Shown: in pieces, positions 1-54,946 of the stretch
Numbering within the stretch: the stretch's first letter is position 1
Layout: each line of letters begins with the position of its first letter
Assembly: GCF_003426775.1 (NCBI RefSeq)
Contig: NZ_QJUG01000021.1
Location: 1 to 54,946, forward strand
DNA length: 54,946 nt
Direction of reading: 5' to 3'
Origin: Allorhizocola rhizosphaerae
GTDB lineage: Bacteria > Actinomycetota > Actinomycetes > Mycobacteriales > Micromonosporaceae
Made by a program: the position numbers and the translations under genes
Notes under the pieces: generated by a model
The model's database searches: none
What the model was told of the DNA's origin: nothing
The model's input: only the letters and a program-made list of their open reading frames with translations

Positions 1-1375
<1,375 letters not shown>

Positions 1376-1389
1376 CGGAACTCCCAGCC

Positions 1390-3354
1390 ATGTTGGATGT
1401 TGATAGCTCGACAGTAGAGACTGGCACTGTGCCGGGTCACATAGACACGCAAACACACATCCGTCGCGTCCGTCTACCCTCGGGTCACAGCACGCCGGCT
1501 GTGGCGCGTGCCTTTGTCCGGACGGCGCTGGTGGAGTCCAGCCTGACAGATGTCATGGAACAGGCGCTCCTGCTGACCGCCGAACTGTCCACCAATGTGG
1601 TGAGGCACACGGGCAGCAATCTAGACCTCGAGGTGGCCACCGACTGGCGTGGGGTCACGGTCACCGTCGGCGACCACTCGCCCGGAGGGCTCAACCCGGC
1701 ACCGCCCGACGAGGGCGGATACGGGCTCGTGCTGGTGGACAGGTTCTCGCACAGCTGGGGTGTGCATCATCACGCCAACGGCAAGGCCGTGTGGTTCCGG
1801 CTGGAGACGCAGGACTCGCCCGGGACGCCGCCACTGACCCCAGACTCCGCGCTCGCGGCGGTCGAGGCCCTGCTCAACGTGGATCCGGAGGCCGACCTCG
1901 ACGAGACCGCCGCGGAATACGCGCACCGCATGCTGGAGCGGCTCGCCGAGTGGCTGCCGGCCGAGTCCGGCGCGGTCCTGCTCGATACGGGCGACGGGCC
2001 GACGACGCTGGCAAGCTTCGGTCCGCCCATCGACGAATGGGAGTGGGACGCGGCCCTTCCGCTCACCCGCCCGTGGTCGGGGAGTCTCGTGCTGGGCGTG
2101 CCGCAGTCGGCGCACGCGATGGTCCTGACCCGGCTGGCCGCGGAGCGGCTCGGGCTCGCGCTGGAGCGGCAGCGGCTCAAACACACCGACGATCAGCGGC
2201 GCACCTGGCTGACGTTCGTCGCCGAGGCAAGCGAGCTGCTCGCCCAGTCGCTCGACCCGGCCCTGACCACCGCGCTCATCCCGCGGCTTGTGGTGCCGCG
2301 GCTCGGTTCGTGGTGCGCGGTCTACACGGTTGACGACCCGAGCTCGCCGCAGCTGGCCACGGCCGCGCATTCGGATGAGGCCGAGCTTCCCTCGCTGCTG
2401 TCCACCTTGGAAGAGCAGCTCAAGCACCTGGACGTGACCGACTGGCTCACCCCGCTGGCGCCGCCGACGGAGGGATACCTGATCCCGCTCGCAGCCCGCG
2501 GTCAGCGGCTGGGCCTGCTCGCCGTCGGGCGGCACGAGGACCACCGGCATCACCCCGACGAGCTGGAGGTGCTAAGCGACCTAGCGCGGCGGGCGGCGCT
2601 CGCCATCGACAACGCCCGCATCCACCACGAGCGGCGGCGCATCGCGCACGCGCTGCAGCAGTCGCTGCTGCCGCCCGAGCTGCCCCAGGTGGATGGGCTG
2701 GAGCTGGGCGCGCAGTATGTGCCGATCGGCGATGACGTGGACGTGGGCGGCGATTTCTACGACGCGGTGCCCATGTCCGACGGGCGGTGGCTGCTGGTCG
2801 TGGGCGACGTTTCGGGCAAGGGCATCCAGGCGGCCAACGTGACCGGCCTTGTGCGGGATGTGATTCGCGTTCTGGTACGGGACGGCCGCCCGCTGGAGTC
2901 CATTTTGGACACTCTGAACGAGATGCTGTACGAGCGCGGCGGACGCTACTGCACCCTGGCCCTCGCGGTGGTCGCGCCCTGCCCGGACGGCACCGCACGG
3001 CTCACGCTGCATCTGGCCGGGCACGACCAGCCCATCCTCATCAACGACAGCGGCGCGGTGACGGAGGTCGGCGCGGGCGGCACGGCGGTCGGCCTGCTCA
3101 AGGAGCTCAGCTCACCGCGCACGTCGCTGGTGCTGCGCCCGGGAGAGTCGATCGTCTTCTACACCGACGGCGTGACCGAGCGGCGCAGGCACGACGAGTT
3201 CTTCGGCATCGCGCGGCTGAAGCGGGTTCTCAAAACCCTTTCCGGCTACCCGGCGGAGGTCATAGCGGCCCGCCTCGGCTCAACGGTGCTCGGCTTCTCC
3301 AACGAGCCCCCACGCGACGACATCGCCATCCTTGTCCTCCGCAACACACTCTAA
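1390..3354 (+). CDS. HATPase_c2 / GAF / SpoIIE-type PP2C serine phosphatase
   Basis: 654 residues from ATG 1390. Residues about 20-140 form an anti-sigma-factor type ATP-binding domain ([14 protein letters not shown] for the N box, [12 protein letters not shown] for the G box). About 270-410 is GAF-like, and about 425-652 is a SpoIIE/RsbU PP2C phosphatase with [26 protein letters not shown] and DDIAILV carrying the metal-binding Asp residues. Proteins of this build link an RsbW-like kinase to an RsbU-like phosphatase and usually act on anti-anti-sigma factors in general stress control. No RBS is evident and only 14 bp separate its ATG from the ATG of the divergent kinase, so the in-frame GTG at 1429 is a plausible alternative start. 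It ends 19 bp before the convergent dehydrogenase. Confidence 0.9.
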
Positions 3355-3373
3355 CCGCGCAGTGGGCGGCGGG

Positions 3374-4426
3374 TCAGAGGGTGATGATGGATTTGATGTC
3401 GGTGTCGGGGTCGGGGTGGGTGAAGGCCTGGGCGAAGTCGTTGAGGGAAATGCGTTGCGTGATAAGGCGGGCGAGCCAGGTGGGGTCTGCCTGGCGGAGG
3501 GACTCGGCGGCTGCGGCGAAGTGGCGCAGGTTGGCGTTGACCGAGCCGACGACGGCGTCGTTTTCGAGCACCATCGAGCGGTTGGCCCCGCCCACGTCCA
3601 CGGAAATCCGGCGCCCGCCAGGCGACACGCCCGTCAGGCACACGATGCCGTACGCGGCCGTGCTCCCGATCGCGTCGATGACCACCTCGGAGACGCCCGT
3701 GGCCTCGATCACGATGTCGGGCCGGCCCTTGGCGATGAATGAATCGATCCCGGAAGAGTGATATTCGGCGCCCAGTGCCGCGACGGCGTCAGGCTTCGGG
3801 CCGGAGGTCGCGAGGTCGAGCACGTGCACGTCGAGCCCACGCTGCACGCCGAGCATCGCGGCCAGCAAACCGATCGGGCCAGCTCCCGTGACGAGCACCC
3901 GCTTGGGGTCGAACCATGAGCGCCTGCCCACCAGTTCGACCTGTTCCCAGGCCTTGGCCACCACCGATGTGGGCTCCATGAGCATGCCGACCTCGCCCAG
4001 CGACGGGTCGAGCTTGACCGCATAGGACGGTTCGATCGTCCACAGTTGACTGCCGAACCCGTCCACGTCCTTGATGCCGCGTTCTACGTACAACCCGTTG
4101 CGGCACATGTCGAATTCGCCCTGCGCGCACGCCCCGCACGGCACCGGGTCTGGCCGGCGCACGACCCCCGCCACCAGATCGCCCGGCGCGAAGCCACTTT
4201 CGGGTGGCGCCTGCACCACCCGTCCGAGTGATTCGTGCCCGAGGATGAGCCTGTCTTTGCCGGGCGGCGCCGAACCGTAATCATTGGCGGCGATCTCGCG
4301 ATCGGTGCCGCACACGCCGATCGCGATCCCCTGGACCAGCAGTTCTCCGGCCGCCGGCCGTGGGTCTGCGACCTCCCGCACGTCCAGCGAGCCGGCCTTC
4401 TTCGGGTCCACCGTCAATGCGAGCAC
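3374..4426 (-). CDS. Zinc-dependent MDR dehydrogenase, glucose 1-dehydrogenase type
   Basis: 350 residues. The N-terminal catalytic domain has the zinc-ligand stretch GVCGTDRE and GHESLGRVV, then CGACAQGEFDMCRNG with the cysteine pattern of the lobe loop. The Rossmann domain has VTGAGPIGLLAAMLG, and the C-terminal part matches the glucose-dehydrogenase C-terminal domain (ANRSMVLENDAVVGSVNANLRHF). The family oxidises glucose or related aldoses to the lactone with NAD(P)+. Length is typical for archaeal/actinobacterial GDH (about 340-360). The start MLALTVDPKKAG is the usual beginning of these proteins. Substrate is inferred from family resemblance only. Confidence 0.88.
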   Translation of the reverse strand: MLALTVDPKKAGSLDVREVADPRPAAGELLVQGIAIGVCGTDREIAANDYGSAPPGKDRLILGHESLGRVVQAPPESGFAPGDLVAGVVRRPDPVPCGACAQGEFDMCRNGLYVERGIKDVDGFGSQLWTIEPSYAVKLDPSLGEVGMLMEPTSVVAKAWEQVELVGRRSWFDPKRVLVTGAGPIGLLAAMLGVQRGLDVHVLDLATSGPKPDAVAALGAEYHSSGIDSFIAKGRPDIVIEATGVSEVVIDAIGSTAAYGIVCLTGVSPGGRRISVDVGGANRSMVLENDAVVGSVNANLRHFAAAAESLRQADPTWLARLITQRISLNDFAQAFTHPDPDTDIKSIITL

Positions 4427-4467
4427 GTCATCAATCCTGCCTGACCAGGCGGCGCCGTGTGGTCAAA

Positions 4468-4671
4468 TCAGTCCGTCCGCCGCCAGATCCACGTGCCCAT
4501 CGCGAGCAGCACGAAGGACAGCACGGGGGTGAGCAGGCCGCGGATCGGCCAGGTGTCGGCGATCAGGATCGAGAGCAGGAAGCCCATGATGATCGCCGGA
4601 ACCAGCAACAGCGCCATCGCCCGTTCCGTCGTTGGCTGTTCCATGCGATTCATCGTATCGAAGTAGCTCAT
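4468..4671 (-). CDS. Small membrane protein, unknown function
   Basis: 67 residues starting MSYFDTMNRMEQ. After about 17 polar residues come two hydrophobic segments (about 18-38 and 45-62), then a short basic end WIWRRTD, so it should span the membrane twice with a tight turn. A GTGGGAA stretch just before the ATG could serve as RBS. It is divergent from the SRPBCC gene, with 35 bp between the two start codons. I do not recognise a family; the coherent two-helix topology is the main argument that it is a real gene. Confidence 0.6.
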   Translation of the reverse strand: MSYFDTMNRMEQPTTERAMALLLVPAIIMGFLLSILIADTWPIRGLLTPVLSFVLLAMGTWIWRRTD

Positions 4672-4706
4672 TTCCCACAGCGCGGCGCGCGAGTAACCTG
4701 ACCCAG

Positions 4707-5339
4707 GTGAAGCCGCTGCGTTTTGAACTCGTGGTCGATCGACCCGTCGACCAGGTGTTCGCCTATGTGACTGACAGTCGCAACAATGTGGAATGGTTTC
4801 GCGGAGTCCGCGCGGTGCGAGTGCTGTCTCTTGTGGACCACGGGGTCGGTGCCGAATATGAGCAGGACAATCTGCTGTTCGGCTGGCGCTTTACGGCCCG
4901 GATGCGCGTCACGGAATATGTCCCCCCGGCGCGCCTCAGTCTTCTGTCGACAGTGTCGGCTACGCCATACACGGCAACATTCACCTTCCAGTCAATCGAC
5001 GCCGGTCAAAGCACCCGCATGGTGCTCGACACCAAGGTCGTGGGCGCGTCGGTGTATCGCTACATGGGCCGCTGGTTTTTCCCGCTGCTGCACCGGGCGG
5101 TCACCAAACGCCTGCACCTGCTGCGCGACATCCTGGAGGGGCAACGCACGCCGATCCGGCACGCCTCCACCGGGTCACGGTCACCGTCACGACGCCGGCT
5201 GGTCGAGCCAGGAGCGGTGCGCTCGGGGCCGGCGGCCGGGTGGTTGGGCCGGCCGGGGGAGCAGTGGCCGGCGCCGGATCAGCGTCTCGACGGCGGGCTC
5301 GGCGGTGCTGACCGTGACGGTCCTTCCGTTGTGGCGTAG
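4707..5339 (+). CDS. SRPBCC (START-like) family protein
   Basis: I take GTG 4707 as start because the recognisable domain begins at once (KPLRFELVVDRPVDQVFAYVTD); the frame is open further upstream, but those residues look non-coding and cross the divergent gene. Residues 1 to about 145 are a polyketide-cyclase/START-type hydrophobic-cavity fold, ending in a basic segment (HRAVTKRLHLLRDILEG). The last 60 or so residues (rich in Arg, Pro, Gly) are encoded opposite the 3' end of the GH65 gene, a 153-bp tail-to-tail overlap, and probably carry no conserved function. Ligand unknown. Confidence 0.75.
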   Translation: MKPLRFELVVDRPVDQVFAYVTDSRNNVEWFRGVRAVRVLSLVDHGVGAEYEQDNLLFGWRFTARMRVTEYVPPARLSLLSTVSATPYTATFTFQSIDAGQSTRMVLDTKVVGASVYRYMGRWFFPLLHRAVTKRLHLLRDILEGQRTPIRHASTGSRSPSRRRLVEPGAVRSGPAAGWLGRPGEQWPAPDQRLDGGLGGADRDGPSVVA

Positions 5340-7565
5340 GGAGAGTGTGGCGTCGGGCCCATCGGGCCCGTCGTGCAGGGTGTAGGTCACTCGCTGCGGG
5401 TCGATGTCGACCCCAAGGCGCATCCCGCGCCACCGCACGGTGAAGGCGAGCCGGTGGATTCCCACGGGCAGCTGCGGTGCCAGGCACAGCACGCCGTCGC
5501 GGTGGCGCAGGCCACCGAAGCCTGCGACCAGCGCGGTCCAGACGCCGGCGAGCGAGGCGATGTGCAGCCCGTCGCCGCTGTTGTGGTCGATGTCGAGCAG
5601 GTCGATCTGCGCCGCCTCATAGGTGTAGTCGTAGGCGAGCCCGAGATGCCCGACCTCGGCGGCGGTGACGGCCTGGATCGCGGCCGACAGCGAGGAGTCG
5701 CGGACGGTGCGCCGCTCGTAGTAGTCGACGTTGCGTGCCTTGTCGTCGTCGTCGAACAGGTGGCCGAACCAATACTGCGCCAGCAGGAGGTCGGCCTGTT
5801 TGACGACCTGCTTGCGGTACAGGTCGAAGTAGGGTGCGTGCAGCAGCAGCGGGTACTTTTCGCGCGACGCGTCGAAGTCCCACTCGGGCAGCCGGGTGAA
5901 CCCTTCGCTCTGCTGGTGCACGCGCAGCCGGCCGTCGTAGGGGACGTGGACGGCCTCGGCCGCGGCGCGCCAGGCCGCGATCTCGGCGGGGGTGATACCG
6001 AGATCGCGGGCCCGATCGGGGTGCCGCTGTGCGGCATCGGCCGCATCGCGCAGGTTGTGCGCCGCGGCCAGATTGGTGAACAGGTTGTCGTTGATGATGG
6101 CCGTGTATTCGTCGGGCCCGGTGACGCCGGTGATGTGCCACACGCCGTCGGAGTCGTGGTGCCCCAGCGACATCCACAGCCGGGAGGTCTCGGCCAGCAG
6201 CTCCAGACCCGCCTCCGCCTCAAGGGTTTCGTCGCCGGTCACCGCCCGGTACAAGGCCACCGCAGCGGCGATATCGGCGTTGACATGGAATGCCGCGGTA
6301 CCGGCGGGCCAGTACCCGGAGCACTCCTGGCCCCGGATGGTCCGCCAGGGAAACGCGGCCCCGCGCAGCCCGAGCGCCGCCGCCCGCTCCCGCGCCAGGT
6401 CCAAAGTGGAGTGTCGCCAGCGCAGGGCGTCGGCTACCGTGTGCGGCTGCACGAAGACGAGCATCGGCAGCAGATATGCCTCGGTGTCCCAGAACGTGTG
6501 CCCGTCATAGCCGGGACCGGTGAGCCCCTTGGCGGGCAGGCACCGCCGCTCGGCTCGCGCGGCCGCCTGCAGCACGTGGAACAGCGCGAACCGCACCGAC
6601 TGCTGCAGCTGCGGATCGCCCTCGACGACCACGTCCGCACCGGCCCAATAATCGTCCAAATAGGACCGTTGCTCGGCGCGCAGGCCGTCGAAACCGGTGT
6701 GCCTGGCCCGGGTCAGCGCGGCCGCGACCTGGTCGCACAGCGCGGACTCCGAGCGCAGGCCCGACCAGCCGTAGGCCAGCAGCTTCACGAGCCGCAGGCG
6801 TTGTCCGGGCGCGAGCGTGCACACGAACGTGGTTCGCGCCCAGTGGTCGGCAGAGGAGGTGTCCACGTTGACCGGGCCGGGCGCTTCGACCAGATGGTTC
6901 ATGCTGGCGGCCATGAGCAGCCCGCTCACCCGTGTCCGGTGCACCAGCGTGGCGCCGTCGTCGCGCACCTCCTGGGCGATCGCGTCGAGCGGGTGGTCCA
7001 GCGCGGCGGCCACCCTCGGATCGCCGGAACGGGTGGGCGTTGGCTCGTTGGCCACCAGCTCGGACTGCACGACCAGCCGTACCGGCCCGTCCACCGCCTC
7101 GACCGAGTATTCGATCGCGGCGATCGCCCGCTGCGTGAGCGACACCAGCCGGGTCGAGCGCACGCGGACCCGGTGCCCGGCGGGGGACTCCCAGTCGGCG
7201 TAGCGGGTCAGGGTACCGGCGCGAAAATCAAGCACGCGTTCATGTTCGAGCAGCCGTCCATATCGGACGTCGAACGGCGAGTCGTTGACCAGCAGGCGGA
7301 TCAGCTTGCCGTTGGTGACGTTGGCGACCGTCTGGCTGGACTCGGGATAGCCGTAGGCGACCTCCGCGTAGGGCAGCGGCCGCAGTTCGTAGAACGAGTT
7401 GAGATAGGTGCCCGGGATGCCGAACGGCTCGCCCTCGTCCAGATTGCCGCGCAACCCGATGTGCCCGTTGGAGAGCGCGAAAACCGACTCGGACCGGGCC
7501 AGCCGGTCCAGGTCGAGGCCGTGCTCGCGCACCTGCCACGGCTCGATGGGGAAGTCGCTCATCAC
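5187..7565 (-). CDS. Glycoside hydrolase family 65 disaccharide phosphorylase
   Basis: 792 residues, the usual length for GH65 maltose/trehalose/kojibiose phosphorylases. The N-terminal beta-sandwich begins IEPWQVREHGLD and includes LSNGHIGLRGNLDE. The (alpha/alpha)6 barrel carries GHTFWDTEAY (about 355-364) and GVTGPDEYTAI with the conserved catalytic acid Glu486, then the substrate-loop EKYPLLLHAPYFDLYRKQVVKQ region. GH65 phosphorylases split an alpha-glucobiose with phosphate to give beta-glucose 1-phosphate and glucose. The 4-bp ATGA overlap with the upstream HAD phosphoglucomutase gene supports exactly that pathway. The substrate (trehalose, maltose or kojibiose) cannot be read from the sequence. 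Its 3' end overlaps the convergent SRPBCC gene by 153 bp. Confidence 0.92.
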   Translation of the reverse strand: MMSDFPIEPWQVREHGLDLDRLARSESVFALSNGHIGLRGNLDEGEPFGIPGTYLNSFYELRPLPYAEVAYGYPESSQTVANVTNGKLIRLLVNDSPFDVRYGRLLEHERVLDFRAGTLTRYADWESPAGHRVRVRSTRLVSLTQRAIAAIEYSVEAVDGPVRLVVQSELVANEPTPTRSGDPRVAAALDHPLDAIAQEVRDDGATLVHRTRVSGLLMAASMNHLVEAPGPVNVDTSSADHWARTTFVCTLAPGQRLRLVKLLAYGWSGLRSESALCDQVAAALTRARHTGFDGLRAEQRSYLDDYWAGADVVVEGDPQLQQSVRFALFHVLQAAARAERRCLPAKGLTGPGYDGHTFWDTEAYLLPMLVFVQPHTVADALRWRHSTLDLARERAAALGLRGAAFPWRTIRGQECSGYWPAGTAAFHVNADIAAAVALYRAVTGDETLEAEAGLELLAETSRLWMSLGHHDSDGVWHITGVTGPDEYTAIINDNLFTNLAAAHNLRDAADAAQRHPDRARDLGITPAEIAAWRAAAEAVHVPYDGRLRVHQQSEGFTRLPEWDFDASREKYPLLLHAPYFDLYRKQVVKQADLLLAQYWFGHLFDDDDKARNVDYYERRTVRDSSLSAAIQAVTAAEVGHLGLAYDYTYEAAQIDLLDIDHNSGDGLHIASLAGVWTALVAGFGGLRHRDGVLCLAPQLPVGIHRLAFTVRWRGMRLGVDIDPQRVTYTLHDGPDGPDATLSLRHNGRTVTVSTAEPAVETLIRRRPLLPRPAQPPGRRPRAHRSWLDQPAS

Positions 7566-8281
7566 GCCTCCAATAGTTCGGCCAGATCGCGCACCACGAT
7601 GTCGGCACCGTGCTCCCGCAGGGCGTCGGCGTGTCCGTGCCCGACCCGGTCCACCCCGACCACGAACCCGAATCCGCCCGCACGGCCCGCGGCAACCCCC
7701 GCGAGCGCGTCCTCGAACACCGCGGCGTGCTCCGGCTCGACCCCCACAAACGAAGCGCCTGCGAGGAACGTGTCGGGCGCGGGCTTGCCCTTCAGGCCGC
7801 GCCGCGCGATGGCGATCCCGTCGATCCAGCCCTCGACGAGCCCGGCGAGCCCGGTGATCGCAAGCACCTGCGCGGTGTTGGCGCTGGCCGAAACCACCAC
7901 GCGGCGCAGCCCGCGATCGCGAGCGGCTTCCAGGTACCGCATAGAACCGGAAAAGACCTCGACCCCGTCGGCGCGGATGCGTCGCAGCAGGGCCTCGTTC
8001 TTCCGGTCGGCAAGACCGGTTATCTCCGCCTCGGGCAGCGCGATGCCGCGGCTGGCGAGGAAGTCGCGCACGCCGTCGGCGCGCGGCTTGCCATCGACGT
8101 ATGTCTCATAGTCGGCCACCGGGTCGAACGCCACGAACGGCTCGCCGGTCCGCCGCGCCCGTTCCCGCAGGAACGCGTCGAACGTCTCCGTCCACGCCCG
8201 GTTGTGCACCGCGGCGGTGTCGGTCAGCACCCCATCGAGGTCGAACAGCCCGGCGGTCACGCCCTTGGGCAATCCCAACAT
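7562..8281 (-). CDS. pgmB: HAD-superfamily beta-phosphoglucomutase
   Basis: 239 residues. HAD motif I is FDLDGVLTDTA (Asp14 nucleophile, Asp16), followed by a helical cap with WTETFDAFL. Motif II is VVVSASAN, the conserved Lys lies in GLKGKPAPDTFL, and motif III/IV is AAVFEDALAGVAAGRAG. Beta-phosphoglucomutases turn beta-glucose 1-phosphate into glucose 6-phosphate, which is the product of the GH65 enzyme encoded directly downstream with an ATGA overlap. First gene of the two-gene operon; its promoter should lie in 8282-8526, where I see no other gene. Confidence 0.9.
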   Translation of the reverse strand: MLGLPKGVTAGLFDLDGVLTDTAAVHNRAWTETFDAFLRERARRTGEPFVAFDPVADYETYVDGKPRADGVRDFLASRGIALPEAEITGLADRKNEALLRRIRADGVEVFSGSMRYLEAARDRGLRRVVVSASANTAQVLAITGLAGLVEGWIDGIAIARRGLKGKPAPDTFLAGASFVGVEPEHAAVFEDALAGVAAGRAGGFGFVVGVDRVGHGHADALREHGADIVVRDLAELLEA

Positions 8282-8526
8282 GCATCGATCATCGCGCTTC
8301 GCGCGGTGCCGGACATCGCGGTCAGCGCCAATCGCGCAATACCTGCCAGCGGTAAATCGACCCAGTGGGTCTGCGGCCAGGCCCGGCCGAGCGCGGGCGC
8401 GATGACCGCGAAGGCGCGGTCGGTCAGGTCAGCCGGATCGTCCGCGCCGTCGCTGGCGCTCCACCGCTGCAGGACGGTCCGGCCGTCGCCTGTGGGAGCT
8501 GTCGGAGCGCTTGACGGGTGTGCGGT

Positions 8527-8982
8527 TCAGCGACCGTACACGCCGATGAGGGTGCCGCTGGCCAGCGGTTGAGCCTCCTTGATCGCCTGGTGGAGCTGCC
8601 CGGCATCCGGATTGGGCGGCAACTGTACGGCCTCGGCCAGCGCGTGCAGCTGGAAGACGTACCGGTGCGGTGCGTCGCCGACCGGCGGTTGCGGGCCGCC
8701 CCAGCCGGTCTCGCCGAAATCATTGGGCCACTGCTGGGCGTTGCCAGGGGCCGCGCCCTCGGAAACCCACTGGGTCTCAGGAGCGATGCCCGACACCAGC
8801 CAGTGCAGGAAGGTCCCGCTCGGCGCGTCGGGATCCTCGCACAGCAACAACAATTCCGCGGCGTCGCGTGGCACCTGGGACCACGCGAGCGGTGGGGAGA
8901 TGTTGCCGCCCAGATGGCTGAACCGGTCCGGGATCCACTCCCGGTCGCCAAACGCCGGACTGGTCAACTGGAGTTCGGTCAT
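8527..8982 (-). CDS. YbhB/YbcL family PEBP-like protein
   Basis: 151 residues starting MTELQLTSPAF at 8982, with GGGTAAGGG directly before the ATG; the frame extends upstream but those residues are antisense to other sequence. The PEBP fold is shown by the order typical of the YbhB family: ISPPLAWSQVP, LLLLCEDPDAPSG, FLHWLVSGI, GWGGPQPPVGDAPHRYVFQLHAL and a C-terminal GTLIGVYGR. The ligand-pocket DPDAP and the GxxPPxGxxHRY motifs are intact. These proteins are called Raf-kinase-inhibitor-like by homology, but their bacterial role is poorly known. Confidence 0.92.
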   Translation of the reverse strand: MTELQLTSPAFGDREWIPDRFSHLGGNISPPLAWSQVPRDAAELLLLCEDPDAPSGTFLHWLVSGIAPETQWVSEGAAPGNAQQWPNDFGETGWGGPQPPVGDAPHRYVFQLHALAEAVQLPPNPDAGQLHQAIKEAQPLASGTLIGVYGR

Positions 8983-9095
8983 ACCCTTACCCGTACCCCC
9001 GGCGGCTGGATGCCATGCGGTCAGACCCGCGTCAGGCGCTGAGCCGGCAGCTGCTTGCCCTGCCGCGGGCGGTTGGCCCACCCGACCCAATCCGC

Positions 9096-9156
9096 GTTGA
9101 TCACGAAGTTGGTGCCGCGCCGCGCCGTCGAACATGGGCGTAATTTCATGATCAAC
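9096..9156. repeat. 61-bp palindromic element, copy 1
   Basis: Arms GTTGATCACGAAGTT (9096-9110) and AATTTCATGATCAAC (9142-9156) are inverted repeats (13 of 15 pairs) around a 31-nt GC-rich core. A second element of exactly the same length lies at 11794-11854 and matches at 48 of 61 positions. Bases 3 and 59 change together between copies and keep their pairing. The copy sits in the leader of the receiver-only regulator gene. Confidence 0.8.
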
Positions 9157-9231
9157 AGGAAGGGGAGGTGGGCGGGAGAGTGGGGGGTAGCAGGGATGTG
9201 GGTGAGGGTGAGGGGTGGGAGTGTTGGGGAT

Positions 9232-9645
9232 GTGAGCTTGCGTTGCCTGATCGTGGACGATAGTCCGCACTTCCTGGAGGCCGCCCGTGGTTTGCTCCAG
9301 CGGCAGGGCGTCGACGTCGTGGGCGTGGCCGGCACGGGGGCCGAGGCGGTCGCGCTTGCCGAGCGGCTGCGGCCGGATGTGGCCCTGGTCGATGTCGGGC
9401 TTGATGGGGAGAGCGGATTTGATGTCGCTGGAAGGCTGGAGGGGACGTCGGCGATCCTGATATCGACGCGGGATCGGGAGGACTTGGCCGATCTGGTCGA
9501 GGCGAGCCCGGCCATCGGCTTTCTGTCCAAATCGGACCTTACCGGGGCGGCGATCCGGGGCCTGCTCAGCGCGCCTCAAGGAACGCCAGCACGGCAAGGA
9601 CCCGCCGGTGGTCGTCGTCCGCCTCAGCCAGGCCGAGCTTCGTGA
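9232..9645 (+). CDS. Stand-alone response regulator receiver protein
   Basis: 137 residues from GTG 9232 (ribosome site GGGGA very close; ATG 9196 is an alternative). One receiver domain with CLIVDDSPHF (acidic pair), VALVDVGLDGESGFD (phospho-acceptor Asp), ILISTRD (Ser/Thr switch) and IGFLSKSDLT (Lys). No output domain follows; the last 25 or so residues (GTPARQGPAGG...) are encoded antisense to the end of the NarL gene, an 80-bp tail-to-tail overlap. Probably a phosphate sink or partner of the histidine kinase encoded at 10265. Confidence 0.8.
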   Translation: MSLRCLIVDDSPHFLEAARGLLQRQGVDVVGVAGTGAEAVALAERLRPDVALVDVGLDGESGFDVAGRLEGTSAILISTRDREDLADLVEASPAIGFLSKSDLTGAAIRGLLSAPQGTPARQGPAGGRRPPQPGRAS

Positions 9646-10228
9646 GGATGCTTCTGACGTGCTTTTCGACGGTACCCTCGGTCACCCACAGCCGGCGGGC
9701 GATCCCCGCGTTGGACCGGCCCTCGGCCATGAGGCTGAGCACATCCCGCTCCCGCGCGCTCAACACGTCGAGCGGATCGTCGCGCCGCCGGGCCGAGACG
9801 AGCTCCTGCACCAGCGCCGGATCGACCACTGAGCCGCCCTTGGCGACGCGTTCCAGCGTGTCGACGAAGTCCCCCACATCCGTGACCCGGCTTTTGAGGA
9901 GGTACCCAACGGCCTGCCCGGTGGCCAGCAGCCGCATCGCGTGCTCGACTTCGGCATACCCGGATAAGACGAGAATGGCCACGTCGGGCAGTTCTTCGCG
10001 GATGCGCGACGCGGCCTGCAGCCCCTCGATGGTGTGCGTGGGCGGCATCCGGATATCGACCACCACGAGATCCGGCCGCTGCTGGTGAACCAGGGCCAGC
10101 AGCGCCTCCGCGTCGCCCGCCTGACCGGCGACGTCGAACCCGTTGCGCTCCAGCAGGCTGGCCAAACCCGCCCGCAGCAGCACGTCATCGTCGGCGACGA
10201 CCACCCGCAACCCGGTCATGACAAGCAT
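9566..10228 (-). CDS. NarL/FixJ family DNA-binding response regulator
   Basis: 220 residues. I start at ATG 10228 (MLVMTGLRVVVADDD) because GGGGTGG lies 6-7 nt upstream; ATG 10219 has no such site. Receiver domain: VVADDDVLLRAG, LVVVDIRMPP with the phospho-acceptor Asp, VLSGYAE, YLLKSRV. LuxR-type HTH at the C-terminus: LSARERDVLSLMAEGRSNAGIA, EGTVEKHV, ILTKLGL. Divergent from the histidine kinase gene with only 36 bp between starts, so the two form a two-component pair. Confidence 0.93.
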   Translation of the reverse strand: MLVMTGLRVVVADDDVLLRAGLASLLERNGFDVAGQAGDAEALLALVHQQRPDLVVVDIRMPPTHTIEGLQAASRIREELPDVAILVLSGYAEVEHAMRLLATGQAVGYLLKSRVTDVGDFVDTLERVAKGGSVVDPALVQELVSARRRDDPLDVLSARERDVLSLMAEGRSNAGIARRLWVTEGTVEKHVRSILTKLGLAEADDDHRRVLAVLAFLEAR

Positions 10229-10264
10229 TATCGACCACCCCCGAGGGCTCGCTACACTGCGGTG

Positions 10265-11662
10265 ATGGGCGGGCTCACCCGGCGCGCGATCATTGCCGGA
10301 GCCGCGCTCGCGGTGATCATCGCGGGTGCCTTCGCGGTGCTGCTCTCCTCGATCTCCCAGCTGCGCGAGGCACAGCTGCGGCTGGAGCGCTCGACCCAGG
10401 TGCTGGTGTCGGCGAACCGGCTCGAACGGCTGGTCGTCGACATGGAGACGGGCCTGCGCGGGTTTGCGCTCACCGGCGATGAGGACTTCCTCGAACCGTG
10501 GCACGCTGCAAGCGCGGTGTTCCCGGGCGAGGCGCAGACCCTTGCGAGCCTGGTGGCCGACGATCCCGCACAGCAGGCCCGGACGCGCGAGATTTCCGAC
10601 GCCGGCTCGGCATACATGCGCGAATACGCCATCCCGCTGATCGACACGGCCCGCCGCGACCCGGCCGCCGCCCGCACAACCCAGGTCACGCAGGAAGGCA
10701 AGCAACGCATCGACGCGCTTCGGGCGGACTTCGATGCCATGGTCGCCACCGAGCAGGCCGCCGCCGACAACCAGCGCCGCAGCGCCAACGAGTACGCCAT
10801 GCGCGCCACAGCGGCCGGGATTGCCGGGCTCGCCGGGTCGCTGCTCCTCATCGCCGCCTACACCGGATATGTGACCCGGGCGGTCGTCGCGCCGGTGCGC
10901 CGCGTTGCCGGTGCCGCGCAACGGCTCGCCGCGGGCGACCTCGGCGCGCGAGTGGCCGGCCGTGGCGTGGGCGAGGTCGGGGTACTGAAAAACAGCTTCA
11001 ACACGATGGCCGCCACACTGGCCCGCAACTCCGACGAGCTCGCCGCCTCCCGGCAGCGCATCGTCACCGCCGCCGACCAGGCGCGGCGGCGTATCGAACG
11101 CGACCTGCACGACGGCATCCAGCAGCGGTTGGTCGCGTTCGTGCTCGACACGCGGGCGGCGCGCGAGATGGTGTCGCAGGAGGACCGGCCGGAGCTGGCG
11201 GGCCAGCTCGACCGGCTCACGGCCGGGCTCGGCGAGGCGGTCAACGAGCTGCGGGAGATCTCGCGCGGCATCCACCCGGCGATCCTTTCCGAGGCCGGGC
11301 TTGCCGTGGCGCTCAAGGCATTGGGCCGGCGCAGCCCGGTGCCGGTCGAGCTGGACCTCGACGTTGCGGGCCGCCTGCCGGAGCCGGTCGAGGTGTGCGC
11401 GTACTACGTCGTGTCCGAGGCGCTCGCCAACGCGGCCAAGCACGCGCAGGCGTCCTTCGTGACGATCCGGGCGCATGCCCGGGATGGGTTGCTGCGTCTG
11501 GAAATCAGCGATGATGGTGTGGGCGGCGCGGCCTCCGGCAGGGGCTCCGGCCTTGTCGGGCTGACCGACCGGGTCGAGGCGCTCGGCGGCACGGTGACCG
11601 TCACGAGCCCGCCCGGCGAAGGCACGACCCTGGCCGCCGACCTGCCCATCGCCGCCAATTGA
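10265..11662 (+). CDS. CHASE3-HAMP sensor histidine kinase (HisKA_3 type)
   Basis: 465 residues from ATG 10265 (GTG 10262 in frame just before). A first transmembrane helix (about 8-30) is followed by an extracytoplasmic CHASE3 domain (LERLVVDMETGLRGFALTGDEDFLEP), a second helix (about 180-205), a HAMP domain (RRVAGAAQRLAAGDLGARV) and the NarX/DesK-type dimerisation helix RRRIERDLHDGIQQRL with the phospho-acceptor His. The ATPase ends with SEALANAAKHAQ (N box), DDGVGG and GSGLVGLTDRVEALGG. Partner of the NarL regulator encoded divergently. Confidence 0.95.
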   Translation: MGGLTRRAIIAGAALAVIIAGAFAVLLSSISQLREAQLRLERSTQVLVSANRLERLVVDMETGLRGFALTGDEDFLEPWHAASAVFPGEAQTLASLVADDPAQQARTREISDAGSAYMREYAIPLIDTARRDPAAARTTQVTQEGKQRIDALRADFDAMVATEQAAADNQRRSANEYAMRATAAGIAGLAGSLLLIAAYTGYVTRAVVAPVRRVAGAAQRLAAGDLGARVAGRGVGEVGVLKNSFNTMAATLARNSDELAASRQRIVTAADQARRRIERDLHDGIQQRLVAFVLDTRAAREMVSQEDRPELAGQLDRLTAGLGEAVNELREISRGIHPAILSEAGLAVALKALGRRSPVPVELDLDVAGRLPEPVEVCAYYVVSEALANAAKHAQASFVTIRAHARDGLLRLEISDDGVGGAASGRGSGLVGLTDRVEALGGTVTVTSPPGEGTTLAADLPIAAN

Positions 11663-11665
11663 CCT

Positions 11666-11790
11666 CTTCGGGCCACCCTCTTCGGGCCACCCTCTTCGGG
11701 CTGGCCTCTTTGGGTTGACCACTTCCGGTGGCCTCTTCGGGTCGGCCGCTCGGGTCGGCCGCTCGGGTCGCCTTTCTCGGGCGACCCCCT
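11666..11790. repeat. Cluster of short degenerate tandem repeats
   Basis: Directly after the kinase stop, CCTCTTCGGGCCACC is repeated with small changes four to five times, followed by TCGGCCGCTCGGG repeated in tandem. The tract ends where the second 61-bp palindromic element begins. It may serve as terminator-like or recombinogenic sequence; no gene is seen in it. Confidence 0.65.
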
Positions 11791-11793
11791 CCG

Positions 11794-11854
11794 GTCGATC
11801 ATGAAGTTAGTGTCACGACACGTCGTCGAGCATCGACGTAAGTTCATGATCGAC
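11794..11854. repeat. 61-bp palindromic element, copy 2
   Basis: Arms GTCGATCATGAAGTTA (11794-11809) and TAAGTTCATGATCGAC (11839-11854) pair at 15 of 16 positions around a 29-nt core. Same length and 48/61 identity with the copy at 9096-9156. It lies between the end of the kinase gene and the PrsW-like gene. Confidence 0.82.
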
Positions 11855-11928
11855 GCGAGAGGGGTGGGCTGCGTGGCAGAGTTTTACTGCTAGCTGGTAG
11901 GTGGGTTGGTGGGTGGCCGGGGAGACCG

Positions 11929-12879
11929 ATGGCTATGCAAACGCTGATGCTGAAGCCTATGGACCTCGCGATTCGAACCACACGTGTCGTGGCCGCGCCA
12001 CCGCCTGCCGCACGCCGGACCGGCCCGAGCTGGCTGAAGATCTTCTTCGGCGGGCTGGCCCTGTGGCTGGCGACCGTCGGTGTCACGTTTGCCACCGGCA
12101 ACGTCAACCTCGTGCCCACCATCATTCTCGTGGGCAGCTTCCTGGTGCCCGTGACCTTTGTGGCGTACGCGTTCCGGCACGCCGACGAGGTCGTGACCGC
12201 GCAGCGCATCTTCGCCGCGTTCATCTACGGCGGCGTGCTCGGCATCCTGGGAGCGTCCATTTTGGAGGCTGCGCTGCTCGCTCACGTCTCCGGCGTGGCA
12301 TACGTCGCCATCGGGCTCATCGAGGAGGCCGTCAAGCTCGGCGCGCTGTGGCTGCTGGCCCGGCGGCTGCCCTACTACACCAGGCGCGACGGCATGGTGC
12401 TCGGCGCGGCGGTGGGCTTCGGCTTCGCCGCGTTCGAAAGCGCCGGGTACGCGTTCAACGCCATGTTCACCAAGAGCGGCCTGTCGCTGCTCAACCTGGC
12501 CGAAACCGAAGCGCTGCGCGGGATCCTGACCCCGTTCGGCCACGGACTGTGGACGGCCCTGCTGGGCGGCGCGCTGTTCGCCACGGCCGCCTACACGAAA
12601 AAGCCGCGGTTGTTCAGCGGGGAAGTTTTCATCTGGTACCTCGTCGTGGCCGCGCTGCATGCGCTGTGGGACGCGTCGCAGCCGGTCGCGGTGTGGCTCA
12701 TGCTGGTGCTCACCGGAACGACCGCGCAGTGGACGATGGTCCGGCTGGGTGAACTGCCCGGTGTAACACAGGCGCAGCTTGACCTGTTCACGGTGCTCTA
12801 CTGGGGTCTGCTGGCCACGGTCGGGCTCGTCGGTCTGGTCCTGGTCCTCGTGCGCTGGCGACTGGCCAGACAACGTTGA
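11929..12879 (+). CDS. PrsW-family intramembrane metalloprotease
   Basis: 316 residues from ATG 11929 with GGGGAGA just upstream (ATG 11935 also possible). After a polar N-terminus of about 35 residues there are 8 or so hydrophobic segments. The PrsW hallmarks are present: IGLIEEAVKLG (EExxK), AAFESAGYAF (FxxxE) and LHALWDASQ (HxxxD), which would coordinate zinc within the membrane. PrsW of Bacillus cleaves an anti-sigma factor; the target here is unknown. It stands alone, with the 80-residue gene beginning 30 bp downstream. Confidence 0.88.
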   Translation: MAMQTLMLKPMDLAIRTTRVVAAPPPAARRTGPSWLKIFFGGLALWLATVGVTFATGNVNLVPTIILVGSFLVPVTFVAYAFRHADEVVTAQRIFAAFIYGGVLGILGASILEAALLAHVSGVAYVAIGLIEEAVKLGALWLLARRLPYYTRRDGMVLGAAVGFGFAAFESAGYAFNAMFTKSGLSLLNLAETEALRGILTPFGHGLWTALLGGALFATAAYTKKPRLFSGEVFIWYLVVAALHALWDASQPVAVWLMLVLTGTTAQWTMVRLGELPGVTQAQLDLFTVLYWGLLATVGLVGLVLVLVRWRLARQR

Positions 12880-12900
12880 TTCCTCGCGCCGGCTGGGTAA
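12875..12900 (+). promoter_or_regulatory. Possible sigma-B-type promoter
   Basis: GTTG at 12875-12878, a 16-nt spacer, and GGGTAA at 12895-12900 resemble the GNNT-N14-16-GGGTAY pattern of Streptomyces sigma-B-group promoters, with one deviation (final A). Transcription would begin within a few bases of ATG 12910, so the small gene would be nearly leaderless. Confidence 0.35.
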
Positions 12901-12909
12901 CCCGATGGC

Positions 12910-13152
12910 ATGACCAACGCCAAGAGTGAAGCCGACCGGGAGCTCGAAAAAGAGGAACGCCGCGACGGCGGGCCCAGCGAGACACCAGGGATGATGACGA
13001 CAACGGGGGGCAAGGCGGGCACGTCGATGCGCGTCAAGCCCGGACGCAAGAACCCGGGCAAGACCGCCCCGACCACCACGGGCGACGCCGGCAGCGGCGG
13101 CATGAACCCGCCCACCAGCGGCACCACCAGTTCGAACAGCAGCGGTGGCTAG
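12910..13152 (+). CDS. Small low-complexity hypothetical protein
   Basis: 80 residues. The N-terminal 20 are a charged helix-like stretch (AKSEADRELEKEERRDGG); the remainder is rich in Gly, Ser, Thr, Pro and Lys and looks disordered. It has no ribosome site but follows a sigma-B-like promoter with a very short leader, as leaderless actinobacterial genes often do. No known family. Composition resembles small stress-induced disordered proteins, but that is only a resemblance. Confidence 0.45.
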   Translation: MTNAKSEADRELEKEERRDGGPSETPGMMTTTGGKAGTSMRVKPGRKNPGKTAPTTTGDAGSGGMNPPTSGTTSSNSSGG

Positions 13153-13385
13153 CCGGTTTCGCCGCACAACGTATCGGGAATGCGGCCACCGGTGAAACCT
13201 GTCCCACGATTGTGGCACTGCTGGCGGGATGTTTTAGGTGCCCCAGGCGGGTGCAGGCTTGGGGCTTCGCCGGCGGAGCAGAGCGGAGTGCCACGGGGAA
13301 GGGCCCTTGCCGCCTACCCCGTTTCGGGCGCGGCAAACAGCCGAACGTGAGCAATTTCCGCCGGCGTTATCGACCGCGCTTGGCC

Positions 13386-13410
13386 GTTTGTCTTCGGTCG
13401 CGCCGGGTAC
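13386..13410 (+). promoter_or_regulatory. Sigma-B-type stress promoter upstream of the DUF6458 gene
   Basis: GTTT at 13386-13389, exactly 15 nt, then GGGTAC at 13405-13410: a full match to the GNNT-N14-16-GGGTAY consensus described for Streptomyces sigma-B. Start of transcription would be near 13417, leaving a leader of roughly 45 nt that contains the inverted repeat at 13422-13440. The rest of 13153-13385 holds no gene that I can support. Confidence 0.6.
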
Positions 13411-13421
13411 CCCATGCGATA

Positions 13422-13440
13422 GGCGAACATTCCGTTCGCC
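13422..13440. promoter_or_regulatory. Perfect inverted repeat in the DUF6458 leader
   Basis: GGCGAAC and GTTCGCC are perfect complements separated by ATTCC. Placed just after the predicted transcription start and 10 nt before the ribosome site AGGAGG, it could be an operator or an RNA hairpin affecting translation. It resembles a LexA box but has a 5-nt instead of a 4-nt spacer. Confidence 0.5.
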
Positions 13441-13463
13441 CGCCTATAAGAGGAGGCGACGAC

Positions 13464-13691
13464 ATGGGTATTGGCGCCAGCATCTTCATGATAGTGGCCG
13501 GTGCGATCCTCACGTTCGCCCTCAACCTGGAGGTCGGCGGGGTCGACCTGGACATTGTCGGCTGGATCCTCATGGTCGGTGGTGTCATCGGACTGATTTT
13601 CACCGCGCTGATCTGGGGGCCGCGCCATCGTTCCGTGGCCACCCGTGAACCGACCGAATACCGGCGGGTCGAGGAACGCTCAGACCTGTAG
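13464..13691 (+). CDS. DUF6458-type small membrane protein
   Basis: 75 residues from ATG 13464, 7 nt after a perfect AGGAGG. Two hydrophobic helices: GASIFMIVAGAILTFAL and IVGWILMVGGVIGLIFTALIW, joined by a short acidic loop (EVGGVDLDIV), then a charged cytoplasmic tail (EYRRVEERSDL). This layout and length match the actinobacterial DUF6458 family, of unknown function. The sigma-B-like promoter in front suggests stress induction. A strong hairpin follows the gene. Confidence 0.85.
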   Translation: MGIGASIFMIVAGAILTFALNLEVGGVDLDIVGWILMVGGVIGLIFTALIWGPRHRSVATREPTEYRRVEERSDL

Positions 13692-13705
13692 TGAGATACA
13701 CCTCC

Positions 13706-13744
13706 TGCTGGCCGCCGGGCGCGAGCCGTGCCCGGCGGCCAGCA
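13706..13744 (+). terminator. Strong hairpin terminator
   Basis: A perfect 15-bp stem, TGCTGGCCGCCGGGC (13706-13720) with GCCCGGCGGCCAGCA (13730-13744), and a 9-nt loop, 15 nt after the DUF6458 stop. There is no U-tract, which is common for actinobacterial terminators. It also separates this gene from the GH6 gene. Confidence 0.75.
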
Positions 13745-13767
13745 ACATGTTGGCATGCAGAGGAAAA

Positions 13768-14730
13768 ATGAAGCTCGCGATTCTTCTTGCCATCGTCGCG
13801 GCCGTGCTGGCCGCGTGCGCCCGCGCCGACAGGCCGCCGGTGACCTACGCGCCGCTGGTGCACCCGTTCAAGGGCGCGAACCTGTTCCACGACATCGAAA
13901 CGGCGGCCGCCGCATGGGCACGGGCCAACGGCGACCCCGATTGGGTCAAGCCGATAACCGATACACCGCAGGCCATTTGGCTCACTGCCCCGCGTGACCT
14001 CGACCGGCTGCCCGCTGTGATCCGCGCCGCGGCAAGCCAACGGGCGCTTCTGGTGTTGGTCACGTATTACGTGCCCAACCGGGATTGCGCGGGCGCCGCG
14101 AGTGGGGCACCGGACCCAGACTCCTATCTGGCCTGGATCGACCGGCTGGCGGACACGCTCGGTACCAACAAGGCAGTCATCATCATGGAACCGGATGCCA
14201 TCGCGGCCGACTGCTACACCGACGCTCGGGCACAGCTGTTGCGCGAGGCGACCTACCGGCTGGCGCGCGCCGGCCACCACCTGTATCTCGACGCCGGGCA
14301 CCCGAAATGGCGGCAGCCCGGCCAGGCCGCAGAACGCCTCATCGCCTCCGGAATCCAAGCGGCGCAAGGCTTCACCGTCAACGTGTCCAACCGGCAGACC
14401 ACCGCCGACAGCGACGTCTGGGCACGCGAGGTGTCCAAAATGACCGGCGACCGCGAGTTCCTCATCGACACCAGCCGCAACGGGCTCGGCCCACCCCCGG
14501 GAGACGAGTGGTGCAACCCGGCGCGACAGGGCCTCGGCGAACGCCCGACGACCGACCCGGGCACGGGCGCGGCTGCGCACCTGTGGGTCAAACGTCCGGG
14601 CGAGTCCGACGGGCATTGCGGCGGCGAGAGCACCTTCGGCTTCTCGCCACGTCAGGCCGCCACGCTCATCGCGAACGCTCAATGGGTACCAGAAAATCTC
14701 CGTCGGCGGGCCGGGAACGAGAGGGCATGA
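13768..14730 (+). CDS. Glycoside hydrolase family 6 (endoglucanase/cellobiohydrolase-type) lipoprotein
   Basis: 320 residues from ATG 13768 after AGAGG. The signal peptide MKLAILLAIVAAVLAAC ends in a lipobox (LAAC), so the enzyme is probably anchored outside the membrane. GH6 signatures in order: YYVPNRDCAGAASG (catalytic Asp region), VIIMEPDAIA (second conserved Asp), YLDAGHPKW, FTVNVSNRQT, FLIDTSRNGLGP, EWCNPARQGLGERPTTDPGTG and LWVKRPGESDG. Domain-only length with no cellulose-binding module. GH6 enzymes cut beta-1,4-glucans by inversion; the true substrate could be cellulose or another beta-glucan. Confidence 0.93.
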   Translation: MKLAILLAIVAAVLAACARADRPPVTYAPLVHPFKGANLFHDIETAAAAWARANGDPDWVKPITDTPQAIWLTAPRDLDRLPAVIRAAASQRALLVLVTYYVPNRDCAGAASGAPDPDSYLAWIDRLADTLGTNKAVIIMEPDAIAADCYTDARAQLLREATYRLARAGHHLYLDAGHPKWRQPGQAAERLIASGIQAAQGFTVNVSNRQTTADSDVWAREVSKMTGDREFLIDTSRNGLGPPPGDEWCNPARQGLGERPTTDPGTGAAAHLWVKRPGESDGHCGGESTFGFSPRQAATLIANAQWVPENLRRRAGNERA

Positions 14731-14774
14731 CGGCGTGGCTGGTCGGGTGGAAGGTTAGACCATACTGGTTTGCC

Positions 14775-15104
14775 ATGGACTTAGCTGAGTACCAGCGGGG
14801 CGCCCTGCGTACCGCCGCTCCACGTGACAAGAGGAACGAGCTGCTCCATCTGGTGCTCGGGCTTGTCGGCGAGTCGGGGGAGATCGCGGAGAAGTTCAAG
14901 AAGTGGGTCCGCGACCTCGACAGCGACGAGTCGCGGATCGACCGGGCCGACATCGCCAAGGAACTCGGCGACGTGCTCTGGTATGTGGCGGTCCTCGCCG
15001 ACTACCTCGACCTGTCGCTGGACGACATCGCGACGGCCAACCTGGCCAAGCTGGCCAGCCGCCAGGGCCGTGGCGTGCTGAGCGGCAGCGGCGACAACCG
15101 CTGA
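14775..15104 (+). CDS. MazG-like nucleotide pyrophosphohydrolase
   Basis: 109 residues from ATG 14775 (weak upstream GAAGG). The MazG core EKFKKWVRDLDS and the metal-binding ELGDVLWYVAVLAD motif are present, with GLVGESGEIAE before them giving the ExxE-12/28-ExxD arrangement of all-alpha NTP pyrophosphatases. It likely hydrolyses non-canonical or excess NTPs to NMP and pyrophosphate. It starts 44 nt after the GH6 stop without an obvious relation to it. Confidence 0.88.
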   Translation: MDLAEYQRGALRTAAPRDKRNELLHLVLGLVGESGEIAEKFKKWVRDLDSDESRIDRADIAKELGDVLWYVAVLADYLDLSLDDIATANLAKLASRQGRGVLSGSGDNR

Positions 15105-15127
15105 GCCAGGGTGGCCTAGCCCATAGT

Positions 15128-15142
15128 TGAAAACGGTTGTCA
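15128..15142 (+). promoter_or_regulatory. Zur-like operator upstream of the methyltransferase gene
   Basis: TGAAAACGGTTGTCA is an inverted repeat centred on a single base (GAAAAC / GTTGTC, 5 of 6 pairs) and resembles actinobacterial Zur/FurB boxes. TTGAAA at its left end could be a -35 element, so binding would block transcription of the gene beginning at 15192. Confidence 0.45.
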
Positions 15143-15191
15143 TTATGTATTAGGGTGATCTTCGGCCGGCTGGCGTGTGGAAGGGACCCTG

Positions 15192-15965
15192 ATGACGATA
15201 AACGGGATCGCATGGCAGGAAAGCTGGGACCGCCAGCAGGAGGCCTACATGCCCGACCGTGAGCACCGTTTCACCGCGATGCTCGACGTCGTCGAGTCCA
15301 TCAACGACGGCCGTCCGCCGGTCATCCTTGACCTGGCAGGGGGGACCGGATCGATCTCCCTGCGGGCACTGCGGCGCTTTCCGCACGCCCATGCCACGCT
15401 GCTCGACCTCGATCCGGCTGTCTCGGCCATCGCCCGCGCAAGCCTTGACCCCGAACGATCCACGATCGTGGCGGCCAACCTGCTCAGTCCACAATGGAGC
15501 GAATCGTTGCCGCGTCACGACTACGACGCGGTGCTTACCGCGACCGCGCTGCACTGGATCGCCCCGGATCGGCTCACCGCGCTCTACGCCGAAATTCGCG
15601 ACGTGCTGCGCCCCGGCGGAGTCTTCATCAACGCCGACCACATGCCCGACGACGGCCTGCCCGAGCTGAGCAGCCGTGTCGCCGCCTGGGAGCAGGCCCG
15701 GCGGGAGGCCCGCTGGGCCGCGGGCGCGGTGCTTTCATGGGCGGCCTGGTGGGAGCATGCCGCCAAGGATGCACAGCTCGGACCGCTGGTCCGCGAGCGC
15801 GAGAAGATCTTCGCGGTGCGGCACTCGGCCGAGTCCTACCCGCCGGCCTCGTGGCACCTGCAAACCCTGCGGTCGGCCGGTTTCGCGGAGGTCGGCCTGG
15901 TGTGGCGTGGCGGGCAGGACGCGGCCGTGGCCGCCGTCCGACAGGATGGCGCGGATCGGACATAA
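15192..15965 (+). CDS. Class I SAM-dependent methyltransferase
   Basis: 257 residues from ATG 15192, preceded by AAGGGA at ideal spacing; the GTG/ATG codons just upstream are less well placed. Rossmann methyltransferase motifs: VILDLAGGTGSIS (motif I), ATLLDLDPAV (acidic end of beta 2), YDAVLTATALHWIAPD (motif IV) and LRPGGVFINAD (post-motif). The C-terminal half has an insert rich in Trp and Ala (WAAGAVLSWAAWWEHA) and ends ESYPPASWHLQTLRSAGFAEVGLVWRGG. Substrate unknown. The Zur-like site in front hints at zinc-dependent expression. Confidence 0.9.
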   Translation: MTINGIAWQESWDRQQEAYMPDREHRFTAMLDVVESINDGRPPVILDLAGGTGSISLRALRRFPHAHATLLDLDPAVSAIARASLDPERSTIVAANLLSPQWSESLPRHDYDAVLTATALHWIAPDRLTALYAEIRDVLRPGGVFINADHMPDDGLPELSSRVAAWEQARREARWAAGAVLSWAAWWEHAAKDAQLGPLVREREKIFAVRHSAESYPPASWHLQTLRSAGFAEVGLVWRGGQDAAVAAVRQDGADRT

Positions 15966-15991
15966 AGCCTGCCTGCCGTTGATACATCTAC

Positions 15992-17743
15992 GTGGGTACA
16001 TTGTGGGGCGTGCCGGAAACCGCAGTACCCGATGAGGCATGGTCGCCCGATGCCTCCGGACCCCGAACCGCCAACCCACCGTCCTATGTGGAGCTTGCGG
16101 GCTACACCGACTTCACACCCGTCGCCGCCGGCGGGGAAAGCACGGTCTATCGCGCGCTCCAGGTCGGCCTCGACCGCCCGGTCGCGGTGAAGATTCTGGC
16201 CGCCGGCCCGGACGGTGGGGAAGACCGGTCGGCCAGGTTCCAGCGGGAGCTCGAGATCACCGTGCGGCTCGGCCGCGCGCACCCGCACATCGTCTCCGTC
16301 CTCGACACGCGCGTCCTGCCCGACGGGCGGCCCTGCATTGTCATGGAGTACTTCGACGCCGGTTCACTGTACGACCAGCTGCGCGCCCGTGGCCCGCTGC
16401 CCGTCGCCGAGGTGATCGCGATCGGCGTGGTCATCTCCGACGCCCTCGCCTTCGCGCACGCCCAGGGTGTGCTGCACCGCGACGTCAAGCCGCAAAACAT
16501 TCTCGTGCTGCCGACCTCCTACGTGCTGGCCGACTTCGGGCTCGCCCGCCGCGCCGACGCCGGTCACTCGGCCTCGATGGAGTTGTTCAGCTACCGGCAC
16601 GCCGCGCCCCAGGTGCTCGACGGCGAGCTTCCGGACGCCGCCGACGACGTCTACTCCCTGGGGTCGACCCTGTTCACCCTGCTCGACGGGCGACCGCCGT
16701 TCGCCGCAGATGATCCCGACTCCGACAACCCGCTTGCGTATATCCGAAGGGTCCGCACCGCGCCTCCGAGAGAGATAAGCATAAGGGGGGTGCCGGACGG
16801 GCTCGCGGCGATCATCAGGCGATGCCTGGCCAAGCGGCGGGAGGAGCGTTTCCCCGACGCGACAAAGCTGCATGCCGCGCTGTCGGCCCTTGGGACCGAG
16901 GATCGCGCATGGGCACCCGATGCCGCGCCAACCGGCTCGAAGCCCGCCGTGCCACCGACCGAAGTGGCGCCCGCAGTGGTGGCGAAGGCCGCCGTGGTGC
17001 CACCGAACGAAGCGGCGCCCACAGTCGTGGCGAAGGCCGCCGTCGTGCCACCGACCGGACCATCACCGCAGCAGCCCGCGCCGTCCGAGCCGACGATGCC
17101 GGTGGAGTCGCTTGGCAGGAGCATGTGGTCGATCGAGTCGTCCCCGGAGGTGCTCTGGGTCGACCGTTCGTCAAATGCCGTGCTCGCCGGTGTGCGTCCT
17201 GAAGCCCCCGCCGAAACTCCCGCCGCCCCACCGGAGCCCCGCCGCCGCTCGGGCTGGCCGCGCCTGGTCATCCTCCTCGGGATCGCGGTGCTGCTGGGCG
17301 TTTTGGCGACGGTCACGATCGTGTGGGTGAGCGGGCTCAACACCGTCGCGCTGCCGGGCCCCAGCGCAACGCCCGCCACCGACGACCCCGGCCGCCCGGT
17401 CCCGTCGTTCAGCGGAGCCCTGTCACCGGAGAACTCCGGCCCGGCACGCGTCGACGATCCAGCCATCGCGCCGCAGATCACCCGGCTCACCGACCGGGGC
17501 ACGTCCTTCGAGGTGACGTGGTCCGATCGCAGCGGCGGCAAGGCCGTGTTCGTCATCGTCGAGATCGTCGGCACCGAGGGCGTGCCGCTGACCCAGGTCG
17601 GCGCGGGCAAGACGAGCGCCATCGTGGACGGGATCGAACCGGGCAGACCCTACTGCCTTGCGGTGCTCGCTGTCACCGAGGCCAGTCAGGGCATCTCGCC
17701 CTTGAAGTGCACCGGCGTGCGCGGCAGCCGCCCGGCGCGCTGA
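15992..17743 (+). CDS. Transmembrane Ser/Thr protein kinase with extracellular beta-domain
   Basis: 583 residues from GTG 15992 (GTG 16010 is an alternative). Kinase domain about 35-305: GGESTVYRA loop, VAVKIL (Lys67), VLHRDVKPQNIL (Asp164), DFGLARR (181-187), AAPQVL in place of APE, DDVYSLGSTLF. A Pro/Ala linker follows with PPTEVAPAVVAKAAVV repeated twice, then a transmembrane helix (about 425-450) and a fibronectin-like outer domain (ITRLTDRGTSFEVTWSD ... GRPYCLAVLAVTE). There are no PASTA repeats. The gene is tail-to-tail with the transglutaminase-like gene (58-bp overlap), and this kinase/MoxR/DUF58 arrangement recurs in actinobacteria. Confidence 0.92.
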   Translation: MGTLWGVPETAVPDEAWSPDASGPRTANPPSYVELAGYTDFTPVAAGGESTVYRALQVGLDRPVAVKILAAGPDGGEDRSARFQRELEITVRLGRAHPHIVSVLDTRVLPDGRPCIVMEYFDAGSLYDQLRARGPLPVAEVIAIGVVISDALAFAHAQGVLHRDVKPQNILVLPTSYVLADFGLARRADAGHSASMELFSYRHAAPQVLDGELPDAADDVYSLGSTLFTLLDGRPPFAADDPDSDNPLAYIRRVRTAPPREISIRGVPDGLAAIIRRCLAKRREERFPDATKLHAALSALGTEDRAWAPDAAPTGSKPAVPPTEVAPAVVAKAAVVPPNEAAPTVVAKAAVVPPTGPSPQQPAPSEPTMPVESLGRSMWSIESSPEVLWVDRSSNAVLAGVRPEAPAETPAAPPEPRRRSGWPRLVILLGIAVLLGVLATVTIVWVSGLNTVALPGPSATPATDDPGRPVPSFSGALSPENSGPARVDDPAIAPQITRLTDRGTSFEVTWSDRSGGKAVFVIVEIVGTEGVPLTQVGAGKTSAIVDGIEPGRPYCLAVLAVTEASQGISPLKCTGVRGSRPAR

Positions 17744-19749
17744 GAGCGAAACAGCGGGCGCGGGTCGATGTACCAGAAAATCCTTCTATGCCACGGGATC
17801 GCGGTGCGGGCCGCGTGCTGCACTCGCCGCATGGCACGCCAGGCGACGTCACCGGGCACGGGGCCGGGCCCGAAGGCCGCGCGGTCGGCCTCGTCGGCGA
17901 CCACCAACACGGCGTCCATCATCGGCACCGTGGCGGCCAGGCCCGCAGCGATCACCGGGGCGGGCTGCCCGCGCGCCGGTGACCGTCCTATCAGGAGCAA
18001 CACGTCGAGCAGCTCGGCCCATGCTCCGGCCGCGCCGGCCCGTCGATGCCGGACAGTCCGCAACCGCCTCGCCAGTATCAGAGAACCCAATAGCAGCAAG
18101 GCGATCCCCACCGCAAGCAGTGGATAGCCGGGCGCCGCCGTCGCGGGCGAGGGCACACGCCGCTCCACCTGCTCGCCGCCCGCGGCCATCGGCGGTGCCG
18201 ACGAGGGAGCCGCCGACGGGCGGATCGATTGCTGGAACAGCCGGTTGATGATTTCGAGTCTGGTCTCGCTTGGCGTGCTCGCGGCCGGCGTGGGATCGAA
18301 GGGGTACCAGCCGATTCCGCTGAAGTAGACCTCGGGCCAGGCGTGCGCGTCTCGCCCGTGCACCACCCTTGTGCCACCGTCGCCCGGGGTGCCCGGGGCG
18401 AAACCGACGACGATCCGCGTTGGCAGTCCGACCGCCCGCGCGAGCACCGCGAACGCCGACGCGAACTGCTCGGCGGTGCCCTCCTTCGCCCCCGCGACGG
18501 TCCCCGCCGTGCCGAACAGGAAGGTTTCCAGCCTCGCGTAGGAGGAGCCCGAAGGGGCGTCCGGGTCGTGGCGGCCGCTTTCCCGGATCGAGTACTCCAG
18601 GCTGACCGCCTTCTCGTAGGCGGTCTTCGCGCCGTCGGTGATGGTTTGCGCGTACGCCGTGAGCGTGGCCGGTGCGGAGGGCAGTTCCACATAGGACCGC
18701 ATCTCCGCCCCCGACGGCACATCCGCCGCGGCGACCGCCTCTTCGGTTGGACCGTCCAGTCCCGACGTGACGCGATAGCTGAGCCCCGGCTGCAGCACCC
18801 CATCGCGCAGCGCCAGCGAGCCGGAGTCGCTGTCGAACTCCACATCGGACAGCGACACGGCCAGCGGACGGGCCGGGCCGGGCAGCCACGGGCCTTCCAA
18901 CGCCCCGATGCTGACCGCGATGTCGGCCGTGCGCTGCCGGGGGTCGGAAACGGTGCCGATGCGCCGGTATCTGCCCTCCGCCGACCAGCTCGCCCCGGTG
19001 TAGTTGGTCAGCGCCACGAGACGCAGCCGTTCGTCCCGGCCGGAGGTGTAGCGCAGCAGTTCGACGTCGCCCTGCCGGTGCCACGCCGCGATTTTGGCCA
19101 GCGGGCTCGGCTGGCGCAGGTGCCTGCCCTCGGGTTCGACGAGGCGCCGGGGATCGAAGGCGTCCGCCATCGCGATTGGACCGATCAGGAGGGCCACACC
19201 CACGGCGGCAACGGTCGCCGGTGCGAGCCGCCGCAGCGACACCGCCGGATTGCGGCCTACCCATCCTGCCGCGGCGAGGAAGACCAGCGCCGCCGCCACA
19301 AAGCCTTTCGGGTCGGTACCTCCCGAGCCGAGCAGAGCCGCCCCGGTGTAAAGCGCCACGGCCCCAACGGGAGCTGCGATCAGTCCACTCGACACCGCGC
19401 GCAGCCCGACCCAAACCCCGGTCACGAACCCGAAAGTCGCGCCAGGCAGAAGCAGTCCGGGCTCGGGCGGCACCGGGCGCGGCGCGGCAAGCAACCTGGG
19501 CACGCCCCGCCGCAGCACGTCACCCGGGTCCAGTCCATTCCGGACACACATCACGTAGAACCCGACGGCCCCAAGCCCCACCACGGTGAACGTCACCGCC
19601 GGAGCGGGCAGCAGCCGGGCGCCCAATCCAATCAGGACAACGGGAAGCACAGCCGAGGCAATGATGAGCTCCCGGTCGACGGACCATGTCAGCGAGAGCT
19701 GCCACGCCCCAACGCCCACCAGCAGCGCGGCCCAGACTACCCGTGTCAT
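17686..19749 (-). CDS. Transglutaminase-like membrane protein (TgpA type) lacking the catalytic Cys
   Basis: 687 residues from ATG 19749, which overlaps the DUF58 stop (ATGA); the frame is open upstream but inside DUF58. Several N-terminal membrane helices (about residues 1-200) precede an extracytoplasmic part with a transglutaminase core and one C-terminal helix. In active relatives the core reads GxCxxFA; here it is GTAEQFASAFAVLAR, with Ala at about 426 where Cys is expected. The His (HAWPEVYF, about 469) and Asp (WYPFDPTP, about 485) of the triad are present. It is therefore probably a non-enzymatic scaffold or binding protein. Last gene of the FN3-MoxR-DUF58 operon. Confidence 0.88.
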   Translation of the reverse strand: MTRVVWAALLVGVGAWQLSLTWSVDRELIIASAVLPVVLIGLGARLLPAPAVTFTVVGLGAVGFYVMCVRNGLDPGDVLRRGVPRLLAAPRPVPPEPGLLLPGATFGFVTGVWVGLRAVSSGLIAAPVGAVALYTGAALLGSGGTDPKGFVAAALVFLAAAGWVGRNPAVSLRRLAPATVAAVGVALLIGPIAMADAFDPRRLVEPEGRHLRQPSPLAKIAAWHRQGDVELLRYTSGRDERLRLVALTNYTGASWSAEGRYRRIGTVSDPRQRTADIAVSIGALEGPWLPGPARPLAVSLSDVEFDSDSGSLALRDGVLQPGLSYRVTSGLDGPTEEAVAAADVPSGAEMRSYVELPSAPATLTAYAQTITDGAKTAYEKAVSLEYSIRESGRHDPDAPSGSSYARLETFLFGTAGTVAGAKEGTAEQFASAFAVLARAVGLPTRIVVGFAPGTPGDGGTRVVHGRDAHAWPEVYFSGIGWYPFDPTPAASTPSETRLEIINRLFQQSIRPSAAPSSAPPMAAGGEQVERRVPSPATAAPGYPLLAVGIALLLLGSLILARRLRTVRHRRAGAAGAWAELLDVLLLIGRSPARGQPAPVIAAGLAATVPMMDAVLVVADEADRAAFGPGPVPGDVAWRAMRRVQHAARTAIPWHRRIFWYIDPRPLFRSQRAGRLPRTPVHFKGEMP

Positions 19750-20849
19750 ACCTGCTCTTCCCAACCGCGCAACAACTCTTCGGCGTTCGCCCCGCGCACG
19801 ACGGGGACCAGGCCATCGGACTCCGGCGGGCCCGAACACACGAGCAGCGCGATGACGGACGTCGCCTGGCCGGCCGCCAACCCCAGCTCACCCGCGTCTG
19901 ACCCGGCCCCGCCGAGGATGACGAGCACATCGTGCGCGTCGGGCCGGTCGAAGACCAGGGTGCCCTCCGCCAGGACCGCATCACCGAGCAGGGCCAACGC
20001 CTCCTCCTCGTCGGCCTGCTCCGCCCAGATCACGCCGCTCGCGGTTCGTACCGCCACCGGGTGCCCTGCCGCACTCGCCGCCCCCGCGATCGAGGCCGCA
20101 GCATCGACCGCCTCCTCGAAATCGGCGGGCGAGGCATACGCCGAAGCGCGGTCGTCAAGCAGCAGCGTCACCCGGCCGCGCGACGGGTCGGCGTCCTCGC
20201 GCACCATGAGCCGGCCGACGCGGGCGCTTGTCGCCCAATGCAATCGGCGCAGATCATCGCCTGGAAGATAGTCGCGCATGCCGACGATGTCCGTGCCGCC
20301 GCGTGCTATCCGCTCGTCGCTGCCCGCGACCCAGCGTGTCGACCCGACCGGAATCCCGTGCAGCGGCAGCACCCGTGGCAGCACCCGCACCTTCACGACT
20401 CCGGCTTCCTCCCATTCGGCGCGGGTGAGACCCGCGATCCCGAGGCGGCGCAACTTCAACGGGCCCACGGTGATCGTGCCCCGGCGCGAGGTCGGCACAT
20501 CGATCCGGCTTTCGGCAGACCCCCGCGGGCGCAGCGTCGTCGACAGCACGGGCACCTGCTCCCCGCCAACGGATTCGACCGCGTCCACCGTCACGGCGAA
20601 CCGGCGTCCATTGTGGACCAGCTCCACCGCGTCGGTGCAGCGCCCAAACCGCTCGACCTGCAACGGCTCCACCGACCGGCGAGCGGTGACATCGACCCGG
20701 GCCGCCACTGACGCGAAGGCCGACAGCAGCAGCACCGCGAAGCCGGCGCCCACGGCGATGAGCCCCGGATAGCGCCACCACCAACCCAATCCGAGCGCGG
20801 TGGCGGCCAGCACCGCCACCGCAACACCCCGGGCGGTCGGGCGGATCAT
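19746..20849 (-). CDS. DUF58 domain membrane protein
   Basis: 367 residues. Two closely spaced N-terminal hydrophobic helices (about 10-48) precede a soluble beta-rich region and the DUF58 signature GMRDYLPGDDLRRLHWATSARVG, then a von Willebrand-A-like part (VTLLLDDRAS). DUF58 proteins are nearly always encoded next to MoxR ATPases and are thought to be their partners. ATGA overlaps on both sides show tight translational coupling with MoxR upstream and the transglutaminase-like gene downstream. Confidence 0.93.
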   Translation of the reverse strand: MIRPTARGVAVAVLAATALGLGWWWRYPGLIAVGAGFAVLLLSAFASVAARVDVTARRSVEPLQVERFGRCTDAVELVHNGRRFAVTVDAVESVGGEQVPVLSTTLRPRGSAESRIDVPTSRRGTITVGPLKLRRLGIAGLTRAEWEEAGVVKVRVLPRVLPLHGIPVGSTRWVAGSDERIARGGTDIVGMRDYLPGDDLRRLHWATSARVGRLMVREDADPSRGRVTLLLDDRASAYASPADFEEAVDAAASIAGAASAAGHPVAVRTASGVIWAEQADEEEALALLGDAVLAEGTLVFDRPDAHDVLVILGGAGSDAGELGLAAGQATSVIALLVCSGPPESDGLVPVVRGANAEELLRGWEEQV

Positions 20850-21844
20850 CGCACCGCAGGGCTCGGCACATCGACGGCGGCAAGCGCGTCCGTGATGACC
20901 CCGCCCGCGGTCTCACCGTCCAAAAGCGAGCGCCGGGTCAGCAACAGCCGATGCGCGAGCACCGGTTCCGCCAAGCGATGGACATCATTTGGTACCACAT
21001 AATGTCTTCCTTGAGCCGCCGCGTACACCTGAAGGCAGCGCACGAATGCCCGCATGGCACGCGGGCTGGCACCGAGCCGCACCCGCTTGTCGGTGCGCGT
21101 GGCAACCCCGATCTCCCGGACATAGGCCAGCAGCGGCTCGGCGAAGTGCAACCCCGGAAGCAGCGCGACGAAATGCGCGACCTCGGCCGGGGTGGTGACG
21201 GCCGGTATCTCCTGCACCGCACCCGCCCGGTCGCCGGGGCGCATCACCGCGAGCTCGTCGGCCAGCTCCGGATAGCCCAGCGTCGTGCGGATCATGAAGC
21301 GGTCGAGTTGCGCCTCGGGCAGCCGATAGGTGCCCTCCAGGTCGATCGGGTTCTGCGTGGCGATGACCAGGAACGGGTCGGGCACCGCATGCGCGACCCC
21401 GTCGGCGGTCACCGTGTGCTCCTCCATCACCTCCAGCAGCGCGGACTGCGTCTTCGCCGCCGCCCGGTTGATCTCGTCGGCGAGCACGACGTTGGCGAAG
21501 ACCGGCCCCGGGCGGAAGGCCACCTGCGATGTGCGCGCGTCGAACACCGTCGTGCCGGTGACGTCACTGGGCAGCAGGTCGGGCGTGAACTGGACGCGCC
21601 GCGACACTCCGCCCAGCGCCGCCGCGAGGGACCGTGCCAGCGTTGTCTTTCCGGTACCGGGCACGTCCTCGATGAGGACGTGCCCGCCGGCGAACAACGC
21701 CACCAGCACGAGGTCCACAATGGACCGTTTGCCGCGCACGGCGATCTCCAGCGCGTCACCGAGCCGGGTGTGCAGCTGCCGGAACGCGGCGACCTCGCGC
21801 TCGCCCACCACGTTCAAAACCTGGGTCTGCGTCGCAGCGGTCAT
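20846..21844 (-). CDS. MoxR-family AAA+ ATPase
   Basis: 332 residues starting MTAATQTQVLNVVGE at 21844, overlapping the FN3 gene stop (ATGA). Walker A is EDVPGTGKTTLARS, Walker B NVVLADEINRAAAKTQSALLEVMEE, sensor 1 VIATQNPIDLEGTY, and the arginine-finger stretch LPEAQLDRFMIR. The C-terminal lid includes SPRAMRAFVRCLQVYA. MoxR ATPases act as chaperones for assembly of metal- or vWA-containing complexes. The operon context gives DUF58 and transglutaminase-like proteins as likely clients. Confidence 0.95.
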   Translation of the reverse strand: MTAATQTQVLNVVGEREVAAFRQLHTRLGDALEIAVRGKRSIVDLVLVALFAGGHVLIEDVPGTGKTTLARSLAAALGGVSRRVQFTPDLLPSDVTGTTVFDARTSQVAFRPGPVFANVVLADEINRAAAKTQSALLEVMEEHTVTADGVAHAVPDPFLVIATQNPIDLEGTYRLPEAQLDRFMIRTTLGYPELADELAVMRPGDRAGAVQEIPAVTTPAEVAHFVALLPGLHFAEPLLAYVREIGVATRTDKRVRLGASPRAMRAFVRCLQVYAAAQGRHYVVPNDVHRLAEPVLAHRLLLTRRSLLDGETAGGVITDALAAVDVPSPAVR

Positions 21845-23760
21845 GGAATCTCGCACCCCCGGCACGGCGGCCGCTCGATCGGCTCTCGGAACGCGTACAC
21901 CTGCACCTCATTGGATCTCACACCGCCGGCCTGCATCCAGAACCGGTAGTTTCCGCCGCCGCCGCTCAGCGTGAATTCGAACGACGTCGCCCAGCACAAC
22001 ACCACCAGCGACCCGGTGGTCGGCCCGCTCCAGTTGAGCGTGCATGAGCCTTCGTAGGTCCGCCAGGCGAACGGCGGGTTGAACACCGCATGGACGGCCC
22101 AGTTGGGCGCCGCGGCCTCGTACATGTCGACAGCGTTGACGACGACCTCACCGGTAGCCGGCGATTGCGCGGGCGCGTTGTGCGTGTAGCCGCCCGTCGC
22201 AGCCGGGCCCTGCCCCTGCCCGTTGGCGGCCCTGACCTCGGCCTGCACCCGCATGCCGTGGCAGCGCGAGCCGCACCCGATCTCGACCGGATCGCTGCGC
22301 AGGGCGGTGAGGTTGTACCGCTGCGAGAAGCCGCGATCGGAGGTGAGGAGAAGTTCGAAGCCGGTGAGCGGGCTGCCGTTGTCGGGCGGCGACTGCCAGC
22401 TGGCCTCGACCCGCAGCGTCGTGCCGTACTCGAACTGCGCGCTGATCGACACGCCGGTCGGCGCACCCGGAACCCTCGGCCCGGCCGGCGCGGCGCTCGT
22501 CGGCGGCGGTTCCACACTCGGGCTGGGCGTCTCGCCACCGCCGCCACCACCCGTGGTGGTGGTGGTGTTTGTCGGGGTGCTGCGGGGCGGCTTGGTGGTG
22601 GGAACCTTGGGCGATGGCCGATTGTCCGGGTCGTTGACCGGCTGCGTGGCGTCGTGCGTCTCGGTCTGCGTGACCTTGCCGTCCTCGTTGACGACGTAGC
22701 CGACGTTGCCGCCGGACACGTGGATGAACAGCTTGCCGTCGTCGATGACGAGCTTCGGCTCACCCGCCGGGATCTGGATGTCGGGCGGGCGGTGCTCGCC
22801 GTCGCGGCCGAGCACGAGCACCTTGCGGGCGCCCGCGCACGCGACATAGACCCGTCCGCGGTACACGACCGGCTCACCCGGCTTCTGGCAGCCCATCTTG
22901 CCAACGTCGACCGTGATCGCCCGGCCGCGATGGAACAGCAGCACGGTCGCGGACTCCACAACGGACACAGGCACAAGGTCCGAAGGCGCCTCAGTCGCGG
23001 CATTTATTGTTCCTGGTACCTTGCCGACCTCCACGACGGTGTCGTCCCCGGTGCCCACGCGCACCGCGACCCCTCGCTCGGGCGCGAAAAGCGTGATCCC
23101 CTCATCGTGGGACACGAGCCGGGAGCGCAGGTCGGCGCCGTCGACGCGCACCGACGAGGTCGTCTCCACCAGGCGTTCGGTGTCTTGGGACCAGGCCAGG
23201 GTGTGCAGCTGGCCGTCGCCGCGCAGCGCCCACAGCTTGCCCTTGCCGTCCATCGCGGCGTCGGCGAGCAGGCCGCCGGCCATCCAGCCCGCGCCGATCG
23301 GGCGTGCGCTGACCGGGTCGAGCCGCACCACCGTGCCGCGCACCCGGTCCACAACGTACAGCTCTTTGGCGTTGAGCAGGACCTCGATCGCTCCACCGCC
23401 GTTGCCGAACCAGCGCCCGCCGGTGATGAGCGTGGACACGTTGATGACCGTGACCGACCCGTTGGTGGCGTCGGTGACCACGAGCAGGCCATCGCGCTGG
23501 GCAAGGGAGATGTCATGGTTGACGGGAGCCACCTTCAGCCGGTTTTCCTGCTGGCCCGTGGCCGGGTTCACCTGCACCGCCTCGCCGCGCTGGTTGTCGC
23601 CCAGCCAGGTCAGGCCGTCCGATGTGGACAGCAGGGTGGGCGCGATGCCGGAGGCGAACAGGGCGGCCGCGACCAGCCCGGCCACCAGAATCACCAGGAT
23701 AACCTCGGTGGCGCCGCGCGACCCGAACAGCCTGCGGCCCTTACGGAGTGACAGATTCAC
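21841..23760 (-). CDS. Membrane-anchored FN3 domain protein with beta-propeller-like ectodomain
   Basis: 639 residues. A basic N-terminus (KGRRLFG) and one transmembrane helix (about 18-41) anchor an outer part. Residues about 50-365 have repeated strands of the NHL/YVTN propeller type (DGLLVVTDATNGSVTVINVS, ELYVVDRVRGTVVRLDP, KVLVLGRDGEH). A Pro/Thr/Gly linker (about 380-435) leads to a fibronectin type III domain (APTGVSISAQFEYGTTLRVEASW) and a Cys-containing C-terminal region. First gene of the operon with MoxR, DUF58 and transglutaminase-like genes; probably the sensing or wall-contacting subunit. Confidence 0.85.
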   Translation of the reverse strand: MNLSLRKGRRLFGSRGATEVILVILVAGLVAAALFASGIAPTLLSTSDGLTWLGDNQRGEAVQVNPATGQQENRLKVAPVNHDISLAQRDGLLVVTDATNGSVTVINVSTLITGGRWFGNGGGAIEVLLNAKELYVVDRVRGTVVRLDPVSARPIGAGWMAGGLLADAAMDGKGKLWALRGDGQLHTLAWSQDTERLVETTSSVRVDGADLRSRLVSHDEGITLFAPERGVAVRVGTGDDTVVEVGKVPGTINAATEAPSDLVPVSVVESATVLLFHRGRAITVDVGKMGCQKPGEPVVYRGRVYVACAGARKVLVLGRDGEHRPPDIQIPAGEPKLVIDDGKLFIHVSGGNVGYVVNEDGKVTQTETHDATQPVNDPDNRPSPKVPTTKPPRSTPTNTTTTTGGGGGGETPSPSVEPPPTSAAPAGPRVPGAPTGVSISAQFEYGTTLRVEASWQSPPDNGSPLTGFELLLTSDRGFSQRYNLTALRSDPVEIGCGSRCHGMRVQAEVRAANGQGQGPAATGGYTHNAPAQSPATGEVVVNAVDMYEAAAPNWAVHAVFNPPFAWRTYEGSCTLNWSGPTTGSLVVLCWATSFEFTLSGGGGNYRFWMQAGGVRSNEVQVYAFREPIERPPCRGCEIP

Positions 23761-24232
23761 GGCGAGCTCCCTCCCGCGCCCCGCAAAACCTCCCGGCCCG
23801 ATCCCCCCATCGGCCCGGCCGTAGCACAGGGCAGCATAGCCGAAAATCGAAAAGCATCATGAAGCCCGTCCAGGGTATGACTCCCATGCTGGTTATTCGG
23901 CGCGGTCGTCGGACCGGATGGCCACAGAAGGTCTCGATTTGAATAAGATCGGTGGCACCCGCCACGCCGGAATTGCCACGCCACGGCGCAGCCCCACAGC
24001 GAGCGGGTCGAATTGCCGGGCACGCCCGAAACGCCAGCAGCTCAGCACTTCGACACGCTCTGTCCGAAATAGACGGCTAGGGCCCGCACGATGGCGCCCC
24101 ACGCCTCAGACCCGGATCCAGCCTGCATCGAGATCACTGGATGCTATTCCTCATGCCGCGCCGCCTTCGAGACATGGCTCGGGCGATCGAGCCCACCCGG
24201 GCACGTCTGCCAGGTAGGCTCGACCGCGATTG
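23761..24232. other. Gene-free stretch upstream of the FN3-MoxR operon
   Basis: 472 bp. It should hold the promoter of the minus-strand FN3 operon near 23770-23870, where an AT-richer patch (AAAATCGAAAAGCATCATGA) stands out. No supported gene, RNA or strong hairpin is seen in the rest. Confidence 0.5.
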
Positions 24233-24685
24233 TCAGTGCGCCGCAGCAGTCGGCCGAGCGTCGCCGCCCTTGTCCTCCTCAGCCGAATCGCCCGGCTCAA
24301 CGGCCGGCGCAACACCGGCTACGGCCGGCAGCGTGGCACGCTCCTCACCCACGTCGCCAGCCCCCTCGGCCTCCGCCTCGCTTTCCTCTTCCCCTTCGCT
24401 TTCCTCGTCTTCTTCCTCTTCGCCCTCGTCCTCGTCGGCTTCGGCCTTGGAGTCCTTCACCGTTCCGGAGGCGCCGGCACCGGTCCAGCTAAACTCGATC
24501 TCGATCGACGTCTTGGAGCCACTGCTCTCGATCTCCAGTTCACAGTGGACCTCGTCGCCGACGGTGACCGCGCCGGCTGCACCAAACATGACCTTGCCGT
24601 CCAACTCCAACTGGCCGGCCATCTGCCGCAGCCACGCGGCCAGATCTGCCCGCGAGACCGTACGCTCATCCTCGAAGATTTCCAT
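24233..24685 (-). CDS. Amphi-Trp domain protein with acidic tail
   Basis: 150 residues from ATG 24685 (ATG 24694 also in frame). Residues 1 to about 67 match the amphi-Trp domain: MEIFEDERTVSRADLAAWLRQMA, then LDGKVMF, VGDEVHCELEIES and the closing IEIEFSW. The remaining 85 residues are dominated by Glu, Asp, Ser and Ala (EDEGEEEEDEESEGEE) and are surely disordered. The domain's function is unknown. Acidic tails of this kind can bind metal ions or basic proteins; that is inference. Confidence 0.82.
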   Translation of the reverse strand: MEIFEDERTVSRADLAAWLRQMAGQLELDGKVMFGAAGAVTVGDEVHCELEIESSGSKTSIEIEFSWTGAGASGTVKDSKAEADEDEGEEEEDEESEGEEESEAEAEGAGDVGEERATLPAVAGVAPAVEPGDSAEEDKGGDARPTAAAH

Positions 24686-24770
24686 GCGGAGCATGCTCGC
24701 ACACGGGGGCGATAGTCCGCTTTGGACGGTACGTCGTGGTGGGCCCGTATCGACGAGTCAGCGCGCGACC

Positions 24771-24799
24771 CCCGGGCGGCTGCAGTGGCGCCGCCCGGG
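24771..24799 (-). terminator. Hairpin terminator after the secreted-protein gene
   Basis: CCCGGGCGGC (24771-24780) and GCCGCCCGGG (24790-24799) form a perfect 10-bp stem with a 9-nt loop, 12 nt past the stop of the minus-strand gene ending at 24812. Confidence 0.65.
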
Positions 24800-24811
24800 T
24801 GGCGAGGTGCT

Positions 24812-25231
24812 TCACCACACTATGTAGGTGAAGCGGTACCTGTAGTGGGTGCCGTGGTAACCCTCGTAAACCCGTTCGATGTAGCCTTGGCCGGCATCAT
24901 TGGGGGAGACCCACGTTTCGCCGATCTTCCACCCGTCGTTCTCCCAGAACTCGACGAGGAAGGGCGCGTCGAAGGTGCCGCCGAACGGGAGGTCCCACCA
25001 GTCACCGCCGTCGAGGTTGCCGCGGCTGCCGACCCAGCGGCCGTTGATGTACATCTGGACTTCGTCGGAGAACGTCTCAGCCTCGTCGTCGCAGTTGAGC
25101 CGGATGAGGTCATAGGAGCGGGTGTCATTGACGGTGACATCCGCGCTCGCGGCCGTGGGCGCCAGCGTGACCAGCAATCCCACAATCATGGCCAGCGCTA
25201 TCCCCGTTTTTGGCAGCAGTCGCTTGCGCAT
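24812..25231 (-). CDS. Small secreted protein, unknown family
   Basis: 139 residues from ATG 25231, 4 nt after a perfect GGAGG; an upstream in-frame start would lack this site. A clear Sec signal peptide (MRKRLLPKTGIALAMIVGLLV...APTAASA, cleavage near residue 30) leaves a mature protein of about 110 residues. This begins DVTVNDTRSYDLIRLNCDDEAE and contains GDWWDLPFGGTFDAPFLVEFWEND. It is rich in acidic and aromatic residues with alternating strand-like patterns, so it is probably a small beta-sandwich. I do not recognise the family. Single gene with its own terminator. Confidence 0.8.
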   Translation of the reverse strand: MRKRLLPKTGIALAMIVGLLVTLAPTAASADVTVNDTRSYDLIRLNCDDEAETFSDEVQMYINGRWVGSRGNLDGGDWWDLPFGGTFDAPFLVEFWENDGWKIGETWVSPNDAGQGYIERVYEGYHGTHYRYRFTYIVW

Positions 25232-25475
25232 CGTACCTCCGGATGCGAGAAGGGCCAGAACTCCGGCAAGCATAGACGGACGTCTACGGAAAGGCCTCCT
25301 CCGTAAGTCTTAGAAATTTACGTGGATCGATCACGGGCCGGGGCGCCGACGACGGTGACAGCAGGCCGGCTGGCGACGGGCCAGGCGGACTATCGCTTGA
25401 GGCCGAGGTGATCCGTTGGACATTCTTGCCGGCCGACCGAGCCGGCCGCGAAGAAGACATCGGTGGCGGCCGCCA

Positions 25476-25928
25476 CTATCCAAGACGTGCGCTGCCCGAT
25501 CCCGCGAGGTAGTGCTCGACGCGCATTCGCATCGAGCGATCCATGGCGAGGTCGGACAGCTCGCCTGGTGCGATCCATCGGACTTCACGCGACTCGTGAC
25601 TGGGCGTCGGCACCCCCGAGAGCGGTTTGGCGACGAACACGACCGAAAACTCTTGGCGCACTTCGCCGTTGCTCGTGTAGAGGATGACGTGACGCGGATC
25701 GGTGTAGATGCCGGAGAGTCCAGTGATCTCGACGTGGACGCCGGTTTCCTCCAAGGTCTCGCGCACAGCGGCAGCGGGCAGGGATTCGCCGAGATCCATC
25801 GCGCCGCCCGGCAATGCCCAGTTGTCGTTGTCCGCACGGCGGATCATCAGGATCTCGCCCGAGTCGTTGACCACCAGCACATTCGCGGAGGGCGGTACCG
25901 GACGGCGGCCGATGCCACGGTGCCGCAC
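25476..25928 (-). CDS. NUDIX hydrolase
   Basis: 150 residues from GTG 25928. The Nudix box reads GGAMDLGESLPAAAVRETLEETGVHV, matching Gx5Ex7REUXEEXGU with the metal-binding Glu residues intact. Preceding strands (SANVLVVNDSGEILMIRRADNDNWALPGG) and the late SHESREVRWIAPGEL are usual for ADP-ribose or MutT-like enzymes. The substrate (a nucleoside diphosphate linked to X) cannot be told. It is divergent from the unknown gene at 26047. Confidence 0.9.
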   Translation of the reverse strand: MRHRGIGRRPVPPSANVLVVNDSGEILMIRRADNDNWALPGGAMDLGESLPAAAVRETLEETGVHVEITGLSGIYTDPRHVILYTSNGEVRQEFSVVFVAKPLSGVPTPSHESREVRWIAPGELSDLAMDRSMRMRVEHYLAGSGSARLG

Positions 25929-26046
25929 CGGCGGATAAGAACTAGGGCAAGTGCGTCACCATCTCGTGAGCACCCGTCCGCTAGAGTCGCGGAGGCTTCA
26001 GTGCAGCCATCCCTTCGGCGCGATGACTATTCACGGATTGGTGACA

Positions 26047-26793
26047 ATGGCAGAGTCGGCACAGCATGACGGCTGGAACGATGCGCTCAAGCAAGGTTTC
26101 GCGATCCTGCTCGGTCGGCGGCTGGAGCAGTTTCCGCAAGCCACGTATGCCGCGTACTACGACTGCGACGACTTGGCCATCGAGCTGTTCAAGAAGGGCT
26201 TCGATCTGGCTCCGCTGGCCCGTGGTGAGATCGTCCGGGCACCCTTCGAGACGATTCCCGAGCTGGGAAAGCTGCTGCAGGGCTGGGATCTCGACACTCC
26301 ATATTGGAGCATCGACCTCGGCGAGTCCGTCTTCGAGGCCTGCATGATGGAAGGCGGCGCACAACATGGGGTGCCCGAACTCGACTCCCCGATCCGGGGC
26401 CAGGATCTGGGCAGGATCCTCCTCGAGCGTGGCCTGACGCCTCAAGAGGTCTACCGGGCGTGTCCAGACATCCAGTTGCGGGCACACACCGACGGGTCAT
26501 TGTTCGACGCCATGCGGTTTGTCACCGGTACCCACCGTGGCCCTGACCACCTGCGGCCATGCGAGCCGGACTGGGGCGTCGACCCATCCTGGGAGGAGAA
26601 GCTCGCCGCCGTGGAGCATCCTGGATTGCGCGACGCACTGCGGGACATCTGCCGCACCGAGGACGGCGCCCGTAGCGGCGGTGCCTACTACCGCGGCGCC
26701 GACGACCCGCACTTCGGCGGGCCTCGCCAAGTGGTCGCCAGCTGGCGGATCGGGGAGGGCCAGGCGTTCAAAACGGTGGTCCAGCTGCCATGA
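26047..26793 (+). CDS. Hypothetical protein, unknown family
   Basis: 248 residues from ATG 26047 (GGATTGG about 9 nt upstream). The frame is open back to GTG 25951 and has an ATG at 26023, but the extra residues look non-coding. The protein is soluble and acidic, with WNDALKQGFAILLGRRLEQFPQ, YYDCDDLAIELFKKGFDLAPL, ESVFEACMMEGGAQHG and a C-terminal SWRIGEGQAF. No motif I can assign. It is followed by recombinase debris, so it could be cargo of a lost mobile element. Confidence 0.6.
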   Translation: MAESAQHDGWNDALKQGFAILLGRRLEQFPQATYAAYYDCDDLAIELFKKGFDLAPLARGEIVRAPFETIPELGKLLQGWDLDTPYWSIDLGESVFEACMMEGGAQHGVPELDSPIRGQDLGRILLERGLTPQEVYRACPDIQLRAHTDGSLFDAMRFVTGTHRGPDHLRPCEPDWGVDPSWEEKLAAVEHPGLRDALRDICRTEDGARSGGAYYRGADDPHFGGPRQVVASWRIGEGQAFKTVVQLP

Positions 26794-26872
26794 CCCGACT
26801 TGCGGCTACGGGTTTGAAACGTACCGCACCCGGGCCGCAAGCCACCGGTTCCGTCCGGGCTCTGACCCCTGC

Positions 26873-27148
26873 AGAACGACCCACGAGGTCTACCGGCTCG
26901 CCGACAAGACGCGCCGCAAGGTCCTCAACCAAACCTTCTTCGTGAAAACGTTCGTCGACATGGACGCAGGCGGACCATACATCGCCACCGACGAATGCAC
27001 CGAATCCGTCGAGCGTCTACACAACCGGGACCGGTGTGACCCTTCGCCGGCGTATCGCGATGGCGTGACCTCCCTCAATGCGGCGTCGTTCTGCAAAACG
27101 ATTCGCATTGCCGTTCTGTCACGCGAGCCGTCGTGTCCGGCCGGCTGA
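26873..27148 (+). pseudogene. Serine recombinase C-terminal remnant
   Basis: In frame from about 26879, THEVYRLADKTRRKVLNQTFFVKTFVD resembles the segment after the coiled coil of large serine recombinases (typically ...LYR.A....RR.LNQA.F). It lacks start, catalytic domain and coiled coil, and the sequence degrades after about 27030 before a TGA at 27146-27148. The homologous segment ending ...REIYRLASK is found at 52.3 kb. The rest of 26794-27239 holds nothing else I can support. Confidence 0.5.
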
Positions 27149-27239
27149 CGTCGTCACACAAGGCCATCAGCGCGCCCCGGACGTCTACCAGCTGGCCACC
27201 ACTAATGCATATGAATCCGGTGCAGAACCTCTTGCACCA

Positions 27240-28385
27240 CTAACCCGCGGGTGGCTGGTGCCAGGGCGCGGCGGTGAAGTTGAGCCGCGCCTTGTCGGCG
27301 AACCGCTGCCGGGTGACGCTTGGCAACTCGGCCGCGTTAAGCAGGCCCGCCAGCACCTCGAACACAGCGTTCGCGTCGGACTTGCCCAAGTCCAGCCGGA
27401 ATGAGCCGGGCTGGCCGATCTCGTCGAGGAAGTCGTCGCACTTGCGCTGATACGGGAAGAGGGTAAAAGGCACCCCGGCCATGTAGGCGAAGATCGCTCC
27501 GTGCAGGCGCATGTGGACGCCGAGGTCGCACTCCTTCATCTCCTGCCATATCCGGGCGACCCCGTCCCGCTCGGTCACCTCCCGCACGCCGCAGCGGTCC
27601 GTCAGCGCCGACCGAAGCCGGTGGCTCGCGTCGATGTCGCCGTGTTGCGGGTGGGTGTTGAACACGAAGATGGTGACGTCGATCGGCTCCTTCTCGGCGA
27701 GCATTCGGACTCCGTCTGTCAGTGCGCGCTCGCGCCGCAGGACCTCCTCCTCGCTCGCCTCGTAGTCCACCCCGAGCAGGGTCACCCCCAACCGCGGTCG
27801 CTGGTTGCGCGAAACCCTTGGCGCGCAAAGGTCTTCACCCAGCGCCTCGGGCAGCAGCCCGGCCAGGTCGGCGGCGACGGTGAGCGAGCCGGGGTAGCCC
27901 ATGGCGCGCAACGCCTCCGCCGACGCACTGTCACGGACCGCGACGTAGGGGATGCGGCGCAGCACCTCGACGAGGCGCCGTTCGGACGCCGCCGACACGA
28001 AGGGCCCGACCGAGACCCCGACCGCCGCGACCGGGTGACCCGTCATCCGCGCGTGCCATGAGAACAGGCGCTTCTCGCTCAGCGGACCCATCTCCCGGAA
28101 GACCGATCCGCCACCATAGACAACCATCGATGACCTTCGAAGCAGGGCAGCCTTCTGCGACAGGTTTCCGGCACGCGAGACCAGCCCGTTGGACCTGTAC
28201 CACCTTGGGTCCAGGGGGGTCCGGTCCACCGGCAGGTCGACCAGCGGCGGCGCCGCGAAGACGGGTGCCGTGGCGCCCCAGTACCGGCCCAGCGCCCAGT
28301 TCATCACCAGGCAGAACGAGTTGTCGCCGGCGTTGTCCATGCCGTAGTAGCCGATCACGAGCGGCCGGCCGGCTTCATCACTCAT
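27240..28385 (-). CDS. Polysaccharide pyruvyl transferase family protein
   Basis: 381 residues. Family traits: IGYYGMDNAGDNSFCLVMNW near the N-terminus, VVYGGGSVFREM, AVGVSVGPF, VAVRDSASAEALRAMG, then LGVTLLGVDYE, the C-terminal lobe with CDLGVHMRLHGAIFAYMAGVPFTLFPYQRKCDDFLDEIGQP. This is the CsaB/WcaK-like GT-B-related fold that attaches pyruvate ketals to sugars of wall or exopolysaccharide. It is third in the operon, overlapping the flippase gene by 8 bp, so it probably decorates the polymer made by its neighbours. Confidence 0.9.
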   Translation of the reverse strand: MSDEAGRPLVIGYYGMDNAGDNSFCLVMNWALGRYWGATAPVFAAPPLVDLPVDRTPLDPRWYRSNGLVSRAGNLSQKAALLRRSSMVVYGGGSVFREMGPLSEKRLFSWHARMTGHPVAAVGVSVGPFVSAASERRLVEVLRRIPYVAVRDSASAEALRAMGYPGSLTVAADLAGLLPEALGEDLCAPRVSRNQRPRLGVTLLGVDYEASEEEVLRRERALTDGVRMLAEKEPIDVTIFVFNTHPQHGDIDASHRLRSALTDRCGVREVTERDGVARIWQEMKECDLGVHMRLHGAIFAYMAGVPFTLFPYQRKCDDFLDEIGQPGSFRLDLGKSDANAVFEVLAGLLNAAELPSVTRQRFADKARLNFTAAPWHQPPAG

Positions 28386-29769
28386 CGGACAGACCCTTCC
28401 TCAAGCGCTGCTGGATCATTCCCCATGATGGGAGCCTGGCGCCGGAGACAACGTACTTCTTGACCGCTGTCCAAAATAGGACCAGCAGGGCGACCTCTGC
28501 CGCGACGGTGGAGGCTGCGGCTCCGAGTAGTCCGTAGCGCGGGGTCGCGATCGCCAGGCTCGCCAGATAGACCAGGGCTCCGACGCCCTGATAGGCCACC
28601 TTGCGCCGCAACTGGCGGCCGCTCGTCAGCAACGACGCCACGCTCGCCGCACCGAAGCGCAGCGGGATCGCCACGGCCAGTATCAGCAGGATCGGGACGC
28701 TGTCGCTGTACTGCTCGCCGAACAGCCGCGGGATCCCCACGGCACCGCCCACTGCCACCAGCACGGCGATCACGCAGCCAGCAATCACCATCCCGGTGGT
28801 GCCCACCCGGTACGCCAAAAGAATCATGTCCCGGTCGTTGCGCGCCCAGCGGTGCAGCTTGGCGAGGAAGTATTGCTGGTACACCACACGCGGAATGAGA
28901 TAGACCGCCATGAGGATCGACATCGGCACGGAGAACAAGGCCGCCTCCCTGGTCCCCAGGAACTCGCCGGCCACCACCGTTCCGAGGTACATCCCGACGA
29001 GATAGAAGAGGCTGCCGAGCATGAATGGGTTGGCGCTGCTGAACAGGCGGGCGTAGCGGGGCGGCGCAGCCGGGGGCGGCGGGCCGGCCGGGTGACCCTC
29101 CAGCCTCACCCGCCCAAGCCAATAGGGAACGAGCATCGGCACCGAGAGGGTCAGGGTGACCACGGCGATGAGCGCATAGCCCAGCGCGGTGTGGAGCACG
29201 GTCAGGCCGAGGGCGCCGGTCACCACGACCACGGCGATGCGGCCCAGGTGCGGCGCGAGTTGCAGGGCCGCCACCGCCTTGTACGCGCCACGCAGCTGCA
29301 ACGCCGACATTGCCAGCGCGATGAAGGCCTGCGCCGCCACCACCGGAACCAGCAGGAACTTCAGACCGGCGTCGATCGGGTACACGGGGTCGGCCAGGCC
29401 CCATAGCAGCATGACAATCATGACTACGGCGGTGGCGCCCATCACGACGCCGATCGAGCGCCGCACCCAGCGGAACGCCTTGGGCCCCTCCCGCCCGAAC
29501 CGCTGCAGCCACAGCTCGTTCACCCCGTACACGGCGAGCGGGGCGGTCAGCGAGACGAACCCCAGGACGGTCATGAGGGAGCCGAAGTCGTGCTGTGAAA
29601 GGGATCGAGCCAGCACCACCTGCGTGGCGAAGGCGGCGATGGTGACCGCGATCTGGCTCAGCCCCAGGAGGCTCAGGTTGACCACGGCGAGCCGGACGCT
29701 TCGCTGTAACCGGCCTGTTCGTACCGTCGCCGCCGGCGCCCGCGTGGTGGCCGCGCGATCAGCCGCCAA
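28378..29769 (-). CDS. Wzx-type oligosaccharide flippase (MOP superfamily)
   Basis: 463 residues from TTG 29769, overlapping the end of the polymerase-glycosyltransferase gene by 11 bp. About 12-14 hydrophobic helices in the regular spacing of MOP exporters, starting RSVRLAVVNLSLLGLSQIAVTIAAF; the conserved SLSQHDFGSLMTVLGF stretch after helix 1 is the usual Wzx pattern (A...G.Y). It should move undecaprenyl-linked repeat units to the outer face of the membrane. Operon position between polymerase and pyruvyl transferase fits this. Confidence 0.9.
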   Translation of the reverse strand: MAADRAATTRAPAATVRTGRLQRSVRLAVVNLSLLGLSQIAVTIAAFATQVVLARSLSQHDFGSLMTVLGFVSLTAPLAVYGVNELWLQRFGREGPKAFRWVRRSIGVVMGATAVVMIVMLLWGLADPVYPIDAGLKFLLVPVVAAQAFIALAMSALQLRGAYKAVAALQLAPHLGRIAVVVVTGALGLTVLHTALGYALIAVVTLTLSVPMLVPYWLGRVRLEGHPAGPPPPAAPPRYARLFSSANPFMLGSLFYLVGMYLGTVVAGEFLGTREAALFSVPMSILMAVYLIPRVVYQQYFLAKLHRWARNDRDMILLAYRVGTTGMVIAGCVIAVLVAVGGAVGIPRLFGEQYSDSVPILLILAVAIPLRFGAASVASLLTSGRQLRRKVAYQGVGALVYLASLAIATPRYGLLGAAASTVAAEVALLVLFWTAVKKYVVSGARLPSWGMIQQRLRKGLSDE

Positions 29770-32077
29770 GGCGCACCAGCCACTTGCCCAGTTCCCCCGC
29801 GGCCCGCAACATCTTGATCCTGGCGTTGCCGCCCGGGACCCGGGTGGGCCGGTAAAGATCGATCAAGTGAAACCAGATGCCGATGCCGTGCAGCCGGCGT
29901 TGGCGTGTGATGTTGCCGTCGTGCCAGTGGTACCGGACGATCGGCTCGGCCAGCCGCCGGGGGTGGATGCCGGCACGCAAGCCGCGCAGCATCAGGTCGA
30001 TGTCCTCGAACAGCCGCAGGTTCTCGTCGTAGCCACCCATGCTCAGCAGCAGGTCTCGCTGTATCGTCATCCCCGAGTGCTTGAACGGCAGGCGCGGGCG
30101 GGTCATGACGCCGCGCAGCATGCTCTGCGGCGATCTGTACTCCGGTAGCCGGATCAGCCGGCTGACCTCCTCTCCCATCTCCTGATAGTCGGCGTAGACC
30201 CACAACGAACTCGTGGCGATGAGGAAGTCGTGCAGGAGAAGCAGCGCGTCGGAGGCAAGCTCGTCATCGGAGTCGAGGACGGTGATGAAGGTACCTTTGG
30301 CCACCTTGAGCGCATGGTTGCGGGCCGGCGAGATCCCGTACTGTTCCTGGCGGAACACCCGGACCCGAAGGTCGGCCGAGTAGGGGTGCGCCGCCAGCAC
30401 TTCGGTGACCGGGATGGCCGATCCATCGTCGACGATGACCAGCTCGAAGTCGCGGAACGAATTAGCCAGGACGCTGGCAACGGCCTTCTTCAACAGCTCG
30501 GGCCGGTCGCGCACCACGATGCACACCGAGAAGAACGGGAGCGCCAGATCCGGATTGACAAGCGGCAAGACGGAGGTCTCCGCCTGACTCCGGTCAATCC
30601 TCTCGTGAGAGCCGGTCCTCTGGCGAGGTACCTCGAAATCCGGGACAGAGGTGTGCGGCGCTCCCGCCATTGTCCGCCGAATCCCAACCTGCCGAGAAAC
30701 CGGGTAATAGCCGAGGATCAGCATGTGGCAGAACAGGAACAGCCACATGAAGTACGGATAGGAGGCGGGTTTCTGCGTGAGCCCGCAGATCAGCAGCACA
30801 AGATAGAGGGTGGCCAATGCCAACCTGCCGCGGGCGGAGACCATGCGACGAGTGAACCTGTACAGGATGACAAGCATCGCCGCGGTGAGGACGACACCGG
30901 TCGCCCCCCACACCACAGCGACCCGGGCGAGATCGTTGTGCATGTCCCAGGGCTCGTAGCCAAAGCCGAAAAGCCATATGTCCCACGAGGACTTGCCGAA
31001 CGCGCGGATGGTGTCGATCCACACCGCACCGCGCCCGTTGAGGAAGCGATCCGAGCCGACATCCCAGGAGCCGACGGCCGCGAACATCACCTTGATGCGC
31101 GAGGCGAGATGATCGCCTATCACCACCACGGTGACGAGCGTGAGGGCACCCACCCCCGCGACCGACCCGATCACCGCCTTCCTGTTGAGTCGCCGCTGTC
31201 CGCGCAGGGCCAGCAGCCGGCGCCCCTCGAACAACGCGATCGTCATTGTCACGCAGATGATGGAGAGGCGGTGCGTGGAGATCACCGTGGTGCCGAACAG
31301 GACGGTGATCAGCGCATAGTGCTTGACGGCACCGAGGCGTAGCCGGTCGTAGCCCACGTAGAGCATGAAGACGCAGAAGATGAGCAGCCGGCCCAGCGAC
31401 ATCGGGTGGTGATAGCCGCCGGACGGCCGTCCCATGTAGACACCGGGCATGATGAAGAAGAACGTATACCTGACTATGCCCAGGACCTGGAGCCAGGCGA
31501 TGACGCAGTGGATCAGAGCCGCGCCGACGACCGCTAGCACGGTGTAGCGCAGCAGGTGGTCGGCGATCGCCTTGCCATACCGCACCATCACGCCGATCAG
31601 CGCAAGCGGCGCGAAGCTCACGACCAGCCGCAGCGCCTCACGTGCCACTCCGGTCGCCGGTGGGACGAACGGCCCGAACACCACCGTCCTGTGGTGCCTG
31701 AACACCTCCAGCAGCCCGTCGCGGCTTGAAATCGCCAGGTAACTGATCACCGAGAGCAGCAGCATGATCGCGATCGCGGCGAAGACGAGGAAAAGCGCCC
31801 AGGGAAGCCGTTCCGCGTCAAGCAAACCGGTCACCAGGGCTGTCACCATGAACGCCCCGCCGATCATCGTCAGGATGGTGCCGAAGTCGACCGCGTTTGC
31901 GCCCGGGTTCGCCCCTAGGATGTCAAGCAAGGGCTTCGCCGCGAGAATTGCCAGGCTAGCGATGACCGACCAAAAGGTGATGCCACGGATCGACTCCGAC
32001 TGCGCCGGGTGGTCCGATGCGGACAGAGATGGTCTCAGCTGCTTGAGTCGCAGGGCGAGGAGTGGAAGCTTCGTCAT
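29759..32077 (-). CDS. Fusion of O-antigen polymerase/ligase-like protein and GT2 glycosyltransferase
   Basis: 772 residues in one uninterrupted frame. Residues about 35-460 are a polytopic membrane part with 11 or so helices and the WaaL/Wzy_C signature: STHRLSIICV (about 267-276), NGRGAVWIDTIRAF (347-360) and MHNDLARVAVVWG (379-391). After a hydrophilic linker (about 461-512) comes a GT2 domain: FFSVCIVVRDRPELLKKAVASV, LVIVDDGS, GISPARNHAL, VLDSDDE (DxD) and MGGYDENLRLFEDIDLMLR. Polymerase and transferase are normally separate proteins. First gene of the module; no stop or shift separates the halves. Confidence 0.9.
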   Translation of the reverse strand: MTKLPLLALRLKQLRPSLSASDHPAQSESIRGITFWSVIASLAILAAKPLLDILGANPGANAVDFGTILTMIGGAFMVTALVTGLLDAERLPWALFLVFAAIAIMLLLSVISYLAISSRDGLLEVFRHHRTVVFGPFVPPATGVAREALRLVVSFAPLALIGVMVRYGKAIADHLLRYTVLAVVGAALIHCVIAWLQVLGIVRYTFFFIMPGVYMGRPSGGYHHPMSLGRLLIFCVFMLYVGYDRLRLGAVKHYALITVLFGTTVISTHRLSIICVTMTIALFEGRRLLALRGQRRLNRKAVIGSVAGVGALTLVTVVVIGDHLASRIKVMFAAVGSWDVGSDRFLNGRGAVWIDTIRAFGKSSWDIWLFGFGYEPWDMHNDLARVAVVWGATGVVLTAAMLVILYRFTRRMVSARGRLALATLYLVLLICGLTQKPASYPYFMWLFLFCHMLILGYYPVSRQVGIRRTMAGAPHTSVPDFEVPRQRTGSHERIDRSQAETSVLPLVNPDLALPFFSVCIVVRDRPELLKKAVASVLANSFRDFELVIVDDGSAIPVTEVLAAHPYSADLRVRVFRQEQYGISPARNHALKVAKGTFITVLDSDDELASDALLLLHDFLIATSSLWVYADYQEMGEEVSRLIRLPEYRSPQSMLRGVMTRPRLPFKHSGMTIQRDLLLSMGGYDENLRLFEDIDLMLRGLRAGIHPRRLAEPIVRYHWHDGNITRQRRLHGIGIWFHLIDLYRPTRVPGGNARIKMLRAAGELGKWLVRLGG

Positions 32078-32428
32078 CTACGTGAGCCCAACCAGTAGAC
32101 CCAATAAATCGGGCACACCACGGAAAGCGATGCGAGGATGCTAATCAGTAACGGTCGGCTTGAGCGCCCGACCGCATGTCACAGCCACCCATCGGCCTCC
32201 CCAGTCCAAGCATCGCGGCACACAATGCCGGCAGCGAGCGATCTACTTCGACTTTCCATATCGGATGATCTGCATTGGACGATCAGCCGAAATCTCAGCG
32301 ACTGTACAACAGTCGGACCCCGTTAGAGGCACCCTGGGCAGTTTGTCACACAGTTGTTATCACGCAAGGCTTTCACCGGCCATCGTGAGGCTTGCCAAGA
32401 CGGCCGCCGGTCAGCGAAGCTGGCCCCC
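32078..32428. other. Divergent promoter region of the polysaccharide module
   Basis: About 350 bp between the polymerase-fusion gene and the GT2 gene, with no supported gene. It is AT-richer than its surroundings, contains the palindrome at 32299-32315, and should carry promoters for both directions. TTGTCA at 32344-32349 is a possible -35 element. Confidence 0.5.
32299..32315. promoter_or_regulatory. Perfect operator-like palindrome
   Basis: CGACTGT and ACAGTCG are perfect complements around ACA. It lies about 115 bp upstream of the GT2 start and 222 bp upstream of the polymerase-fusion start, in the shared promoter region. The cognate regulator is unknown. Confidence 0.45.
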
Positions 32429-33274
32429 GTGCGTTCGACCCCGATCAGTGTGATCGTCGCCGCCTACAACGAGGCCGCCGTCATCGGTCGCTGCCTGGAC
32501 TCACTGCTCGCCGGGGCGGATCCGGGCGATCTGGAGATCATCGTGGTCGCCAACGGATGCACCGACGAGACCGCCGCGATCGCCTCCGCCCGGCCGCAGG
32601 TGAAGGTGATCGAGTTGCCGGTGGCGGGAAAGGCGTCCGCCCTCAACGCGGGCGACGCGGTCGCCTCCGGATTCCCGCGCATATACCTGGACTCCGATGT
32701 CGTCCTCACCCCCGGCGCAGCCCTTGACCTCGCCCGTGCCCTGACACCGGCCGACGGCGCGCCGGCGCCGCTGGCCGTCACCCCCCGCCGCGAACTCAAC
32801 GTCAAGGGCCGGTCCGTTATCGTGCGCGGCTTCTACGCGATCAACTCCCGGCTCCCGATCTTCAAGGACGCGCTCTTCGGCCGCGGTGTGATCGCCGTGT
32901 CATCGGCGGGCCGCGAGCGGTTCGGCGCCTTCCCTGAGCAGATGGCAGATGACCTCTTCCTCGACTCCAGGTTCACCTCGGCGGAGAAGCGGGAGGTGAA
33001 GACCGTAGTGTCGCATGTGGAGACCCCCATGCGGGCCCGTGATCTCCTGCGAGTCCAGACCCGCGTGCGGGCCGGCAACGCTCGCCTGCGCGCCATCGAC
33101 GCCAGCACGCGCCCGCCCGCCCGGTCCTCATGGCTCAAAGATGTGCTGCTTCCCAGGCCGTGGCTGCTTCCGGCCGCCGTGGCCTACCTGGCTGTGACCC
33201 TCATTGCCGCACACAAAGCCAAGCGCGCTGAGAACAATCACTGGGAGCGCGACGAGTCGACCCGCATCGGCTAG
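32429..33274 (+). CDS. Glycosyltransferase family 2 protein
   Basis: 281 residues taking GTG 32429, directly before the GT2 fold (STPISVIVAAYNEAAVIGRCLDSL); the frame is open from TTG 32354, but the extra residues look unconserved. Signature parts: EIIVVANGCTDET, GKASALNAGD, RIYLDSDVVL (DxD) and a late acceptor-site region FPEQMADDLFLDSRF. A hydrophobic segment near the C-terminus (WLLPAAVAYLAVTLIAA) probably tethers it to the membrane. Divergent from the polymerase-fusion operon and likely part of the same polysaccharide pathway. It ends in the shared hairpin at 33312. Confidence 0.88.
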   Translation: MRSTPISVIVAAYNEAAVIGRCLDSLLAGADPGDLEIIVVANGCTDETAAIASARPQVKVIELPVAGKASALNAGDAVASGFPRIYLDSDVVLTPGAALDLARALTPADGAPAPLAVTPRRELNVKGRSVIVRGFYAINSRLPIFKDALFGRGVIAVSSAGRERFGAFPEQMADDLFLDSRFTSAEKREVKTVVSHVETPMRARDLLRVQTRVRAGNARLRAIDASTRPPARSSWLKDVLLPRPWLLPAAVAYLAVTLIAAHKAKRAENNHWERDESTRIG

Positions 33275-33311
33275 TAAACCACCGGTTAGGCGAGAGTCAT
33301 ATCCGCAAGGT

Positions 33312-33345
33312 GTTGCGGGGCGATCCTTTCGGATCGCCCCGCAAC
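33312..33345. terminator. Bidirectional terminator between GT2 and RHS genes
   Basis: A perfect 15-bp stem, GTTGCGGGGCGATCC (33312-33326) and GGATCGCCCCGCAAC (33331-33345), with a TTTC loop, followed by TCTCTCT on the plus strand. It lies 37 bp after the GT2 stop and 5 bp after the stop of the minus-strand RHS gene. Confidence 0.85.
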
Positions 33346-33350
33346 TCTCT

Positions 33351-36300
33351 CTAACGGACGCTGGAGAATTCCACTCGCGACAGGATGTCGTCGGTATCGA
33401 GAGGATTCAGCGAGTACCCGTTCCACTGCGCCGGGTCGGTCAGATCCCGCAACGGGTCGACGGAGATGAACCGACCTGTGGTGGGGTCGTACTCCCGCTC
33501 ACCGAGGTGGATAAGGCCGCTGTCGTCGGCGATCCCGCCGGTATAACCCCGGGCACCCTTCCATCCGGTGGCCACGGGGCCACGCACCTGACCGTACGGC
33601 ATGCTGCGCTGCCGCATGATGGCCAGGCTGCTCGGGTCGATCTGGGCGATGGCGGTGCCGTTGTGGTCGGCGAAAATCCACCGCAGCCCAGCGCTGTCCC
33701 GGACCGCGATGCCTTCGTAGTACCGGGTGCCCGTCGGGTTGGCAGTGCCGGTCTTCACCAGCTCGGTGCCGTCGGGCAGGTACAGGATCTTCTTGTTGGG
33801 GCTGCTGGCGATGAGCCGTTTGCCGTTGGTGTCGTAGATGTAGGTGGTGGTGACACCGCCTTGCGTTACTGTGCCGAGCCGGCCTTCGGCATCCCAAGTG
33901 ATCGTCTGGGCGACGCCGTTCGGGGTGGTCCGGCTGGTGGTGTTTCCGGCCGCGTCGTAGCTGAAGGTGCGGGTCGGACCGGCCTTGGGACCGACGCCCG
34001 TGATCGTCTTGACCTGGTGCGGGGCAACCGCACCGGCGGCGCCGACAGTGTCGGTCCACGTGGTGTCCCCGGACGGGTCCTTGTCGGTCTCGCTGAGCCG
34101 GTTACCCAGTGCGTCGCGGCTCCATTGCCGCCAGTACGGGTCGGGCCCGCCACGCTGAGGTGTGGTGCACGCACCAGGTACCTGCGACCAGGCCTCATTC
34201 AGTCGCTGCAGGCTGTCATAGCGGAAGCACTCCTGCTGCTCGGGCACGGCGTTGGTGGTGCTGCGAATCGACGTGACCTTGCCGGCCGAATCGTAGAGGT
34301 ACTGGTCGTTGGCCAACCTCGAGTTTCCGTAGTCGCCCGGGACACCGGGCGTTTCGGTGTTGAGGTAGATGCTCGATAGGCGGCGGCCCGGCGCAGCGTA
34401 GTTGGCCTGGACACGGACGTGCATGCCCGCACCGCCCAGGAACCGGTTGTAGGCCAGCCCGTCGAAGAAATAGATGGTGTTATCCAGGTAAATCCCCTGG
34501 GCGGCGTTGGTGGTCAGACCTTTTGGCAGGCCGGTGATCGAGTTGTACGTCTTCGTCACCGTCTCCTGTGGCAGGCCGCCGACACCCGGGAAGGTCTGGG
34601 TGTTCAGGTCACCGTTGATGTTGTAGTTGTAGTTTGTGGTATAGGTCAGCGTCGCTCCACCCGCACCGAACCCGGGCACCGTGTAGGTGGTCGACAGCGG
34701 CCGATAGCCGTCGTCGTAGCCCGTGATGGTCTGGATGTAGCTCTGCCCGCCCTCATACCGGGTGGCCGAGACCAGCTTGCCTCGCGCAGCGCCGTCATAC
34801 GTCCACGACGCCCGCAGGTTGCCGGTGGGCGAGTCCTCCCGAAGGTGAGTGGTCCGGCCCAGACCGTCGTAGGTGTAGTGGAGAGACTCTCCTCGACCGT
34901 CCACTGTGGACAGAACCTGGCCGGCCGCGTCGTAGGTGATGGTCGAGGTACCGGCGTCCGGGTCCACGGTCCGAGTCCTACGGCCCAGCAGGTCGTAGGT
35001 GTAGGTCCAGGTGTTGTTCGCGGTGTCCTTGACCTGGGTCAGCTGACCAAGCCGGTCGTAGCCGTAGGTTGTCGTCGCCACGACAGGACCCGCCGGGGTG
35101 CCACCGGAGTGCTGGCGCAGTTCTGTCACCAGACCATGCACATCCTTGATGGTGGTCGTGGCGGTGCCGCCGGACGGCGGGGTGACAGTGACCTTCTTCT
35201 CACCGTCGTAATCGGTGACGGTCTGCCACAGCTGGCTGGCCGTGGTTCCGTCGCCGGCCCATTCCTGCTCGTTGGTGACCCGGCCCATGTTGTCGTACAC
35301 ATAGCGGGTCTGCTTCTTGGCGTCCCGGTCGTTGACCCCGCGCAATATCCCCGACGGGTCCTCGGCCCCGTACACCATGGTGGTCTTCTCGACCCGGCCG
35401 ATGCCGTTGTAGACGGTATCTTCGATCTTGGAACCGCCGGTGGTCGCGGACAGCGTCTGCTTCTGCCGCGGCCGCAGCAGGCCGTCGAAGATCTCGAACG
35501 ATTGCAGCTGCGCCCCGTTGGGCATCAACGTCTTGGTCGTCACGGTCGCCGGCGCGCCGAGGTTGTAGATGTACTCGAGATCGGGAACCACACCGGTGGT
35601 CCCGCCATTGGCCCGGTTGTTCTGCCACATCTTGGTCAACCGGCCCTGGCCGTTGTACGAGGCCAGAATCACCTTGCCGTTGACGTCGATCACCGCGGTC
35701 GGCCGGCCGTTGCGGACGTCGAGGTTGATCGCCGTGTCCCAGCGCTGGCCGTTGGCCGACGGGCCGGTGACGGTCAACTTGGTGACCGGGCCGCCGGTGG
35801 CCGGGGTGTAGGCCGTGCTGACCTGCCGGTCCAGGGCGTCGTAGGATTCCCTGATCCGGCCGTAGGTGTCAAACGTCGACCGCCCCCGCTGCTGGAAGTC
35901 ACCGGCCACCAACGGGTAGGCCGTGACCTCATCCGCGACCTGCTCGAGCGTCACCAGGCCACGAGTCGGCTCCGCCCCGTACGCCATGCCGTCGTAATGG
36001 GTCCGCGACGCCTTCAGCACGGATGCGGCGGTGAGCGTGGCGGCGCAGTTGGTGACCCACTCCTGCTTCTTCAGACCGATCAGCCACTTGGTCGTGTTGG
36101 CCGTGGCGTACTCGGTGTGGGTGCACGTGTTGTCGGCGGTGACAGCGGTGTCACCCTCATTGATCACCTTGATCGGCAAACCGTAGGTGCCCTCGTAGTC
36201 GGTGAACACCCTGGTTTCCGAGCGCACTCCACCGGACATCGTGGTGACCCGCCGCGTCTCGGCTTCCCGGACGCGGACTGTGAAGACGGGCGGGTTCGGC

Positions 36301-38993
36301 GAGGCCATGTTCAGTGTGCCGGTGAGCGCCACACCGTAGACGTGCCACTGCGCCGACACCCAGTTCGACCGGTCCGCGTTGATCGGCCCGTCGAAAACCC
36401 TGACCCGGGCCGTCCGGCCGGTCAGCGAATCCTTGTCCTGCCGGGAGCTGTTGACATCGTCAATGACATTGACCTGCCGAGTCCCGGCGCCGCTGGCTTT
36501 GGTCCAGTCACCGTGCAGCCCACGGTAGTACAGGGTTTCGGTGACCTCCTTGGGGCCGGTGCCGTCGTAGTCGGAACGGGTGGTGATGACCATCGGATAC
36601 CCGGCCCAGCGCGACCACGTCCGCCACGGCGTCGGGGTGTGCCACGCCTGGTCGTGCTTCCACATCGTGGTGGTCGACGACCCTATCGTGCTGTAGTCGT
36701 AGTGCCAGCGCTCCGACTGGCCGCCCGCCACGTGGTCGATGACATCGACGTCGGTGACAACATACTTGTGCCACCACGACAACAACCCGTTGATGTTCTG
36801 CGCGTAGCAGCGCTTCGGGTTGAAGTCGACCTCGGTCGGCAGCGTGGAGGCGGTGCAGTCGTGACCCGAGTAGGTCACCTGAGTCATCGCGCCGGTCCCG
36901 TTGTCGATCTGCGTGAGCCGGTAGTGCTTCATCTCCGGCTTGCCCGCACCGTAGTCGACCCGGTTGGCCATGTCCGTGCCACCGGTGTACATCGGGTTGA
37001 CGAAGCCGGGGCGGATCACCGAGTCCAGCCACAATGACGGCGACGTGCCGTCGGAGTGGGCCGGGAAGGTGTACCCGAACTCCCACCGGTTCACCATGCC
37101 AAACGTCCCCGATCCCGGCTGGTACACCTGGGTCTCGATGGCGCTTAGCCGGTAGGGGGTGAAGAACACCGGTGTCACCTGCGCACAGGTGGTGGCGCTC
37201 ACGGCGCAGAACTGGTCCCACGGAGTGTCCGGCCAGTTCACCCAGTTGGCGGGAACGGACGAATTGCAAACCGCGTCGGCGCCAAGGCAGCGGTTGAGCG
37301 CGTCGAACTGGACCCGGCCGGTGTGAACGCTGCCGGCGACCTGGTTCGCGCCGTAGAGCGCTGCGACCAGCCGGCTTCCGTGGTCATACTGGTACACGGT
37401 GACGCCGTTGTTCCCGCCGTAGCTGGCACGGTCGCGGTACCACTGGTACTCGATCACGTTGTCATGCACATCCACGATCTTGTCCAGGTTCCACCGGTAG
37501 GGCATCTGGCAGCTCGAGGCCGCGAACCCACTGGCGTTGTAGCAAGGCTCGCCGACGTTGTTGCCGAACACCTGGACGACCAGGGGGCCGCCGTACCGGC
37601 CGTTCGGGTCGCCGCCGTTGTTCGGACCGCCGGCCCGCCGGGACCCGAAGAAGTACTGAGTACCGTCCCGGGTGGTCACCTTGAAGGCCTCGCCCTCACG
37701 GACACCGTTGTCGACTCCGGTCAGTCGCTCGACCTTCCAACCCGCAGAGTCGTCCTCGGCCTTCCACCCGGTGTCCGCGGCGACGATGCGGGTCGTTTTT
37801 CCGTTGAGGGACAGCGTCAGCGGCGAGACAGCCATCCAGCACAGGTCGCCGCCGGTGTAGGAGATGCCGTCGTAGCGGCACAGCCGATAGTCCCGCTGGA
37901 CGAAACCGGGGTGGTAGTCCCAGCCCTCCCCGGCCCAGGAGGCCTGGGTGTTCTTCGAACTGGTCAACCCATCGACGCGGGCCGAGGAGTAGGTCAGGGC
38001 GACCTCCGGCTCCAGTCCGCCAGGCGCGGGCGGCACGTCGACCGGCACCTTGTAGGTGAAGTCACCGGCCACCGATCCAGCCGACCAACCGTTGTCGTCC
38101 GCGTACGGGGTCGCCGCCCAGTCGCTGTTCTGCGCCAGCGGGAAGGCCGACCAGTCGCCGGTGCCCGACGACGTGCCGGCCACCACGGCCAGCACGATCT
38201 GCGCGCCCGCGTTGATCCCGGCATCAACCCCCATCCCCGGCGAGGAATTGGGGAAGGCCGGCGAGCCGAGGTCGACGGTGCTCGACACCCGGTCGGTAGC
38301 GGTGGTGTTGGTGGCGGACGGCGGCGGCGCCTGCTTGCGGCAGGCGGGGTCCGAGGGGGTCGTCACCGAGCACGCCGGCATCGCGACCAGCCGCAGCCGG
38401 TCGCCGAAGTCGGCGCCGAAGGCCCGCGCGAACGCGCTGTAGTTCACGGACACCTGCAACCAGGACGATGGGGGGAGCGTCGAACTCGGCTGCAGCGACA
38501 GCATCACGCCGCGCAAACCCAGCGCCTGCGACGCCGTCTGGGCGTAGGTGGAAACGGTCAGCGTGGTCGAGTAGGCGGCTTGGACGCCGAGCGGCATCCT
38601 TTTCATGGCCCGCTCCTCCATCTCCTCCTCGCTGAGGGCGGAAGAGCTGGGCGCCGTCACCGTGATGGGCAGCCCGCCAGGCGAAACCGTGCTGGCGATG
38701 CCCACGCCACCGTCCATAAGCGACGACGGCGCGCCGCTCGTCACGTCAACTACGGCCGAACCGGCAACCGGCCACACCGGCGCCGCGGGCGCCGTCCACT
38801 GTGGCAGGTTCGTCGTATCCGGCGCCTGATAAGGCAATGGCGACGTAGAGACAGGTTGTTCCGCCGGCCCGCCGTCGACAGCCATCGCGGCAGAGGGAGG
38901 GAGACCCACCGCAAAGCCCGCTGCCAACACGGAAACCACACCGGCGTTTAACCAGGCACGTCTACGCGCTAACGCACCAGCACGTTTTCGCAC
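33351..38993 (-). CDS. Secreted RHS/YD-repeat protein without a C-terminal toxin tip
   Basis: 1880 residues from GTG 38993, 4 nt after GGAGG. A signal peptide (RRAWLNAGVVSVLAAGFAVGLPPSAAMA) is followed by a 300-residue N-terminal part, then the actinobacterial RHS entry (PGGLEPEVALTYSSARVDG, ASWAGEGWDYHPGFVQRDYRLC). Many YD repeats form the shell (TTYGYDRLGQLTQVKDTANN, YTYDLLGRRTRTVDPDAG). The RHS core closes with GEREYDPTTGRFISVDPLRDLTDPAQWNGY, after which only 17 residues remain. Polymorphic RHS toxins carry 80-200 residue effector domains there. The terminator 5 bp beyond the stop leaves no room for a tip or an immunity gene. Confidence 0.93.
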   Translation of the reverse strand: MRKRAGALARRRAWLNAGVVSVLAAGFAVGLPPSAAMAVDGGPAEQPVSTSPLPYQAPDTTNLPQWTAPAAPVWPVAGSAVVDVTSGAPSSLMDGGVGIASTVSPGGLPITVTAPSSSALSEEEMEERAMKRMPLGVQAAYSTTLTVSTYAQTASQALGLRGVMLSLQPSSTLPPSSWLQVSVNYSAFARAFGADFGDRLRLVAMPACSVTTPSDPACRKQAPPPSATNTTATDRVSSTVDLGSPAFPNSSPGMGVDAGINAGAQIVLAVVAGTSSGTGDWSAFPLAQNSDWAATPYADDNGWSAGSVAGDFTYKVPVDVPPAPGGLEPEVALTYSSARVDGLTSSKNTQASWAGEGWDYHPGFVQRDYRLCRYDGISYTGGDLCWMAVSPLTLSLNGKTTRIVAADTGWKAEDDSAGWKVERLTGVDNGVREGEAFKVTTRDGTQYFFGSRRAGGPNNGGDPNGRYGGPLVVQVFGNNVGEPCYNASGFAASSCQMPYRWNLDKIVDVHDNVIEYQWYRDRASYGGNNGVTVYQYDHGSRLVAALYGANQVAGSVHTGRVQFDALNRCLGADAVCNSSVPANWVNWPDTPWDQFCAVSATTCAQVTPVFFTPYRLSAIETQVYQPGSGTFGMVNRWEFGYTFPAHSDGTSPSLWLDSVIRPGFVNPMYTGGTDMANRVDYGAGKPEMKHYRLTQIDNGTGAMTQVTYSGHDCTASTLPTEVDFNPKRCYAQNINGLLSWWHKYVVTDVDVIDHVAGGQSERWHYDYSTIGSSTTTMWKHDQAWHTPTPWRTWSRWAGYPMVITTRSDYDGTGPKEVTETLYYRGLHGDWTKASGAGTRQVNVIDDVNSSRQDKDSLTGRTARVRVFDGPINADRSNWVSAQWHVYGVALTGTLNMASPNPPVFTVRVREAETRRVTTMSGGVRSETRVFTDYEGTYGLPIKVINEGDTAVTADNTCTHTEYATANTTKWLIGLKKQEWVTNCAATLTAASVLKASRTHYDGMAYGAEPTRGLVTLEQVADEVTAYPLVAGDFQQRGRSTFDTYGRIRESYDALDRQVSTAYTPATGGPVTKLTVTGPSANGQRWDTAINLDVRNGRPTAVIDVNGKVILASYNGQGRLTKMWQNNRANGGTTGVVPDLEYIYNLGAPATVTTKTLMPNGAQLQSFEIFDGLLRPRQKQTLSATTGGSKIEDTVYNGIGRVEKTTMVYGAEDPSGILRGVNDRDAKKQTRYVYDNMGRVTNEQEWAGDGTTASQLWQTVTDYDGEKKVTVTPPSGGTATTTIKDVHGLVTELRQHSGGTPAGPVVATTTYGYDRLGQLTQVKDTANNTWTYTYDLLGRRTRTVDPDAGTSTITYDAAGQVLSTVDGRGESLHYTYDGLGRTTHLREDSPTGNLRASWTYDGAARGKLVSATRYEGGQSYIQTITGYDDGYRPLSTTYTVPGFGAGGATLTYTTNYNYNINGDLNTQTFPGVGGLPQETVTKTYNSITGLPKGLTTNAAQGIYLDNTIYFFDGLAYNRFLGGAGMHVRVQANYAAPGRRLSSIYLNTETPGVPGDYGNSRLANDQYLYDSAGKVTSIRSTTNAVPEQQECFRYDSLQRLNEAWSQVPGACTTPQRGGPDPYWRQWSRDALGNRLSETDKDPSGDTTWTDTVGAAGAVAPHQVKTITGVGPKAGPTRTFSYDAAGNTTSRTTPNGVAQTITWDAEGRLGTVTQGGVTTTYIYDTNGKRLIASSPNKKILYLPDGTELVKTGTANPTGTRYYEGIAVRDSAGLRWIFADHNGTAIAQIDPSSLAIMRQRSMPYGQVRGPVATGWKGARGYTGGIADDSGLIHLGEREYDPTTGRFISVDPLRDLTDPAQWNGYSLNPLDTDDILSRVEFSSVR

Positions 38994-39115
38994 AGATCCT
39001 CCCCAGGATCGATGGATGGGAATCCCCAAGACGGTGATGAGGTTAAGGCAAAACCCACCGCGCCGCTCAGTCAGTACACCGGACCGGAAAAGCCGGGCGC
39101 CGACCGACCAATCCC

Positions 39116-39134
39116 GACAGTGACGATCACTGTC
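39116..39134. promoter_or_regulatory. Perfect 19-bp operator-like palindrome upstream of RHS
   Basis: GACAGTGA and TCACTGTC are perfect complements around CGA, centred about 130 bp upstream of the RHS start codon. The half-site GACAGTGA occurs again at 39202-39209, where it overlaps a second, shorter palindrome. Confidence 0.55.
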
Positions 39135-39203
39135 CACGTTGGACCGGACATCGGTATAAACGTCCGCTCGACGCGGCCGCGATACCCCCCGGGCGGTCAC
39201 CGA

Positions 39204-39215
39204 CAGTGATTGATC
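39204..39215. promoter_or_regulatory. Second palindrome upstream of RHS
   Basis: GTGATTGATCAC is a 5-2-5 inverted repeat that begins inside a second GACAGTGA half-site, 70 bp beyond the first palindrome. Two related sites suggest binding by the same dimeric regulator. Confidence 0.4.
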
Positions 39216-39446
39216 ACAATTGGATAACAGCGAATACGGACCGAAAAAGCTTGCGCCCCAAGGCCGACCGGCGACTGCATGCGACAGGTAAATAACTGAG
39301 AGTGATCGGATACGGCGGAAGTGCTGAGAGTCGCCCATGCGCGGATCCGCGAACTGGTGCAAGCGTATGCCGTGCAGGTGCCCGAAGACCAAGGAGCAAC
39401 CCTGGAAAGTCGCGGGCAAGGCCAGGCAGCCGTGTCGCCGAGCGGA

Positions 39447-40898
39447 TCAGGAGCAGCTGTAGCCTTCGAAACTCTCGTCACGGGCGGTCCGGCCACCCGG
39501 CACACTCATGGTCACCACCCATTGCACGGTGCCCACGTTCGGCGAAGAGGAGGAACCCACCGAGATGGTAGTGGAGCCGCTGTACGAGGTGCCGCCGCCG
39601 GAAAGCGAGAAGCCCTGCATCGAGCCGGACAGGCCGGCCTGTCCCTGCGGGGCGAGACCCGGCGGGGGATCGCTGACCGTGACATTGACCAGTATTCGGA
39701 CGCGCCACTGGCCGCCCTCGGCTGTGCAGCTGGTGCTGCCCGTGCCGGACAGCTGCGTGCCGTAGGTGCGCGTCTGGGTCGGTACCGGATCCGGCCCCGG
39801 CCCCTGTGTGGTCGGTGGCGGGTTGGGGATCTCGGGATTGGCCGGCGGTTTTGCACTGGTCCCCGGGATGACCTCCGGCGCCCCGCTCGGCAGGCCACCC
39901 TCGCCGACGGTCGGGCTGCCGGGCCCTCCCGTTGTCCCGCTGCCAGTGCGCGTCGGGTTGTGGGTGCCGCCTGGCCGCGAACCGGCAGCATCGGGGAGTA
40001 GCTTCCCGTCATCGTCACCGCCGAACGCCATCCAGGAGACGACCGAGACGACAAGCATGACGGACAGTCCTACCGCGACTGGCAGCGGCCACCTGGCTTT
40101 CCGGTTGACCCGGCGGATCGGCCGGGTCGCGAGATGCCGGATTCGCGGGCGCCCCGGCCGCACCACCCCGGTGTCCTGGGTCTCGTGGTGCTGCAGAAGT
40201 TGTGCGTCGTCCGCGTGGCCGCCGTCATCGTCCTCGTCGTCACGGAGGCGGTGCATGCCCGCCCGCGAACTGCGTTCGCCCGGATGCGACTCGGCTCCGT
40301 AAGCCTCGCCGACCGCCTGACCCTGCTCGGCGCCGTAGTGCTGCGGGAATTCGTCAGGCTCAGCCACGCCGGGGACCTGACCGGCCTCATAGGACATCGG
40401 TGCCGCATACTGTTGTTCATATGCTTCGTCGACATCGGGGACCCGGCCGACGTCATAGGGCGCCGGGACCACGTATGGTTCCGAGGGTCCGGGCTCGTCC
40501 TCGGGCCCATAGATTTGCTCGATGTCACGCGGCGCCTTGCGCTCATGCTCCTGATCGGCCTGAGCAGGGTCGTATGCGGCCCTGGACTCCAAGCGCCACA
40601 ATACTTCCACCCAGTACTTCACCTCGCGGTCGTTGGTGCCGATGGAACGCACCAACGCGACGACCAGCTGCTGGGGTGGCAAGGCATCATTGCTCAGCGC
40701 CGTTGCGACGATCTGCTCTGGCAGCACATAGCCCTTGGCCGCGGCCAGCTCCTCGATCTCGGATAGTGACAGCCCGGACTGTTCGACCAAAGCACCGAGT
40801 AGAGCAACGAATTCGGTAGCCGTGCGCGCAGTGGCCGGGTCGGGTCGGCCGTCATCGCCCTCTAACCCGTAGAGTGCGCGCTCGTCATTTAGGCCCAA
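39447..40898 (-). CDS. Membrane protein with cytoplasmic HTH-like domain and extracellular beta-domain
   Basis: 483 residues. Residues about 25-115 look like an XRE-type helical domain (FVALLGALVEQSGLSLSEIEELAAAKG, PEQIVATALSNDALPPQQLVVALVRSIG, YWVEVLWRLESR). A long disordered Tyr/Glu/Pro-rich linker (about 116-260) and a basic patch (RRVNRKARWPLP) lead to one transmembrane helix (about 271-293). Outside the membrane are a Pro/Gly/Thr-rich stalk and a Cys-bearing beta-domain (TSCTAEGGQWRVRILVNVTVSDPP). The topology suggests a one-component sensor or a membrane-tethered regulator. It is upstream of and co-oriented with the RHS gene, so a regulatory link is conceivable. Confidence 0.75.
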   Translation of the reverse strand: MGLNDERALYGLEGDDGRPDPATARTATEFVALLGALVEQSGLSLSEIEELAAAKGYVLPEQIVATALSNDALPPQQLVVALVRSIGTNDREVKYWVEVLWRLESRAAYDPAQADQEHERKAPRDIEQIYGPEDEPGPSEPYVVPAPYDVGRVPDVDEAYEQQYAAPMSYEAGQVPGVAEPDEFPQHYGAEQGQAVGEAYGAESHPGERSSRAGMHRLRDDEDDDGGHADDAQLLQHHETQDTGVVRPGRPRIRHLATRPIRRVNRKARWPLPVAVGLSVMLVVSVVSWMAFGGDDDGKLLPDAAGSRPGGTHNPTRTGSGTTGGPGSPTVGEGGLPSGAPEVIPGTSAKPPANPEIPNPPPTTQGPGPDPVPTQTRTYGTQLSGTGSTSCTAEGGQWRVRILVNVTVSDPPPGLAPQGQAGLSGSMQGFSLSGGGTSYSGSTTISVGSSSSPNVGTVQWVVTMSVPGGRTARDESFEGYSCS

Positions 40899-41217
40899 GG
40901 CTTCCTCCCCCCGAGCATCTGCTCGCGAGGAGAATACAGCCCGTCCGGCTCACCACCAACCCCGGTCGGCTGAAATGCCTGTGCCAGCAACGACGCCCGG
41001 AACGTCGGCTGTCCAAAATGGATAAGGTGGTACCCAAGAATTCCCCTGCGTAAATGTCGCAGTCACCCGGAGTGACGACAATCGCCCGGCAAGAGATGCC
41101 TCTATTCCTACATGTTCATGTGTGGCGAAGCGGGCGCCGCTCGGCGAACCGAGCGACACCCGCTGCCGACCTTTGTTACTCCGGCGGCCTATGGGCCGCC
41201 CCTCCGCCGGGCCGCGG
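40899..41217. other. Intergenic region between HTH-membrane and M4 peptidase genes
   Basis: 319 bp with no supported gene. The left part near 40905-40960 should hold the promoter of the HTH-membrane gene; the right part carries two hairpins that end transcription of the M4 peptidase gene. Confidence 0.5.
41129..41200 (-). terminator. Tandem hairpins after the M4 peptidase gene
   Basis: Nearest the stop, GGCGGCC (41183-41189) and GGCCGCC (41194-41200) pair around TATG. Further on, a 16-pair stem with two mismatches (41129-41164) closes on the loop CGAA, its core being CGCTCGG with CCGAGCG. Together they form a strong double terminator. Confidence 0.65.
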
Positions 41218-44200
41218 TTAGCCCACTGCTGCCCCGAAATCCGCGTTGTCCATGCCGCCGCCGATGAGGTTGCTGGAGCTGACCGCCTGGTTGCCGGTTG
41301 CGGTGTTGGTCAGGAAGTGCACCAGGCCCTGCTCGACGAAGGCGGCGGTCTCGTCAGGAGCACCGGCCACGATGTCGAACCTCGACTGGAAGCGGATTCT
41401 CGCCATCCGGACCGCCGCGCCAAAGTGGTCATTGGCCTCGGCTGTGTCCTGTATCCCGTTGGTGCCCTGGCTCCAGGTGGTGCCCGCGACGACAAGGCCG
41501 GAGGCCGAGCCGGGAAGCACGGTGACCGCGCCGGCCTGATCCTGGCCGCCGACGTTTTTGTCGGGGGCGCCGACCACCACTTCGGCCCGACCGTCTCCGT
41601 CCTGGTCACCGACCGCGACGGAGTAACCGAACTTGGCGGTGCCGGCGTCACCCGGAACTATGGCGCTGGATTCGTCGATGACCTGGCTGTCGATAGTGGA
41701 CAGACCGGCGGTGTCGCCTCGCAGGAGGAAGATCGCCCCGGAGTTGGCGTTGCCCCCGACCGTCTCGCCGGGAGCACCCACGACCAGGTCGGCCTTGCCG
41801 TCGCCGTTGACGTCACCGGCACCCAGCGAGAAGCCGAGCTGGTCACCGGACTCGGCCGTGCCCGGCATGCCCGCCGCGCCCTCGGTGAACTCCTGAGCAC
41901 CGGTGCCGCTCAGGCCGCTCGCGGTGCCCAGTAGGACCGTCACCGAACCCGCGTCGGTCGCGGCACCTATGTCCTCGCCGACCGCACCGATCGCCAGATC
42001 GGTCCGGCCATCGCCATTGAAGTCCCCGGCCGCGAGGGAAGAGCCGAAGCCGTCGCCCTCCTCGGCCGTGCCCGGCACGGAGTTGGCACCCTGGACGAAC
42101 CAGTTGGTGGCGCCGGTCGTCCTGACCAGGCCGCTGGCCGATCCATACAGAACCTTGACCCCGCCCCGTCCGGCGTTGTGGCCGCGGGCGCCGATCGCCA
42201 GGTCGCCGAACCCGTCATTGTTGAAGTCACCTACGGCCAGGGACGCACCGAAGTTGCTGTTGGCGAACGGCGCCGGGACCGAGGTGCCGGCGGGTGCGGC
42301 GACGAAGGAATTCTGTGTCGTCACGCCCCACGCGTACCCCCGTAGCAGCGTGACCGAGCCCTCGCCCTCGGGACTGTTGGGCGCGCCGACGGCGATGTCG
42401 GCGAAGCCGTCACCGTGGAAGTCGGCGGTCGCCACCGCGGCGCCGAACCGTCCATTGACATTGGCTGTACCGGCCACAAAGGCGTTGTCCTGGCTGAAGA
42501 CCTCGTTTCCGAAGACGTCCAGACCCTGCGAGTTGCCCCACACGATCCGCACGTCCCCGCCGTTGGCCAGGTCGGAGACCCTCCTACCGGGCTCACCGAT
42601 GACCACGTCGCCGTGGCCGTCGCCGTTGATGTCGGTGGTGAGCGGCCTCTTGCCCGAGCAATTGTAGATCTTGAAATTGTCGATCCACCAGCCATGCGCG
42701 GCGGAGTAGGGCGTGAACCCGTCGGTCCCCACGACGAAGCGAAGCTTGACCCGCTTTCCGGAGTACGCCGCCAGCGATACCCGGCTCGAGGTCCAGCCAC
42801 GGCTGTCACCACTGAACCAGAGGCCCAACCTGCCGGACAGTGACTTGTCCGGGCCGACGTTCCAGCCGGTGTCCAGAGGGATCCAGCCGGAGGCGTCGCC
42901 ATCGACATCGATCTCCACCCGGCCACCGTCGAAGTAGCCCTGGCCCGGAAGACCCGGCGGGACGAAATCGAACGAGTAGAGGTGGTTGAAGTAGGCGAAC
43001 AGCGATGAGGAGACCGGCAGCTGAACGAAGGAGGTGCGTTCGACCGTCTCGGTCACAAACGGATCGATGAACGGATCGGGCATGAACAGCGCGTTGCCCG
43101 CCGAACTGCTCGGACGCGCCCGGCCGTCGATGGACGACTCGCCCGACTCCGACCAGCCGGGGGGCAGGGTCGCGCTGGCCGGCCAGTTGAAGTTCTCGAA
43201 CAGCACGTTGGTGCTCGCCGTGCCGGGGGTGCATTGGGATGCCTGCGGAATCGCCCCTTCGGCCACCGGGGTGTTGGACATGCCGACCGCGCCGGTCGAG
43301 TAGAGAACCGACAAGCAGTTCTGGTTGGTGATCCCGAACGCCGGTGTCTTGGTCAGGTTGATGCACGCCTGGTGCAGGGCGTATGCCAGGTCGGTGTAGT
43401 CCGAGCCGGCGGTCAGCAGGCCCTCGGCCGTCAGCCAGATGCGGGCGACCTTGAGGATGTCGCCGATCGGCGGGATGACGAACCCGCCGAACGAGCCGCC
43501 ATCGGTCATCAGATAGGCCGCTTTGTTGCCCACGCCGCTGTTGATATGGACGCCACCCAGATCGAACGGGTCCGGCTTCCACAGGGAGCTCGACGTGGAG
43601 TCGGGCTGATTGAACGCCGGTGGGTTGGCCATGCTCCGGATGGCACCGCCCGTCGCGTCCTCACCCATCAGCCACTTGACCGACGCTGTGTCGTTGCCTG
43701 CGAACGGACCGGTGTAGAGCTGGTCGAACGCCTCGCCGAGCACGTCCGAGATCGACTCGTTGATGGCGCCGGACTGGTAGTAGTACAGCAGCTTCGAAGT
43801 GAACTCGGTGACGCCATGGGTGAACTCGTGCGCCAGCACGTCCTCGGTCATGAAGCCCCGGCCGTAGGTCGTCTGTACGCCGTCCCAGAACGCATTCTCG
43901 TAGGGACACGGCGCCTCCGGGCAGAAGTCCACAGAGGACACCAGCGCCATGCCGTTGCCGTCGATACTGTTGCGGCCCAGCGTCGCCAGCATCGAGTTGT
44001 ACGCGCCGGAGAACTCGTAGGCCGCGTCGACGGTCGAGTTCCCGGTCGGTCCCTGTCCTTCCGGCCGGGCGACGGTGGCACCGCCCGGGCAGCTGTTGTC
44101 CGGGTTGACAACGTTGTCGAAGTTGCAGACTCGCCGGTCGGCGTGTGCGACCTGCGAGAAGCTGAGCATGACCCGCCCGTCCTCGGCGTTGACCAGAACG

Positions 44201-44859
44201 AGCTGGCGTACGCCCATGCCCTTGCCGGCGGTCACTTCGACCTTCCACACCGTGGCAGCGGATCCGGGACCGCCTATCAGCACGGGGTCGTAACCCGACA
44301 GCACCGGGTTGCCGGCCTTGAGCGCCTGCTCCGGCATGCGGGTGGCCTTGGCGGTGGCCTTGATGGCCGTGTCGGCGGCGGCACGGGCCGTGACCTTCGC
44401 CTTGCCCGACAGGGCTGCCGTGCTGGTCTCGCCGTTCATGCCGCGCAGGTTTCCAGCCCCGTCCACCAGCACATTGATCTCACCGCCGATGACCGGAACA
44501 CCGTTGATGGTTTGGGCGAAGTGAACGACCTTGGCGTCGCTCAGCTGCGTTTCCCCAGAGACTCCCAGCTCCTTGGTCGCGTCGCGGACGCCGAACATGT
44601 TCGCGAGCTGGTTGGCGTGTGAGCGTGCCGCCTCCGCGGGTGTCGACGGTGTCTTGCCGTTGATCGGCTTGGGCTTGATGACCTTTTGCGCGGCCGGATG
44701 GACTGCACGTACACGACCCTTGTCGTCGCGCACCATGGCGATTTCGGAAGCTGGCTGCGCTGCGGTGGTTGGAGCGGCGACCACGAGGCCACCCGCGCCG
44801 ACGACGGACGCGATAACAAAGGCCAGTCTTTTCCCGACTGGCCACTGACGTTGGTTCAA
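41218..44859 (-). CDS. Secreted M4 (thermolysin-family) metallopeptidase with FG-GAP beta-propeller
   Basis: 1213 residues from TTG 44859, 5 nt after GGAG. Signal peptide (about 1-34), FTP/PepSY propeptide (about 75-235; HFAQTINGVPVIGGEINVLVD), then the catalytic domain with HEFTH (His344, Glu345, His348) and INESISD (Glu368), and the later GGVHINSGVGNKAAYLM. A jelly-roll/MAM-like domain (about 540-740) follows. At the end come seven or so FG-GAP repeats with calcium loops such as DFNNDGFGDLAIGA, DFNGDGRTDLAIGA and DVNGDGKADLVVGA, which would fold as an integrin-like propeller. It is secreted, self-activating by propeptide cleavage; the propeller probably binds substrate or surface. Confidence 0.95.
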   Translation of the reverse strand: MNQRQWPVGKRLAFVIASVVGAGGLVVAAPTTAAQPASEIAMVRDDKGRVRAVHPAAQKVIKPKPINGKTPSTPAEAARSHANQLANMFGVRDATKELGVSGETQLSDAKVVHFAQTINGVPVIGGEINVLVDGAGNLRGMNGETSTAALSGKAKVTARAAADTAIKATAKATRMPEQALKAGNPVLSGYDPVLIGGPGSAATVWKVEVTAGKGMGVRQLVLVNAEDGRVMLSFSQVAHADRRVCNFDNVVNPDNSCPGGATVARPEGQGPTGNSTVDAAYEFSGAYNSMLATLGRNSIDGNGMALVSSVDFCPEAPCPYENAFWDGVQTTYGRGFMTEDVLAHEFTHGVTEFTSKLLYYYQSGAINESISDVLGEAFDQLYTGPFAGNDTASVKWLMGEDATGGAIRSMANPPAFNQPDSTSSSLWKPDPFDLGGVHINSGVGNKAAYLMTDGGSFGGFVIPPIGDILKVARIWLTAEGLLTAGSDYTDLAYALHQACINLTKTPAFGITNQNCLSVLYSTGAVGMSNTPVAEGAIPQASQCTPGTASTNVLFENFNWPASATLPPGWSESGESSIDGRARPSSSAGNALFMPDPFIDPFVTETVERTSFVQLPVSSSLFAYFNHLYSFDFVPPGLPGQGYFDGGRVEIDVDGDASGWIPLDTGWNVGPDKSLSGRLGLWFSGDSRGWTSSRVSLAAYSGKRVKLRFVVGTDGFTPYSAAHGWWIDNFKIYNCSGKRPLTTDINGDGHGDVVIGEPGRRVSDLANGGDVRIVWGNSQGLDVFGNEVFSQDNAFVAGTANVNGRFGAAVATADFHGDGFADIAVGAPNSPEGEGSVTLLRGYAWGVTTQNSFVAAPAGTSVPAPFANSNFGASLAVGDFNNDGFGDLAIGARGHNAGRGGVKVLYGSASGLVRTTGATNWFVQGANSVPGTAEEGDGFGSSLAAGDFNGDGRTDLAIGAVGEDIGAATDAGSVTVLLGTASGLSGTGAQEFTEGAAGMPGTAESGDQLGFSLGAGDVNGDGKADLVVGAPGETVGGNANSGAIFLLRGDTAGLSTIDSQVIDESSAIVPGDAGTAKFGYSVAVGDQDGDGRAEVVVGAPDKNVGGQDQAGAVTVLPGSASGLVVAGTTWSQGTNGIQDTAEANDHFGAAVRMARIRFQSRFDIVAGAPDETAAFVEQGLVHFLTNTATGNQAVSSSNLIGGGMDNADFGAAVG

Positions 44860-45610
44860 CGAAACTCCACGATTTGACGAAACAATTTGGCGAGCGTATG
44901 TGGCCGAACAGGCAGACGTCTATATTTCGCCAACCCTTATTCAACCGATCGTCCTACCCTGCTTCGACATGGCGTAGTAAAAGCGGTGCTGGACAAACCA
45001 GCTCCTCTAGGTGTTGATGGATGGTTTCGGGTTGGGGTGTGGTTGATCGCGGGTCGTTCCGGCGTTCTCCGTGGGTCGGGCTGGTTGGTGGGGCGATCGG
45101 TGGTGCGTCGGGCTGATGGTGCCACGACTGGCGATCACCTGACCATACTCCTGGCGCCTCGTATACATGTACATACATCACGGTGAGGACACCTGGAATG
45201 GGATAGCTGAGGAAAGCCACAGCGGTAATAGTTCATAACTCACGGACGGTCGCGGTCGATCCGGGTGCCGCCACTGCCGAGCATTCAACCTGAAGGCGGC
45301 AGCCAGAGGCAAGGTGAAAATCGGCTCCGCTGTAAGGGCACACGCACTCGCCGATGCGGCGGAGCCTGAATACGCCGCGTTCGTCCGCAACGAGCTGGAC
45401 ACGGTCACGACGGAGAACGAACTGAAACGGGATTCGGTTGAGCCCATACAAGGTGAGTTCAGATTCGGCCCCGCTGACATGATCATCCACTTCGGACAGA
45501 CGAACCAGCTGGAAGTACAAGGGCACGGCAAGGCACATAGATCGAGTGAGGGGCTGATAGTCTCCGGACATGTCGATCATCGCTCGCCCCGGCGCCGCGT
45601 CCGACACACC
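44860..45610. other. Long stretch without a confident gene, G/T-skewed in its centre
   Basis: About 750 bp between the M4 peptidase and the NUDIX gene. 45010-45120 is strikingly G- and T-rich on the plus strand. From GTG 45314 (AGAGG upstream) a frame runs unbroken into the NUDIX gene and could add a 99-residue N-terminus; a competing minus-strand frame (about 45233-45580) is equally open. Neither shows a recognisable domain. Confidence 0.4.
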
Positions 45611-46114
45611 ATGACGCCGAACCTGCGCCGGTCCGTCCGTGCGATCGTGCTCGACGAGGACGATCGCATACTGTTGTGCCGGTTCGTCTTCCCTCACCCG
45701 GCAGTGCCGGGCCACGCGAAGGTCGTGTGGGCGGCACCAGGCGGCGGCATCGAACCCGGCGAGGACCCGCTGACGGCCTTGCGTCGCGAACTTCGCGAGG
45801 AGACGGGTCTCGCGGTCACCGTGGACCCACCGCACGTCTGGCACCAGGAAGTCGTCGCCGCCGACCACGCGCCCGGCTTCGACGGCATCATCAACGACTA
45901 CTTCCTCATCCGCGCGAGCCACTTCCAGCCCCGCGGCGAACGGACCGACGACCAACTCGCCGCCGAGAACCTGGCCGCGTTCCGCTGGTGGCAGCTCTCG
46001 GAGATCGTCAGCTACGCCGGCCATGATCTGTTTTCGCCCCGCGACCTCGCCACACCGTTGACGGCGCTTCTCACCACAGGCACCCCGGCGCATCCGGTCC
46101 AACTCGGCCTCTAG
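45611..46114 (+). CDS. NUDIX hydrolase
   Basis: 167 residues from ATG 45611, where family members usually begin ([25 protein letters not shown]). The Nudix box is [26 protein letters not shown] with all expected Glu residues. The C-terminal part [21 protein letters not shown] and [14 protein letters not shown] is typical of MutT-like actinobacterial enzymes of unknown substrate. No good ribosome site precedes 45611; a start at GTG 45314 would give 266 residues. Confidence 0.88.
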
Positions 46115-46250
46115 CAAAGCTTCGGCAGCGACCACCCATGCCGGTGTCCAAGCCGAATTCGAGCTGACGAGGCACCGCGCTCGCCGATAGAACCGGCGGC
46201 GGGCAGGCTCAACCCGTCCGGATCTGCCACTTTTGATCAGCACCCAAACC

Positions 46251-46467
46251 GGTTCGGATTCTGCCGCCTCAAGTCATCCGCATAGCGAAGTCGCAGAACC
46301 CGAATCCCGAAACCCCAGTTCAGCCCACTCAAAGTCAATCAGCCGAGCGCGGGCTACCACCCGCAGCTGCCGGAGTCGGCATCGACACGCGTCTCTCGAA
46401 CCATGAATGTCCAGGTCGGAAACATATTCATGTACTTAAGTGGACTTAAGGTGGCAGAATCCGAACC
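46251..46467. mobile_element. 217-bp MITE-like element with terminal inverted repeats
   Basis: The ends GGTTCGGATTCTGCC (46251-46265) and GGCAGAATCCGAACC (46453-46467) are perfect inverted repeats. The similarity continues inward to 25 bp at each side, with 23 of 25 pairs. The interior is AT-richer than the surroundings and encodes nothing. No clear target duplication is seen. It occupies the centre of the 583-bp gap 46115-46697, which has no supported gene. Confidence 0.6.
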
Positions 46468-46697
46468 GCATTCACGCCGGCCAGAGGCCATTTCAGCGTT
46501 CGCGGTACACCATTTTCAACTATGTCAGCTATAGGTAGCGGGGTACCGGACGATCCGGGTCGCTGGTTTCAGCATCCGCTGTCTCGCGGCCGTTGGCGCC
46601 CCACGATCATCCGAGCGGGCACGGTCGGCGCCACGGCGATCGAGGTGTTCGGGATTGATGTGGCCCTAGGGCACTGGGAAATGACCCCAACTTCGGC

Positions 46698-49361
46698 CTA
46701 GCCATGCTCGAGCAGCTCGACGGTGTAGGCGTGTTCGAAGCGCGCGCCGATGCGTTCCCAGCCGTTGATGGACTCCCGCAGGGCCCCGGGGTCGCGGTGG
46801 TTCCGGCCGCGGGCCCGGGCCAGACAGGCGGCTGCCCATGCGTTTTCGGTGGCGAGTTCGGCCGCCCTGTCGAGGTACCGGTGGGCGTTGGGCAGGCGCG
46901 CGACAACGGCCAGTTCGGCCGCGGCGGCCTGTGCGAAGACGCGGTAGCGGTGTGATGGCGCCGGGTCCGAGAACGCGTCATCGACGATGGCGGCGGCGTC
47001 GGTCAGGTCACCGGTGTGCACCGCCATGCGGGCGTCGGCGAAGCGGGCCGACGAGGCGGTGCGTAACCGGTACGCGTTGTGCGGGCCGGCGAGGTTGCCC
47101 ATCCGGTTGCGCCAAAGGCGGAAGCCGCTCCGGTTACCGCTGAGCCCGTGCGCGAGGGCGGCGGTAGCGGCGGGAAACCACAGCCGGCCAGCGACAGCGC
47201 GACCACCGGCTTCCCAGGCATGCCATAGAGCGTCGGCGTGGTGCAGGGCCTCGTCGAAGTCGCCGCTGAGCACCAGCGGCGGCACCAGCAGGCTGCCCAG
47301 GGCCATGGGTTCCGCCGTGATCGGATCGGTGGCGGCGGCCCGCGCGGCCCCGATCGCCACCGGCAGGTCGCCGACCGCGATGGCGAGCACGCCGCCCAGG
47401 TAGTGGATGGAGCGCACGGTCGCACCGGCCCGGGGCTGGCTGCGGTCCAGTTCGGCGAGCAGCGGCAGCCCGGCGCGGGCCAGCTCATGCGCCCGCTGCA
47501 GGTGGCCCTTCCGCTCGTACATCGAGGCGGCGGTGTCGATGGCCGCCCAGAGCAGCACCGGGTCGCCCGCGGCCCGCGCGGCGACCAGCGCCCGCTCGGC
47601 CAGCGCCTGGTCCGGACTGGGCGGTCCGGCCAGCCACGCCGCGTTGATGGCGAGCGCGGCCACGGTACGGGAGTTGTCCGAGCTAGCTGACGCTGTCGCC
47701 TCGCGGTGAAGCTCGCGCAGCCGATCGTGGGGTATCGCGACGGCGAAAGTCGCGGGATACCGGCAGCTGATCTCGACCGCTCGGGACAGTAGCGCGGCCC
47801 GGGTGTCGGCTTCACCCGCCTGGCCGGCTTTGTCGGCGGCGTCGAGCCACAGCTCGAACGCCATGTCTGCGCGGTAGGTGACGACTGCGCAGTCCGCTGC
47901 GGCGTCGAGGTCGGCGGCGGCGTCGGCGGCCGTGGGAGCGTGCCGGGCGGCCTGCTGGTAGCGGTCGACCGCCTCCTGTCTGAGCTGGCGGGCGTAGGTG
48001 AGACGGCCGAGGCCGCGGGCCAACCGGTGCGCGACGTCATCGGGGCCGGGCGGCACCTCCTGCAGTGCTGCTCGCAGGTCGTCGACGACGGCATCAAACT
48101 CGTCTGACCAGTTCGCGCCGAGCCGGTCCTCGATCGCGGTGGCGATCACCTGTGCCCAGCCCAGGTGGCGGCGCCGGACCGCGGCCCACTCGTCGGCGGC
48201 CAGCCGCTGGCGGGCGTAGACGCGGATCGTGTCCAGCAGCCGCCACCGCCCGCTGCCAGGCAGGAGAACGACCAGGTTCTTGTCCACCAATCGGCCGAGC
48301 AGGTTCGCCACGGCGATGGCGTCACCGGCGTCGGCCACCGCCGTCGCCGCGGACAGGTCGAACGGGCCGACGAAGACCGCCAGGCGCCGGAACAGCACCT
48401 GCTCGGCCTCGTCGAGCAGGTCGTGGCTCCAGTCGATGACCGCCCGCAACGAGCGGTGCCGCGGATCGGGGTTGCGACCGCCGGCCAGTACCCGCACGGC
48501 GTCATCCAGCGCGGTCATCAGGCCCTGGATGCCGAGCGCGGCCACCCGTGCGGCGGCCAGCTCGATGGCCAGCGGCATGCCGTCCAGCCGGGCGCAGATC
48601 CGGGCCAGCGTGCCCGGCTCGGCGCCGAACCGGGGATCGGCCGCCGCGGCCCGGTCCCGGAACAACGCCACCGCCTCGTCGGCGACGGGCAACGGCTCGA
48701 CCGGCACACTCTGCTCACCCGGCAGGCGCAGCCGTTCTCGGCTGGTGGTCAACACCAGCACCGCTGGACAGGCCGCGAGCACGGCCGCCACCAGTTCGGC
48801 CGCCCCGTCCAGCACGTGCTCACAGCTGTCGAGCACCAGCAGGGCCGGGGCGTCGCCGAGGTACTCGACGATCGTGTCGGACAGCGGCTGATGCGGCCGC
48901 TGTGCCACACCCAGGGTCGCCGCCACAGCCGGGCCGACGAAGCCGTCGCGTACCGGCACCAGGTCGACGAACCCGCCCCTGTTTCCGGACGCCGGCGCCA
49001 TCGCCTCAGCCACGGCGACCGCCAGCCTGGTCTTACCCACGCCGCCTGGACCGACCAGCGTGACCAGCCGGCTACCTTCCAACGCCGCCCGGACGAGATC
49101 GAGCTCCACGGCGCGGCCGACGAAGCTCGTGTGCGGCCTCGGCAGTCCGGCCAGCCGGCGAACGCCCACCCGGTGCCGGACGGCGAACTCGGCCAGTGCC
49201 CGCCGGTCGTCGGCACCGAGCTTGCGCAACAGCGCGGACACGTGGTGCTCGACGGTGCGCACCGAGATGTGCAGCCGGTTGGCGATCTGGGCGTTCGACA
49301 GCCGATCCGCCAGCAGTGTCAGGACCTGCGCCTCCCGCTCTGTCACCGCTTGAGTCGTCAT
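46698..49361 (-). CDS. LuxR-HTH / STAND ATPase / TPR-type regulator with N-terminal HTH
   Basis: 887 residues from ATG 49361 (AGGGG just before it; ATG 49385 is in frame). The LuxR HTH is at the N-terminus (about 5-65: VTEREAQVLTLLADRLSNAQIA, SVRTVEHHVSALLRKLGA), whereas most large LuxR-ATPases carry it at the C-terminus. The ATPase has Walker A GPGGVGKTRLAV (104-115), Walker B ALLVLDSCEHV, LTTSRERLRL and GMPLAIELAAARV. The C-terminal half is helical-repeat, Ala-rich. Divergent from the DHFR-family gene 124 bp away, which it may regulate. Confidence 0.92.
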   Translation of the reverse strand: MTTQAVTEREAQVLTLLADRLSNAQIANRLHISVRTVEHHVSALLRKLGADDRRALAEFAVRHRVGVRRLAGLPRPHTSFVGRAVELDLVRAALEGSRLVTLVGPGGVGKTRLAVAVAEAMAPASGNRGGFVDLVPVRDGFVGPAVAATLGVAQRPHQPLSDTIVEYLGDAPALLVLDSCEHVLDGAAELVAAVLAACPAVLVLTTSRERLRLPGEQSVPVEPLPVADEAVALFRDRAAAADPRFGAEPGTLARICARLDGMPLAIELAAARVAALGIQGLMTALDDAVRVLAGGRNPDPRHRSLRAVIDWSHDLLDEAEQVLFRRLAVFVGPFDLSAATAVADAGDAIAVANLLGRLVDKNLVVLLPGSGRWRLLDTIRVYARQRLAADEWAAVRRRHLGWAQVIATAIEDRLGANWSDEFDAVVDDLRAALQEVPPGPDDVAHRLARGLGRLTYARQLRQEAVDRYQQAARHAPTAADAAADLDAAADCAVVTYRADMAFELWLDAADKAGQAGEADTRAALLSRAVEISCRYPATFAVAIPHDRLRELHREATASASSDNSRTVAALAINAAWLAGPPSPDQALAERALVAARAAGDPVLLWAAIDTAASMYERKGHLQRAHELARAGLPLLAELDRSQPRAGATVRSIHYLGGVLAIAVGDLPVAIGAARAAATDPITAEPMALGSLLVPPLVLSGDFDEALHHADALWHAWEAGGRAVAGRLWFPAATAALAHGLSGNRSGFRLWRNRMGNLAGPHNAYRLRTASSARFADARMAVHTGDLTDAAAIVDDAFSDPAPSHRYRVFAQAAAAELAVVARLPNAHRYLDRAAELATENAWAAACLARARGRNHRDPGALRESINGWERIGARFEHAYTVELLEHG

Positions 49362-49485
49362 CGCCCCTAAGGTCTCCGTGGCCATATGGGTGGTGGATAG
49401 GTGGTCGGCACCGATGATCGTACGCGTCGCCGGTTGGAGGCTGTGGTGAACGGACCATCCCCGACACCTTCGATGGAGAAAAGTC

Positions 49486-50055
49486 ATGAGAAAGATCATC
49501 GCCAGCCTGTTCATCTCGCTCGACGGAGTCGTCGAGGCGCCCGACCAGTGGCACTTCCCGTATTTCAACGACGAGATGGGCGCCGCCGTCGCCGCAGCGG
49601 TCGGCGCCGCCGACACCCTCCTTCTTGGCCGCGTAACCTACGACGACTTCGCGGGAGCATGGCCGCAGCGCGAGGCGGCCGGCGAGGAGGACGCGGCCAT
49701 CGCCAGGTCGCTCGGCGACAACCGCAAGATTGTCGTATCGCGTCAGCGGCTCGCGTTCACCTGGCGGAACTCCGAACAGCTCAGCGGCGACCTCGTCGGT
49801 GCGGTGACGGCCCTCAAGAACGAGCCGGGCGGCGCCATCGCGGTCAGCGGCTCGATTTCGATCGTCCGGCAGCTCCTGGTCGCAGGCCTGCTGGACGAGC
49901 TGCACCTCCTGATGCACCCGATCGCTGTGCGCGACGGCATGCGCCTGTTCGACGAAGGCGATAAGCGGATTCCGCTGAAGCTGCTCTCCTCCGAGACCTT
50001 CAAGTCCGGTGTGCTGAATCTCGCCTATGCGCCGGACGAGGCATCCGAACGGTAA
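49486..50055 (+). CDS. RibD C-terminal / dihydrofolate-reductase-family protein
   Basis: 189 residues from ATG 49486 after GGAGAAAAG. Family traits: RKIIASLFISLDGVVEAPDQWHFPY at the N-terminus, TLLLGRVTYDDFAGAWP, KIVVSRQR, GGAIAVSGSISIVRQLL (NADPH-binding G-G loop), DELHLLMHPIAVRDGMRLFD. Such proteins are NADPH-dependent reductases of uncertain substrate, usually not true folate enzymes. The arrangement with a divergent LuxR-STAND regulator suggests controlled expression. Confidence 0.92.
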   Translation: MRKIIASLFISLDGVVEAPDQWHFPYFNDEMGAAVAAAVGAADTLLLGRVTYDDFAGAWPQREAAGEEDAAIARSLGDNRKIVVSRQRLAFTWRNSEQLSGDLVGAVTALKNEPGGAIAVSGSISIVRQLLVAGLLDELHLLMHPIAVRDGMRLFDEGDKRIPLKLLSSETFKSGVLNLAYAPDEASER

Positions 50056-50388
50056 CGGCGCCCGGGTGCGGCCGGGCGTCCATCTCAGACACCCGGCCGC
50101 CACCCTGGCGCGTCGCACAGCGGGCGACGAAATGGTTGCCTCCGCGTACGGCATCGGTCACGGACAGCAACGCTCAGGTGAACAGCGACGGGACATCGGC
50201 CGTATGGCACACGACGGCCGGTTCCAGTTGTTATACGGCGCTTGCAGGTCCAATCAGGATCGTTGCTGGTTAGGGCTTGCCGTGCAGGTTCGGGATCCAG
50301 TGTGAGACAACGCCCGGCGCGGGAAGGACATCCCAGCCGGTCCCGCGACGGTCGAGCTGACGGCCTGGGCGCCTCCCGCCGCGCCGGT
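50056..50388. other. Convergent intergenic region
   Basis: 333 bp between the tail-to-tail DHFR-family and GH13 genes. Beyond the hairpin at 50068-50100 no gene or signal is evident. Confidence 0.5.
50068..50100 (+). terminator. Hairpin terminator after the DHFR-family gene
   Basis: GCGGCCGGGCGT (50068-50079) and ACACCCGGCCGC (50089-50100) pair with one mismatch over a 9-nt loop, 13 nt past the stop codon. An overlapping alternative stem (CGCCCGG/CCGGGCG) lies at 50059-50078. Confidence 0.65.
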
Positions 50389-52035
50389 TTATGGGTTGCG
50401 ATACAGGCGAATCCAACGGTAGCCGTAGCCGGCCAGGCGCAGCGACGCCAGATCGGCGGTGGGTTCGTAGTCCTGGTCGGCGAGGATGTCGTTAGGCTGG
50501 TCGGCTTCTTTGGCCAGTGAGCTCAAGTCCGCGGTCACGTCCTGATCGGCGAGGTTGTGCAGGAATAGCAACGATCCGCCTTCGCCGTCGGCGCGGTGGG
50601 CCAGCACGCCGGATGGTAGCGGGATGTCGACGTGGCGGCAGGTGCCGATGCCGACCTCCGGCGCCTCACGCAGAGTGCGAATCATGCGTTCGAACCAGGC
50701 CAGGAGGGATCGGGGGTCGTGCCGTTGGGCGGTGACGTTGACCTTCTGGTAGCCGAAGTCGCCGCCGGAGATGACCGGGCGGGTCAGCTGTGTGGCCGGG
50801 GCCGTGGAAAAGCCGCCGTTGGCCTTGTACGACCACTGCATCGAGGTGCGGATCGCTTCACGGCCAGGCAGGGAGAGGTCTTCGCCCATGCCTATCTCCT
50901 CCCCGTAGCGCAGGACGGGGGTTCCGCGCAGCGAGAACTGCAGGGCGTAGGCGAGCTCGATGCGGCGCCTATCGTTGGCCAGCATCGGGGCGAGCCGCCG
51001 CCGTATGCCCCGATCGTAGAGGCGCATGTTGTCCTGCGGGCCGAAGGCTGCGTAGACCTCACCGCGCTGTTCGGCGGTCAGCCGGGACAGGTCGATCTCG
51101 TCGTGATTGCGCAGGAAGGTGGCCCACTGCGCATGCGGGGGCAGGACCGGGGTGTCACGTAACGCGTCGATGATCGGCTCCGGATCGTGGCGCGCCAGCG
51201 AGAGCACGATGCGGCCGTTGAGCATGAAGTCGAAGAGCATGTGCACACCGTTGTTGGAGTCCGGCGCGTCGCCGAAGTAGCGGACCAGCTGGTCGGCTTC
51301 CACATTGGCCTCGGCCAGCAGCAGCACATCGGGCCGAATCCATTGTAGATGCTGGCGAAGCTCGGCTATGAACGAGAGATCCTTCGCTGCCTCGGCGTCG
51401 CCGGGTTTGGTCAGCTCGATGATGAACGGCAGCGCGTCGATGCGGAACCCCGCCACCCCGAGCTGCAACCAGAAGGCGGCAATTTTCTTGATCTCCTCGC
51501 GCACGGCGGGGTTGGCGAAATTGAGGTCCGGCTGAAATTTGTAGAAACGATGGTAAAACCAGGCTTTGGCGGTGCGATCGTAGCTCCATGTCTCGGCCTG
51601 CTCGCCGGGGAACACCATGCCCTGATGGCGGTCGGCCGGCTCCTCGTCGCTCCATACATAGAAGTCGCGATATGGCGAGCCGGGGTCGGCGCGGGCCGAG
51701 CGGAACCACGGATGCTGGTCGGAGGTGTGGTTGACCACCAGATCGATGATGACCTTGATGCCCGTGCTTTCGGCTTCCCTCAGGAACTCGGCGAAGTCAC
51801 CCAGCGTCCCCAGGGCGGGGTTGATGCCGTAGAAGTCGGTGACGTCGTAACCGTCGTCACGGCCCTCTGTCGGATGGATCGGGTGCAGCCACACACAGGT
51901 CACACCGAGGCGCGCAAGGTAGGGCAGCCGGCCGATGAGGCCCCGAAAATCGCCGACGCCGTCGCCGTCCGAATCGGCGAAGGTGTCCACGTCCAGGCAG
52001 TAAATGACAGCTTTCTGGTACCAGCGTCCGGTCAT
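50389..52035 (-). CDS. GH13 alpha-glucosyl enzyme, trehalose synthase-like
   Basis: 548 residues from ATG 52035. GH13 regions: IDLVVNHTS (region I), GVAGFRIDALPF (II, nucleophile Asp200), LLLAEANVE (III, acid/base Glu242) and FLRNHDEIDL (IV, His311-Asp312). The beginning WYQKAVIYCLDVDTFADSDGDGVGDFRGL and the later PVLRYGEEIGMGEDLSLPGREAIRTSMQWS are close to TreS and sucrose-isomerase-type GH13 subfamilies. TreS interconverts maltose and trehalose. The N-terminal CLDVDTF differs from the canonical EVLVRSF of TreS, so a related specificity is possible. Stand-alone gene, convergent with the DHFR-family gene. Confidence 0.85.
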   Translation of the reverse strand: MTGRWYQKAVIYCLDVDTFADSDGDGVGDFRGLIGRLPYLARLGVTCVWLHPIHPTEGRDDGYDVTDFYGINPALGTLGDFAEFLREAESTGIKVIIDLVVNHTSDQHPWFRSARADPGSPYRDFYVWSDEEPADRHQGMVFPGEQAETWSYDRTAKAWFYHRFYKFQPDLNFANPAVREEIKKIAAFWLQLGVAGFRIDALPFIIELTKPGDAEAAKDLSFIAELRQHLQWIRPDVLLLAEANVEADQLVRYFGDAPDSNNGVHMLFDFMLNGRIVLSLARHDPEPIIDALRDTPVLPPHAQWATFLRNHDEIDLSRLTAEQRGEVYAAFGPQDNMRLYDRGIRRRLAPMLANDRRRIELAYALQFSLRGTPVLRYGEEIGMGEDLSLPGREAIRTSMQWSYKANGGFSTAPATQLTRPVISGGDFGYQKVNVTAQRHDPRSLLAWFERMIRTLREAPEVGIGTCRHVDIPLPSGVLAHRADGEGGSLLFLHNLADQDVTADLSSLAKEADQPNDILADQDYEPTADLASLRLAGYGYRWIRLYRNP

Positions 52036-52139
52036 ACCAAATCCTGTGACCCGATCAGCGGCCTACGAAACATGCCAGCGACAAAGCTCATGTTCGGGCA
52101 GGATCCCGCCGCTTCTTCCCAGCACCTGACCTGCCGCGA

Positions 52140-52325
52140 CGATCCCGAGTGGCCCAAGGCGAAGGTCAGCCAACGGCTCCGCCAGTCCGCGACGAACGTG
52201 AACGCCTACAGCGCCAACTCGCCGAGACCGGCAACCCACAGATCAACGCCAGGCGCGAAGCCATCGAAATCCTGCTCGACCTGCTCAACAAGCCACGCGA
52301 AATCTACCGGCTAGCCAGCAAACGA
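52140..52325 (+). pseudogene. Serine recombinase C-terminal coiled-coil remnant, frameshifted
   Basis: Reading first in one frame (PKAKVSQRLRQ) and, after a one-base loss near 52184, in the next (VRDERERLQRQLAETG, EAIEILLDLLNKPREIYRLASK), the sequence gives the coiled coil and following helix of a large serine recombinase. It stops 5 nt before the tRNA fragment. The next part of the same domain, HEVYRLADKTRRKVLNQ, is found diverged at 26.88 kb. Confidence 0.5.
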
Positions 52326-52330
52326 TCATC

Positions 52331-52378
52331 TGGTGGGGCGGGCGGGGATCGAACCCGCGACCGGCGGATTATGAGTCC
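52331..52378 (-). tRNA. 3' part of a CAT-anticodon tRNA (attachment-site scar)
   Basis: Read on the minus strand, the segment contains the anticodon loop CTCATAA, a complete T-arm (GCGGG TTCGATC CCCGC), the acceptor 3' strand CCGCCCC, the discriminator A and an encoded CCA. The 5' half is missing: the bases beyond 52378 contain neither GGGGCGG nor a D-arm. A tRNA 3' half of this extent is the usual crossover segment left by integrated elements. Confidence 0.8.
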
Positions 52379-53029
52379 AATCACGGCACCTTGCCGGGGG
52401 CAGTCGTGGCCTCAACTGACGTCGATTCTTCCCTATCAACAGGACAAGATCATCCCGGAAATATCCCGAACCGCTCGGTCCTCTGCCCGACCGATACCGC
52501 CGAAGTCGGCGGGCACGGGAACCTCCGGAGAATCGGCTTGGAAGCCTCCGTGATCAAGTGGTATATGTTCGAATGTCCTGCTCGCGCCGTCTGCGAATGA
52601 CCGCTCGCGACACCCGAAGGAACCGGTTCGAGGCGCATACGGGGGCACGATCGATCTTGGTTTTATGCGTCTCATGATCGCGAATCGGCGGTATTGTAAC
52701 CTTAGTTAGCCTTGTCCTGCTCTCGATTCCTGACGTCCTCCAAGGAGGAAGCTGGTGCAGGCCAACCGTGTTCGCGACCAACGCATCTGGGCGATCGCCA
52801 CCAGCGCAGTCCTCGGCCTTCTGCACGTTCGCGGTTAGTGGCTGGGTAGTGGACAGGAACCACCCGACCTTGAGGGCCCGCTCGAATGGTGGGTGAACTT
52901 CCGTTGTCAGCCAAGCCTCGACCTGCATGATCCCCTGGCCGTGCGCACCACATTGCGGAGATGACTGCATGAGCCCTCCGGAGCGGATAACAACTCGGCC
53001 TGGCGGTTCGCCTTTGCGACAATGATGCT
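52379..53029. other. Gene-poor stretch inside the putative integrated element
   Basis: About 650 bp with lower GC. Open frames occur on the minus strand (52554-52970, 52702-53022) but show no recognisable domain or ribosome site. I see no RNA gene. It should contain the promoter for the DUF4238 gene. Confidence 0.4.
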
Positions 53030-54070
53030 ATGACCTTGATGATCCCACAGCGTTACCCACATCGAACGGTGGAGCAGATTCGGGTACTAAACGTGCAGTC
53101 GGGGGGCCATGTCCGCAAGCAACACGTGGTGTCGCAGCTAATCCTTCGGCGCTTCGCTGCGCCGAATGGCTTGCCGCATGCGGGACGGATTGGAAGCATC
53201 AACCTTGAGTGGCCTTCGGCAAAGCCCTGCTATTACTTCCCGGCTGGGACCGGTTATATCGCTGACTTCGTGCGATTCGCCTCCAAGACGATGGAGATGG
53301 TTTGGCATGAGACCGAAAATCGCCTTCCAGAAGCCATCGATGCATGTCTAGAAAGGACTGTCTTATCTCGCCCCGATTTAGTAGAGGTCTTAAAAGGGGC
53401 GATAGCCATGCATCATGTACGGAACGTTCACCTCCGCTCTTTCCTTGATCCAATTTGGCACGATCGGGTTGCCGCCTTACGCCGACTTCTCCTAACTGAA
53501 CGTCGATCGATGGCCGAATATGAGTTCAGGCGTCGATATCACGGCTTAGTTCCTGGCCCCGGTTGTTTGGAATTCATAGTTGATGATGCCCTTGCCCCGA
53601 TGCAAGCCCTATGGCGCGATGACGGATTTTTCCGCGACAGTCTCGAGCGTCTGTATCGCCTCAGCGTCTCCACTTTGGCTGGTTGGGGCCTCCAGGTCTG
53701 CACGCCGGAAACCGGCGAATTTCTGCTCGGAGACGCCCCTGCTTTGGCCATTTCCAGTGATGGGCGGATTGGCCTTCGAGATGGCGTTGGCCTCAACGAG
53801 GCCATCACTATCGCTCTCCCTATCACGCCATATTGCATGATCGCGCTAGGCGAAACCGACACATATCTTCCACTTAGTCAAGACCAGGTTGATGTTCTAA
53901 ACCGCCATCAGATCCGTGGTGCGGCTCGCCATATGTATTTCCGGCCCGGCAGCAGTCTTGAACCGTTTGTCCGGACTAACGCACATTTCCACGCGCTTCG
54001 CTACTCGAACCACGGGGAGAACGACGGAGTTTGGTCGGAACCACGTAGTTGGCAGCAATCATGTCGGTAA
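53030..54070 (+). CDS. DUF4238 family protein
   Basis: 346 residues from ATG 53030 (GTG 53093 is a possible later start). The DUF4238 entry motif is visible as VRKQHVVSQLILRRFA, followed by AFVRFASKTMEMVWHETENRLPEAI-like helices, GAIAMHHVRNVHLR, then a second conserved part TGEFLLGDAPALAI and ALPITPYCMIALGE. The family is found in phages and genomic islands, and its function is unknown. Its GC is clearly lower than that of the chromosomal genes to the left, and it lies on the element side of the tRNA scar. Confidence 0.8.
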   Translation: MTLMIPQRYPHRTVEQIRVLNVQSGGHVRKQHVVSQLILRRFAAPNGLPHAGRIGSINLEWPSAKPCYYFPAGTGYIADFVRFASKTMEMVWHETENRLPEAIDACLERTVLSRPDLVEVLKGAIAMHHVRNVHLRSFLDPIWHDRVAALRRLLLTERRSMAEYEFRRRYHGLVPGPGCLEFIVDDALAPMQALWRDDGFFRDSLERLYRLSVSTLAGWGLQVCTPETGEFLLGDAPALAISSDGRIGLRDGVGLNEAITIALPITPYCMIALGETDTYLPLSQDQVDVLNRHQIRGAARHMYFRPGSSLEPFVRTNAHFHALRYSNHGENDGVWSEPRSWQQSCR

Positions 54071-54459
54071 ACGGCCAGCGAATTGAAAGTCCAGTCAAGA
54101 GGAATCGGCTGCTGCCAGCTTGACCTCGGTCGATAACCGCCCGAACCCTGAAACGCGGATTAACCATACGAAGCTCATCCACGGCCATTGCCGTGCTCGT
54201 CGTGGTGCTGAGGGTCGCCTTTGGACACTGTTGTCCGGTACGGCTGCTGTACCCACGAGGCGACGTGTCGGCAAGGTTCGTCGTCTGCCATGTTTCCCAT
54301 GACGACGGGCACCGATCGGAGACATCAACGTTTCATGATGAATTGTCCGTTATGGCGGCAATCGGCATTAGTATGTGGCTCGTGACAGACGTGGTTCACT
54401 ACTCTATGGCTGGAACCTAGTTTCTGGTCCATGTGATCTGATCACTGGGATCCAGTCAC
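54071..54459. other. Intergenic region before the LRR gene
   Basis: 389 bp without a supported gene. Open frames here are short and look non-coding. The palindrome at 54428-54450 lies at its right end. Confidence 0.45.
54428..54450. promoter_or_regulatory. Operator-like palindrome before the LRR gene
   Basis: Arms TCCATGTGATC (54428-54438) and GATCACTGGGA (54440-54450) around a single T pair at 9 of 11 positions; the inner 13 bp (GTGATCTGATCAC) are perfect. It ends 9 bp before the LRR start codon, a position where a bound repressor would block transcription or ribosome entry. Confidence 0.55.
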
Positions 54460-54946
54460 ATGGGTTACCGACGACTCCGTCGGCGCTTTGGCTCCAAAGG
54501 TTGGGATGACATTGATTCACGCCTTATTGTGGCTGACTTGGGTGTAAAAGCTCTCAGACGTTGCGGAGAACATGTGGAACTCTCGGTGGCTGATGTCATA
54601 GTCAAGGCAGCAGCAGAGCAGGCAACAACGCTTGACCTTTCGCGCAGAGGATTGACGGCGGTGCCGGCCGAGCTGGGAAACCTGACCTCCCTCACCGAGC
54701 TGTCCCTGTCCGGCAATCAGCTCACGGCGGTGCCGGCCGAGCTGGGCAACCTGACCTCCCTCACCGAGCTGTCCCTGTCCGGCAATCAGCTCACGGCGGT
54801 GCCGGCCGAGCTGGGCAACCTGACCTCGCTCACCACGCTGTCCCTGTCCGGCAATCAGCTCACGGCGGTGCCGGCCGAGCTGGGCAACCTGACCTCGCTC
54901 ACCACGCTGTCCCTGTCCGGCAATCAGCTCACGGCGGTGCCGGCCG
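54460..54946 (+). CDS. Leucine-rich-repeat protein, N-terminal part (runs off right edge)
   Basis: At least 162 residues from ATG 54460. Residues 1-60 (MGYRRLRRRFGSKGWDDIDSRLIV...VKAAAEQATTLDLSRRG) are a helical start with AT-rich codons. From about residue 61 there are 23-residue LRRs of the form LTAVPAELGNLTSLTELSLSGNQ, encoded by nearly identical 69-bp units beginning at 54661, 54730, 54799, 54868 and 54937. Bacterial proteins of this type include Roco GTPases and other LRR-effector or STAND proteins; the deciding domains lie beyond the window. The gene is probably cargo of the integrated element. Confidence 0.85.
   Translation, partial: MGYRRLRRRFGSKGWDDIDSRLIVADLGVKALRRCGEHVELSVADVIVKAAAEQATTLDLSRRGLTAVPAELGNLTSLTELSLSGNQLTAVPAELGNLTSLTELSLSGNQLTAVPAELGNLTSLTTLSLSGNQLTAVPAELGNLTSLTTLSLSGNQLTAVPA
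54661..54946 (+). repeat. Near-identical 69-bp tandem repeats in the LRR gene
   Basis: Five units (the last cut by the window end) differ at only a few positions. The very high identity indicates recent expansion by slippage or unequal exchange, and predicts copy-number differences between strains. Confidence 0.9.

Follow-up and report, generated by a model that had tools for sequence, protein, structure and literature searches.

The window, i.e. the whole stretch of 54,946 nucleotides from Allorhizocola rhizosphaerae that was analysed, contains a two-component locus with one copy of a palindromic element on each side. The relevant features, with the genes named by family, are as follows:

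8530 to 8982, minus strand: PEBP-family gene, on one side of copy 1
9096 to 9156, plus strand: palindromic element copy 1, 61 bp, in which GTCGAACATGG sets the forward orientation (R1 model, 77.4 bits, E = 2.8e-16)
9157 to 9167, plus strand: purine-rich right tail of copy 1 (family consensus approximately GCGGAAGGGGG), running into G-rich DNA up to about 9235
about 9235 to 9645, plus strand: receiver-domain gene, on the other side of copy 1
ending at 11662, plus strand: CHASE3-HAMP histidine kinase gene, on one side of copy 2
11794 to 11854, plus strand: palindromic element copy 2, 61 bp, in the orientation of copy 1 (R1 model, 85.2 bits, E = 4e-18)
11855 to 11865, plus strand: purine-rich right tail of copy 2 (GCGAGAGGGGT)
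from about 11935, plus strand: PrsW-family protease gene, on the other side of copy 2

An earlier note on this DNA had described two 61-bp elements, identical at 48 of 61 positions and both extragenic, and the sequence bears this out, as both copies lie outside called genes; the pair changes it cited between them (3/59, 16/46 and 22/40) are likewise real. The right ends of both copies face the start of a gene, in the same direction, and the tail positions 62-72 carry 0.4-1.0 bit of information (n = 138 copies). A covariance model built from 22 copies of the family matched copies 1 and 2 in the window and no other site, while about 0.2 such palindromes are expected per mononucleotide-shuffled window, which places two copies far above chance. 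In the arms (positions 1-16) copy 2 forms 15 of 16 Watson-Crick pairs, the mismatch being 13/49, whereas in copy 1 positions 9/53 and 13/49 do not match and 16/46 is a G.T pair. Two further observations concern the surrounding DNA: the segment between the stop codon of the histidine kinase gene and copy 2 (11660-11790) is a short degenerate tandem repeat of CTCTTCGGGCCAC-like units, and the stand-alone receiver-domain gene (9235-9645, plus strand) overlaps by about 80 bp the 3' end of a NarL/LuxR-type response regulator gene on the opposite strand (9566-10219).

A search of the 8.8-Mb host genome with the covariance model, a check of the kind that the earlier note had proposed, revealed many intergenic copies and not just the two. 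The family comprises at least 163 members (at least 150 found by the model, and 13 weaker ones), of which 117 out of 138 are exactly 61 bp in length and 11 out of 138 overlap a called gene. According to the profile of the copies, the element ends are GTYGATC and GATCRAC; the flanks are purine-rich or C-rich. Neighbouring copies less than 200 bp apart are without exception (23 of 23) inverted doublets with their left ends inward, separated mostly by a spacer of 8 bp. The window element had no match at the gathering score in Rfam 15 and no copies in the plasmid and phage collections. There are also half-elements (L020, L025, L026, L028), in which the left arm alone is kept and is followed by purine-rich DNA near a gene end; we considered them as insertion-sequence ends and rejected this, as no transposase was recognised at the four loci inspected. 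Integron attC sites were dropped as well, the copies being dispersed and forming no arrays; moreover, the element ends do not fit what we take to be the attC core site.

The suggestion that the window copies form an RNA structure controlling the regulator genes does not survive this distribution: the same element adjoins many unrelated genes, and, given its dispersal over the genome, we rejected an RNA switch of the two-component genes. A more general RNA-level explanation would make the elements terminators of transcription or hairpins at RNA 3' ends, read from the right end inwards, that halt read-through downstream of genes. It would agree with the position of the right end, which lies between -15 and 25 bp from the 3' end of a gene for 49 of the 62 copies that have such a neighbour (14 of 63 for the left end), with the 31 copies between convergent genes, and with the C-rich lead-in on the sense strand. 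On the other hand, the 63 copies between tandem genes show no orientation preference (31:32), 14 copies, window copy 1 among them, lie between divergent genes, no U-run follows the element, and the stem is not GC-rich (the arms are AT-rich in a genome of 67% GC). Terminators would also predict neither the absence of arm compensation within the host genome nor the specific matching with a nuclease gene, both described below. We regard this explanation as quite unlikely.

The earlier note had interpreted the cited pair changes as a sign that the hairpin itself is under selection. Among the 117 full-length host copies, pair 3/59 is TG in 47, TA in 36, CG in 25 and CA in 9 (Fisher p = 0.098), i.e. 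it is a free pyrimidine/purine choice on either side; pair 22/40 shows no association (p = 0.42) and the association at pair 16/46 is weak (p = 0.02), while over half of the host copies have C.A at pair 6/56. In total, the arms of the host copies form 1365 of 1638 possible Watson-Crick pairs, compared with 1357 +/- 7 when the 3' arms are shuffled (269 of 2000 shuffles were as high). The arms vary independently in the host genome, with no compensation, as decaying copies would show, and a set of 22 copies pointed the same way; therefore, the cited pairs lend no support to hairpin selection. Between genera the picture is different: in one sequence from each of 23 genomes, collected with a pairing-aware model and hence biased towards pairing, the arms form 307 of 322 Watson-Crick pairs vs 249 +/- 5 for shuffled arms. 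Here the arms differ yet match each other, mostly with a CGACACGCCG-like motif at position 23, and a matching change such as CATGAA/TTCATG to CAGGGA/TCCCTG is plain in the sequences. Support for hairpin selection would come only from these matching between-genus changes, which would fit a dyad DNA site bound by a dimeric protein just as well as they fit a folded hairpin.

Comparison of related genomes points to a partner gene. At the purA-purD junction of several genera (G016/G050, G022, G026, G008, G030, G010 and G003) there is an extra gene between palindromes of about 61 bp, in a version own to each genus. In genera without the extra gene, purA and purD are near each other (with a gap of 35-176 bp in most and 346 bp in one) and there are no palindromes; in two genera (G027 and G029) the extra gene is present and the palindromes are absent. 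Its product comprises an AbiEi-like N-terminal region, which matches AbiEi models (PADLOC, down to 8e-26), and a DUF559/MTES_1575 nuclease domain. In genus g11 (L358 and L357, compared with L314) the nuclease gene at this junction is inverted relative to purA and purD, with palindromes at both ends. Single copies have also been gained or lost between G016 and G050, which belong to one genus (g17), without a link to any nuclease gene. Upstream of polA, the palindrome with its C-rich and G-rich flanks, about 140 bp in all, is present in G050, and the corresponding junction of G016 is short; at other sites one copy is missing or a different palindrome (GTGCAGTTTCGGGG...) is found in the same place. 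A second palindrome family of G016 (GCAGTTTCGGGGAAAGTGC), which has its own DUF559 gene, sits (L346, about 430-500, and L364) where the orthologous site of G050 has an element of the window type.

Palindromes are associated with the AbiEi-DUF559 gene well beyond this junction; they are specific to the subfamily and to the genome, and enzyme and palindrome co-diverge. In the ten genomes searched, AbiEi-DUF559 homologues are located at many places and bracketed by palindromes of 57-66 bp, with different subfamilies having quite different palindromes; such bracketed genes were found in 8 genera. A fixed rule, which misses a few visible pairs, detected a matched palindrome pair around 15 of 30 AbiEi-DUF559 genes, i.e. 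about half of the homologues searched have none under this rule, and around none of 45 control genes taken from four of the searched genomes (Fisher p = 7e-8). Twelve flanking palindromes were used as queries; each was repetitive in the genome of its nuclease and, among the matches listed, occurred in none of the other seven. The matches listed, in which both strands may count, numbered dozens in G016 and G038, about 25 for one palindrome in G047, and fewer for the others. Enzyme identity and palindrome similarity are correlated (Mantel r = 0.775 for n = 18, reached in none of 5000 permutations), although this co-divergence partly reflects shared descent, because several of the units sit at the same purA-purD junction; distant paralogues within one genus have mostly unrelated palindromes.

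Two genomes outside the discovery set, reached later through the plasmid collection, provided a check and repeat the pattern. A DUF559 gene of Tsukamurella tyrosinosolvens NCTC13231 (WP_170181047.1) lies between two 64-bp palindromes, and this palindrome occurs in 8 records of T. tyrosinosolvens and in no other organism in the collection searched. The homologue of Arthrobacter sp. StoSoilB13 has related 57-bp palindromes at its flanks, which recur on both of the strain's replicons in that collection and again in no other organism there. A Nonomuraea homologue and a second Tsukamurella gene have no matched palindrome pair. The plasmid and phage collections contained short distant forms of the nuclease and not the long form, and no relative was found in viral contigs.

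In the host genome the sole homologue at E < 1e-12, on contig C165, is dead. Residues 8-84 and 90-199 are in different frames due to a frameshift, and the nuclease domain is gone. One side of this pseudogene carries an intact copy of the window element (C165:2640-2700), and the other a broken copy (C165:1967-2002), 28 of 36 positions identical to the right half of the window element and fused where the nuclease domain should start. The pseudogene is located between a phosphomannomutase-like and a uracil-phosphoribosyltransferase-like gene (both recognised by eye) and not at purA-purD. Its two flanking copies of the window type, one intact and one broken, tie the window family to the AbiEi-DUF559 type of enzyme. 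The host family is probably now a fossil population without an intact driver, although the host assembly, being split into 493 contigs, may lack an intact nuclease gene that the strain has.

The enzyme profile matches 3hrl, an endonuclease-like protein (4e-7), and 3r3p, a mobile intron protein (4e-5), which we take to be I-Bth0305I. In an alignment of 25 proteins E202, D235 and E246 are invariant and H253 and D262 are conserved in at least 90%; judging by their positions, the conserved E, D, H and D would be the catalytic residues of the EDxHD family. According to a review (PMC3943268), enzymes of this family form dimers on targets almost 60 bp long. Because the nuclease is related to the EDxHD family and such a dimer target fits a 61-bp dyad, we take the palindrome to be the long DNA site of the enzyme.

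The palindromes could instead be dyad binding sites, of a regulon or chromosome-organising kind, for the AbiEi-like protein, alike because selection follows the specificity of the protein and not because they spread. Dyad symmetry and fixed length fit such sites, as does the presence of each genus's own version at the same gene junctions, and an autoregulated gene could have sites at its own flanks, as the nuclease gene does. Binding sites under selection would not be expected to be cleanly gained and lost between two species of one genus, nor to persist in at least 163 host copies despite the dead homologue; the conservation of catalytic residues and the independent decay of the arms in the host genome also speak against them, and we consider this interpretation unlikely.

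As to the kind of element, the earlier note had proposed a REP/BIME-like or hairpin-transposon element. The likeness holds, with many intergenic copies, the 3'-end bias, inverted doublets and a repeat-flanked partner gene, and what fails is the expectation of a REP-associated transposase: Y1/RAYT is absent from the host genome, and the linked gene encodes a nuclease of another class. The family resembles the REP/BIME/REPIN elements and their RAYT (PMC2817692, PMC3733652, PMC3116915) in being composed of high-copy extragenic palindromes with genome-specific sequences, which lie preferentially near the 3' ends of genes and form inverted doublets, and in having a cognate gene bracketed by the repeat. 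REPs are defined as palindromes of 20-40 bp with an unpaired GTAG or CGTC tag at one end (PMC3733652), whereas the elements studied here are about 61 bp long, roughly twice the usual length, their profile lacks the tag, and their enzyme is an AbiEi-DUF559/EDxHD nuclease and not a Y1 transposase. If the copies were classical REPs or BIMEs moved by a RAYT (Y1) transposase, one would expect the intergenic location, 3'-end bias and inverted doublets seen here, as described for REPs (PMC3733652); however, Y1_Tnp (PF01797) matched nothing in the host genome, in a search where 5 of 14 controls gave matches, and was present in just 16 of 101 relatives and missing from most high-copy carriers. Neither of the two defining REP/RAYT features, a Y1 gene and a tagged palindrome of 20-40 bp, is found, so the family is not RAYT-REP, and mobilisation by a RAYT is extremely improbable. 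An origin as MITE-like elements of an ordinary DDE transposon, with the 15-bp arms as terminal inverted repeats, would account for the inverted arms, constant size, high copy number and independent decay; yet the recurrent neighbours of the host's own and the related copies examined belong to common gene families, with no recurrent transposase, no target duplication is evident on reading the flanks, and the gene that recurs between palindromes is the DUF559 nuclease. We consider a DDE transposon a very improbable source.

Our preferred interpretation, which we hold to be probable, is that the window elements are dispersed copies of a 61-bp palindrome family whose cognate partner is a gene combining an AbiEi-like DNA-binding domain with a DUF559/EDxHD (Vsr-like) nuclease, and that this enzyme binds the copies and spreads them by breaks and repair, leaving a fossil population in the host. 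The nuclease is probably the driver of this REP-like repeat family, with mobilisation and cleavage as presumed activities. The complete unit would be palindrome, nuclease gene and palindrome, about 1.2 kb in total, and the remaining copies would be singles, inverted doublets with the 8-bp spacer, or pairs bracketing ordinary genes. The nuclease would bind the palindrome as a long dyad site, and DNA breaks followed by repair copying would spread or convert the copies in the manner of homing. Such a mechanism would account for the uniformity of copies within genomes, the genus-specific versions at the same junctions, the inverted doublets, and the gain and loss of single copies. We tentatively suggest that this may be a new class of selfish DNA, in which an AbiEi-EDxHD nuclease would recognise a palindrome some 60 bp long and, by cutting and repair copying, spread hundreds of intergenic copies and keep them alike; each enzyme lineage would have its own palindrome, turnover of specificity would rewrite the sites of a genome together, and death of the enzyme would leave fossils, as in the host.

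The EDxHD homing endonucleases, such as I-Bth0305I (PMC3943268), resemble the enzyme described here in the sequence of the nuclease domain, including the conserved E, D, H and D, and their dimers are reported to occupy targets close to 60 bp in length; unlike them, the present enzyme has an AbiEi-like fusion, shows no intron around its gene, and is linked to dispersed palindromes. With the AbiEi-type antitoxin regulators (type IV toxin-antitoxin, phage abortive infection) it shares the N-terminal region, and it differs from them in the C-terminal nuclease domain. Mitochondrial GC clusters and double-hairpin elements are short palindromes for which spread by gene conversion is suspected, and the genomes that contain them carry homing endonuclease genes; they are organellar, unlike the family described here, and to our knowledge there is no one-to-one pairing of enzyme and palindrome among them.

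The window family would work like REP/RAYT with a different class of enzyme, and the probability is substantial that, because of this enzyme, it forms a separate class. In the open-access literature we found no described partner enzyme for these abundant actinobacterial palindromic repeats, and the DUF559 domain still carries the label of unknown function; one-to-one matching between enzyme and palindrome, as seen in several actinobacterial families, would address both questions together. It would carry the REP/RAYT principle over to an unrelated class of enzymes, offers testable pairs with very long recognition sites, and bears on why the repeats are alike within a genome yet differ between genera at the same gene junctions.

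Two features, the bias to gene 3' ends and the pairs around ordinary genes, are not accounted for by the proposed mechanism. In the two genomes of genus g17 all 21 of 21 neighbouring pairs less than 2.5 kb apart have their left ends inward, and many of them enclose an ordinary gene. We considered that such pairs might carry gene cassettes and rejected this, as there is nothing special about the genes between them, and copies appear and disappear singly. The inverted pairs at L294-L313 (G016 and G050) bracket single ordinary genes in either gene direction, e.g. MGMT-like, D-aminoacyl-tRNA deacylase-like, SDR and others. Finally, one or two DnaA-box-like boxes (TTATCCACAG / TTGTCCACAG) are present just upstream of AbiEi-DUF559 genes (L305, L314, L315, L326, L320, L318 and L360), also in genera without flanking palindromes.
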